Shown piece by piece: positions 1-46,518 of a stretch of 46,518 bases of DNA. The notes under the pieces were generated by a model. It was not told the DNA's origin. It saw only the letters and a list, made by a program, of their open reading frames with translations, and made no database searches. The DNA lies in NCBI GenBank assembly GCA_025965155.1, contig JAOPXN010000121.1, positions 1 to 46,518 on the forward strand, in the 5' to 3' direction. A program made the translations under genes and the position numbers. The stretch's first letter is position 1; each line of letters starts with the position of its first letter. The stretch comes from Propionibacteriaceae bacterium. GTDB taxonomy: Bacteria; Actinomycetota; Actinomycetes; Propionibacteriales; Propionibacteriaceae.

Positions 1-138
1 TTCCCCAAGGGCCCCGACCTGTCGATCCACCCCCAAGCCGAGCTCCAACGCGTCGCCAACCAGCTCAACGACCGACCCCGTGCCCGCCTTGGCTACGCTA
101 AACCGATCGAACTCATGACCGAACTGGTGTTGCGCTGA
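1..138 (+). CDS. IS30-family transposase, C-terminal fragment (cut by window edge)
   Basis: The open frame enters from the left edge and ends at the TGA at 136-138, giving 45 residues. The residues FPKGPDLS near the start, then QLNDRPR and LGYAKP, match the conserved end of IS30-type DDE transposases, where the last catalytic Glu helix lies just upstream. Whether the full gene is intact cannot be judged, because its 5' part is outside the window. It marks an insertion sequence bordering the phosphorelay locus. The following 60 bp contain inverted repeats and could include the element's terminal repeat. Confidence 0.75.
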   Translation, partial: FPKGPDLSIHPQAELQRVANQLNDRPRARLGYAKPIELMTELVLR

Positions 139-179
139 CGGTCAGACTCCGCCCACGTGTACGTGGGAATCCTGCACTC

Positions 180-201
180 CACCCATGTTGCAACCTGGGT
201 G
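180..201. repeat. Near-perfect inverted repeat, possible IS30 right end
   Basis: Two 11-bp arms (180-190 and 191-201) abut with one mismatch and have GTTGCAAC at the centre. A second hairpin with 7-bp arms lies at 152-167. Both are directly downstream of the IS30-type transposase, where the terminal repeat of the element would be expected. The other end is outside the window, so the assignment is tentative. Confidence 0.3.
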
Positions 202-256
202 AAGTGACAGTTTCGTGGGTGAAGCACGCCGGTGGTTGATGAGAGTGCGGGTTCGC

Positions 257-295
257 CTTGAGGAGATCTTGAGCCAATCTTGAGATGACGCTGAG
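257..295 (+). promoter_or_regulatory. Array of 11-bp-spaced CTTGAG repeats (candidate OmpR-family regulator site)
   Basis: CTTGAG occurs at 257-262, 268-273 and 279-284, with a degenerate copy GCTGAG at 290-295. The period is exactly 11 bp, so every copy faces the same side of the helix. OmpR/PhoB-type regulators bind head-to-tail direct repeats with this spacing, and an OmpR-family regulator is encoded 1 kb away at 1329-2213. No gene starts close downstream; the next features are the hairpins at 391-458. Binding by that regulator is inference. Confidence 0.55.
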
Positions 296-390
296 CAATT
301 TCGGCCCTCGCCAAAAGGTCAAACGTTCAACATTTTCCTAGGCCGGAGCGGTCGAAGGCACGTCAGGGGAAGTTTTTGACTGCCGCCTGT

Positions 391-458
391 GGTCACCTGG
401 GGAGGTGATCCGAGGTAGAGGCCGGTGGGGGCGATGATGATGGGCGCCCCCACCGGCC
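391..458 (+). terminator. Two consecutive strong hairpins in the 680-bp non-coding region
   Basis: A small stem at 393-398/403-408 (TCACCT/AGGTGA, loop GGGG) is followed by a 14-bp perfect stem at 420-433/445-458 with an 11-nt loop. No T-run follows, but such GC-rich hairpins often end transcripts in actinobacteria. It could terminate a transcript starting near the CTTGAG array, or be part of a small structured RNA. The rest of 139-704 holds only the repeats listed here; I see no convincing gene in it. Confidence 0.5.
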
Positions 459-564
459 CCTACGTTGCTGCCCCGGAACGGTGCCCGCACGGGGCATCAC
501 GGTCCCGGCTCCACACCACGCCATAGTCGGCCTTCAGCTCGATCCCAGCTCAGCCTGGTGCGAT

Positions 565-581
565 CTTGAGCAAATCTTGAG
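565..581 (+). promoter_or_regulatory. Second CTTGAG direct-repeat pair, 11-bp period
   Basis: CTTGAG at 565-570 and 576-581 repeats the motif and period of the 257-295 array, and the surrounding bases are also alike (ATCTTGAGC then AATCTTGAG). It lies about 125 bp before the 37-codon ORF and 240 bp before the HPt-like gene, a suitable position for activating their promoter. The likely ligand is the OmpR-family regulator of this locus; that link is inference. Confidence 0.55.
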
Positions 582-704
582 GGGACCCTAGCGAAACGAA
601 GACCTGGCCTAGAGATCGAACCAGCAGGATCATTCGTGTCGGGATCGGGGGGTCTCGACTGCGGGGGAGGGTTTGTAGTCCGCGCATCGATCAAGGAGCC
701 ATCC

Positions 705-818
705 ATGCTCACTGCCCGCTCGAGGATCCGGTGCCGTACTGCGGCGGCGCTCCCCGGCGGCCGGTCATGGTGGCACCGGACAGGGACGCGTACACATGCT
801 TTCGAACGCGGGAGTTGA
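705..818 (+). CDS. Possible 37-residue upstream ORF, Arg-rich
   Basis: An ATG at 705 follows a perfect AAGGAG (693-698) with a 6-nt spacer, one of the best ribosome sites in the window. The ORF ends at TGA 816-818, one base before the ATG at 820 of the HPt-like gene, so translation could be coupled. The peptide has 8 Arg in 37 residues and a tandem Trp. I recognise no family. Arg-rich content is common in non-coding frames of high-GC DNA, so the ribosome site and the abutting stop/start are the only real support. Confidence 0.4.
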   Translation: MLTARSRIRCRTAAALPGGRSWWHRTGTRTHAFERGS

Positions 819-819
819 G

Positions 820-1371
820 ATGTCCACACCACCGGGGGGCGGTGTGGGCGACAGCACGCAGCAGTTCTCGGGGGGGAACGCTGGCGTCAGCGGAGATCAG
901 GGCGAGGCTGTCCGGGGGGACGGACTCGCTCGCCGGACCGGCGAGCTATCGGGGAAGCGGTCCGGAGAGGGCAGGTCGGTCTCGACGCAGGCGTCGGGGC
1001 CGATCGGCCCGCAGCTGGCGAAGCTGTACGAGGAGGTCGGTCGCGACGAGCAGATCGTCGCACGGTTCGTCAGCGACTATCTGTCATTGTTGGACAGTAG
1101 GATCTCCACGATCTTCGCCGATCTGGCCGACGATGACGACGAGGCGCCGCTCATATCGCTACTCAGCCTGGAGACCACTAGCGTGATGATCGGGGCCGTC
1201 GGCGTGGTCGAGGCAGCTCGCGCGCTACGGCTGGCCGTCGAGGACAACCACCGGTCGGCAACGCACGCGCTTTTCGACGCCCTGCTTATTGAGGCGGCAG
1301 CCTTACGGGCCGACCTGGAACGGGCCGGCTACTCCGCGAGCGACCCACCCGCGGAAGCCCGGGAAGGTTGA
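820..1371 (+). CDS. HPt-like protein lacking the phosphorylatable histidine
   Basis: This is a 183-residue protein. The ATG at 820 is preferred over the upstream ATG at 796 because GGGAG (810-814) sits 5 nt before it. Residues 1-60 are low-complexity, rich in Gly, Ser and Gln, and probably disordered. Residues about 63-165 look like a four-helix HPt domain: the stretch SLETTSVMIGA fits the active-site helix of HPt proteins, which normally reads H-x-L-K-G-S-x-x-x-x-G. The His position is Leu115 and the Lys position is Glu118. If the fold is right, it cannot relay phosphate through that residue and may instead dock a REC domain. Its 3' end overlaps the convergent OmpR-family gene by 43 bp. The family call rests on pattern only. 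Confidence 0.55.
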   Translation: MSTPPGGGVGDSTQQFSGGNAGVSGDQGEAVRGDGLARRTGELSGKRSGEGRSVSTQASGPIGPQLAKLYEEVGRDEQIVARFVSDYLSLLDSRISTIFADLADDDDEAPLISLLSLETTSVMIGAVGVVEAARALRLAVEDNHRSATHALFDALLIEAAALRADLERAGYSASDPPAEAREG

Positions 1372-2213
1372 GGCATCGCCAACCGGTAACCAACGCCACG
1401 GACGGTTTCCACGTACCGGGGCGAGCTGACCGAGTCCTTGAGCTTGCGCCGCAGGTTCGCCAGGTGGACCTCGACGGCCCTGCGGTCGGACTCGCTGACA
1501 TAGCCGCCGGACACGTCATCGCCGCGAAGCTCAAGTGCCAGGGTGTTCTTGGAGATCACCCGTCGCTGCCCCTGGACGATGGTCAACAACAACTCGAACT
1601 CGCTCCGGGTCAGGTCCACCGGGCCGCTGTCGTTCTCGCACAGCCGCATCTCGGGATGGATTCGGAGGCCGTTGTGCTGCAGCCACCCTTCGTCCTCGTC
1701 GGCGTTGCCCTGGCCGCCCGGTTGGGACGTCGCTGACCAACCGACCGGTGGCGGGACGGTCTCCGGCGAACTTCCCGTTCCGGCTCCGATCGGAAATCCG
1801 ACGGCCTCGGGGTAGCGCCGCAGCATCGCCTCGACGCGCGCCCGCAGCTCACGCGGACGGAACGGCTTGGTCAGGTAGTCATCGGCCCCGGCGTCGAGAC
1901 CCATCAAGGTGTCGATCTCCTCCATCCTGGCGGAGAGCATGATGATGTAGGTCGAGGAGAAGGAGCGGATCCTGCGAGCCACCTCAAACCCGTCGATTCC
2001 AGGCAGGCTGATGTCGAGCGTGGTTAAAGTCGGCTGGTGCTCCCGGACGGCCTCGACGCCGTCGCTCCCGGTGGCCGCGGCGAAGCAGGTGAACCCCGCC
2101 TGCCCGAGAATGGCTTCCAGTAGGTTGCGGATGTCCGCATCATCCTCGATGACGACGGCGGTGCGTCGGGGAGCTTCTGTCATAGCAGTCACGTGTCCAT
2201 TTAGGCCGGTCAC
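1329..2213 (-). CDS. OmpR-family response regulator
   Basis: This two-domain DNA-binding regulator has a receiver domain at residues about 18-130, with the acidic pair in IEDD, phospho-acceptor Asp67 (in TLDISLPG) and the conserved Lys in LTKPF. A winged helix-turn-helix follows at about 185-285, ending in the typical VRGVGYRL. The linker between the domains is long and rich in Gly, Pro and Ser. The start used is a GTG whose last bases overlap the stop of the acyltransferase gene (GTGA), which implies translational coupling; an ATG at 2183 would remove ten residues and is also possible. It is the last gene of the operon headed by the hybrid kinase, its most likely partner. The CTTGAG repeats at 257-295 and 565-581 are candidate targets. 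Confidence 0.9.
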   Translation of the reverse strand: MTGLNGHVTAMTEAPRRTAVVIEDDADIRNLLEAILGQAGFTCFAAATGSDGVEAVREHQPTLTTLDISLPGIDGFEVARRIRSFSSTYIIMLSARMEEIDTLMGLDAGADDYLTKPFRPRELRARVEAMLRRYPEAVGFPIGAGTGSSPETVPPPVGWSATSQPGGQGNADEDEGWLQHNGLRIHPEMRLCENDSGPVDLTRSEFELLLTIVQGQRRVISKNTLALELRGDDVSGGYVSESDRRAVEVHLANLRRKLKDSVSSPRYVETVRGVGYRLAMPQPSRASAGGSLAE

Positions 2214-2791
2214 CCGAAGGTGGCGTTGTAGTAGGTCTGGGTATCAATCTTCTCGACGGTGACGTCGGCTAACCGGTGCAGCATCATCTCGATGTGGTCC
2301 CCGAACCTGAACGTAGCGTTGTTGTAGGCGCACACGTCATAGGCGCAGACGGCCCTAGCCTCCACCAGCCGCTCCACCACTGCGGCGAGCATCTGCACGA
2401 ACAGCCGAGACTGGCGCTGGCCCGGGTGAGCCAAGGTGAAACCCAGGTAGTACACGGCGTTCCGTGCGGCGGCTTCGGGGAAGTTTACCTCGAAATACTC
2501 CGGGCTGACCCAAGGTACCGACGCCAGCTCCCGGGTCAAGGTGGTCAGACCGATCGGCTCGCCATCTAAGTCCCATGCTACGTACTTCCAGATTCGCGGG
2601 TCGGCCATCTCGGCGATGAACTCGTCGTGATGCAGCACCTGCCGGGCAACCGCCCGGGAACGGAGCGGGCCGAAGGCAGTCAGGTAGAGCTCCCAGAACA
2701 TCTCGGCATGCCACGGATCGATGCGGGTCTCGACGGTGATGCGGGTGTCTCCGTGGCTGGCTCGACGCGGCCGGACGATCTGATCGGTCAT
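2210..2791 (-). CDS. GNAT-like N-acyltransferase
   Basis: This 193-residue protein looks like a single GNAT-type domain: a helix near residues 25-45, a central strand around the phrase KYVAWDLDGEPIG, and a strand-loop-helix around YYLGFTLAHPGQRQSRLF, where GNAT enzymes bind the acyl-CoA pyrophosphate. The canonical R/Q-x-x-G-x-G/A loop is not clean, so the subfamily is unknown. Its ATG overlaps the stop of the decarboxylase gene (ATGA), and its own stop overlaps the response-regulator start. This tight coupling suggests it acts on the decarboxylase product, for example acylating agmatine, but the substrate is inference. Confidence 0.65.
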   Translation of the reverse strand: MTDQIVRPRRASHGDTRITVETRIDPWHAEMFWELYLTAFGPLRSRAVARQVLHHDEFIAEMADPRIWKYVAWDLDGEPIGLTTLTRELASVPWVSPEYFEVNFPEAAARNAVYYLGFTLAHPGQRQSRLFVQMLAAVVERLVEARAVCAYDVCAYNNATFRFGDHIEMMLHRLADVTVEKIDTQTYYNATFG

Positions 2792-3333
2792 GACTGGTCC
2801 CAGGCCGACGATCGGTAGGTCGCGATCACAACGGCCGCCACCGGATGGTCCACGCAGGTCGCTGAGGTCAGGACGGTGCCGGCCGGGTGGTACATCCCGC
2901 CACGCCCCAGTGACAAGTCCTCCAGGCTGGCAGCCAGCTCACGTTGTACGGTGCTCTGGGTGCTGCCGTGGTGTTCCACGAACAGCCCGGCACAGGATCC
3001 GTCGTCGCGCTGGGACCATGCCACACCGGCCCACGCCTGCTCGCCCGGGGTACTGGCGTAGGCGTCGGCGTAGACGCAGTAGAGCGCATCGCCGTGGGCC
3101 CCCGGCAGCTGGTCTGGGCCCGCCACCTCGACCACATGACTTCCCGGGGGAATTACTGAGCTGAGCCGGATCAGGTTGAAGTCCGCCACCCCGGCGTCGC
3201 GGAGGGCAGCGTCGAAGGCCGACAGCCGGGTCCGGCCGAAGCCGGTACCGGAACTGACCCGAATCGTGAGGGCGTTCCGTCCGTTGATCGGAGCCATGTC
3301 GCCAGCCTTTCTGCCTTTGATCACAGTCAGCAT
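2788..3333 (-). CDS. Pyruvoyl-dependent arginine decarboxylase (PvlArgDC)
   Basis: The family converts L-arginine to agmatine and CO2 using a pyruvoyl group made by self-cleavage. The sequence shows SSGTGFGRT near the N-terminus, then NLIRLSSVIPPGS, the cleavage motif; the serine that would become pyruvoyl is Ser59 in this numbering. The conserved VEHHG segment follows later. The ATG at 3333 is chosen because AAGGAA lies 4 nt upstream, giving 181 residues, a normal length; an ATG at 3297 is a second option. The frame stays open upstream to 3456, but that would overlap the kinase gene and add no family-like sequence. It lies between kinase and acyltransferase genes in one operon, an unusual setting for a polyamine enzyme. 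Confidence 0.85.
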   Translation of the reverse strand: MLTVIKGRKAGDMAPINGRNALTIRVSSGTGFGRTRLSAFDAALRDAGVADFNLIRLSSVIPPGSHVVEVAGPDQLPGAHGDALYCVYADAYASTPGEQAWAGVAWSQRDDGSCAGLFVEHHGSTQSTVQRELAASLEDLSLGRGGMYHPAGTVLTSATCVDHPVAAVVIATYRSSAWDQS

Positions 3334-3442
3334 GTGTTCCTTTCGTCCCGAGCAGGCGCCATACAGGTGCATTTCTTCCACACCCGGTCGAATGATCCGC
3401 AACCGGCCCCATTGCCTGGGCTGCGGATAGTTTCTCGCATCG

Positions 3443-6364
3443 CTAGCTTTGAACATGGACGGGGACCTGGGCGCTCGAGATCCCTCCGTCCTCTACATCC
3501 CGGCCGGTGGTCACGCCGAGCAGTTCGAGCACCCGATCCTCCAGCTGCTGCGGGCTGGCCCGTCCCTTGGTCAAGAAGGCAGTAGGGCCCAGCCTGAGGC
3601 TGTCCCTGGCCTTGTCGTCGATGTCGACGGCGCTGTAGACGACGACGGGCATCTGGGCCAGCCGCTGGTTGCGTCGGATCTCCGCTACCAGCTCGATGCC
3701 ATCCCCGTCCGGCAGATGTAGGTCCAAGATCATGACCTGTGGCTGGATCGTTCGGAGGTGCCTGAGCGCCTCGACCTTGGTAGCAGCGTAGTAGACGGTC
3801 AAACCACGACGCTCGAACAGGGTGCGGATCACGTTGGCCAGGTCGCGGTCGTCCTCCACCAGCAGCACGGTGCCCCGGGCGGGGTGATCCGCGATGGCCG
3901 CCGCCACCGTCTGGCTCAGCCGCTCCTGGTCGACGGGCTTCACCAGCCAGCCGGCCGTCTGAGACTCGAGCCCAGCGTGACCGCCCGGGCTCAGGCCAGA
4001 CACCACGACGACAGGGATGTCCTGCGTTTCTGGTCGACGCTTCAACGCGGCGACCACGTCGCCGCCCGAGGTGCCCGGCATGACCAGATCCAGCAGCACC
4101 GCGGCCGGCTGCTCGAGGGTGATCAGCTCCAACGCTTCGTGCCCGGTGCTCACGCCGACGGCACGATATCCCCGCTGCTGGAGGACCTCCGACAGCACCT
4201 CGACCACGTACTCGTCGTCGTCGCAGACGATCACCAGCGGTCCGTGGCTGCCGTCGTCGACGTGGTCGGACTCCGTGACCCGGGGAAGCGTGAAGCGGAA
4301 GGTGGTGCCCCCGTTAGGGTTCCTCTCAGCCCAGATGCGCCCGCCGAGCCGCTCGATCAGACTCCGGCTGATGGCCAGGCCGAGCCCGGTGCCGCCCTTC
4401 TCCCGCGCATCGGAGGAGTCGACCTGCTCGAAGCGGGTGAAGACGCTGTCCAGCTTGTCGGTGGGGATTCCACGACCTCGGTCGACGACGCTGAACTGCA
4501 CAAAGGCCCCTCGGACGGCGGCAGCCACGATGACCTGGGAACCTGCTGGAGAGAACTTGATGGCGTTTCCCAGCAGATTGATGAGGGTCTGTACGACCCG
4601 GTCCGCATCGGCATGCACCCGCCCGTTCACCGAGCTGGTGACCACGGTGACTCCGGCCTCCGCAGCCAGCACCTGGACCTGAGCCATTGCGGCCTCGATC
4701 AGTACCTGGGCGGTATGGTCCCCAACCTCCATCGGCAACGCTCCGGACTCGATCCGTTCGATGTCGAGGATGTCGTTGATCAACCGGGTCAGCCGCTCGC
4801 TGCTGTCCAGGGCGATGTCAATCATTCGAGTGGCTCCCGGCGGCAGCACGCCGAGCGCTCCTCCCGCGAGCAGCCCCAGCGAGCCCCTGATCGAGGTGAG
4901 CGGGGTACGAAGCTCGTGACTGACGATGGAGACGAACTCGGTTTTCAGCCGGTCCACCTCGCGGCGTTGGGTGACATCGCGGAAGACAACGACAGCACCC
5001 TCGACCGAGATGTCGCTCGTCAGTGGGCTAGCTGTGACCTCGACCGGGATCTCGCGCCCGTCGGCTCGGACATAGATGTCTTCCTCGGCGCTGCTGACGA
5101 TGCCTTCGCGGATGGCCTCGGAGATGTAGCAGGACTCGGCAGGGAACGGGGTGCCGTCTTCCTGGTTGGCGTGGAAGATCACGTGGGCGTCTTTACCGAT
5201 CAAGTCCTCCGGACCGTAACCAAGAGTCTTGGCCGCCACCGGGTTGACGGAGGTGATCAGCCCATCCCGGTTCACGCCGTAGATGCCGTCAGCGACCGAG
5301 CTGAGCAAGAGCTCACTGCGCCGGGTCAGGCGCCGCAGGTCGGCGGTCCGCTCGGACACCCGGCGCTCCAGGCCCTGGCGCAGGCGTTCGTTGTCGATGA
5401 TCAACACCGTTTGCCGGGTGGCGACCGCGATCAGCACAAGGAGCCAGGCCACCGTGGTGGCCGTACCAAGTCCGGTGGGCCCCACCTGGACCAGCCGAGT
5501 GACACCCGCGCTCAAGAAGATGCTGAACATGACCACGGTGCCGAAGACGGGTGAGCCCTCCTTTGGCACCTCCGCGTGGTGCGCAACGGACGCGGCGTGG
5601 TGTCGGGCGGCGAGTGCGATCAGGACGTAGCCGGCGATCCAGCCGACGTCGACCGGGGTGCCGAAGGTGAACGGTCCCTGCGCCGTCAAGACGGCGAAGG
5701 CGATGTCGGAGAGGGCGTAGAGGGCAAAACCGGCACTCACCAGAGCCAGCGCGGGCCTGTCGTCGCGGCTGCTGCGCAGAATCAACAGTGCGGCGAGGGT
5801 GGCCACCACCACGTCGACGAGCGGCAGCACTAACGAGGTGAACCGTTGCCGGAAGGGAACGTCGCCGGTGGCCAGCACCTGCGGGTACACCGTCAGGCTC
5901 ATCATCACCAGGGCGGATCCGCCGATGACTACGCCGTCCAGAACCATCCGCATCAGCTCCGTGCCGCGGCGCGGCACCGATGGGAACGCGATCAAGCCGA
6001 CGATGCCGAGTAGCAGCGCGGCGATGAAACCGATGTCACCGATCTTCAACGTCTCATCGGAGGCACCGGCGAGACGGGCGATGATCACAAAGGTGTTGCC
6101 GAGTGCGGCGACTGCGCCAGCGGTGGCGAGGAACATCCAGGCGCGACGTCGACGACCGACGGACCGAAGAAAGCGGTGGCCGCAGCTCGCCGCTGCTGCG
6201 AGGCCGCCACCGAGCAGCCCGATATCACTGATCAGCCGGCGAGGCTCCGCTGGCAGGTCACTTGCCAGGAGCAGCGCAAATGTCGTCAGGACGACCGCAG
6301 CCGTCAGACACATTGATCGGAATCGCCAAGCCCCCGGTACTTGGGGACTGGACAGTCCCTTCAT
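3443..6364 (-). CDS. Membrane-bound hybrid sensor histidine kinase with two receiver domains
   Basis: The 973-residue protein has about ten hydrophobic segments in residues 15-325, forming an integral-membrane sensor region. A short coiled linker and a PAS domain (about 345-465) follow, then a dimerisation domain with phospho-acceptor His483 in VSHELRTPL, an ATPase domain with a GTGLGLAI box, and two receiver domains with phospho-acceptors Asp759 (LLDLVMPG) and Asp881 (ILDLHLPDGDG). Two receivers after the kinase core imply a phosphorelay needing an HPt protein, and one is encoded nearby at 7025-7414. It heads the operon with decarboxylase, acyltransferase and OmpR-type regulator. TATCTT lies 7 nt before the ATG, so transcription may be leaderless. 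The sensed signal is unknown. Confidence 0.93.
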   Translation of the reverse strand: MKGLSSPQVPGAWRFRSMCLTAAVVLTTFALLLASDLPAEPRRLISDIGLLGGGLAAAASCGHRFLRSVGRRRRAWMFLATAGAVAALGNTFVIIARLAGASDETLKIGDIGFIAALLLGIVGLIAFPSVPRRGTELMRMVLDGVVIGGSALVMMSLTVYPQVLATGDVPFRQRFTSLVLPLVDVVVATLAALLILRSSRDDRPALALVSAGFALYALSDIAFAVLTAQGPFTFGTPVDVGWIAGYVLIALAARHHAASVAHHAEVPKEGSPVFGTVVMFSIFLSAGVTRLVQVGPTGLGTATTVAWLLVLIAVATRQTVLIIDNERLRQGLERRVSERTADLRRLTRRSELLLSSVADGIYGVNRDGLITSVNPVAAKTLGYGPEDLIGKDAHVIFHANQEDGTPFPAESCYISEAIREGIVSSAEEDIYVRADGREIPVEVTASPLTSDISVEGAVVVFRDVTQRREVDRLKTEFVSIVSHELRTPLTSIRGSLGLLAGGALGVLPPGATRMIDIALDSSERLTRLINDILDIERIESGALPMEVGDHTAQVLIEAAMAQVQVLAAEAGVTVVTSSVNGRVHADADRVVQTLINLLGNAIKFSPAGSQVIVAAAVRGAFVQFSVVDRGRGIPTDKLDSVFTRFEQVDSSDAREKGGTGLGLAISRSLIERLGGRIWAERNPNGGTTFRFTLPRVTESDHVDDGSHGPLVIVCDDDEYVVEVLSEVLQQRGYRAVGVSTGHEALELITLEQPAAVLLDLVMPGTSGGDVVAALKRRPETQDIPVVVVSGLSPGGHAGLESQTAGWLVKPVDQERLSQTVAAAIADHPARGTVLLVEDDRDLANVIRTLFERRGLTVYYAATKVEALRHLRTIQPQVMILDLHLPDGDGIELVAEIRRNQRLAQMPVVVYSAVDIDDKARDSLRLGPTAFLTKGRASPQQLEDRVLELLGVTTGRDVEDGGISSAQVPVHVQS

Positions 6365-6474
6365 GACTGAGAAGATATCATCGACAGGCGATCCGCCGCA
6401 TACCTGAGCACCGGCTAGCTCCGGTTGGACCGCCGCGGACCCCGGCTGAGCCCATTCGGGCTGCCTCGTCGGTA

Positions 6475-6518
6475 CCCGAGAGGGGTGGATCCGAGTAGGA
6501 TACCCCTGTTGGCTCGGG
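6475..6518. repeat. Bulged 12-bp inverted repeat in the divergent intergenic region
   Basis: CCCGAG plus AGGGGT (6475-6486) can pair with ACCCCT (6502-6507) and CTCGGG (6513-6518), leaving a 5-nt bulge. It lies between the divergent kinase operon and the REC/HPt pair, in about 280 bp otherwise free of recognisable features. It could be an operator, or a folded 5' leader of the gene at 6645. TAGGAT inside the loop resembles a -10 box, which would argue against an RNA role. Confidence 0.3.
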
Positions 6519-6644
6519 GGTCAGCTATCTACCTACGTCCCCGTGGTCCATGCCCCGGCTGCATGTTCCACGGTGTCCTTTCGGCCCCCAGCGAGACAGC
6601 CACGGTCGCCGCTTGGGATGCAAACCAGGAGAGCGAGGCGGTCC

Positions 6645-7025
6645 ATGAGTGCCCTGCGGCGCGTACTCGTCGTTGACGACGACGACGCCATCCGAGAAGT
6701 GGCCCAGATGGCGCTGGAGATTGTCGGCGGGTGGGAAGTTCGGGCGGCGTCCTCAGGTGTCGAAGCCGTGCAACGAGCCACCGAAGAGGCCCCCGATGCA
6801 GTCCTGCTGGACGTGATGATGCCGGGGATGGACGGGCCCACGACCTTCAGCCGGCTACGGGAGTGCCCGCAGACCGCCGCCATTCCGGTCATCTTCTTGA
6901 CCGCGAAGGTGCAAGCCGGCGACCGCCGCGCCTGGACCGAGCTGGACATCGCGGGCGTCATCGCCAAGCCCTTCGACCCGATGACGCTGGCGTCAGAGGT
7001 CTCCCACCTCCTTGGCTGGAACTGA
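6645..7025 (+). CDS. Single-domain response regulator (REC only)
   Basis: A 126-residue protein made only of a receiver domain: acidic cluster VVDDDD, phospho-acceptor Asp in LLDVMMPGMDG, Thr in FLTAK and Lys in AKPFDP. The ATG at 6645 is preferred over an upstream frame-open ATG because it starts right at the domain, with GAGG 6 nt upstream. The stop overlaps the ATG of the HPt gene (TGATG), so the two are probably made together. With no output domain, it probably shuttles phosphate or acts by protein contact. It is divergent from the hybrid kinase operon, the likely phosphate source. Confidence 0.9.
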   Translation: MSALRRVLVVDDDDAIREVAQMALEIVGGWEVRAASSGVEAVQRATEEAPDAVLLDVMMPGMDGPTTFSRLRECPQTAAIPVIFLTAKVQAGDRRAWTELDIAGVIAKPFDPMTLASEVSHLLGWN

Positions 7026-7414
7026 TGGCCGAGCCCGGACCCGGGTCATCGGCCGACCCGGAGGAGGTACGGGCCAAGGCCCTGGATGTCTTCCGCACCA
7101 TCGGCGCCTCGGCGGTGCAGTCCAACCTGGAACGGATTGCTCGACTGGAAGAAGCAGTGACGGCCGCCGACGAGGGACGACTCGACCAGCCCGGTCGTGA
7201 CCGTGCCGGCCAACTGGCCCACACCATCGCGGGCTCCGCCGGAACTTTCGGCTTCTCGGCAGCCACCGGCCCTGCACACCAGCTGGAGGACCTGTTCCGG
7301 ATGGACCGGCGGGGCGTCGACGAGCTTGGGTCCGCGGAGCTGGGCACCGCGCGGCAGCTGCTTGCCGAGCTGCGAGCCGTTCTGGCCGCAGCCCCGGAGG
7401 AGGACGACTTCTAG
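7025..7414 (+). CDS. HPt domain phosphotransfer protein
   Basis: This 129-residue protein carries a canonical HPt active-site helix, LAHTIAGSAGTFGF, with the phospho-accepting histidine at His66. It follows the REC-only regulator with a one-base stop/start overlap. Its family passes phosphate between the receiver of a hybrid kinase and a downstream receiver; here the hybrid kinase at 3443-6364 and the regulators at 6645 and 1329 are the obvious partners. It contrasts with the HPt-like protein at 820-1371, which lacks the histidine. The gene ends in a CTAG that also holds the stop of the convergent rhomboid gene. Confidence 0.88.
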   Translation: MAEPGPGSSADPEEVRAKALDVFRTIGASAVQSNLERIARLEEAVTAADEGRLDQPGRDRAGQLAHTIAGSAGTFGFSAATGPAHQLEDLFRMDRRGVDELGSAELGTARQLLAELRAVLAAAPEEDDF

Positions 7415-8013
7415 ACAGATACCGGCACCCGGCGCGGGCTGCGTCGATGCAGCAGCCAGGCTGCCAACACACCGCCGACCGCGCCGCCGAGGTGGGCTTG
7501 CCAGGAAATGCCCGCCTGGTTCGGCAGAATGCCCCAGATCATGCCGCCGTAGACGACCATGATCACCACCGCGAGCAGCACCTGCGCCGGCTTCCTGGAC
7601 CACAGACCCCGGGCCAGCAGGTAGGTCAGCCAACCGAAGATCAGACCGCTGGCGCCAAGGATGATGGTGTTGGCGGGGGTCAGTACCCACGCTGTCAACC
7701 CGGAGGCGACGATGCTGATCAAGGAGGAGAGCAGCCAACGGGCCAGTCCGCCCAGTAGCACCAGGAACCCTAGAACCGCAAAGGGTACGGAGTTGCTGAT
7801 CAGGTGGTCCCACCCGGCGTGCAAGAACGGTGCAGTGAAGATTTCGGGTAGTCCGTCCACGTCGCGCGCGTGGATGCCGTAGTAGTCCAGCCGGTTGCCG
7901 CTGAGCTGGTCCAGCGCCTCCAGCGCCCAGAGTCCCATCAGCAGCAGCACCATCACTGCCGCCGCCCCAACCGGCCTGTCCAACCCGCCTCGGTGGGTCG
8001 TTGACTTGGTCAT
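7411..8013 (-). CDS. Rhomboid-family intramembrane serine protease
   Basis: The predicted 200-residue membrane protein has about six hydrophobic segments and the rhomboid catalytic pair: Ser122 in GASGLIFG and His174 in WQAHLGGAVGG. It cleaves transmembrane helices of other proteins within the membrane. The length is typical of a minimal bacterial rhomboid, with no extra cytoplasmic domain. The ATG at 8013 is chosen over a GTG at 8022 because GAGAGG lies 8 nt before it. The stop shares a CTAG with the convergent HPt gene. Substrates cannot be predicted. Confidence 0.88.
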   Translation of the reverse strand: MTKSTTHRGGLDRPVGAAAVMVLLLMGLWALEALDQLSGNRLDYYGIHARDVDGLPEIFTAPFLHAGWDHLISNSVPFAVLGFLVLLGGLARWLLSSLISIVASGLTAWVLTPANTIILGASGLIFGWLTYLLARGLWSRKPAQVLLAVVIMVVYGGMIWGILPNQAGISWQAHLGGAVGGVLAAWLLHRRSPRRVPVSV

Positions 8014-8108
8014 GATCAGCACCTCTCTTCACACCGACCCGGTTTCCCTGTCGGTCTCGACTTCCAGGGTGCCTGCCCCACTCAAACCGGCGGTCACCCA
8101 GGCGGGGG

Positions 8109-8846
8109 TCAGACCAGGCCCGAGGTGCCGAGCGCCGACCCGACCAGGTACGTAGCGGCCAACGCGATCGCGCCGCCGATGACCACGCGCAGCGTCGGCC
8201 GCAGGAGCCGGCTTTGACCCAGGTAGGCCCCGGCCGCCCCGGTCAGCGCAAGCGCGACCAGCACCGCGACCATCGTGGCGGGCACTCGGAGGTCGGACGG
8301 CGCGATCAGGATGGCCAACAAGGGCAGCAGCGCACCGATGGTGAACGCGATGCCGGACGCGAAGGCGGCGCGCCAGGGGCTGACCACATCATCGGGGTCG
8401 ATGTTCAGCTCGGCAGAGATATGCGCGCGCAATGCGTCCTTCGCGGTCAGCTCCTCGGCCACCTGACGGGCGGTTGCTGCGCTCAGCCCCTTCTGCTCGT
8501 AGATCCCGGCCAGCTCGAGCAGCTCCTGCTGCGGCATCTCGGCCAGCTCACGCTTCTCCTTGGCGATCAGCGCCCGCTCGCCGTCCCGCTGGCTGCTCAC
8601 CGAGACGTACTCACCGAGCGCCATGGAGATGGCGCCACCGACCAGACCAGCGACTCCGGCAGTCAGCACCGGTCCGAGTGATGGTGTGGCGCTGGCCACA
8701 CCGACCGTGATGGCGGCCACCGAGACGATGCCGTCATTGGCACCGAGCACGCCGGCGCGCAGAGCGTTGAGCTTGTTGTTGACCCCACCATTGTGTGGCT
8801 CGTCGGGATGGGCCTCGTCGGGATGGGCATTGTCGATGCTGCTCAT
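8109..8846 (-). CDS. VIT1/CCC1-family metal (Fe/Mn) transporter
   Basis: The protein has about five membrane helices. It starts with NALRAGVLGANDGIVSVAAI, the signature of VIT1/CCC1 transporters, has the conserved GEYVSVSSQRD after helix 2, and carries a cytoplasmic metal-binding helical insert rich in Glu (residues about 95-150). The family moves ferrous iron or manganese out of the cytoplasm or into stores. The N-terminus contains HPDE repeats encoded by two perfect 15-bp tandem repeats (8799-8828). The ATG at 8846 is preferred; a GTG at 8900 is in frame, but neither has a strong ribosome site. It is divergent from the oxidoreductase gene at 8998. Confidence 0.88.
   Translation of the reverse strand: MSSIDNAHPDEAHPDEPHNGGVNNKLNALRAGVLGANDGIVSVAAITVGVASATPSLGPVLTAGVAGLVGGAISMALGEYVSVSSQRDGERALIAKEKRELAEMPQQELLELAGIYEQKGLSAATARQVAEELTAKDALRAHISAELNIDPDDVVSPWRAAFASGIAFTIGALLPLLAILIAPSDLRVPATMVAVLVALALTGAAGAYLGQSRLLRPTLRVVIGGAIALAATYLVGSALGTSGLV
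8799..8828 (-). repeat. Two perfect 15-bp tandem repeats inside the VIT1-type gene
   Basis: The unit at 8799-8813 is repeated exactly at 8814-8828. It encodes successive HPDE-type units at the protein N-terminus. Being in frame, a change in copy number would lengthen or shorten a His/Asp/Glu-rich segment that could bind metal. Confidence 0.7.
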
Positions 8847-8945
8847 GCGCCTGAGTGAAGCACGACCAGGTGCTGCCTCACCAGGCAGGGAAGCGTGCAC
8901 CCGCGCAGGGTCCCATCGGATGATTGCCTAGGGTAGTCACCGGAC

Positions 8946-8962
8946 GGCCGCCCCGGGCGGCC
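8946..8962. repeat. GC-rich palindrome upstream of the first oxidoreductase gene
   Basis: Two 8-bp arms, GGCCGCCC and GGGCGGCC, flank a single C. It is about 36 bp before the GTG of the oxidoreductase gene and between divergent genes. It could be an operator or a leader hairpin, but GC-rich palindromes arise easily in such DNA. Confidence 0.3.
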
Positions 8963-8997
8963 CGGACACCACACCACAACGAAGGGATTCGGTCTAC

Positions 8998-10008
8998 GTG
9001 TCAGTCAGATCCGGCGGCAACTACACCATCGGGATGGTCGGAGCCGGGGGCATCGCCAACAGCCATCTCCCTTCCTGGCTTAGCCTCGGCGCAGACCTCG
9101 TGGTTTTCTCTCTTGAGGGCGCACCGGAGCTGGTCCGACGGCACGGTGGTGGCTCAGTTGTCGGCTCCCTCGACCAGCTCCTGGATGCCTGTGACGCGGT
9201 TGACGTCTGCACGCCGACCTACACTCACGCAGAGATCGTCTGCCGGGCCGCAGCCGCCGGCCGACAGGTCTTCTGCGAGAAGCCGCTGGCGCGGACCTCG
9301 GTGGACGCCCGCGCCGCGATCGATGCCTGCGTGCAGGCCGGAGTCCAGCTCTACCCCGGACACGTTGTGCGCTATTTCCCAGAGTTCGTGGCGATGCACG
9401 ATGCCGTCCGCGCCGGGGCGGTGGGTGAGGTTGCGGTGCAACGGTTCTCCCGGACGGGCTCCGCCCCCTCCCAGCCCTGGTTTCTCGACGAGACGCTCTC
9501 CGGCGGACTGGTGATGGACCAGAGCATCCATGATCTCGACTTCGCCCGCTGGAACGCCGGCGAGGTGGCCACGGTTTTTGCCCGCCAGACCATTGCGCCT
9601 GGCCCGGACGTGGTCCGGAGCTGTCAGGTGATCTTGACCCACAGCAACGGCGCTCTGAGCTATGTCAGCGGAACCTGGGCACGCCCCGGCACCACCTTCC
9701 GTACCAGGTTCGAAGTCGCCGGCACCAACGGGCTGCTGCAGCACGACTCCCGTGATCATCAGCCGCTCATGGTTGACGGTGGCGTGGTCGACGACTCGGG
9801 AACCGGTCTGCTACCGGCGACGCCATTCGTGGAAAGTCCCTACCTGACGGAGATCCGCGAGATCTACACCGCCTTCCGGGGCGGGCCGCCACCACGCGTG
9901 ACCGCCGAGGACGGATACCAGGCGGTCCGGATTGCCGAGGCGGCGGTGGCGTCCCTGAGCACCGGCCGCGCCATTCAGCTCGATCCTGAGGAGGGAGTCG
10001 TCCGATGA
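8998..10008 (+). CDS. Gfo/Idh/MocA-family oxidoreductase
   Basis: This is a 336-residue NAD(P)-dependent dehydrogenase of the family acting on sugars, inositols and their derivatives. It has the Rossmann motif GMVGAGGIA at residues about 10-18, the cofactor and catalytic motif CEKPLA near residue 98, and a C-terminal alpha/beta substrate domain. The start is GTG with GAAGGG about 11 nt upstream. Its stop overlaps the ATG of a second family member (ATGA), so the two form an operon and may act in sequence on one substrate. The substrate cannot be assigned. Confidence 0.85.
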   Translation: MSVRSGGNYTIGMVGAGGIANSHLPSWLSLGADLVVFSLEGAPELVRRHGGGSVVGSLDQLLDACDAVDVCTPTYTHAEIVCRAAAAGRQVFCEKPLARTSVDARAAIDACVQAGVQLYPGHVVRYFPEFVAMHDAVRAGAVGEVAVQRFSRTGSAPSQPWFLDETLSGGLVMDQSIHDLDFARWNAGEVATVFARQTIAPGPDVVRSCQVILTHSNGALSYVSGTWARPGTTFRTRFEVAGTNGLLQHDSRDHQPLMVDGGVVDDSGTGLLPATPFVESPYLTEIREIYTAFRGGPPPRVTAEDGYQAVRIAEAAVASLSTGRAIQLDPEEGVVR

Positions 10009-11033
10009 AGATCGCCATCATGTCCTTCGCCCATCTGCACGCGGTGTCCTACGTCCGTTGCCTGCAGGCGCTCGGCGTCGAGCTGACGGCATCCGATCCC
10101 GACCACGTGGACCGTCCCGCGGGCGAGGCGGGCGGTCCCGCGCTGGCCGCCGAGCTCGGGGTACCGTACGTGGACAGCTACGCCGAGCTGCTCGAGGGCA
10201 AGCCGGACGGAGTCGTGGTCTGCTCGGAGAATGCGAAGCACCGCGAGCTGGTGGAGCTTGCCGCGGCCGCCGGTGCACATGTGCTGTGCGAGAAGCCGAT
10301 TGCCACCACCTTGGCCGATGCCCGCGCCATGATCGATGCCTGCGCCGCCAGCAACGTCAACCTGATGATCGCCTACCCGGTTCGCTTTTCGCCGGCGTTC
10401 GCCGCGTTGAAGGGCAGCCTTGAGTCCGGGGCGCTCGGGACGCCGGTGGCCGTCACCGGAACCAATAACGGGCAGATCCCACTTGATCAACGAGCCTGGT
10501 TCGTGGACCCGGAGCTGGCCGGCGGTGGATCGCTGACTGACCACACTGTGCACGTGGCCGACCTGTTGGACTCGCTGTTCGACTCCGCCCGAGCGAGCAG
10601 CGTGTACGCGACGACGAACAAGATCATGCACGCAGGCAAGGTCGAGGTGGAGACGGGTGGGCTGGTTTCCATCCGGTACGACAACGGCGTCTCGGCGACG
10701 ATCGACTGCAGCTGGTCGAAGCCGCCGTCGTACCCCACCTGGGGTGGGCTGACCTTGCAGCTGGTGGGAACCCGCGGCATTGCCGACATGGACGCCTTCA
10801 GCCAGCGCGTGGACGGGCATTCGGAGTCGACAGGCAACGGCGTCTGGCTGTCGTACGGCACCAACAGCGACGCGGTCTTGGTGGCTGAGTTCGTGTCCTC
10901 GATCGCGGAGGGTCGGGCGCCGCAACCCGACGGCGAAGTGGGCTACCGCACCTTGCAGATCGTGGCGGCCGGTTACGAGTCGGTGCGGACGGGACAGCCG
11001 GTCAGCCTGGCGCCGATCAGATCGGAGACCTGA
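10005..11033 (+). CDS. Gfo/Idh/MocA-family oxidoreductase, atypical Rossmann loop
   Basis: A 342-residue member of the same dehydrogenase family as its upstream neighbour, with which it shares an ATGA overlap. The catalytic LCEKPIAT motif is intact near residue 95, and the C-terminal substrate domain is complete. The N-terminal strand-loop reads MKIAIMSFAHLHA, with none of the glycines of the usual GxGxxG loop, so cofactor binding may differ. A strong hairpin follows the stop by 13 bp. Substrate is unknown; pairing with the upstream enzyme suggests two steps of one sugar or polyol route. Confidence 0.82.
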   Translation: MKIAIMSFAHLHAVSYVRCLQALGVELTASDPDHVDRPAGEAGGPALAAELGVPYVDSYAELLEGKPDGVVVCSENAKHRELVELAAAAGAHVLCEKPIATTLADARAMIDACAASNVNLMIAYPVRFSPAFAALKGSLESGALGTPVAVTGTNNGQIPLDQRAWFVDPELAGGGSLTDHTVHVADLLDSLFDSARASSVYATTNKIMHAGKVEVETGGLVSIRYDNGVSATIDCSWSKPPSYPTWGGLTLQLVGTRGIADMDAFSQRVDGHSESTGNGVWLSYGTNSDAVLVAEFVSSIAEGRAPQPDGEVGYRTLQIVAAGYESVRTGQPVSLAPIRSET

Positions 11034-11046
11034 GGCGGAAACGGAA

Positions 11047-11075
11047 CGGTCCCCGGAGGGTGCCTCCGGGGACCG
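11047..11075 (+). terminator. Hairpin after the oxidoreductase pair
   Basis: A perfect 13-bp GC-rich stem (11047-11059 with 11063-11075) closes on a 3-nt loop, 13 bp after the stop. There is no T-run, as is common for actinobacterial terminators. The remaining 250 bp up to the LAL regulator gene hold only a short dyad at 11078-11090 (GATGTC-C-GACATC) and no gene that I can see. Confidence 0.7.
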
Positions 11076-11325
11076 CGGATGTCCGACATCATGTCCGGCG
11101 CATCGGTGAACGTCCCTCGTCTCCCCCTGTCAGGCGTTGTCTGGAGTGCCGGACTGACAGCGAGCCCCCCGATTGCCCGCGGCCCATGTCGGTGCACCGA
11201 TGCCTGCCCACGGACACGTCCGTTAGCCGCCCCGAGTGCAGACCCATCCTGTCGCCGAAACGTGGCCGCATACCCACCGCGACACGTCTTATGCGGAGTT
11301 GCGGGAAACTCTGCGGACGCTGCGG

Positions 11326-14025
11326 TCAGGCTGACTCACCGTGGTGCGGCTTGTCGTCGAGGTAGCGAAGCAGCTGCGCCTTCGTGGAGACGCCGAACTT
11401 GCGGAAGATGCGGGTCAGGTGCGCCTCAACGGTCCGGAGCGAGACATACATGGCGTCGGCGATCTCGCGGTTCCGTCTGCCCTGCCTCACCAGAGCCAGC
11501 AGGCGGTGCTCGGTCTCGGTCAGCTCGGCGTCGGCGCGGCGCACCTCTTTGACGGAGGTCGTGAGCAGCCCCTGCGCGTGCCCGGCCCAGCCGTGCAGCT
11601 CATCGGCGCGGTAGATCTCGAGCGCCTCCTCCAGCACAGCGCGGGCATCGACAGTGCGGCCGCGGTGGGTCAGCACCCGACCGTACGCCGTCAGCGTGCG
11701 GGCTCGGTCAACCTCATGAGAGGCAACGTGCAGATCCAGCGCCTCAGCGAACGTTCGGTCCATCTCCTCGGCTGGCGCGGTCAGTGCGCGGCAACGGGCC
11801 AGCAGCGCCGGCGCCCGGTCGCCGTGCGCGTCCGGGAGCCAGACACTGTACCGGTCCAGGTCCCGGCGGGCACCTTCCAGATCGCCCATGGCCACCACCG
11901 CCTCGACCAGATCGGCCAAGGCGTCCGCCCGCCCCTGGGTCAGAGCCGCGTGCCCGCGGAGTGCCAGCGTGATGAGGTCGCGGCTTCTGCGGTACTGGCC
12001 CCGGATGAGCTGCTGGTAGCCCACGGCCGCCCAGTACGAGGCCCGGGCCTGCAGCGGCATGGTTGGCTGTACCCAGTTGTCGAGCCGGCGCTGGATGAGC
12101 TCGCCGCCTGGCAGGTCGCCGCACGCCGCGTTGACCCGGACCGCCTGACCGCGCACGGTGTGACCGGCCGCACCACTGAAGGGGCGCTCACGGTCGAGCT
12201 CGAGCAGAGACGCGCCGGCCCGCCGGAACATGCCGGCGGCGATCTCCAGCTCGATCCGTACCGTCAGGTACGCCGATCGCGCGGTGGCGTGTCGCAGACT
12301 CTCCATCGAGCCGCTCCGGACCAGCAGCGATCGGGCCTCAGCGAGTCGGCCTATCGTGAGCAGGTCGAACATCGCCACTACACAGTTGATGTCGAACGCC
12401 GGCGACGCCACTGCCCGCCAGCTCTGGATGGCCTCGAACAGCCGGTCGTCGGTGCCGGGCTGTTGGCTGGGAAGCCCGAGCTCTGCCTGCACCATCGCGA
12501 ACACTCGCTGGATCTCTTCTGAGGACCGGCGGGCGTCCGCCTGCAGCATGTCCGCCAGCTGCTGCGCCTGCCCCAGGTCACCACGTTCCAGGTACGCCCG
12601 GCAGCGGTCGGCACCCGTTTGCAGCCATGGCTCGAGCAGGTCCTCCGACGGCGGGGCCGGCTGCTGGTCCGGTAGCAGGTCGGACTCGTCGCCGGTGATC
12701 ACCGCCAGTGCGACCATTACGGATGCCCAGCCGAGGTCCATCGGGGCGTTCCTCGCCAGCAGCTGGCGTCCCTTCGAGCGGACCGGTTCGACGTAGCATT
12801 CGCGCAGCTGCAGACGGGCCAGCTGCAGCGCCGTCGAGGATGGCATCTCGGGCAGCGCATGCTCGGCGAGCACGGTGGCGGCCATTCCCAGCTCTACCTC
12901 ACCGACCGCCAGCAGCTCCTGTGCCGTCTGGGGCAGCCGCTGCACCGCGTCGGGATCACCGGCGAGGGCCCGGTGAAGGTAGGCGTGCGCGGGATGGGTG
13001 CTCTCGATCGAGCCAGCGATCCAGCTGTCGAGCCGTTGCTGTGCGGTTGGCGGCAAGGAGCTCCAGGCGGCCAAGGCCTCGGACCGGTGTCGCGGGACCA
13101 CACCGCCGTGCAAGATCAAGAGCTTTCCGGCGGCCACCAGCTGCTCAACGATCTGGGTGCAGCTGGTCGGTCCACCGTGCAGCAGCGGGCTGGGCAGGTG
13201 GTCGCAGCGGGCGAGAACCGCGAGCATCTCGGTCTGGTCGGTCGACAAACCAGCGATCGACCTCGAGATCCGCTGGAGCGCCGCCGGCGATGGCTCCAGT
13301 CCGGCCCCGATCGGCTGCTCTCCCGCGACCTGGGCCCGGCTCAGCCGATCCAGCAGATCACGAGCCAGCAGCGGGTTGCCGCCAGACCAGCTGTGCACGC
13401 TGCGGGCCACCCGGTGCGGGATGGACAGTCCTGTTCCCAGTTCGATCATCGACCGGACTGCCGTTACGTCCAGTGGCGGCAGCGCGAGCCGGTGGATCCC
13501 GGCGAGGTGGGACAGATCGACCGTCGCGTCGGCGCTGAGCACGCAGCGCAGGCCGACGCTGTGCGCATGGTGGGCCAGCAGGGTGATCAGGTCCTGGGAC
13601 GTCGGGTCGTAGTAGTGCACGTCGTCCATGACGAACACCAGCGGAACCCCGACACGTGGGCGCTGACTGAGCAGGCTCAGCAGGTCGCTGGCCAGCTCAG
13701 GCGACGGCTGGCCGGCTGACTCGTCCAGCTGCTGCAGCACCCGGGGAAGCAGCGGGCCAAGATCGTGGTGGCCGCTGACCGCCCGGAGGCCATGGGTGAT
13801 GCTGTCGTAGGGGCGGGAGGTGAGACCCGGCACACCGGGCATCCTGATCACGTCGACGTCGGCGCAGCTCGCTGCATAGTTGATCACCGTGGTGCGTCCC
13901 ATGCCGGGCGCACTGGTAACCAGCAGAGCAGAACCCCCTGCGTCGGTGCCCTCCATCACCGACCTCGTCCGCGACGCCTCCGCGTCGCGGCCGACCACAT
14001 CGGCCAGACGCAGACCAGAGTGCAT
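11326..14025 (-). CDS. LAL-type LuxR-family transcriptional regulator with ATPase domain
   Basis: The 899-residue protein has an N-terminal AAA/NACHT-like ATPase domain, a long helical repeat region, and a C-terminal LuxR helix-turn-helix (LTETEHRLLALV, then NREIADAMYVSLRTVEAHL). This is the layout of large MalT-like activators. The P-loop is degenerate: SAPGMGRTT at 38-46 has Ser for the first Gly and Arg44 for the usual Lys, while the Walker B-like FVMDDVH is kept. The ATG at 14025 is set by GGAGG 5 nt upstream; the frame continues far upstream but antisense to the next gene. It is divergent from a Gfo/Idh/MocA gene and beside two more, so sugar-responsive control of these is likely. The signal is unknown. 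Confidence 0.9.
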   Translation of the reverse strand: MHSGLRLADVVGRDAEASRTRSVMEGTDAGGSALLVTSAPGMGRTTVINYAASCADVDVIRMPGVPGLTSRPYDSITHGLRAVSGHHDLGPLLPRVLQQLDESAGQPSPELASDLLSLLSQRPRVGVPLVFVMDDVHYYDPTSQDLITLLAHHAHSVGLRCVLSADATVDLSHLAGIHRLALPPLDVTAVRSMIELGTGLSIPHRVARSVHSWSGGNPLLARDLLDRLSRAQVAGEQPIGAGLEPSPAALQRISRSIAGLSTDQTEMLAVLARCDHLPSPLLHGGPTSCTQIVEQLVAAGKLLILHGGVVPRHRSEALAAWSSLPPTAQQRLDSWIAGSIESTHPAHAYLHRALAGDPDAVQRLPQTAQELLAVGEVELGMAATVLAEHALPEMPSSTALQLARLQLRECYVEPVRSKGRQLLARNAPMDLGWASVMVALAVITGDESDLLPDQQPAPPSEDLLEPWLQTGADRCRAYLERGDLGQAQQLADMLQADARRSSEEIQRVFAMVQAELGLPSQQPGTDDRLFEAIQSWRAVASPAFDINCVVAMFDLLTIGRLAEARSLLVRSGSMESLRHATARSAYLTVRIELEIAAGMFRRAGASLLELDRERPFSGAAGHTVRGQAVRVNAACGDLPGGELIQRRLDNWVQPTMPLQARASYWAAVGYQQLIRGQYRRSRDLITLALRGHAALTQGRADALADLVEAVVAMGDLEGARRDLDRYSVWLPDAHGDRAPALLARCRALTAPAEEMDRTFAEALDLHVASHEVDRARTLTAYGRVLTHRGRTVDARAVLEEALEIYRADELHGWAGHAQGLLTTSVKEVRRADAELTETEHRLLALVRQGRRNREIADAMYVSLRTVEAHLTRIFRKFGVSTKAQLLRYLDDKPHHGESA

Positions 14026-14244
14026 ACCCACCTCCGTCAACACGGCGTCATGGGTCCTTGGATGCGAAGTGCCCCGGACGTCCCCGCTCGTCGCACCACT
14101 GTATCCAGAATTGTTCACGACCAAGCCGATACGGGACCATTTTTCACCCAGCTCGGACGCGTGGATAGTCTGACTGGAACCGCCCGCGCTCAGTTGTGCG
14201 CGGACCGCACCCCAGACCCAACCGTGTGAGGAGAACGACCCAGC

Positions 14245-15462
14245 ATGAAGATCGGTGTAATCGGAACAGGGCAGTTCGCGGGCAGCTTCATCGCCTTGTG
14301 GCAGCTGCATCCCGACGTGACCGAGATCGTTGTCACCGATCTCATCCCCGACCGCGCGATCGAGCACCAGCAGCGCTACGGGCTGGCCGGGACGTACGAC
14401 TCGGTGGAGGACCTGCTCGCATCGGACTGCGACGCCGTTGCAGTGATGACGCAGCGCTGGACCCACGGCGAGCTGGTGCTCCGTGCGCTCGATGCCGGCA
14501 AGCATGTCTACTCCGCCGTTCCGATGTCGATCAGCGTTGAGGAGATCGAGCAGATCATCGCCAAGGTCGAGCAGACCGGTCTGGTCTACATGATGGGCGA
14601 GACCAGCTACTACAACCCGGCGGTTGTCTATGCCCGACGAAAGATCGCCGAGGGCGCGTTCGGTCGAGTCTTCTACTCCGAGGGCGACTATGTGCACGAC
14701 ATGGACAACGGCTTCTACGCCGCCTACCAGTTCAGCGGCGGTGAGGCGTGGAAGAGTACGGCCAGCTACCCGCCTATGCTGTACCCGACCCACGCCGTCG
14801 GCGGCGTGCTGGGTGCGGTCCCGTCCTACGCCACTTCGGTCAGCTGCATCGGCGTCGTGGATGACCGGGGTGATGGGGTCTTCGACCGCGAGGTTTCCAT
14901 GTTCGGCAACGAGTTCTCCAACATGAGTGCACACTTCCACCTTGCTGACGGCGGAGTGATGCGCACCAACGAGTTCCGTCGGGTCGGTCACCCGGCTGGT
15001 GTGCATGAGTCCCGTTTCCGCTTCTACGGAACGGATGCGGTGATGGAACAAACCTCGACCGGCGCCTCCTGGAGCGACCGGCAGCACATCGAAGACATCA
15101 GCGAGCTGTTCTACACCAGCGAGGGGGAGATCGACAGCTCCGCTCCCGAGCTGGCGGGACTGGACCCGGCGCTGCTGCACAGCTTCGCTTCGGGCACGGC
15201 GAAGGTGCACGACCGCAGCCGGCTCCCGGTCGAGTTCGAGGGAGCCCGCAACGGGCACGAGGGCTCGCACCACTTCCTTGCCGACGACTTCGTCCGCGCG
15301 GTGACCAACAAGACCCAGCCGCCGGTCAACGCCTGGGTGGCTGCCCGGTTCACACTGCCCGGGATCATCGCTCAGCTGTCGGCGGAGAGGAACGGTGAAC
15401 GGCTTCCGATCCCCGACTTCGGTGACGGGCCCGAGGTCGAGCTGGAGCTCTTCGGCGGCTGA
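14245..15462 (+). CDS. Gfo/Idh/MocA-family protein without the EKP lysine
   Basis: The 405-residue protein starts with a normal Rossmann loop, IGVIGTGQFAG, and continues with family-like sequence. At the place of the catalytic EKP motif it reads YSAVPMS (89-95), so the usual lysine is absent. Some subfamilies, such as EVP-type enzymes, show related changes, so it may catalyse a different reaction or none. GAGGAG lies 11 nt before the ATG. It is transcribed away from the LAL regulator with a 219-bp shared promoter region and ends 6 bp from the convergent DUF2891 gene. It may belong to the same sugar pathway as the other two family members. Confidence 0.8.
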   Translation: MKIGVIGTGQFAGSFIALWQLHPDVTEIVVTDLIPDRAIEHQQRYGLAGTYDSVEDLLASDCDAVAVMTQRWTHGELVLRALDAGKHVYSAVPMSISVEEIEQIIAKVEQTGLVYMMGETSYYNPAVVYARRKIAEGAFGRVFYSEGDYVHDMDNGFYAAYQFSGGEAWKSTASYPPMLYPTHAVGGVLGAVPSYATSVSCIGVVDDRGDGVFDREVSMFGNEFSNMSAHFHLADGGVMRTNEFRRVGHPAGVHESRFRFYGTDAVMEQTSTGASWSDRQHIEDISELFYTSEGEIDSSAPELAGLDPALLHSFASGTAKVHDRSRLPVEFEGARNGHEGSHHFLADDFVRAVTNKTQPPVNAWVAARFTLPGIIAQLSAERNGERLPIPDFGDGPEVELELFGG

Positions 15463-15468
15463 TCACCA

Positions 15469-16506
15469 CTACGCGGTTGCCGCGAGCAGCGCGAAGCTGA
15501 CCAACCAGTGAGTGGCCATGAAGTCGCCGAAGACCACGACCGTCGCCGTGGCCTGGTATTGCGCGGTGGCGGCGGTCTCCATCCGGCGCCGCCGACTTGA
15601 CTGCGCTGGCAGCGTCCCGGCCAGCTCGGTGAGGAGCCAGGAGCGGGACAAGGCGAGCCCGTGCAGGTGGGCCAGCTGGCCGTCGGACTGGTCGCTCACA
15701 CCGGGGACCTCCAGCAGGTGGTCGGAGGCCTGTGCGGCGGCGGAGTCGCCGCCCAGGTCCGGCAGCGCAGCCGCAAACCAGGTGTCGAACTCCGCCGCCG
15801 GCAGTACCCGGCGCATCAGCTCCGCCTCGCACAAGGCGGAGGAGAGGAAGTCGGTGCCCGACGGCTCGGTCCGGGTGTCGAGACGGGTGTCGGTCCCGAA
15901 CCAGGACCGAGCCTTCGCCTCGATGGCGGCCACGACGTCGCGACGTCCCAGCTCGCCGAAGGCCTGATGGCACAGGATCATCGCGAAGGCGGTGTTGGAG
16001 TGCACTCCGTGCCGCACCGGATGGGTGAGCTTGGGCAGGAACCGCAGCAGGCGCTCGCCCACGGTCGCGGCCAGGTCAGCGGTGGCGTCCGCCCATGCGC
16101 TCGCGCCTTCCACCGGGCACTGCGCGGCGGCGGCGGCCAGCATCGCCGCCCACGCCCAGCCGTAGGGGCGCTCGAAGCCCGGATGCTGCTCCAGATAAGC
16201 GATCTCGGTGCCGATGGCCGCGCTGGTCAGCCGCTGGTCCAACAGGCCGCAGACCCGGCTGGTGAGACCGGCGGAGTCAAGATCGCTGCCGGCCAGAGTC
16301 AGCAGCCGAACCAGCGACCACTGCATGTGTGCACTGGAGTGCCAGTCCAGCGCTCCGTGGAACGAGGGGTGCAGCAACGCCGGCGTGACGTCGTTGTCGT
16401 CGCGGTGCAGGCTGGTGTGGCCGGAGCCGTACGGGTACTCAGTCGCCAAGACATCGAGCGCCACCGACGCCCAGGACGCTGCGTCGGGCAGGTCTTTGAT
16501 GATCAT
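15469..16506 (-). CDS. DUF2891 family protein
   Basis: A 345-residue, probably soluble helical protein. HPSFHGALDWHSSAHMQW near residue 45 and HPVRHGVHSNTAFA in the middle match the His-rich signatures of DUF2891, a family with no established function that looks like an alpha/alpha-barrel glycosidase or epimerase fold. The ATG at 16506 overlaps the stop of the mutarotase-like gene (ATGA), so the two are cotranslated. This supports a carbohydrate role, but function is inference. Confidence 0.8.
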   Translation of the reverse strand: MIIKDLPDAASWASVALDVLATEYPYGSGHTSLHRDDNDVTPALLHPSFHGALDWHSSAHMQWSLVRLLTLAGSDLDSAGLTSRVCGLLDQRLTSAAIGTEIAYLEQHPGFERPYGWAWAAMLAAAAAQCPVEGASAWADATADLAATVGERLLRFLPKLTHPVRHGVHSNTAFAMILCHQAFGELGRRDVVAAIEAKARSWFGTDTRLDTRTEPSGTDFLSSALCEAELMRRVLPAAEFDTWFAAALPDLGGDSAAAQASDHLLEVPGVSDQSDGQLAHLHGLALSRSWLLTELAGTLPAQSSRRRRMETAATAQYQATATVVVFGDFMATHWLVSFALLAATA

Positions 16507-17492
16507 CCGCGACCACCGCCGGCGCGTACCGTGAGGCTGAGGTGGGTGCTGATCGCCTCGTCCGGCGAGACCCACAGCGTTGCGGAAGACTCCCGCCGGG
16601 CGTCGTGCAGACCGTGCGCGGGCCAGCTGCTGCTCGGCGTCAGGGCGAGGAAGTAGCCGTCGCTGAACCACGGGAACCCCGACCGGCGGCCAGCTTCCAG
16701 CGAGTACCACAGGTACGGCCAAGCCTCGGAGTTCCACTCCAGGTCGACGGCAAGGTCGAGGCCCGGGTTGGTCAGGCTGACCAGCGGTCGGCTGAAGTCG
16801 GCGAGGTATGCCAGCCGGGTCTCGTAAGAGTCCGCGACCGGGAGAGTCCGTAAGTTGATCATGGACCCCGACATCAGGGTCCGTGGCCAGGGGGTGATGT
16901 CGTCGTAGCTGCTGCCACTGCTGACGCTGGGGTCGGGATGGACGATCGCGGCGGCGGCGTCGACCACTGTGCCGGCCGACAGCAATGGCGGTCCGAAGAT
17001 CACCTGGTGGCCCCACATCGTCTCGATCGGCTCGCCGCCGACGTTGCGGATCGTCTCGCCGACAGTCACCTGTCCGCCTTTCAGCGAGATGATCTTGGTG
17101 ATCTGGAACGGCGAGCGGACCAGCCGGGTCTTCATGATCACCGAGCTGCCGGCCTGCTCCCAGTCGAACGGGGCCACCCGCGCTTCGCCGTCGAAGCCCC
17201 ATTCGGCTCCGTGCGCTGTGGCGGTGTCACCACCGTTGGGGAACAGTGACTGCCATCCTCCAGGGAAGCTGTCCATCATCGCTGCTTCGCTGTTGCCGGG
17301 AATCGATGCGGCGCCGCGCATGCGCAGTCCCCAAGGGGTCTGCCACAACAGCTCCAGGTCGTCACTGCGGCGACGCAGCGAGACGATGGTGCCACCCAAG
17401 CCCGGCACCACGTCGACGCTGATCTCATCGGTGGTCAGTCGCAGGAGCTGCCAGTCACGTACCGAAGTCAGCTCGAGGTCCACCATGGGCAT
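16503..17492 (-). CDS. Aldose epimerase/mutarotase-like protein
   Basis: The 329-residue protein begins with strands typical of the galactose mutarotase fold (DEISVDVVPGLGGTIVSLRRR) and has GGWQSLFPNGGD and HGAEWGF, which resemble the active-site region of aldose 1-epimerases. A late glycine and aromatic-rich segment (AWPYLWYSLEAG) is also typical. The reaction would be interconversion of sugar anomers or a related lyase-like step. Its stop overlaps the DUF2891 start. The first ATG (17492) is listed; a second ATG two codons on (17486) has a possible -10 box TAGGCT 8 nt upstream. Confidence 0.75.
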   Translation of the reverse strand: MPMVDLELTSVRDWQLLRLTTDEISVDVVPGLGGTIVSLRRRSDDLELLWQTPWGLRMRGAASIPGNSEAAMMDSFPGGWQSLFPNGGDTATAHGAEWGFDGEARVAPFDWEQAGSSVIMKTRLVRSPFQITKIISLKGGQVTVGETIRNVGGEPIETMWGHQVIFGPPLLSAGTVVDAAAAIVHPDPSVSSGSSYDDITPWPRTLMSGSMINLRTLPVADSYETRLAYLADFSRPLVSLTNPGLDLAVDLEWNSEAWPYLWYSLEAGRRSGFPWFSDGYFLALTPSSSWPAHGLHDARRESSATLWVSPDEAISTHLSLTVRAGGGRG

Positions 17493-17539
17493 GAAGCCTA
17501 CGATGCTCCGACCGTCGCCGCCGCTCTGGGCGCCGTCGA

Positions 17540-18250
17540 TCAGTCCCGGATCTTGATCGCCGTCACCGCTCCGGAGCTGTCACTGCTCATCAGCAACGTG
17601 ACCTCGCCGCGAGGGATCTCGAACCCGATGAAGCCGCGAACGGACTGGCCGGCGTCCAGAGTCCCGATCCCGAGCTGCGGCTGGGCCGAGTCGGTGGGGG
17701 AGACGTCGTACAGGTCGCCCCGGGCGTCGAATGCCTGGAAGTGGTACGGGTCGTAGTCGATCTCGCCGTCGGTGCAGATGAGCTGGATCTCCAGACGAAG
17801 GTAGCTGCCCGGGATGGACTGGAGCCCGGACGGGTTCCACGAGTGGCTCAGCACGACCAGCCGGCCGGCACCGCCGATGGCGGTGAAGTCGATCGTGTCG
17901 GGGGACGGAGCTGTCTGCGAGCTGGAAGCGGCCGATGTTGGCGCGGGGGTAGTGACCTGGGAGTCGTTGCGGTACGCGATCAGCGTGCCCACAGCCGTTA
18001 CGGTGGCGACCGCCAGTACCGCCAGCGCAGTCAGCACGCCCGGCAGCCGGGACTTGGGAGGGCCGTGGCGGGGTGGCAACGGCCGGGCACCGACGCTCGG
18101 GCCCGAGATCGGCGGCTGAGCGTAGAAGCCGCCCGGCGGTTGAGCGGGCTCGCCGAAGGTGAACGACGGACCCCTGGGCGTCCCGCCCATCCCCTCATCG
18201 TCTGGCGTGGGGCCCATGCCTTCAGCGGAGGGACCGTCGGGCTGGCTCAC
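17540..18250 (-). CDS. Membrane-anchored protein with extracellular beta domain (DUF4352-like)
   Basis: The 236-residue protein has a Pro/Gly-rich cytoplasmic N-terminus (about 1-65), one membrane helix (LTALAVLAVATVTAVGTLIA, about 74-93), a Ser/Thr/Pro linker, and a C-terminal domain of about 125 residues. That domain resembles DUF4352-type beta sandwiches: a phrase like YLRLEIQLICTDGEIDYDP and a closing RGFIGFEIPRGEVTLLMSS. The role is unknown. The GTG start has TAACGT 7 nt upstream, consistent with a leaderless transcript. It is divergent from the DUF4192 gene. Confidence 0.65.
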   Translation of the reverse strand: MSQPDGPSAEGMGPTPDDEGMGGTPRGPSFTFGEPAQPPGGFYAQPPISGPSVGARPLPPRHGPPKSRLPGVLTALAVLAVATVTAVGTLIAYRNDSQVTTPAPTSAASSSQTAPSPDTIDFTAIGGAGRLVVLSHSWNPSGLQSIPGSYLRLEIQLICTDGEIDYDPYHFQAFDARGDLYDVSPTDSAQPQLGIGTLDAGQSVRGFIGFEIPRGEVTLLMSSDSSGAVTAIKIRD

Positions 18251-18393
18251 GGCGTCAACGTTACCCGCTGGTCCGGCTCCGAGCGCTTCCCGCGGCTGAC
18301 GAAGTTCTCCCCAGGTCCAACGGTGGTACTACCACCGTCCACAGCCAGCTCGTTCAGGCGCACGATCTCGCCGCCGGCGCGGACCCTGCGGGC

Positions 18394-19449
18394 ATGACTG
18401 CTTCTTCCAGACGCCGGGGCCGCAAAGCCCCCAGCCAGCCCCTTCCGGAGCCGGTCCGACTCCGCACCTCCGGTCCTGCCGACCTGCTCGAGCTGGTCCC
18501 GTATCTGCTCGGGTTCCATCCGACGGAGTCGGTGGTGCTGGTGGTGATCCGAGGACGCGAGGTTGCCCTGGCAGCGCGGGTCGACCTGCCGCCGATCGCC
18601 GCAGTGGACCAGCTCGTCGATCGGCTGTCCGAGATAGCCGACCGAAACGGCGCCTCGGCGGTGGTCGTGTTCACCTTCAGCGAGGACCCAGTGGCGGCCA
18701 CAGAGCTGATGCTGCGACTGATCGAGGGCCTGCGCCCCTTCGGCCTGGTGGATGCCATCCATGCCGACGGCCGGCGTTGGTGGTCGATGATCTGCGCCGA
18801 CAGATGCTGCCCCGAGGACGGCACTCCCTACGGCTCCGGGTCCGGCAGGCTGGCGGCGGAGGCAGTGTACGCCGGGTTGTCCACCCGCTCCAGCCGGCAC
18901 GAGATCGAGGCCCTGGTGGCCGGCCCGGATGCCACCGAGGAGGCGGCCCTCCGTAACGTCGTGGAGCGAGTCGCTGACGACCTTGGACCCTCCAGCCGAG
19001 TTCAGCGACGGTCGGAGATGGCCGAGCTGGTCGATGGGTTCTTGGCCGAGCCACGCTCACTGGGTGATGCCGAGTGTTCACGGTTCGCGCTGCTGGCCGC
19101 CGACGTCGAGGTACGAGACGTCGCCTGGTCGCTGATGTCGCGCGACCGCGCGGAGGACCATGTGGACCTCTGGCAGCAGGTGGTGTCGCGAACTGTCTCA
19201 CCGCTGGAGAGCGCACCGTTGTGCCTGCTCGGGATGGCGGCCTGGATCAGCGGCAACGGGGCGCTGATGGTGTGTTGTCTCGAGCGGGTGAGCACCCTCG
19301 ATCCGGCCTACACGATGGCAGGGCTGCTGGAGGACATCAACCGGCGCGGCGTGCCGCCTAAAGCCTGGGACATGTTGGCGGAGTCAATGCGTGAGGTGGT
19401 GGGTCCGCTGGCTGGTGATGGGCAATCGATTCCCAGCCCGACTGGATGA
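18394..19449 (+). CDS. DUF4192 domain-containing protein
   Basis: A 351-residue protein with the DUF4192 signature near its N-terminus (LRTSGPADLLELVPYLLGFHPTESVVLV) and a matching body including WWSMIC and CCPEDGTPY. The family is widespread in actinobacteria and has no assigned function. There are no membrane helices. The stop is 17 bp before the PfkB kinase start, on the same strand. The ATG at 18394 has no clear ribosome site. Confidence 0.88.
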   Translation: MTASSRRRGRKAPSQPLPEPVRLRTSGPADLLELVPYLLGFHPTESVVLVVIRGREVALAARVDLPPIAAVDQLVDRLSEIADRNGASAVVVFTFSEDPVAATELMLRLIEGLRPFGLVDAIHADGRRWWSMICADRCCPEDGTPYGSGSGRLAAEAVYAGLSTRSSRHEIEALVAGPDATEEAALRNVVERVADDLGPSSRVQRRSEMAELVDGFLAEPRSLGDAECSRFALLAADVEVRDVAWSLMSRDRAEDHVDLWQQVVSRTVSPLESAPLCLLGMAAWISGNGALMVCCLERVSTLDPAYTMAGLLEDINRRGVPPKAWDMLAESMREVVGPLAGDGQSIPSPTG

Positions 19450-19466
19450 GGCTAGGGTGCTGAGGC

Positions 19467-20414
19467 ATGACGCGCTTTGTGGTGTGCGGGGAGACCCTTA
19501 TAGACCTGGTCCGGTCGGCCGAGCCGGTCCAAGACAGTTTCAGCAGCTCGTGGCTGGCGCTCAGCGCCGGCGGCCCGATGAACTCGGCTGTGGCGCTGGG
19601 CAGGCTGGGGGCCGACAGCCACTTCCTCGGCCGTATCTCTCGAGACGCCTTCGGTGCGCAGCTGCGAGGCCACATCGCCGACGCCGGGGTCGAACTGGAT
19701 CTGGCCACCGAGTCGTCGCAGGCGACCTCGATCGCGGTAGTGAGCCTGGACGAGCACGGCGTGGCTAGCTACACCTTCCACTTCGCGGAGACGGCGAACT
19801 TCGGTTGGCAGGAGGATGACCTCCCGATGCTGGAGAAGGACGACTGGCTGCACATCGCCTCGCTGGCTTGCGTTGTCAGTCCGGGGGCGGAGGTGCTGCT
19901 GGACTGGGTTAACCGGATCCCGAGCGGCGTGTCCTACGACATCAACGTCCGTCCGACGGTGATCACCGAGCCTACGATCTACTGGGAGCGGGTGAAGCCA
20001 TGGCTGCGTGCCGTCGGCCGCCGGGGCGGAATCGTCAAGGCCAGCGACGAGGACCTGGGCTACCTGGCCAAGGCCGGAGCCAAGAGCAGCGACCCGATTG
20101 ACGTCGCCCTCGACTGGGTGGAGCACTACGGCCTCGGCATGGTGGTGGTCACCCTTGGCCCGGGCGGCGGCGTTGCAGTCATGCCGGACGGTGAGGTCGT
20201 GCGCGCGCCCGGCTATCCCACCGAGGTGGTCGACACCGTCGGTGCCGGTGACACCTTTATGGCGGGTTTCCTCGACGGGTATGTGCAACAGGGCCTTGGC
20301 GTGCAGTCGTCCCTTCGACGCGGCGCTGCGGCAGCGTCCATCGTCTGTTCGCGTCGGGGTGCCCAGCCGCCCACCGCGGCCGAGGTCGACGCCCTCATCG
20401 CCTCCAGAAGCTGA
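19467..20414 (+). CDS. PfkB-family carbohydrate kinase (fructokinase-like)
   Basis: This 315-residue kinase shows both PfkB signatures: the N-terminal glycine motif in ALSAGGPMNSAVALGRLG and the C-terminal VDTVGAGDTFMAGF with catalytic Asp in GAGD. It phosphorylates a sugar at a primary hydroxyl with ATP. Overall sequence resembles bacterial fructokinases, but PfkB substrates are hard to tell by eye. A TAGGGT hexamer lies 8 nt before the ATG. It ends 14 bp from the convergent glnD. Confidence 0.87.
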   Translation: MTRFVVCGETLIDLVRSAEPVQDSFSSSWLALSAGGPMNSAVALGRLGADSHFLGRISRDAFGAQLRGHIADAGVELDLATESSQATSIAVVSLDEHGVASYTFHFAETANFGWQEDDLPMLEKDDWLHIASLACVVSPGAEVLLDWVNRIPSGVSYDINVRPTVITEPTIYWERVKPWLRAVGRRGGIVKASDEDLGYLAKAGAKSSDPIDVALDWVEHYGLGMVVVTLGPGGGVAVMPDGEVVRAPGYPTEVVDTVGAGDTFMAGFLDGYVQQGLGVQSSLRRGAAAASIVCSRRGAQPPTAAEVDALIASRS

Positions 20415-20428
20415 TACCGCCTAGCCCG

Positions 20429-22684
20429 TCAGGTGGTCGAGCCGACGCCGGTCGCGGCGGCCTCCGCCAAGGCGCGGGTCGCCACCTGACCGCGTTCGTG
20501 GCTCGGTCGGCTGCCGTCAGCCTCGGTCAGATAGAAGGTATCGATGGCCTGCCCGGCCAGGGTGGAGATGTGGGCTGACCTGATCGACAGCTTCTCCCTG
20601 GTCAGGCTCTGGCCGAGGGCGTAGAGCAGCCCGGACCGATCTCCGGTCCGCACTTCGATCACCAGGGCTGACTCGCTCGCGTCCGGGATCGGAGCCACAT
20701 AGGGTTCGGGGGCGCCATTCACCCGCGACTCACGCCGGCGTACCCGGTTCAGCACAGTGATGTCGCCCTGCTCGAGTCGCTGTAGGTCCTTCACCAGAAC
20801 CGCTGTGTCCGGCAGGTCCGCCGCCACCTGCTTGTCGACCCGCCAGGTGTTCACCGCAACATCATCGATGGTCCTCAGGACCGCCGAACGTACCGAGACG
20901 GCGTGGGAGGCGAGCAGACCTGCCGTCTCGCTGAACAGGCCGAGTCGGTCCCGGGCTGCAATCATCAGCTGAACACCGCCGGGCCGGATGTCGACCTTGA
21001 TCCGCGGCCGGCCGTCGAGCTGGACCGAGCGGGCCAGCCCGATGTCGCTGAGCTCGGCGAACCGCTCGCGCCGGTCCTCCCCTACGAGCAGCCCTTCCAC
21101 CCGGTCGGCCAGTGCGTTGATCAGCTGTGCCCGCCAGGGCGACCAGGCTGCCGGTCCCGCCGCCCGCGCATCGGCTTCGGTCAGTCGACGGAGCAGGTTG
21201 AGGATCTCCAGCCGGCCGTCCACGGCATCGACGAGCGCATTCTGAGTTGCCGGGTCGTCGTGATCGCGACGGGTAGCCAGCTCGGCCAGTGTCAGGTGGT
21301 GGTGAACCAGTCGTTCCACCACTGCGGCGTCCTCGTCAAAGAGCCCCATCGCTGTCACGGCTTGGCGGGCGATCGGTGCGCCGACCTCCGAATGGTTGAC
21401 CCCCGCTCCAGGTACCTTCCCGATGTCGTGGAACAGGCAGGCGAGCAGCAGCAGGTCCGGTCGTTCGACCTGAGGAAGGTGCCGCTGGGCCTCCGCCACT
21501 GTCTGCACCGAATGCCGATCGACGGTGTGCTGATGCACCGGATTGTGCTGGGGCTGGGCACTGATCAGGTCCCACGCGGGGATCCACCGGCTGATGCAGC
21601 CGGCCAGGTCCAGCGCCTCCCAGACCGGTACCACGTTGGTGCCGGTCGACAACAGCTCCAGCAGCGCCTCCCGGGCTTCGGCCGGCCACGGGGTGCCGAT
21701 CGGGGGTGCCTGGGTGCCGAGGTTGGCCGCGGTGACGGGGGAGAGAACCAGTCCCCGGGAGGCCGCCAACGCTCCGGCGCGCAGCCCGATCAGCGGCTCC
21801 GCGGCTGACGTAGTCCGATCCAGGCCGACCTCGCCGAGGTGGATGATGAGACCGTGCGGGGCCTGGGTGTAGACGGGCCTGCGCTCCTTGCGGGCGAATG
21901 ACAGCACCCGCCGTTGCGGCAGCACCTGCCGGGCAGCCCGGCCGGTCACGTCCACTGCGTGCCCGATCCGACGTGCGGCCAGCGTGACCTCGCGATGCAG
22001 GGCATCGGTGTCAGGGAACTCGAGCAGTTTCGCCACATCCGCACTCTCGGCCGCCAGCAGCCGGTCCAGGGAACGGCCCGAGGTGACGTGGAGCGCGTCG
22101 CGCACGTCGAGCAACCGCTCGTACGGCTCGCGCACGCCCTGATGCGGCCGGTCGGTCAACCAGGTCGCAGCCAGCGCCCGGAGCATGACCATGTCGCGGA
22201 AGCCGCCGCGGGCCTCCTTCAGGTCCGGCTCCAGCAGATAGGCCGCATCACCATGGCTGCCCAGCCGGTCGTCCAGCGACTCGAGTAGCTCGGGCAGCCG
22301 CTTCCGGGCGTTGCTCCGCCAGGCCGACAGCAGGGCGGTACGTGCGCCTGCCACCAGCTCCTGGTCGCCGGCGATCACCCGCAGGTCCAACAAGCCGACG
22401 CCGGCGCTCAGCTCCCGGCCGGCCACGTCGGCGCACTCGGCCGGAGTCCGTACCGAGTGGTCCAGCCGGACTCCGCTGTCCCACAGCGGATACCAGAGCC
22501 CTTCCGCCACCGTGTTGACTGCGGACCGGTCCCGACCGTCGTGCAGCAGCACCAGGTCGATGTCGCTTCGCGGGCCCAGCTCGCGGCGCGCCAGGCTGCC
22601 GACTGCAGCCAGCGCCATCCCCGAGGCCGGGGCGGTCTGACCGTACAGCTCAACCAACGCCGCCTCGACCGTGTCAGTGACCAA
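20429..22684 (-). CDS. glnD: [Protein-PII] uridylyltransferase/uridylyl-removing enzyme
   Basis: GlnD modifies the PII protein in response to glutamine. Domains in order are a nucleotidyltransferase (GSLARRELGPRSDIDLVLLHD), a helical region, an HD hydrolase domain (CLFHDIGKVPG) and two C-terminal ACT domains (the last in LVIEVRTGDRSGLLYALG) that sense glutamine. The listed start is TTG at 22684, the only ATG/GTG/TTG available, but family-like sequence (RSAWSSTAGPDRRR) continues in frame upstream to a CTG at 22768 that overlaps the glnK stop. The true start may therefore be that CTG, adding 28 residues. It is the third gene of the amtB-glnK-glnD operon. Confidence 0.9.
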   Translation of the reverse strand: MVTDTVEAALVELYGQTAPASGMALAAVGSLARRELGPRSDIDLVLLHDGRDRSAVNTVAEGLWYPLWDSGVRLDHSVRTPAECADVAGRELSAGVGLLDLRVIAGDQELVAGARTALLSAWRSNARKRLPELLESLDDRLGSHGDAAYLLEPDLKEARGGFRDMVMLRALAATWLTDRPHQGVREPYERLLDVRDALHVTSGRSLDRLLAAESADVAKLLEFPDTDALHREVTLAARRIGHAVDVTGRAARQVLPQRRVLSFARKERRPVYTQAPHGLIIHLGEVGLDRTTSAAEPLIGLRAGALAASRGLVLSPVTAANLGTQAPPIGTPWPAEAREALLELLSTGTNVVPVWEALDLAGCISRWIPAWDLISAQPQHNPVHQHTVDRHSVQTVAEAQRHLPQVERPDLLLLACLFHDIGKVPGAGVNHSEVGAPIARQAVTAMGLFDEDAAVVERLVHHHLTLAELATRRDHDDPATQNALVDAVDGRLEILNLLRRLTEADARAAGPAAWSPWRAQLINALADRVEGLLVGEDRRERFAELSDIGLARSVQLDGRPRIKVDIRPGGVQLMIAARDRLGLFSETAGLLASHAVSVRSAVLRTIDDVAVNTWRVDKQVAADLPDTAVLVKDLQRLEQGDITVLNRVRRRESRVNGAPEPYVAPIPDASESALVIEVRTGDRSGLLYALGQSLTREKLSIRSAHISTLAGQAIDTFYLTEADGSRPSHERGQVATRALAEAAATGVGSTT

Positions 22685-22764
22685 ACGCCGACGATCCGGC
22701 CCTGCCGTGGAAGACCACGCGGACCGGATCGCGACGTTGAGACGCTCGTTGGTTAGATCACGCT

Positions 22765-24485
<1,721 letters not shown>

Positions 24486-24628
24486 GGGTGCTTCTTTCGG
24501 TGATGGGACTGGATGTGAGTGGCCGGCGCGGCTGGATTCTGGACACGCAGGTTAGGGAGAACTCTGCTCTGCGCGTGTTGCGCCGAGGACTCACCGAGTT
24601 ACGGACCTGTGACACTTGTCGCCTGAAT

Positions 24629-24644
24629 GTGACGACTGCGTTTC
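24629..24644. promoter_or_regulatory. Possible nitrogen-regulator (GlnR-like) site upstream of amtB
   Basis: On the minus strand this reads GAAAC-N6-GTCAC. GlnR boxes in actinobacteria are built from alternating GTnAC and GAAAC elements with 6-bp spacers, so this matches one b-a step; the next element (GCGAC) is poor. It is about 145 bp upstream of the amtB start. No GlnR gene is visible in the window. Confidence 0.25.
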
Positions 24645-24726
24645 GACAGCCACATCTAGTCCCAGCCGACGCATCTGCGAGCTTGTGAGCACCAGAGCCG
24701 CCGACCGGTAGCCGGTCGGGCCCGAA

Positions 24727-25737
24727 CTAGCCTGCCGAGGCAGGGAGCACGGCAGGCGCGCCGTGCACCGGTGCCCATGCCTCCCATGCGGAGTCGGTCA
24801 TCTCCGCCAGACCGCGGGTGAACTTCCAGCCCAGCACGTCTTGGATCCTGGAGACGTCCGCCACCAGTGCGGCGGGGTCGCCCGGGCGCCTGCCGGCAAT
24901 GGTTGGCTGAAGGTCGTACCCGGTGGAGGCAGCCAGCTGTTTGAGAACATCCAGCACCGAGGACCCGGTGCCCGTGCCGACGTTGAAGATGTCGTAGGGC
25001 CGATCGTCGCGGCCGAGATAGTCCAACGCCTTGAGGTGCGCCTCGGCCAGGTCGAGGACGTGGATGTAGTCCCGGATGCAGGTGCCGTCCTCGGTCGGGT
25101 AGTCCTGACCGAAGATGACCGGCTGCCGGCCGGAGGTGAGCGCCTTGAGCGCGATCGGGATCAGGTTCATGACGGCCGGGTCGCCGAGCTCGGGCCAGCC
25201 GGCGCCAGCCACGTTGAAGTAGCGCAACCCGACCCCGCGCAGGCCCCAGGCCTTGCCCGCCGCCCGCATCATCCACTCGCAGACCAGCTTGGTCTCCCCG
25301 TAGGGACTGATCGGATTAGGTGCGGTGTCCTCGGTCAGCAGTTGCCCTGGCGGCAGGTTGGGCAGGCCGTAGGTAGCGGCCGAGGACGAGAACATCATCT
25401 TGTCCACTCCGGCGTTCTGCATGGCCTGCAGCAGGTGGGAGAACCCGCCGACGTTCTGCGCGTAGTACCAGGCGGGGCGTTCTGCCGACTCGCCGACCTG
25501 TTTTTTGGCCGCAATATGGATGACCGCATCCACCGAGTACTCGTTCAGAATTCCCTCGAGCTTGTCCACCGCCTCCTGCGTGGACAGGTCCAGGTGCACC
25601 AGTGCTGCACTCCCGACATGCTCGGCTATGCCGCTGCTGAGGTCGTCCACGACCACCACCGAGTCCCCACGTTCCTGCAGGAGTCGAACTACGTGAGCAC
25701 CGATGTAGCCGGCGCCTCCCGTCACCAGAACTGTCAT
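24727..25737 (-). CDS. galE: UDP-glucose 4-epimerase
   Basis: An extended short-chain dehydrogenase of 336 residues that interconverts UDP-glucose and UDP-galactose. It has the NAD loop VTGGAGYIGAH, the catalytic Ser in FSSSAATYG, and the YGETK Tyr-Lys pair. The later motifs LRYFNVAGA and YIHVLDLAEAH are GalE-like. The ATG at 25737 is preferred to the GTG at 25746 because TAGAGT, a likely -10 box, lies 7 nt before the ATG and overlaps the GTG. It is a lone gene between amtB and the SRPBCC gene. Confidence 0.92.
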   Translation of the reverse strand: MTVLVTGGAGYIGAHVVRLLQERGDSVVVVDDLSSGIAEHVGSAALVHLDLSTQEAVDKLEGILNEYSVDAVIHIAAKKQVGESAERPAWYYAQNVGGFSHLLQAMQNAGVDKMMFSSSAATYGLPNLPPGQLLTEDTAPNPISPYGETKLVCEWMMRAAGKAWGLRGVGLRYFNVAGAGWPELGDPAVMNLIPIALKALTSGRQPVIFGQDYPTEDGTCIRDYIHVLDLAEAHLKALDYLGRDDRPYDIFNVGTGTGSSVLDVLKQLAASTGYDLQPTIAGRRPGDPAALVADVSRIQDVLGWKFTRGLAEMTDSAWEAWAPVHGAPAVLPASAG

Positions 25738-25805
25738 GGCGGTCACTCTAGTGCCGCCGGACCTCAGGTAGGCGGCAGCCGGTGCGCCATTTGTAAAAGC
25801 ATTGA

Positions 25806-25815
25806 CTTATATAAG
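25806..25815. promoter_or_regulatory. AT-rich perfect palindrome, likely promoter/operator of the SRPBCC-ArsR pair
   Basis: CTTATATAAG is a perfect 10-bp palindrome inside an A/T-rich patch (25790-25815) unlike the GC-rich surroundings, 45 bp before the SRPBCC start. ArsR-type repressors usually bind such dyads over their own promoter, and the ArsR gene is second in this operon. TATAAG could also serve as -10 box. Binding is inference. Confidence 0.4.
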
Positions 25816-25860
25816 CCGAAGCCGTCACGATGGAGGCCCAGACAAATCGGGAGGCAGCAG

Positions 25861-26499
25861 ATGAAGCTAGACGGAAGAGCGCAGGCCCGCGAAGTCACGC
25901 GGTCGGTCGCGACCACCGAGCATGAGGGAATCCCGGCTAGGGTCGCCGTAATTTCACAGACGTACGGAGCGCCGATTGCGCAGGTATGGGAGGCGTGTAC
26001 GACCGCGGAACGGCTGCCGCGGTGGTTCCTGCCGGTGACCGGCGACCTCCGCCTGGGTGGCCGGTACCAGTTCGAGGGCAATGCCGGCGGAGAGATCCTG
26101 CGCTGCGAGGAGCCGGACCTGATCGCTGTCACCTGGGAGTACGGCGGCGAGGTGAGCTGGCTCACCGTGCGGTTGCGCGAGGTGGACGACGGCACCGAAC
26201 TGGTGCTCGAACATATGGCTCACGTCGACGACGAGCGCTGGACGGAGTTTGGTCCCGGTGCGGTAGGGGTCGGCTGGGACATGGCGCTGTTGGGTCTGAG
26301 CGCACATCTGTCGGGTGCTGCCGCGGTGGATCCGGCCGAGGCTCAGCGCTGGTTCGCCTCCGACGAAGGGATCGGCTTCGTGATGGACAGCAGCGACGAC
26401 TGGCGCCGAGCCGCCGTCGCTGACGGCGACGACCCCGACGCGGCCGCGGCGGCCGCAGCGCGGACGGCGGCCGCGTACACCGGTGGGGCCCCCGGTTAG
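25861..26499 (+). CDS. SRPBCC (AHSA1-like) family protein
   Basis: The 212-residue protein contains an AHSA1-type helix-grip domain with the family phrases VWEACTTAERLPRWFLP and GGRYQFEGNAGGEILRCEEPDLIAVTWEY split across residues about 38-95. Such domains bind hydrophobic ligands. The C-terminus ends in an alanine-rich tail. The ATG is set by GGGAGG 6 nt upstream; the frame is open further upstream only as antisense to galE. It is followed after 5 bp by an ArsR regulator, a common pairing, though here the regulator comes second. Confidence 0.85.
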   Translation: MKLDGRAQAREVTRSVATTEHEGIPARVAVISQTYGAPIAQVWEACTTAERLPRWFLPVTGDLRLGGRYQFEGNAGGEILRCEEPDLIAVTWEYGGEVSWLTVRLREVDDGTELVLEHMAHVDDERWTEFGPGAVGVGWDMALLGLSAHLSGAAAVDPAEAQRWFASDEGIGFVMDSSDDWRRAAVADGDDPDAAAAAAARTAAAYTGGAPG

Positions 26500-26504
26500 G
26501 CGTC

Positions 26505-26873
26505 ATGCAGACCTTCGAGGCGCTGTCTGACCCGGTCCGCCGGCGCATCCTGGAACTGCTCAACGACGGTGAGCAGACCTCCGGTGCGGTGACCGAGTCG
26601 ATCCGGGCCGAGTTCGGGATCAGCCAGCCCGCGGTCTCACAGCATCTGCGAGTGCTCCGCGACACCGGGCTGACCGTGGTCCGAGTGGACGGGGCGCGCC
26701 GCATCTACACGGTCAACCGCGACGGGCTGGCGGAGGTCGACGCCTGGCTCGACCGGTTCAGGGCCAGCTGGCAACAACCCCTGGACGCTCTGGCCACCGA
26801 GCTGGCTCGGGGTCAGCGCCGTCAGGGCCGGGCCGACACTCCGGACAGCTCCTCCACCGCCCGGAGTGCCTGA
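26505..26873 (+). CDS. ArsR-family transcriptional repressor
   Basis: A 122-residue winged-helix protein: ALSDPVRRRILELL starts the domain and GISQPAVSQHLRVLRDTGLTVVRVDGARRIYTV is the recognition helix and wing (residues about 45-78). No cysteine metal site is visible, which is usual for ArsR proteins paired with SRPBCC genes. It probably controls its own operon, perhaps through the palindrome at 25806-25815. It is convergent with the winged-helix gene downstream. Confidence 0.88.
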   Translation: MQTFEALSDPVRRRILELLNDGEQTSGAVTESIRAEFGISQPAVSQHLRVLRDTGLTVVRVDGARRIYTVNRDGLAEVDAWLDRFRASWQQPLDALATELARGQRRQGRADTPDSSSTARSA

Positions 26874-26880
26874 CGCCCTC

Positions 26881-28014
26881 TCAGGGGGAGTGGATCCGGA
26901 GTTCGGTGATCGTCAGACCGAGCGCGTGCTCGACGGCTCGCAGCTGAGGCTCGAACAGATCCTCGCTCAGCGGCGGCTCCTCGAGCATGCGTACCTCGAT
27001 GTCGGTGCGTCTGCCCCGGGTGAGAGTGCGCCAGGTCGCCACCAGCCGGCCGTCGTGAAGTACCACCGGTGCGAAGAGCCCGTTGGTCTTCGCCCACACG
27101 CGGGGCAGCTGCTCCTCGCTGACGAACCGCAGCCGGTGCCGACCGGAGTAGCCGACCAGCAGCGCGTCGAACTCCGGCAGCAGCCGCAGGCCGGGATCGG
27201 CGCAGCCGTCACCCGGTGGCTCGGACAGGTCGAGGTACTCCACCGAGTCGGGGCCGGTCAGGCGACGCACCTGCTCACCGAGCGCGCGGACGGCGGCGTC
27301 CGCCTGTCCCAAGCCGACTCCGAAGAAGAACGCCAGATCCTCCCGGGTGAGCGGTCCGCACGCCCCGAGATGACCCAGGACCAGCTCGCGCAGGGCTGTC
27401 ACCGGGTCCTTGGGCGCAAGTTGAGGCACGACCTCGCGCGCGGTCCGGTGGTAGCTGTCGGTCCGTCTTTCCCAGGCCTGGTCCCGCGGTCGTCGGATCA
27501 GGCCGCTGTGCCCCCAGATCAGGTTCTCGGCCATCGTGTTGTCGATGCTCGCGGCACTTTCCCAAGAGTCGTGCTCGCCCAGCCAGCCCCGGACGTGCGC
27601 GACGATGTCGCTCCGGGCTCGCCAGTCATCCGCGCAGAACGCTCGGACCTCCGCCATCACCTCCTCCGGCTGTAACCGGCGCAGCCTCAGCTGCCGCCTG
27701 ATCAGCGCCTCGCGTTGCCGTCCGGCCACCGCGTCCAGCCGGCTGAACTGTTCTCGGGTACTGGTGTGAACCGTCCCCCGGATGCTTGTCGTCTTCACCA
27801 GCTGGTGAGTGTCGAAGAGCTGTCGGATGGTGGCCCGGGTGACACCGGGCAGCCGGGATGCGATGGTCAGGAATGGTGCTCGTGGCACCTGGGACTGAAT
27901 CGGACCCAGCAGTCCGAACAGCCGCAGCACCGCCTCCCCGCCGAGGCCACGCACGGACGGGAACTGACGGCGCAGCGTCATCCGCCGCAGGTCGGAGAGC
28001 GTTAGCTGGGCCAT
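26881..28014 (-). CDS. Winged-helix DNA-binding domain protein (HTH_42 type)
   Basis: The 377-residue protein fits the HTH_42 family (relatives of YcaQ/AlkX), whose members are linked to DNA-lesion glycosylase activity. Visible family phrases are GPIQSQVPRAPFLTIASRLPG early, the mid-region IDNTMAENLIWGHSGLI, and LLPEFDALLVGYSGR with WAKTNGLFAPVVLHDGR near the end. Whether it is an enzyme cannot be told by eye. TAACGT sits 6 nt before the ATG, so the mRNA may be leaderless. It is divergent from the leuS leader with only 53 bp between them. Confidence 0.82.
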   Translation of the reverse strand: MAQLTLSDLRRMTLRRQFPSVRGLGGEAVLRLFGLLGPIQSQVPRAPFLTIASRLPGVTRATIRQLFDTHQLVKTTSIRGTVHTSTREQFSRLDAVAGRQREALIRRQLRLRRLQPEEVMAEVRAFCADDWRARSDIVAHVRGWLGEHDSWESAASIDNTMAENLIWGHSGLIRRPRDQAWERRTDSYHRTAREVVPQLAPKDPVTALRELVLGHLGACGPLTREDLAFFFGVGLGQADAAVRALGEQVRRLTGPDSVEYLDLSEPPGDGCADPGLRLLPEFDALLVGYSGRHRLRFVSEEQLPRVWAKTNGLFAPVVLHDGRLVATWRTLTRGRRTDIEVRMLEEPPLSEDLFEPQLRAVEHALGLTITELRIHSP

Positions 28015-28055
28015 GCCCTGACGTTAACCATGACCACCGACAGATCGACGTGGGC

Positions 28056-28061
28056 TAGACT
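28056..28061 (+). promoter_or_regulatory. -10 box of the leuS leader transcript
   Basis: TAGACT fits TAnnnT and ends 6 nt before the ATG of the leader peptide, which would put the transcript start at or beside that ATG. An ATGACC at 28030-28035 could serve as a weak -35 box, though the spacing is long. Confidence 0.5.
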
Positions 28062-28067
28062 GGCGCC

Positions 28068-28094
28068 ATGCATCACGTTGCGCTCCTTACCTAG
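28068..28094 (+). CDS. leuS leader peptide (8 residues)
   Basis: ATG-to-TAG encodes MHHVALLT, with two adjacent Leu codons, CTC and CTT; CTT is rare in DNA of this composition. It is followed at once by a 10-bp hairpin that begins at the last base of its stop, then by an intrinsic terminator before leuS. Slow reading of the Leu codons when charged tRNA-Leu is short would alter the hairpin choice, as in classical attenuation. It was found by reading the leader, not by homology. Confidence 0.7.
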   Translation: MHHVALLT

Positions 28095-28157
28095 CCGCGT
28101 AGGTCTTCCTACGCGGCCGCCCCTCGTGCCTGAACGGCACCTCGCGAGGGGTTTTTT
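28094..28157 (+). terminator. leuS attenuator: pause hairpin and intrinsic terminator
   Basis: The first stem is perfect, 28094-28103 with 28108-28117 (loop TCTT). The second is CCCCTCG (28120-28126) with CGAGGGG (28145-28151), containing an inner TGCC/GGCA stem, and is followed by six Ts (28152-28157). That is a full factor-independent terminator 51 bp before the leuS start. Its position after a Leu-containing leader peptide marks it as an attenuator of leuS rather than the end of another gene. Confidence 0.8.
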
Positions 28158-28208
28158 CATGCCCGCGATCACCCGCGGGTCAGGAGCGCACCAACGAGGA
28201 GAGAGACG

Positions 28209-30716
28209 ATGACTCAGCAGGTCCAGCAGGTCGAACGCGACGAGGAAGCATCCCGAACCGGCCGGCCGCGGTACGACGCGGCAGCGGCACAGGAGCGCTG
28301 GCAGCAGTTCTGGGAGACCAACCAGACCTTCGTGCCGAGCGACGACGGCTCCAAGGAACGCAGATACGTACTGGACATGTTCCCGTACCCGTCCGGTGAC
28401 CTGCACATGGGCCACGCCGAGGCATTCGTGATGGGTGACGTGGCCTCGCGGTTCCTGCGTCTGCAGGGTTACGACGTGCTGCACCCGATCGGCTGGGACT
28501 CCTTCGGGCTGCCGGCCGAGAATGCGGCCATCCAGCGGAACGCCCACCCGGCGGAGTGGACGTACGCCAACATCGACACCCAGGCGAACTCCTTCAAGCG
28601 GTACGGGCTGAGCCTGGACTGGTCACGACGGCTGCACACCTCCGACCCGGAGTACTACCGCTGGACCCAGTGGCTGTTCCTGCGGTTCCGTGAGCGCGGC
28701 TTGGCCTACCGGAAGGCGAGCTTCGTCAACTGGTGCCCGAAGGATCAGACGGTGCTGGCCAACGTGCAGGTCGTCGGGGGCATGTGTGAGCGGTGCGGTT
28801 CGCCCGTCACGAAGCGCCAGCTGACCCAGTGGTACTTCAAGACCACGGACTACGCGCAGCGGCTGCTGGACGACATGTCCGAGCTGGAGGGCGGCTGGCC
28901 GGACCGCGTGCTGGCCATGCAGCGCAACTGGATCGGCCGCTCCGAGGGTGCCTACGTCGACTTCGAGATCGACAACAAAGACGAGCCCGTCACCGTGTTC
29001 ACCACCCGCCCGGACACGCTGTTCGGCGCCACCTTCTTCGTGGTGGCCCCGGAGGCTCCGCTGGCCGCCGAGATCGTCACCGAGGAGCAGCGTCCCGCTT
29101 TCGAGGCGTACCTGGAGCAGGTGAAGCAGGCGACCGAGATCGAGCGGCAGTCAACGGACCGGCCCAAGACCGGCGTGTTCTTGGGCGTACACGCCGTGAA
29201 CCCGGTGAACGGGGAACGGATTCCGGTCTGGGCGGCGGACTACGTGCTGGCCGAGTACGGCACCGGCGCCGTGATGGCCGTGCCTGCACACGACCAGCGC
29301 GACCTGGACTTCGCCCGGACCTTCGGCCTGCCGGTGCGCGTCGTGGTCGCCACCGGTGACCCGGACCCGAACGAGACCGGCGCTGCCACCGCGGGCGACG
29401 GCAGCTACGTCAACTCTGGCCCGCTGGACGGGCTGAGCGACAAGGTAGCCGGGGTATCTCGGATCATCGATCAGCTGGAGGCCGACGGTGTTGGCAAGAG
29501 CGCGGTCACGTTCCGGCTGCGCGACTGGCTGCTGAGCCGGCAGCGTTACTGGGGCGCCCCGATCCCGATCATCCACTGCCCGTCCTGTGGCGAGGTGCCC
29601 GTTCCGGACGACCAGCTGCCGGTCGAGCTGCCGTACCTGCGCGGCGCGGACCTGGCCCCGAAGGGAACCTCCCCGCTGGCCGCAGCCGAGGACTGGGTCA
29701 ACGTGGCCTGCCCGTCCTGTGGTGGACCCGCGAAGCGGGACACCGACACCATGGACACGTTCGTGGACTCCTCCTGGTACTTCTTCCGCTACTGCTCGCC
29801 CGGATATGCCGACGGGCCGTTCAACCCCGACGACGTCCAGCGCTGGATGCCGGTGGCTCAGTACGTCGGCGGGGTTGAGCACGCGATCCTGCACCTGTTG
29901 TATATGCGCTTCTTCACCAAGGTGCTGCATGACATGGGGATGGTCGACTTCGTCGAACCGATGCGACGGCTGCTGAACCAGGGGCAGGTGATCAACCAGG
30001 GCAAGTCGATGAGCAAGTCGCTGGGCAACGGCGTCGACCTGGGCGCGCAGATCGACGAGTTCGGTGTGGACGCGATCCGGTTGACCGTGGTGTTCGCCGG
30101 GCCGCCGGAGGAAGACATCGACTGGGCCGACGTGTCTCCGGCCGGTTCGCTGAAGTTCCTGCAGCGGGCTTGGCGGCTGGCCGACGACGTCACCAGCGAG
30201 GTCGGGGTGGATCCGACCGGTGGCGATATCAGCCTGCGCCGGCAGACGCACAAGCACGTCGCCGAGATCGGTGAGCTGCTGCAGGGCCAGCGGTTCAACG
30301 TGGCCGTCGCGCGGATCATGGAGCTGGTCAACGCCACCCGCAAGACGATCGACACCGGCGCCGGTCCGGCCGACCCCGCGGTGCGCGAGGCCGCCGAGGC
30401 GGTCACTGTGATGCTGAGCGTGGTCGCCCCGTATGTCTCGGAGGAGATGTGGGAGCGGCTGGGTCACCAGCCGTCGGTTGCCAACGCCTCCTGGCCGACG
30501 GTTGACCGGAGTCTGCTGGTCGCCGAGGAGGTGACCGCCGTGGTTCAGGTCCAGGGGAAGGTGCGGGCCCGCCTGCAGGTGTCGCCGACCGTGTCGGAGG
30601 AGGAGCTGAAGGCCTTGGCCCTGTCCGAACCGTCGGTGGTACGGGCCCTGGCCGGCCGTGGCATCCGTACCGTGATCGTGCGGGCGCCGAAGCTGGTCAG
30701 CATCGTTCCGGAGTAG
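28209..30716 (+). CDS. leuS: Leucyl-tRNA synthetase
   Basis: The 835-residue class I enzyme charges tRNA-Leu. HMGH at 66-69 is the HIGH motif, preceded by PYPSGDL, and KSMSKS at 599-604 is the KMSKS loop. An editing (CP1) domain lies between, with the threonine-rich [15 protein letters not shown], and the anticodon-binding domain is at the end. The ATG has GAGGAGAG upstream. It follows the attenuator and so is probably controlled by leucine charging. Its last 20 bp overlap the convergent membrane-protein gene. Confidence 0.97.
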
Positions 30717-31725
30717 CACAGCCAGCGCCGGCGATGGTCGCCATCAGTCCGAGATGGTCGGTCCCGCTCACCTCGAAGGTGGAGATGGAGGTTGCGGTCA
30801 GCCGGGAGTTGAGCAGGATGTGGTCGATCGGGATCATCGGCGGGACGAGCCTGTTGGCCGGGTAGGTGGGGAGCCAGCCGGCGCCGGTGATGTCGGTGGC
30901 GCTCTCCAGGCCGTCGCTGCGGAGCTGGCGGAGCGGCAGGTGGTCGTCGACGGCGTTGAAGTCGCCGGCCACCATCAGCGGAAGCGCCATGTTGGCCGCC
31001 GCGGTGGACCGGATCAGATCATGTTCGGCGCTCCACTTGCTGCCCCCACAGAAGGGGTTGCACGGGTGTACCGCCATGATCCGTACCTGACCGAGGCCGG
31101 GGATCGTCGCTGTGGCGGCTCGCTGTTCGAATGTGGTCGCCGGCAGCCGGAACTTGTCGCTCAACGGGAAGCGGGAGTAGATCGACGACCCGGTGCTGGT
31201 CTTCCCCGGGTTGCCGACGGCGTACGGGAACCGCTGGTTCCAGCCGAGCGCCTCCAGCCGCCGCAACGCGTTCGGGGTCGACTCGAGCAGCACCACCACA
31301 TCGGCGGTGCCCGCCTGCCGGAAGACCTGGCCGCTGTCGGCTGAACCGCCCAGCATGTTCAGGCTCATCACGGTGAACGGCGGCGTGGTGGCCGGGCGGT
31401 GGTCGGGAACGAAGAAGGGCGCGAGCCAGACGATGTGGCAGGCCAGCAAGCCGATGCTGGCCGCCGACAGCACTGCCAGCACCCTCCGTCGCCGGGCCCG
31501 GACCAGGGCGATGCCGAAGAACAGCAACGAAACCGTGTACGCCACGGTGCCGTAGGCGGTGAACGAGGCGAGTAGAGCGGTGATGTTCGCGGTCGGTGAG
31601 AACACCCGGAGTGCGGTCGCGACGAGGCCGATCGGCAACACCAGGACGCCGATACCGACCCAGAGAGCCTGGAAACGACGGGATGGTATCGACGGACTCG
31701 AGTCCCAGCTCCGCTCAGAAGTCAC
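30697..31725 (-). CDS. Membrane-anchored endonuclease/exonuclease/phosphatase-fold protein
   Basis: The 342-residue protein has three N-terminal membrane helices (about 20-40, 45-70, 80-105) followed by an EEP catalytic domain outside the membrane. The metal and active-site motifs are [26 protein letters not shown] and, at the end, IDHILLN and GTDHLGL. The family cleaves phosphodiesters or phosphate esters of nucleic acids, lipids or sugars; the substrate here is unknown. The GTG at 31725 is chosen as the first start with full family-like sequence; the frame is open upstream but overlaps the next gene. Confidence 0.82.
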
Positions 31726-31762
31726 GGTCCCTACACTGCCTGCTCGGTCAAGCCGCCGGCAC

Positions 31763-32728
31763 TCACCGCACCCGGCTCCGGCGCGGCGCGGACGGATTCC
31801 GTTTGCGCAGTCGGACTTCCTCCGGGTACGGCGGAAACTCGCAGTCCCGCAGCTCGTCCGTGTCGGCCCATCCGTGGAAGCGGTAGAACGCCCGGGCTGT
31901 CTCGTTGGCTGTGAGCACCCACAACCGGGCCTCCGGAGCGCCGGAGTCGAAGATCTCGCGAGTGGCGTACTCGAGCAGGGCTGTGCCGTAACCGCGCCGG
32001 GTCTGCCCCGGCACCACACCGAGATGCCGAACGGTGTCGGCGTCGAACGCGACGAAACCGACCGGTTCACCAGACACCTCAAGGACGCGGACCCGGACCA
32101 GCCGGTCATGCAGGATGCGGGTCCAGCGATGCTGCACGTCCGCCGCCGGGTAGGCGTAGGTCTCCGGGCGGAAGACATGGCTCAGCTCGGCCTCGCCGGC
32201 GGATCGTTCCATCCGGGCCAGCAGCTCGCTCTCGTCGGGCCGCGCGCGCCTGATCCGGAGGCCGGTCGCTGGGTGTTCCACTCCAGGGTCGCGCTCGTCC
32301 AGCAGGTCCAGCAGCCGGTGGCTGATCGCGTCGGCGCGGGTCCGGTGGCCTCGTCTGGTGGCGTAGTTCGACTTCTGGATGCACCAGGCCTCAACCTGCT
32401 GCTCCTCGGTGCCGATGATCAGGCCGTTCTCACCCGGCGCGACCAAGGTCACGTCGTCCCAGTCAATCCGGCGGGTGCTGAAGGGGTTTCTGACCACCAG
32501 CCCGGAGTCGCTGACGATCAGCCTGGGATGCAGACCGAAGCGCCACGCGTAGACAAGGGCAACCAGAGTCAGCACGCCTAGCAGACTGGGGATGAGCGGG
32601 CTACGGTCCCGGAGGTAGACCAGGTACGCCAGGACCGGAACTGCAACGCCGGAGGCCAGCGCGAACGCAGTCACAACGGCCAGCGTTGCCGGCGCGGCGC
32701 GCCAGACACGCCTCTGGTGGTCGGGCAT
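31763..32728 (-). CDS. PH-domain/GNAT acetyltransferase fusion
   Basis: The 321-residue protein joins two membrane helices (about 12-33 and 41-60), a bacterial PH domain (about 65-150, with LIVSDSGLVVRNPFSTRRIDWDDV) and a GNAT domain (about 157-310). The GNAT part has the acetyl-CoA loop GQTRRGYGTALL and the closing NETARAFYRFHGW. Each half is common alone; the fusion places an acetyltransferase at the membrane. The ATG at 32728 is set by AAGGAG 9 nt upstream. Substrate is unknown. Confidence 0.8.
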   Translation of the reverse strand: MPDHQRRVWRAAPATLAVVTAFALASGVAVPVLAYLVYLRDRSPLIPSLLGVLTLVALVYAWRFGLHPRLIVSDSGLVVRNPFSTRRIDWDDVTLVAPGENGLIIGTEEQQVEAWCIQKSNYATRRGHRTRADAISHRLLDLLDERDPGVEHPATGLRIRRARPDESELLARMERSAGEAELSHVFRPETYAYPAADVQHRWTRILHDRLVRVRVLEVSGEPVGFVAFDADTVRHLGVVPGQTRRGYGTALLEYATREIFDSGAPEARLWVLTANETARAFYRFHGWADTDELRDCEFPPYPEEVRLRKRNPSAPRRSRVR

Positions 32729-32829
32729 AGCGGAAACTCCTTGCACCTCACATACCGAACTCGGGTCCGCCACGAACCCCGCCGACACTGCGACCCACCG
32801 TGCCCCGCACCGTGTCCTACTCTTGCGCC

Positions 32830-33693
32830 ATGGCAGGCGTCGCAGTGGTCACCGACTCTACGTCGTCGCTTCGACCGGATGAGGCCCAGCGCGCTGGGAT
32901 CACCGTGATTCCACTCCAAGTCGTTATCGACGACGCCAGCGTGCCCGAAACCAACGACGGGTCCACCGCCGCCCGCGTCTCGCAGGCCTTGCGAGCCGGT
33001 GGTGTGGTGACGACGTCGCGACCAGCTCCAGAGGTCTTCGCGAGCGTCTACGCCGACCTGGCCGAGGCCGGCTATGACGAGGTGGTTTCGGTTCACCTGA
33101 GCCAGCGGATGTCGGGCACCTGCGAGGCTGCGGCTGTGGCGGCCGAGACGGCGCCAGTTCCGGTCACCGTGGTCGACACGCAGACCCTTGCGATGGCGGC
33201 CGGGTTCGCGGTACTCAGCGGAGTCGAGGCAGCCGACCGCGGTGCGAATGCTGCCGAGGTAGCCGAGATCATTCGTGCTCGTGCCGCCGCCGCCAGCACG
33301 TACTTCTACGTCGACAGTCTTGACTACCTGCGGCGGGGCGGTCGGATCGGCGCGGCTGCCGCCCTGCTCGGCTCGGCATTGTCCATGAAGCCGTTGTTGA
33401 CCATTGCCGACGGCGAGGTCCGCCCGTACGAGCGAGTGCGCACCACCTCGAAGGCGCTCGCGCGGTTGGAACAGCTCGGCGTCCTGGCGCTGGCCCGCGC
33501 AGCCGGCTCCAGCGACCACGTCGACGTGGCCGTGCATCACCTGGACAGTGAGCTCGCCGCGCAACACCTGGTGGACCGGCTACGAATCCGGCTGCCGACT
33601 CTCAGCGAGGTGAGCGTTCGCCAGGTGAGCGCGGTGCTCGGCGTCCACGTCGGCCCCGGGACGCTCGGCATCGTGGTGTCCCCGAGGCCGTAG
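32830..33693 (+). CDS. DegV family fatty-acid-binding protein
   Basis: The 287-residue protein starts with AVVTDSTSSL and continues with TSRPAPEVF, HLSQRMSGTCEAA and YVDSLDYLRRGGRIG, the DegV fatty-acid-binding signatures. In Firmicutes, relatives deliver fatty acids to the FakA kinase; no FakA is in this window. TACTCT lies 6 nt before the ATG at 32830, so the transcript is probably leaderless and the in-frame GTG at 32800 is unlikely. It may lie in a row with comEA, 99 bp downstream. Confidence 0.9.
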   Translation: MAGVAVVTDSTSSLRPDEAQRAGITVIPLQVVIDDASVPETNDGSTAARVSQALRAGGVVTTSRPAPEVFASVYADLAEAGYDEVVSVHLSQRMSGTCEAAAVAAETAPVPVTVVDTQTLAMAAGFAVLSGVEAADRGANAAEVAEIIRARAAAASTYFYVDSLDYLRRGGRIGAAAALLGSALSMKPLLTIADGEVRPYERVRTTSKALARLEQLGVLALARAAGSSDHVDVAVHHLDSELAAQHLVDRLRIRLPTLSEVSVRQVSAVLGVHVGPGTLGIVVSPRP

Positions 33694-33791
33694 CTTCGGC
33701 TCCGATCCACAATCGGGGCTGCACCCGTCCCGTCCTCCACAGCCGCCGGCTGACAGCGGCCGGGCAGGCAGCTTCTCCTTAGGTTTGCGCC

Positions 33792-34622
33792 ATGGTGGGA
33801 CGTCGCAGACGGCTGGAGGCCGAACTGGGGGAGCAGGTGCGGGCGCGGTTGGCGCACCTACTGGCCGACGGCCGGTCGGAGGAGAACACCCTTCCCTCGC
33901 CCCTCGGCGCCCGACGACAGCTCGAACCCGCAGAGCCCGACCTCCATGCCCCGGCCCCTGCGCGGTTCAGGCGCGTTCACCTGCACCTGGTGGTCGGACT
34001 GCTCGTCCTCGGACTGGTGGGGGCCGGCTGGGGGCTGCTGCGGGCCAGACCTGTGGCGCTCGCGACGCCGGTAGGCCGGTCACCAACCGCGGAGTCCCCG
34101 GCTGGTGCCGCTGCCCCCTCGCCGGCTACTCCGGGGCCGACGCCGTCCGGCGGACCGTCGGCTCAGATCCTGGTGCATGTTCTCGGGGCGGTGGTCAGGC
34201 CCGGGGTGGTGTCGCTGCCGGCGCAGTCGCGGGTACTCGATGCCATCAACGCCGCGGGTGGTCTGCGTCGCCGCGCCAACCCGGGAGACCTCAACCTGGC
34301 CCAGGTCCTGTCGGACGGTGAGCAGGTGCTGATCGGTACCAAGGCGAAGCCGGCGGGTGAGGTCCGCCAAGGCGGCGGCGGTCCCGCTACTCGGCGTGGC
34401 ACGGGAAGCGCGGCCACCCGTGGAGGGCAGGCGCAGGTCGACTTGAACGCGGCCACCGAGGCCGAGCTGGAAACCCTACCTGGGATTGGCCCGGTCACCG
34501 CCGCCAAGATCACCGCCTGGCGAGACCAGCACGGGCGGTTCACCCGGGTGGAGGAGCTGCAGGAGATCGACGGGATCGGGCCGAAGACGTTCGCGCAGCT
34601 CGCGGAACACGTACGGGTATGA
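33792..34622 (+). CDS. comEA: ComEA-type DNA-binding membrane protein
   Basis: The 276-residue protein has a cytoplasmic N-terminus, one membrane helix (about 60-83), a Pro/Ser/Ala linker, an SLBB domain (about 120-175: VHVLGAVVRPGVVSLP) and a C-terminal helix-hairpin-helix (VDLNAATEAELETLPGIG through IDGIGPKTFAQL). It binds double-stranded DNA outside the membrane for uptake through ComEC. Its stop overlaps the comEC start (ATGA). TAGGTT is 6 nt before the ATG, suggesting a leaderless mRNA. Confidence 0.93.
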   Translation: MVGRRRRLEAELGEQVRARLAHLLADGRSEENTLPSPLGARRQLEPAEPDLHAPAPARFRRVHLHLVVGLLVLGLVGAGWGLLRARPVALATPVGRSPTAESPAGAAAPSPATPGPTPSGGPSAQILVHVLGAVVRPGVVSLPAQSRVLDAINAAGGLRRRANPGDLNLAQVLSDGEQVLIGTKAKPAGEVRQGGGGPATRRGTGSAATRGGQAQVDLNAATEAELETLPGIGPVTAAKITAWRDQHGRFTRVEELQEIDGIGPKTFAQLAEHVRV

Positions 34623-36934
34623 GAGCCAGCGACCTGCGGCTGGTGCCGTTGAGCCTGGCGGTCTGGGCGGCCACCTGGGCTGGGACAGCGGGTACCGCGA
34701 CGGCCGCCGTGGCCTGTGTCGTGGTAGCCGTCTCGGTCGCGGCGACCGCCTGGCTGCGTAGGTCCGTGGCCTGGGCCGCGGTGGCGCTGGGTCTGCTGCT
34801 CGGCCTGGGTATCGGCGGGCTGCACCACGCCCGCATCTCCACCGGACCGGTCGCAGATCTTGCCGAGAGGGCCGCGGTTGTGACCATCGAGGTGACCACC
34901 CGGACGGACCCGCAGGTTCACCCGGCTGCCGGGGTTCGGCCGGGGTACGTGCTGCTCCGGGCACGTGCCGTGGCGGTCACTGGACGCGGCAGCAGCTGGC
35001 GGGTGCGGGCGCCGGTGCTGGTCACGGCGAGCGGGAACCAGGTGCCGGCCTGGTCGCGAATGCCGGTCGGCGGCACCGTACGGGTTCAGGCCAGACTGCA
35101 GGCGCCGCAGCCTGGCTCAGATATCACTGCGATCGTGCGGGTGAGCGGCCCCACCGAAACCGTTGCGCCACCGCCGGCCGCGCTCCGCGCCGTTGAGCAC
35201 GTTCGGCAGGGACTGCGGGACTCCGTCAGTCACCGCCGGCCAGAGCAGCGCGCGCTGGTGCCCGCGCTCGTGCTGGGCGACACCTCAGCCATCACCCCTG
35301 CCATCACCGACGACTTCCAGGCGACCGGGCTGACTCATCTGACCGCCGTTTCCGGGGCCAACCTCTCTCTCCTGCTCGCGTTGATGTTGATCATGGCGCG
35401 CTGGGCTGGCGTCCGTGGTGGCTGGCTACGGCTGGTTGGTCTGGGCGGCGTGGTCGTGTTCGTCGCGCTGTGCCGGACGGAGCCGAGCGTGCTGCGGGCC
35501 GCCGCCATGGGTCTGGTCGTGCTGGCTGCGTTGGGCGCCGCCAGAATCGGCACGGGTCTGCGCAACCTGGCGGTAGCCGCGCTGATGTTGTTGCTGGTCG
35601 ACCCGTTCCTGAGCCGGTCAACCGGCTTCGCCCTGTCCGTGCTGGCGACCGCCGGCATCGTCTGGTGGGCCGGTCGCTGGGGCGGGGTGCTGGGTCGCTG
35701 GCTCCCCGGTGTCGTGGCAGAGTCGGTGACGGTTCCGCTGGCCGCCCATCTCGCCACGTTACCTCTGGTGGCGGCGGTGTCCGGCCGGGTCAGCGTCGTA
35801 GGGATCCTCGCCAACGCGGTCGCCGGCCCGTTCGTCGGTCCAGCGACCGTGCTCGGCTTCGCCGCAGCCGGGCTGTCGCTGCTCAGCCGTACCGCTGCAG
35901 CACTGGCCGGTTTCGGTGCGGCCTGGTCGGCACAGCTGATCCTCTGGGTGGCCCATCTCGGTGCCCGGCTGCCCGGTGCCTCCTGGCCGTGGCCGGCCGG
36001 CCCGGCCGGAGTTCTGGTGCTGGGCGTCTCGTCGATCACCTTGGCCTGGCTGATGCCGCGGATACTCCGGTCCCGCCTGGTCACCCTCGCGGTGGCGAGC
36101 GTGATGGTCATCGGGTTCGTCAGGCCGCCGACTCAGCCGGGTTGGCCGCCGAAGGACTGGGTTCTCGTCGCCTGCGACGTCGGCCAGGGTGACGGCCTGG
36201 TGCTCCGGGTCGCCGACCGCCAGGCGGTGGTGGTGGATGCCGGACCCGACCCGGCTTTGATTCGGCGCTGCCTGGATCAGCTGCAGATCGTCGCCGTGCC
36301 TGTTGTGGTGCTGACCCACTTCCACGCCGATCATGTCGACGGTCTGCTGGGTGTGCTGGACCACCGGCGGGTGGGGGAGATCTGGACGAGTCCGCTCGGC
36401 TCCCCGCTGCCGGAGACTGCGGAGGTCGGCGAGATCGCGGCGGCGCGGCGAATCCCGGTCCGGGTTCCCCCGGTCGGGCAGCACGGCACAGTCGGCGACG
36501 CGGCGTTCCAGGTGCTCGGACCGGTCGGCGCTGGTCCGCCGGCAGCCGGAGGAGACCCTGCCGAGGAGTCCTCGGAGGAGAATGACGCCAGCGTGGTGGT
36601 CATGGTGACGGTGGCGGGCCTGAGGCTGCTGTTGACCGGCGACGTTGAGCCGTCTGGACAGCAAGCCATCCTGGGCACCGGGGCGGATCTTCGCGCCGAT
36701 GTGCTGAAGCTGCCGCATCACGGCTCGGGCCGGCAGGATCCAGCGTTCATCGGCGCGACCCACGCTCGGGTGGCGATAGCCAGTGCCGGCGCAGGAAACA
36801 GCTACGGCCACCCCGCCCCGAGAACGGTCCAGCTCGCTACCTCGCTCGGGATGACGGTGCTGCGCACCGACCTGCAGGGCTCGGTTGCCATCACCGCGCG
36901 GGCTGGGCGACTCGCGGCGGTGGCGCAACGATGA
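34619..36934 (+). CDS. comEC: ComEC/Rec2 DNA-uptake channel protein
   Basis: The 771-residue protein has N-terminal helices and a DUF4131-like region, a ComEC channel region (about 215-495, with LTHLTAVSGANLSLLLAL), and a C-terminal metallo-beta-lactamase domain with the HxHxDH motif at His567, His569, Asp571 and His572 (LTHFHADHVDG), later KLPHHGS. The family transports single-stranded DNA in natural transformation; the hydrolase part may degrade the other strand. It overlaps comEA and is followed by a tricorn protease rather than holA. Confidence 0.95.
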   Translation: MRASDLRLVPLSLAVWAATWAGTAGTATAAVACVVVAVSVAATAWLRRSVAWAAVALGLLLGLGIGGLHHARISTGPVADLAERAAVVTIEVTTRTDPQVHPAAGVRPGYVLLRARAVAVTGRGSSWRVRAPVLVTASGNQVPAWSRMPVGGTVRVQARLQAPQPGSDITAIVRVSGPTETVAPPPAALRAVEHVRQGLRDSVSHRRPEQRALVPALVLGDTSAITPAITDDFQATGLTHLTAVSGANLSLLLALMLIMARWAGVRGGWLRLVGLGGVVVFVALCRTEPSVLRAAAMGLVVLAALGAARIGTGLRNLAVAALMLLLVDPFLSRSTGFALSVLATAGIVWWAGRWGGVLGRWLPGVVAESVTVPLAAHLATLPLVAAVSGRVSVVGILANAVAGPFVGPATVLGFAAAGLSLLSRTAAALAGFGAAWSAQLILWVAHLGARLPGASWPWPAGPAGVLVLGVSSITLAWLMPRILRSRLVTLAVASVMVIGFVRPPTQPGWPPKDWVLVACDVGQGDGLVLRVADRQAVVVDAGPDPALIRRCLDQLQIVAVPVVVLTHFHADHVDGLLGVLDHRRVGEIWTSPLGSPLPETAEVGEIAAARRIPVRVPPVGQHGTVGDAAFQVLGPVGAGPPAAGGDPAEESSEENDASVVVMVTVAGLRLLLTGDVEPSGQQAILGTGADLRADVLKLPHHGSGRQDPAFIGATHARVAIASAGAGNSYGHPAPRTVQLATSLGMTVLRTDLQGSVAITARAGRLAAVAQR

Positions 36935-36971
36935 CTCGGAAAGTGTCAGCAGCCGCCGATAGCCTCGCCCT

Positions 36972-39900
36972 ATGAGCGCCAGTTACCTCCGCTATCCACA
37001 TATCCACGACGACCTGGTCACCTTTGTCGCCGCCGACGACGTCTGGCTGGCACCCGTGACAGGCGGACGGGCGTGGCGGTTGACCGACGACTCCGCGCCG
37101 GTACGGAACCCGCGTTTCTCTCCCGACGGATCGAGGATCGCCTGGACGTCCACCCGGGACGGGCATTCCGAAGTCATGGTGGTCGAGCTCGCGACTGGTT
37201 CAGCCGAGCGGCTCACCTACTGGGCCAGCCCAAGCACCACCGTGCTCGGCTGGACCGCCGACGGCGCAGTGCTGGTGGCCTCCAGTGCCGGGGAAGCCAA
37301 CGCGCGGCACACCATGGTCAAGGCGGTTGACTTGGACGGTCGGGTTCAGCGGCTGCCCTGGGGACCGGTCTCCGGAGTGGCGGTGCACCCGAACGGCCCA
37401 CTGGTCATCTCGACCCCGGGCAGCCGCCCTCCCGCCTTGTGGAAGAGGTACCGCGGAGGTACCGCCTCGAAGCTGTGGCTGGACCGACCGGGCGACGGCT
37501 CGTCTTGGCAACAGCTGCTGCCCGACGACACCGCCGGCCTGGTGTCGCCGGTGTGGGTGGGGGACGAGCTCGTGTTCGCCAGCGACCGGGAGGCCACCTT
37601 CCCTGACTCCGCCGACGGGCAGTCCAACCTGTGGGCCCTCGACCCGCTGGCTGAGGGGGAACCGCGACGGATCACCGCACACACGGCCGCCCAGGGGTAC
37701 GTCCGCGACCCGAGCGGGGACGGCAGCCGGATCGTGTACCACGCGCGCGGCCAGCTCTACCTGCTCGAGTCGTTGGCAGCCGACGCACAGCCGCTGTCGA
37801 TCACGTTGTCCTCGACGGTACGCGGCCGACGGCCACGTCTGCTGGACCCGAAGCAGAACCTGATCGCGGTCCGGCCGGACCAGGGGGGCGATGCCAGCCT
37901 GGTGGAGTGGCGGGGCAAGGCGTTCCATCTCACCCATCGTGAAGGTCCGGCCCGGGCGGTTGCGGCCGACTCGGGCGTCCGGGTGCGGCAGGCGCGGCTG
38001 CTCGGTGCCGGCGGCAGCGTCGTGATGGCTACCGACGCCGACGGTGCGGCCTCGCTGGAGGTTCGCTCGCTGAACGGCGGCGGCGTCCGCCGGCTTGCGA
38101 CCGGACAGCTGGGACGCATCCTGCATCTGGCATCCGACCCCAGCGGCGAGTCGGTCGCCGTGGTCTCCCACGACGGCCGGATCAGCCGGGTGCTGCTGGA
38201 CAGCGGTGAGATCCGACTACTTGCGGAGAGCCAGCACGGGGAGGCGACAGGCCTGACCTTCACCCCGGATGGGCGTTGGCTGGCATGGAGCCAGCCCGTC
38301 GGACCCTTCGGGCACCACCAGCTGATGACCACCGACCTGCACAGCGACTCCGAGCCCGTCGCCCTGACGACCGGACGGTTCGATGACACCAATCCCTCCT
38401 TCACCCTCGATGGGCGGTACCTGGCCTTCCTGTCCGGCCGTACCTTCGATCCACGGTACGACCAGCACTCGTTCGACCTGATGTTCAGCTCCGCCACGCG
38501 TCCGTACCTGGTGCCGCTCTCGGCGACCGACCCGGCGCCGTTCGGTCCCAGCGCGGATGGGTGGCGAATCAGCAAGCCGCCCACCGCAGCGGCGGAGCCG
38601 GCTACGGAGAAGCTGCCAGAGCCGGGACCCGGCGTCCACTTCGACACCGAGAACTTCGAGGAGCGGCTGGTGCCCTTCCCCGTGCCTTCGGGGGACTATC
38701 GGGATCTGCAGACCGCGAAGGATGCAGTCGTGTGGATCCACGAGTCAGCCGACCAGGGGGCCATCGGGTCGGCACGGGCGGGTGTCACCGACGGGGAGCC
38801 GGCCGACGTGGTGGAGTGCTGGTCGTTCACCCGCCGCGAGCTGGAGGTCCTGGTCGACAAGGCCGACTCCGTCGCGGTGTCCGGGGACGGGGAGCGCATC
38901 GTCGTGCTCAACGACGGCGCGGTGACGGTCCGCCCGGCCGACCGCAAGGTCGCCGACGATGACAAGGAGCGGGTCGAGGTGGACCTGAGCCGGCTCCGGT
39001 TCGAGCTCGACCCGGTGGCCGAGTGGCGGCAGATGTTCGACGAGAACGCCCAGATCATGGCGGACCACTACTGGCGCGCGGACATGAACGGCGTCGACTG
39101 GAACGCGGCGGTAGCTCGCTACCGCCCGCTGGTCAGCACGCTGGGCTCGCACGATGACCTTGTCGACCTGCTGTGGGAGACGGTCGCCGAGCTCAACACC
39201 TCCCATGCCTACGTGCAGCCGCGTGAGCCTGCGGGCGACAAGGCTCGCCGTCTCGGCCTGCTGGGGGCCGACCTGTCACCCGCAGAGGGAGGTTGGCGGA
39301 TCGACCGCATCCTCCCCGGGGAGTCCAGCGACCCGGAGGCACGGTCACCGCTGCGGGCTGCCGGCGTCGGGGCAAAGGAAGGTGACCTGGTGGTGGCCGT
39401 CGGAGGGTTCCCGGTCGACCCCCGCTTCGGGCCCGCCGCCTCGCTGATCGGCGCGGTCGACAAGCCGGTCGAGCTGACGTTGCGCACCGACGGTGACCCG
39501 AAACAGGATCGCCGCGTCGTGGTTGTGCCGATCGGCAGCGAGGAGACGCTTCGCTACCAGGCCTGGGTGGCCTCACGCCGCCGGTACGTGGCCGAACATG
39601 GGCGCGGCCGGATCGGCTACCTCCACATCCCCGACATGATGAGTGTCGGTTGGGCACAGCTGCACCGGGACCTGGAGACAGCGACCCGCGCCGAGGGGCT
39701 GATCGTCGACGTCCGCTACAACCGGGGCGGCCACACCTCGCAACTGGTGCTCGAACGGCTGGCCCGGAAGGTCATCGGCTGGAACGTCGCCCGGCATGTC
39801 GCACTCGCCGAGCCGTATCCGCACCAGTCGCCCCGCGGTCCGCTGGTGTTCGTCACCAACGAGTTCGCCGGATCCGACGGCGACATTGTCAATGCCGGCG

Positions 39901-40229
39901 CTCAGGCCATGGGTCTGGGCCCGGTGATCGGCAGCCGCACCTGGGGCGGCGTGGTCGGCATCGACGGCCGGTTCGACCTGGTGGACGGCACCGGCGTGAC
40001 TCAGCCGCGCTACGCGTTCTGGCTTCAGGGCAAGCAGTGGGGAGTGGAGAACTACGGGGTCGATCCGGACATCGAGGTGGTGGTCAGTCCAGCGGAGTGG
40101 CACGGCGAGCCGGACCTGCACCTGGATCGGGCGATCAGCGAGCTGCTGCAGCGGCTGGAGTCGCAGCCTGCCGCCGAACCGCCGCCGATGCCGGAACCGC
40201 GGGTCCGATCGGCGGGCCCTATCGTGTGA
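36972..40229 (+). CDS. Tricorn protease homolog
   Basis: At 1085 residues it has the full tricorn layout: two beta propellers (about 1-650), a helical C1 domain, a PDZ domain (about 760-850) and a C-terminal serine protease domain. Catalytic residues visible are His745 (TSHAYVQP), Ser968 (FAGSDGD) and Glu1026 (VENYGVD), in register with the archaeal enzyme. It degrades peptides left by other proteases in the cytoplasm. TAGCCT lies 6 nt before the ATG, so a leaderless transcript is likely. It separates comEC from xylA and holA. Confidence 0.92.
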
Positions 40230-40270
40230 CACCACACCGTCCTCCCGACCACCTCACTGGAGCGTGCAGC

Positions 40271-41461
40271 ATGGCCTTGACCCCTACCCGTGACGACAAG
40301 TTCTCCTTCGGACTCTGGACCATCGGTTGGGTCGGCCAAGATCAGTTCGGTGGACCAAGCCGGGCACCGCTCGACGTTGTCACGGCGGTGGAGAAGCTGT
40401 CGGAGCTCGGCGCGTACGGGCTGACCTTCCACGACAACGACCTGTTCCCGATCGACGCTTCCGACGCCGAGCGGACCGCACAGATCGGCCGGTTGCAGAA
40501 GGCGCTGGCCGATACCGGCCTGGTCATCCCCATGGTCACTACGAACCTGTTCAGCCATCCCGTGTTCAAGGACGGCGGCTTCACCTCCAACGACCGGGCG
40601 GTACGCCGGTACTCGATCCGTAAGGTGCTCCGGAACATCGACCTGGCCGCCGAGCTGGGGGCGCGGACCTTCGTCATGTGGGGCGGTCGGGAAGGAAGCG
40701 AGTACGACTCCGCCAAGGACGTCCGGGCGGCGCTGGAACGCTACCGCGAGGCGGTGGACCTGCTCTGCGACTACGTCACCGACCGTGGCTACGACCTGCG
40801 GTTCGCCATCGAGCCGAAGCCGAACGAGCCGCGAGGTGACATCCTGCTGCCGACGTTGGGGCATGCGCTGGCGTTCATCGAGACCCTCGCGCGTCCGGAG
40901 CTGGTCGGCATCAACCCCGAGACCGGCCACGAGCAGATGGCCGGTCTGAACTTCACCCACGGCATCGCGCAGGCGCTGTACCAGGGCAAGCTGTTCCACA
41001 TCGACCTCAACGGCCAACGAAGCATCAAGTTCGACCAGGACCTGGTGTTCGGTCACGGAGACCTGCAGAACGCCTTCTCCGTGGTGGACCTGCTGGAGAA
41101 CGGTGGCCCGAACGGTGGCCCGAGCTACGACGGACCGCGGCACTTCGACTACAAGCCCTCCCGCACCGAGGACTACGACGGCGTCTGGGAGTCCGCGAAG
41201 GCGAACATGCGGATGTACCTGCTGCTGAAGGAACGGGCTGCTGCCTTCCGCGCCGACTCAGAGGTGCAGGAGGCTTTGGCTGCAGCCCGGGTGGCCGAGC
41301 TGTCGGAGCCGACGCTGAACCCGGGGGAGAGCTACGACGACCTGATGGCTGACCGGACCAGCTTCGAGGACTTCGACATCGCCCCGTACTTCAACGGCAA
41401 GGGTTTCGGGTTCGTCCGGCTGCAGCAGCTGGCTCTTGAGCACCTGATCGGCGCCCGGTGA
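40271..41461 (+). CDS. xylA: Xylose isomerase
   Basis: The 396-residue TIM-barrel enzyme converts D-xylose to D-xylulose and D-glucose to D-fructose. His54 and Asp57 (TFHDND) match the active-site pair of the actinobacterial class, and the metal ligands are in [20 protein letters not shown] and HIDLNGQ. The length matches the short actinobacterial type. GGAG lies 9 nt before the ATG. There is no xylulokinase or xylose transporter beside it; instead its stop overlaps the GTG of holA, so the two would be cotranslated. Confidence 0.96.
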
Positions 41462-42441
41462 GTGACCGAACTCGGTCCCCCGCCTCGCCACTTGGCCGGG
41501 TGACCCTGGTCAGCGGGCCGGAGTCGCTGCTGGCTGACCGAGCAGTGCAGCGGCTGCTGGCTGAGCTCCGCCGTTCCGACCCCGCCATCGAGATCTCTGA
41601 GATCGAGGCAATCCGCCTGGACGCGGGGAAGCTGGCCGAGATGACGAGCGCCTCGCTGTTCTCCAGCCAGCGCGCGGCGGTCATCTGGGACCTCGCCAAC
41701 CTGCCTCCCGAAGTCGTCGACCCAGTCCAGGCCCTCGCCGCGGAGCCGGTCGCTGACCTGGCCCTGATCCTGGTGCACGGCGGGGGAGTCAAGGGCAAAG
41801 GCGTGCTGGACAAGCTGAAGAAGGCCCGGGTCGAGGTGGTCGACTGCCCGCCGGTCAAGACGTGGGAGCTCCCCCAGTTCGTCACGGCGGAGGTGAAGCG
41901 GGCCAAGGGGACGGTCGACCCCGCGGCAGCCCAACTGCTGGTCGACGCGGTCGGCCACGATCTGCGGTCACTGGCGTCCGCAGTAGCCCAGCTGCTGTCC
42001 GATGCGGAGGATCGATCGATCTCAGTCGGCTTAGTCAAGCAGTACTTCGGTGGCCGCTCAGAGGTGACCAGCTTTGCCGTGGCCGATGCTGCGCTGTCCG
42101 GCCGAACCGGGGTTGCGATGGAGCAGCTCAGGTGGGCCATCTCGACCGGCGTCGCACCGGTGCTGGTGACGAGCGCGCTGGCCGCGGGGCTTCGCGGGCT
42201 GGGGAAGCTGATCACCGCCGGCAGTGGCCTGCGGGAGACGGACCTGGCGCGCGAGGTCGGTGTGCCCTCGTGGAGGCTCAAGTCGATGCGCGCCCAGGCG
42301 CGGGGATGGGATCAGGCGGGGCTCGCGAGCGCCCTGAAGGCGGTTGCGGTTGCCGATGCGCAGGTCAAGGGTGCCGCCGGCGACGCGGCGTACGCGCTGG
42401 AACGTGCGTTGATCGCGATTGCCGGCGCCCGGCAGAGCTAA
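41458..42441 (+). CDS. holA: DNA polymerase III subunit delta
   Basis: The 327-residue clamp-loader subunit opens the beta clamp for loading. The sequence follows actinobacterial HolA: a [11 protein letters not shown] start, [13 protein letters not shown], an AAA-like lid region, and a C-terminal helical domain ([19 protein letters not shown]). The GTG start overlaps the xylA stop (GTGA). In actinobacteria holA usually follows comEC directly; here a tricorn gene and xylA lie between. Confidence 0.92.
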
Positions 42442-42456
42442 CGCGGGAACGCACAA

Positions 42457-42486
42457 CGTCCCGATCACCGCGAGGCGATCGGGACG
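42457..42486. terminator. Bidirectional hairpin between holA and rpsT
   Basis: CGTCCCGATC (42457-42466) pairs perfectly with GATCGGGACG (42477-42486) around a 10-nt loop. It starts 16 bp after the holA stop and faces the convergent rpsT, so it can end both transcripts. Confidence 0.7.
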
Positions 42487-42547
42487 ATCTACGGACTTCG
42501 CCGGCTGGGGTGTGCGCCGGGCGTTGTCTGGCTACGGAGCCGGGCGG

Positions 42548-42811
42548 TCAGCCCAGCGTTGCAGCCTTGGCTGCGATCGCGGATTTGCGGTTCGCAGCCT
42601 GGTTCTTGTGGATGACTCCCTTGGACGCGGCCTTGTCGAGGTTGCGCGCCGCGACCCGAGCGAGCTCCTGCGCCTTGGCGGCGTCGCCGGACTCGAAAGC
42701 CTCGCGGAAGCGACGGATCGACGTCTTGAGCACCGACTTGGCAGCCTTGTTGCGCTGACGAGCCTTCTCGTTGGTCTTGATCCGCTTGATCTGGGACTTG
42801 ATATTCGCCAC
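42548..42811 (-). CDS. rpsT: 30S ribosomal protein S20
   Basis: This gives an 87-residue basic protein with the S20 start [20 protein letters not shown] and the end [20 protein letters not shown]. The GTG at 42811 is chosen because it begins exactly at the conserved N-terminus and has AGAGG 8 nt upstream; longer open frame upstream is not S20-like. It is on the opposite strand between holA and lepA, its usual neighbourhood in actinobacteria. Confidence 0.97.
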
Positions 42812-42927
42812 TGGGCAAGCCTCTAAACTCTGGTTACTGTCATCGGGTTGGTGCGACCGAGAGCACGTTTGAAGGCGCTCGCCGACGCGACCGTTAACTT
42901 TAGCAGCACGGGCCGACGTGCCCAAAT

Positions 42928-42948
42928 CGTGCCGGCCGTTCCGGCACG
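42928..42948. repeat. Inverted repeat at the start of the monooxygenase-hemerythrin gene
   Basis: CGTGCCGG (42928-42935) and CCGGCACG (42941-42948) flank a 5-nt loop, ending 6 bp before the GTG start and next to the ribosome site. It could be an operator or a hairpin limiting translation. The rest of the 143-bp gap to rpsT would hold both promoters. Confidence 0.4.
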
Positions 42949-42954
42949 GAGAAA

Positions 42955-44526
42955 GTGGGACCCACGTTGACCGACTACAAGCACGACCTGCTCTTCGGAT
43001 CGTTCATTACCCCCAGTAGCCAGGCCGCCGAGCAGGTCGTCAAACTTGCCCAGCTCTCCGAGCGGGCCGGCCTGGACCTGGTCACGTTCCAGGACCATCC
43101 CTATCAGCCGGGCTTCCTGGACACCTGGACCCTGCTGTCCTGGGTGGCCGCGCAGACCCGGTCCATCACCGTCTCCGGCAACGTCTTGAACCTGCCACTG
43201 CGGCCACCCGCGGTGCTGGCCCGCAGTGCGGCCAGCCTCGACCTCCTCAGCGGTGGGCGCTTCGAGCTCGGGCTCGGCGCCGGCGGGTTCTGGGACGCGA
43301 TCGAGGCGATGGGCGGCCGCCGACTCGGTCCCGGCCAGGCGGTCGCTGCGCTGGAGGAGGCCATCACGGTGATGCGCCAGCTGTGGGACACCGACGAGCG
43401 CGGCGGGGTGCGCTTCGACGGCCAGTACTACCAGGCGCACGGGGCCAAGCGAGGCCCGGCGCCCGCTCACGACATCAGCATCTGGCTCGGCGCGTACAAG
43501 CCCAAGATGTTGGGCCTGGTGGGTCGTCAGGCCGACGGCTGGCTGCCGTCGCTCGGGTATCTGCAGGCGGGCGACCTAGCGGCCGGCAACAAGCTGATCG
43601 ACGAGGCCGCAGCCGAAGCGGGGCGCCACCCGGCGGACATCCGCCGACTGCTGAACGTGAGCGGCGCGTTCTCCCGGGCCAGCCAGGGTCACCTTCATGG
43701 CCCGGTCGAGCAGTGGGTTGAGGAACTGGCCGAGCTCGCACTGACCGACGGCATCAGCGCGTTCATCGTGATGGCCGATGACGCCGACACCATCGCCCGG
43801 ATCGGACAGGAGGTGGCCCCGGCGGTCCGCGAGCTTGTCGACTCCGAAAGAACCGCCAGCATCCTGCCCCGCGAGGCAGCACCGATCATGGTGAGCGACG
43901 GGGCGGACGAGTGGAGCCGGCTGGGCCTGCGGCCCACGCCCGATCCTGGCGTGCGGCTGGCCGCGGCTCAGCCGTGGGACGAGACCTCACGACCGAGGCG
44001 GGTACCGACCGGTCCCAACGTGAGCTACAGCGACCATGGCCGTGCCGTCGGTCGGCACCTGATCGATGTACACGACCACCTGCGCGCCGAGCTGGAGTCG
44101 GTCCGCGACGTGCTGTCCCAGGTGCGGCGTGGAGCTGTGGACGCCGGGGCTGCCCGGTCGGTGATCAACGAGCTGACTATGCGGCAGAACGACTGGACGC
44201 TGGGTGCCTACTGCGCCTCGTACTGCCGGACCGTCACCCAGCATCATTCGATGGAGGATGCGTCGATCTTCCCGCACCTGCGGCGCTCCGACCAGGACCT
44301 GGGGGCCGTTCTCGACCGGCTGACCGAGGAGCACCACGTCATCCACGAGGTGCTGGAGCTGCTGGACGAGCGGCTGGTGGAGTTCATCGCGGCGCCGGAC
44401 GACTTCACCGGCCTGCAGGACGCGATTGACCTGCTGACCGACACGCTGCTGTCCCACCTTGCCTATGAGGAGGATCAGCTCGTTGAGCCCCTTGCCCGGC
44501 TCGGCTTCTATCCCAACCAGGTATGA
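42955..44526 (+). CDS. Luciferase-like monooxygenase fused to hemerythrin domain
   Basis: The 523-residue protein has an LLM-class flavin-dependent domain (about 8-310, with [14 protein letters not shown]-like start, [17 protein letters not shown] and a [15 protein letters not shown] strand) and a C-terminal hemerythrin-like four-helix domain (about 370-520). Iron ligand candidates are in [22 protein letters not shown] and LSHLAYEED. The family pairing suggests oxygen or nitric oxide sensing or handling linked to flavin chemistry, but the reaction is unknown. The start is a GTG at 42955; a TTG at 42967 is an alternative. Confidence 0.85.
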
Positions 44527-44641
44527 GTGCCCAACCAGGTGTAAGGGATTGGGGCGCCGACGTACGGTCGTGGAATGATGGCGTGTCGGGTAGCCCGACC
44601 CCGAGCGCCCGACACCGAACACCACCGGACTGGAAGATGAC

Positions 44642-46504
44642 GTGAGTTCTCCGACCGTGCCCCAACCAGGGCGAACCGATCCTGCGATCATCCGAAACTT
44701 CAGCATCATTGCCCATATCGATCACGGCAAGTCGACGCTGGCCGACCGGATGCTCCAGCTGACCGGTGTAGTCGACGGGCGCGCCATGCGGGCGCAGTAC
44801 CTGGACCGGATGGACATCGAGCGTGAGCGGGGCATCACCATCAAGTCCCAGGCAGTACGGATGCCCTGGACGCCCGAGGGTGGCGCGCAGACGTACGTGC
44901 TGAACATGATCGACACCCCTGGCCACGTCGACTTCACCTACGAGGTGTCCCGGTCGCTGGCCGCGTGTGAGGGTGCAGTTCTGCTGGTGGACGCGGCGCA
45001 GGGGATCGAGGCACAGACGCTGGCGAACCTGTACCTGGCGCTGGAAGCCGACCTGCAAATCATTCCGGTCCTCAACAAGATCGACTTGCCGGGCGCCCAG
45101 CCTGACAAGTACGCGGCCGAACTGGCGGGGATCATCGGCTGCGACCCGTCGGACGTGCTCCGGGTCTCGGCGAAGACAGGTGAGGGCGTCCAGCAGCTGC
45201 TGGACGAGATCGTCAAGCAGATCCCGGCCCCGGTGGGGAACCCGGACGGTCCCGCCCGGGCACTGATCTTCGACTCGGTCTACGACACCTACCGCGGAGT
45301 GGTCACCTACGTTCGGGTGATCGACGGTGAGCTGTCGCATCGCGAGAAGGTCCTGATGATGTCGACCAAGGCAACCCACGAGACCTTGGAAGTCGGCGTC
45401 ATCTCACCCGACCCGGTCAAGTCGGGCTCGCTCCGGGTCGGTGAGGTGGGCTACATCATTACCGGGGTCAAGGAGGTGCGGCAGTCCCGCGTCGGAGACA
45501 CGGTGACGTCGTCCTCGAAACCTGCCACCGAGTCGCTGGGCGGCTACCGGCACCCCAACCCGATGGTGTTCGCCGGTCTCTTCCCCATCGACGGCGCGGA
45601 CTATCCCGAGCTGCGGGAGGCACTGGACAAGCTCCAGCTCAACGACGCAGCGCTGGTGTACGAGCCGGAGACCTCCGGAGCCCTCGGCTTCGGGTTCCGG
45701 ATCGGCTTCCTGGGGCTGCTGCACATGGAGATCGTCCGGGAACGGCTCGAACGCGAGTTCAACCTCGACCTCATCTCCACGGCCCCCAGCGTGGTCTACC
45801 GGGTGGTGATGGAGGACGGCACCGAGCGCGTCGTCACCAACCCGTCGGAGTACCCGACCGGCGGCAAGATCGCCGAGGTCTACGAACCCGTGGTCAAGGC
45901 CACCCTGCTGGCTCCGGCCGAGTACATCGGGACCATCCTCGAGCTCTGCCAGGCTCGCCGCGGCGTCCAGCACGGGCTGGACTACCTGTCGGAGGATCGG
46001 GTCGAGATCCGCTACACCCTTCCGCTGGCGGAGATCGTCTTCGACTTCTTCGACGCGCTGAAGTCCCGGACCAAGGGTTACGCCAGCCTCGACTACGAGC
46101 CCTCAGGTGAGCAGCCGGCCGACCTGGTGAAGGTGGACATCCTGCTCCACGGCGAACCCGTGGACGCCTTCTCCTCGATCGTGCACAAGGACAAGGCTTA
46201 CGGCTATGGCCTGATGATGGCCGGCAAGCTCAAGGACCTGATCCCGCGACAGCAGTTCGAGGTTCCGATCCAGGCAGCCATCGGGGCCCGGGTGATCGCC
46301 CGGGAAACCATCCGCGCCATTCGCAAGGACGTCCTCTCAACGTGCTACGGCGGCGACATCACCCGTAAGCGCAAGCTGCTGGAGAAGCAGAAGGAAGGCA
46401 AGAAGCGGATGAAGATGGTCGGCCGGGTCGAGGTTCCGCAGGAGGCCTTCATCGCCGCGCTGTCCTCGGACGCCGCCCCCGCCGCCGACAAAGCCCGGAA
46501 GTAG
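44642..46504 (+). CDS. lepA: Elongation factor 4 (back-translocating GTPase)
   Basis: The 620-residue translational GTPase has the P-loop AHIDHGKS at 24-31, switch [10 protein letters not shown], and the NKIDLPGA base motif, followed by EF-G-like domains and the LepA-specific C-terminus (a lysine-rich tail with [19 protein letters not shown]-like sequence). It acts on stalled or mistranslocated ribosomes. The start is a GTG with GGAAG 6 nt upstream. The stop is near the right edge of the window, so the gene is complete. Confidence 0.97.
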
Positions 46505-46518
46505 CGCCACGTGGGTAG

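Follow-up and report, generated by a model that had tools for sequence, protein, structure and literature searches.

A candidate synthase–receptor signalling module of decarboxylase, GNAT-fold protein and ten-helix membrane sensor in Actinomycetota

A 46,518-nucleotide stretch of DNA from a Propionibacteriaceae bacterium (contig JAOPXN010000121.1; the whole stretch is called the window) carries what may be a synthase–receptor signalling module, in which a decarboxylase and a GNAT-fold protein would make a modified amine that is detected by the sensor encoded beside them. We give this reading about an even chance of being correct. The protein families, their linkage, the exchange of parts, the homology of the sensors and the conserved operator sequence were computed. 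No description of a decarboxylase–GNAT–sensor system was found in the open-licence literature searched.

On the minus strand, a hybrid histidine kinase (3443..6364) combines a membrane sensor with PAS, HisKA, HATPase and two REC domains according to Pfam. Its ten-helix sensor domain (5360..6340) has relatives at the N-termini of those GGDEF(-EAL) proteins that adjoin the same enzymes elsewhere. The same strand encodes a PvlArgDC-family pyruvoyl-dependent decarboxylase (2788..3456), whose start is unsettled, an earlier reading having begun at 3333, and a GNAT-fold protein (2210..2791), the constant part of the module, whose family lacks the canonical CoA-loop motif. An OmpR/PhoB-type response regulator lies at 1329..2213, also on the minus strand (Response_reg 93.2 bits, Trans_reg_C 65.2 bits in Pfam); its start is uncertain, and a GTG at 2213 overlaps the stop of the gene before it. 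The plus strand holds a single-domain response regulator (REC, 6645..7025) and an HPt protein with a phosphorylatable histidine (7025..7414), both assigned with Pfam, as well as a histidine-less HPt-like protein (820..1371), which has an additional in-frame ATG at 796 and no match in Pfam. The first-pass annotation had described this same set of genes between 820 and 7414, and all of them were confirmed. An Rfam search of the window gave no known RNA at the gathering score.

The putative synthase genes and the sensor gene recur together. Among 293 Propionibacteriales genomes, PF01862 (PvlArgDC) is present in 33 and the GNAT family in 34, both as neighbours in 32 (Fisher p 3e-39, relatedness ignored). 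The gene order expected in related genomes is thus conserved, and the recurrence of the arrangement across genomes rules out accidental neighbours. In a neighbourhood survey of the Actinomycetota, a kinase or GGDEF/EAL gene lies within 4 kb of the GNAT gene in 72 of 73 loci. A decarboxylase adjoins the GNAT gene in 64 of the 73; 19 of the 73 came from searches for the decarboxylase, and their linkage to it is by construction. Searches with the GNAT profile, in sets that overlap, returned 34 matches in Propionibacteriales (decarboxylase beside 33, sensor gene near 34), 19 in the phylum (13 and 19, respectively) and 17 in the order of G227 (10 and 16). No decarboxylase was found by the GNAT gene in nine of the 73 loci (L090–L093, L095, L096, L107, L177 and L183). 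L183 was rejected as a family member: it is an ordinary GNAT with a 21-bit match and an ordinary CoA loop, and no linked sensor or decarboxylase was found. Across 396 genomes of the phylum, PF01862 gave 20 matches and the GNAT family 18, with both in two (p 0.23, no association), and most PvlArgDC genes there have no accompanying GNAT of the window family. Weak matches in G051 (L157) and G244 (L153) have none of the parts of the module, and that in G499 (L152) has kinase-like stretches only. The 73 loci omit L024, whose contig is the same as that of L030, and also L040 and L151, where PvlArgDC is present with no match to the GNAT profile; L101, L103 and L104 each sit at the end of a contig. 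The kinase of L106, missed at the threshold of the script, was counted from Pfam, and L174 was re-read as GGDEF because the script had picked a nearer, separate kinase.

Within this arrangement, parts are swapped between loci. Beside the GNAT family stand decarboxylases of three unrelated types: the PLP enzymes PF02784/PF00278 replace PvlArgDC in 11 loci (recognized in most by BLAST against an enzyme of this kind, and in L102 matched in pieces only), and a PF00282 decarboxylase occurs in one locus, L108, which the GNAT tree places inside a group of PvlArgDC loci. One sensor family is joined either to GGDEF(-EAL) domains or to a kinase; between the two, hhalign gives a probability of 98.6 (E 6e-16), against 0.5 for a control with an unrelated seven-helix sensor. 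One branch has, in place of the ten-helix domain, a seven-helix sensor that is unrelated to it. A second comparison links the window sensor to a relative on GGDEF-EAL proteins (hhalign 95, E 4e-8; control 0.3). A mere membrane-protein artefact was rejected as the source of the likeness, the unrelated seven-helix sensors scoring 0.5 and 0.3. The sensor domain itself has only weak, sub-cut-off matches in Pfam and no family match, and a fold search against the PDB gave none at E 0.001 or better, the best being rhodopsins at 0.04. This swapping of parts suggests an amine-based signal that the cell makes and a receptor dedicated to sensing it. The first-pass annotation had instead placed the enzymes under two-component control, which the comparison does not suggest. 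GGDEF(-EAL) proteins encoded next to these two enzymes carry this sensor family too, and that fits a sensor reading the product better than regulatory control of the enzymes.

The window decarboxylase falls inside the PvlArgDC family, as had been proposed (PF01862, 94.6 bits, cut-off 22.7). Aligned to 1n2m and numbered as in the M. jannaschii enzyme, N47, S53 and E109 are kept in 52 of 52 decarboxylases, S52 in 51 and D35 in 49, so the Ser-Ser pair for self-cleavage and the catalytic Asn and Glu are present. The arginine specificity that had been assigned is less secure, as the NCBIfam arginine-decarboxylase equivalog TIGR00286 is missed (75.8 bits, cut-off 106.95) and relatives use other decarboxylases. 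Arginine is the most likely substrate in the window. Compared with pyruvoyl-dependent arginine decarboxylases (PF01862; 1n2m), the window protein shares the family score and the catalytic positions but lies under the NCBIfam cut-off and is linked to signalling genes.

The product of 2210..2791 has the GNAT fold; the name acyltransferase holds as far as the fold. The CoA-loop motif [RQ]xxGx[GA], between strand 4 and helix 3, is found in none of 72 family members, its place being judged by eye, and the sole match at that place is L183. Since the canonical motif is missing in 72 of 72, GNAT acyl-transfer chemistry is not secured. Asp152 is kept in all 72 members, and Gln185 and Tyr187 are further conserved polar residues. 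Searches of plasmids with the GNAT query gave no match. A LuxI-type synthase was rejected as the identity of this protein, with no match in Pfam and none among the 50 fold matches listed.

FeeM N-acyl amino acid synthases are GNAT-fold N-acyl transferases. FeeM-like N-acyl synthase genes adjoin ten-helix GGDEF-EAL sensors related to that of the window in six of the eight loci fetched out of 12 other matches. L151 combines a FeeM-like gene with a PvlArgDC gene and a sensor of this type. In the remaining two fetched loci, L201 and L202, no sensor was seen, and the query-like proteins have no Pfam match. The PF21926 cut-off is reached only by separate genes neighbouring related sensors, whereas the window GNAT gave no Pfam match to that family up to E 1. 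The FeeM-like protein had no match among PDB sequences.

All domains of a two-component phosphorelay (HisKA, HATPase, REC and HPt) are present in the window according to Pfam, and the HPt histidine is invariant in 11 aligned rows. A tandem operator, ATCTTGAG-N3-ATCYTGAG, lies 5′ of the histidine-less HPt gene. It appears on the plus strand as an array of ATCTTGAG-like direct-repeat half-sites with 11-bp spacing (255..295; three overlapping matches at 255, 266 and 277) and as a second copy, ATCTTGAGCAAATCTTGAG (563..581), about 240 bp 5′ of the ATG at 820. With up to three mismatches, the window holds four matches against 0.11 expected, and of 12 loci that carry OmpR together with histidine-less HPt genes, 10 contain 20 matches in all; shuffles kept dinucleotides for both counts and single-base composition only in another run. 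All 20 lie upstream of the histidine-less HPt gene in the same orientation, with no match elsewhere in those 12 loci, including before the enzyme operon. The histidine-less HPt gene is a likely local target for the OmpR regulator. No local operator other than that before this gene was found, and in particular none before the enzyme operon, a further point against two-component control of the enzymes.

From these parts, we infer the substrate, reaction, product, ligand binding and signalling direction as follows. An amino acid, here most likely arginine, would be converted by the decarboxylase to an amine, which the GNAT-fold protein would conjugate, most likely by N-acylation. The ten-helix sensor of the neighbouring kinase would detect the conjugate or a compound derived from it. 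In the presumed order of the relay, phosphate would pass from the kinase to the REC and HPt proteins and on to the OmpR-type regulator, the putative operator-binding protein, which would turn on the histidine-less HPt gene and probably further genes. The histidine-less HPt may serve as an adaptor or a brake, and the signal might stay within a single cell or pass from cell to cell. Other lineages would couple these enzymes and this sensor family to c-di-GMP enzymes in place of a kinase. A signalling role for the product of the two enzymes, already suggested in the first-pass annotation, is also the best reading here, with the points on arginine, acyltransferase and two-component control changed.

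Other explanations account for parts of these observations. In stress or amine metabolism, the sensor would read an outside condition (pH, amines or energy state) while the enzymes make a protective or detoxified amine that is not its ligand. We regard this as unlikely: the enzymes remain by the sensor even when its output is GGDEF-EAL, a scan of 10 GGDEF-EAL PvlArgDC loci gave a response-regulator match in L174 only, the enzyme operon of the 12 loci has no preceding operator match, and an unsystematic look at the neighbours saw no antiporter or amine-transport genes. A distinctly improbable alternative is that the GNAT is a non-catalytic amine-binding subunit which, from within the cell, signals the presence of the decarboxylase product to the membrane sensor. 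The degenerate CoA loop in 72 of 72 members would agree with it, as would the nearby sensor genes, eight of them in loci where no decarboxylase was found. However, Asp152, Gln185 and Tyr187 suit an active site equally well as a binding site, and FeeM-like proteins, presumably catalytic, hold the same place by related sensors.

Very improbable, in our view, is that the GNAT matures or throttles the pyruvoyl decarboxylase without acylating any amine. PLP decarboxylases require no self-cleavage, yet they stand by the same GNAT family in 12 loci, which weakens such a helper role as its general function, and eight family loci have no decarboxylase found; the GNAT is thus not restricted to pyruvoyl partners. 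The precedent is PanZ, a GNAT-fold, CoA-dependent activator and inhibitor of the pyruvoyl decarboxylase PanD for which acetylation is unnecessary (PMC4410942). The window-type GNAT likewise usually adjoins a decarboxylase and has no canonical CoA-loop motif; the bound CoA that PanZ requires (PMC4410942) sits poorly with the absence of this motif. With PanD/PanZ (PMC4410942), the likeness is the pairing of a pyruvoyl decarboxylase with a GNAT-fold partner, and the differences are the PLP decarboxylases, the loci where no decarboxylase was found and, in 72 of 73 loci, a sensor gene no more than 4 kb away.

The synthase–receptor reading has parallels among autoinducer systems. In LuxM/LuxN, AinS/AinR and CqsA/CqsS, the gene of a small-molecule synthase adjoins that of a multi-helix sensor with kinase output, and the same linkage of putative synthase and sensor genes across genomes is seen here for 72 of 73 GNAT loci. 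Unlike in those systems, the synthase would be a decarboxylase and GNAT-fold pair, the sensor domain has no Pfam family and is common to GGDEF(-EAL) proteins, and the hosts are Actinomycetota. In the NspS/MbaA system of Vibrio, polyamines control a GGDEF-EAL protein and a periplasmic binding protein reports the amine. The proposed amine input to c-di-GMP turnover is similar, but would here pass through a ten-helix membrane domain linked to amine-making enzymes.

More tentatively, and with somewhat more doubt than confidence, the locus may belong to a widespread, undescribed form of cell–cell signalling in actinobacteria. In it, an interchangeable decarboxylase and a non-canonical GNAT would make N-conjugated amines for a dedicated family of ten-helix receptors, whose output could go either to a phosphorelay or into c-di-GMP turnover; related receptors would draw on FeeM-type N-acyl synthases for a second supply of ligand. 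If true, the model would be testable, because the operator offers a ready reporter, and it would bring the Actinomycetota a signal of new chemistry along with a new family of receptors. An unnamed membrane sensor domain would gain a function, and a single amine pathway would be connected to phosphorelays as well as to c-di-GMP.

The genes listed in the first-pass annotation are present in the window, which derives from a 4.49 Mb genome. Their family calls proved correct, with the caveat that neither the GNAT-like protein nor the histidine-less HPt matched a family in a Pfam scan of the window: the former was assigned by a structure model, the latter through visual comparison of a conserved motif. 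Rhomboid-family and VIT1-family genes, identified by Pfam, follow the HPt gene (7411–8900) and are not among the parts found conserved. At the contig start (1–138) lies the end of an open reading frame resembling an IS30-type transposase; its 45 residues gave no Pfam match.

Propionibacteriaceae loci usually run kinase, decarboxylase, GNAT and OmpR regulator; the REC and HPt genes are divergent to the kinase gene, with a histidine-less HPt gene in the vicinity. A second family of Propionibacteriales (22 loci: L109–L128, L154 and L155) has a lone REC near the GNAT gene, and no OmpR gene of the window type was found near it. In a third layout (L037–L039, L107 and L108), the GNAT carries a long C-terminal extension, which matches Acetyltransf_1 weakly in L038 and L039 and not in L037, and is accompanied by a large kinase, which in L039 and L108 carries REC and HPt domains by Pfam.

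The gene linkage that the annotation had put forward for checking is kept in related genomes. Among 293 Propionibacteriales genomes, the 19-row profile A1, made for the GNAT-like protein, matched 34 and the decarboxylase family PF01862 matched 33; both families occur in 32 genomes, as adjacent genes. The exceptions to this pairing are informative: in G039, the decarboxylase adjoins a radical-SAM gene and the GNAT match is absent; in G041 (L108), the GNAT is present with a PF00282 PLP decarboxylase immediately ahead; and in G059 (L107), GNAT and kinase occur with no decarboxylase found adjoining. A different decarboxylase cassette is seen in L040 (5630–8427), where a PvlArgDC gene precedes genes for a radical-SAM/SPASM protein and for a 251-residue protein without Pfam match.

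Across the phylum, the A1 profile found the GNAT in 18 of 396 genomes (19 places), each with a sensor gene nearby. Besides the window itself and L089, where a GGDEF protein accompanies a PvlArgDC, these comprise six GGDEF-EAL loci with no decarboxylase found (L090–L093, L095, L096) and eleven loci that pair a kinase with a PF02784/PF00278-type PLP decarboxylase (L094, L097–L106). The top model for the five enzymes of this type tested was diaminopimelate decarboxylase, yet they scored below its cut-off (170–190 bits versus 297.9), and the PF00282 enzyme of L108 fell under every cut-off tried. In L102 (8563–9307), the PLP decarboxylase gene was matched in separate pieces only and may be broken or misassembled. 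No association between PF01862 and the GNAT was detected over the 396 phylum genomes (2 with both, p 0.23), because most PvlArgDC genes there were found without this GNAT, which counts against a simple picture of linkage.

In another order, a second GNAT profile (A8) matched 16 of 198 genomes in 17 places, five of them its own seed loci. In ten new loci (L172–L176, L178–L182), PvlArgDC and GNAT occur together with a ten-helix GGDEF-EAL protein; in L177 no decarboxylase was found. The remaining candidate, L183, was rejected as a false match, neither decarboxylase nor sensor gene being found there. Over all 73 GNAT loci, PvlArgDC is combined with a kinase in 41 and with a GGDEF(-EAL) protein in 11; a PF02784-type enzyme with a kinase in 11; PF00282 with a kinase in one; no decarboxylase with GGDEF-EAL in seven and with a kinase in one; and L183 alone has neither. 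A decarboxylase adjoins the GNAT in 64 of the 73, 19 of the 73 having originally been found via the decarboxylase. A kinase or GGDEF/EAL domain lies within 4 kb of the GNAT in 72 of 73. Such proximity is not expected by chance, since in the window's whole genome HisKA has 13 matches and GGDEF a single one; there, the chance of a sensor gene near a random place is about 4%, although other genomes will differ.

In a GNAT tree of 72 sequences, built by a quick method with support by SH-aLRT only, the PF02784-type loci are gathered on one side with support (SH-aLRT 99), the PF00282 locus is nested within the PvlArgDC loci, and L089, with its GGDEF protein, is placed among kinase loci. The minimum changes counted on this tree were four for the decarboxylase (losses included), three for the output and one for the sensor; the GNAT is constant while the neighbouring parts changed. 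The sensors of the kinases and of the GGDEF-EAL proteins are related across 284 columns (hhalign probability 98.6, E 6e-16), whereas the PF02784-type loci carry a seven-helix sensor with no detectable relation to the ten-helix one (hhalign probability 0.5).

Retention of the catalytic positions makes it likely that the pyruvoyl decarboxylase is active, and from its family arginine would be the best guess for its substrate, though not a secured one. In the GNAT, Asp152 is retained in 72 of 72 sequences and Tyr36 in 71, while the canonical CoA-loop motif is absent from all 72, its first glycine being retained in some branches. These proteins may draw on a different acyl donor from acetyl-CoA, have another mode of CoA binding, or lack catalytic activity.

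A second type of synthase was found beside a related sensor. In G490 (L151), a PvlArgDC adjoins a PAS-GGDEF-EAL protein and a FeeM-like protein, which scores slightly below the PF21926 cut-off (26.8 versus 27 bits) and above that of PF00583. A search with this protein gave 13 matches, including its own, in 12 of 183 genomes. Eight of the 12 others were examined at locus level: six (L196–L200, L203) adjoin a GGDEF-EAL protein whose ten-helix sensor is related, five of these six FeeM-like proteins pass the FeeM cut-off, and no decarboxylase of the types searched for was found in the eight. As FeeM enzymes make N-acyl amino acids, the ligand of the adjoining sensors may be an N-acyl product. In L196 (8198–8716) and L197 (7218–7709), the FeeM-like and ten-helix GGDEF-EAL genes are separated by a gene for a small, seemingly membrane-spanning protein (about 165 residues).

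Upstream of the histidine-less HPt gene of the window, tandem ATCTTGAG half-sites recur at 11-bp spacing (255–295 and 563–581), with four matches to the pattern where 0.11 would be expected over the entire window. As the pattern was derived from the window, the remaining loci served as the test. Allowing up to three mismatches, 10 of the 12 loci having OmpR and histidine-less HPt genes gave matches (20 in total), every one upstream of the histidine-less HPt gene in the same orientation and none elsewhere in the scanned stretches; shuffled sequences gave at most 0.1 per locus. Weak sites only, with five and four mismatches, were seen in L028 and L032, and L108, which has an OmpR gene and no histidine-less HPt match, gave none. 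Since OmpR/PhoB-type regulators bind eleven-base direct repeats, the histidine-less HPt gene is the likely local target of the OmpR regulator. Between the operator copies (300–465) lies a terminator-like 19-nt inverted repeat (415–433 with 445–463, 95% complementary); the first operator array could drive a small RNA, and the region gave no Rfam match. The short core TTGAGN5CTTGAG is also matched exactly close to where the FeeM-like gene starts in two related genomes (L198, 7443–7458; L199, 7488–7503) and adjoining an HPt gene in L022 (3991–4006); some such matches are likely due to chance, the pattern being so short.

The locus is part of a real, conserved module. That decarboxylase, sensor and output have been exchanged around a constant GNAT would be best explained by enzymes making the ligand that the sensor reads, a final step that we infer.
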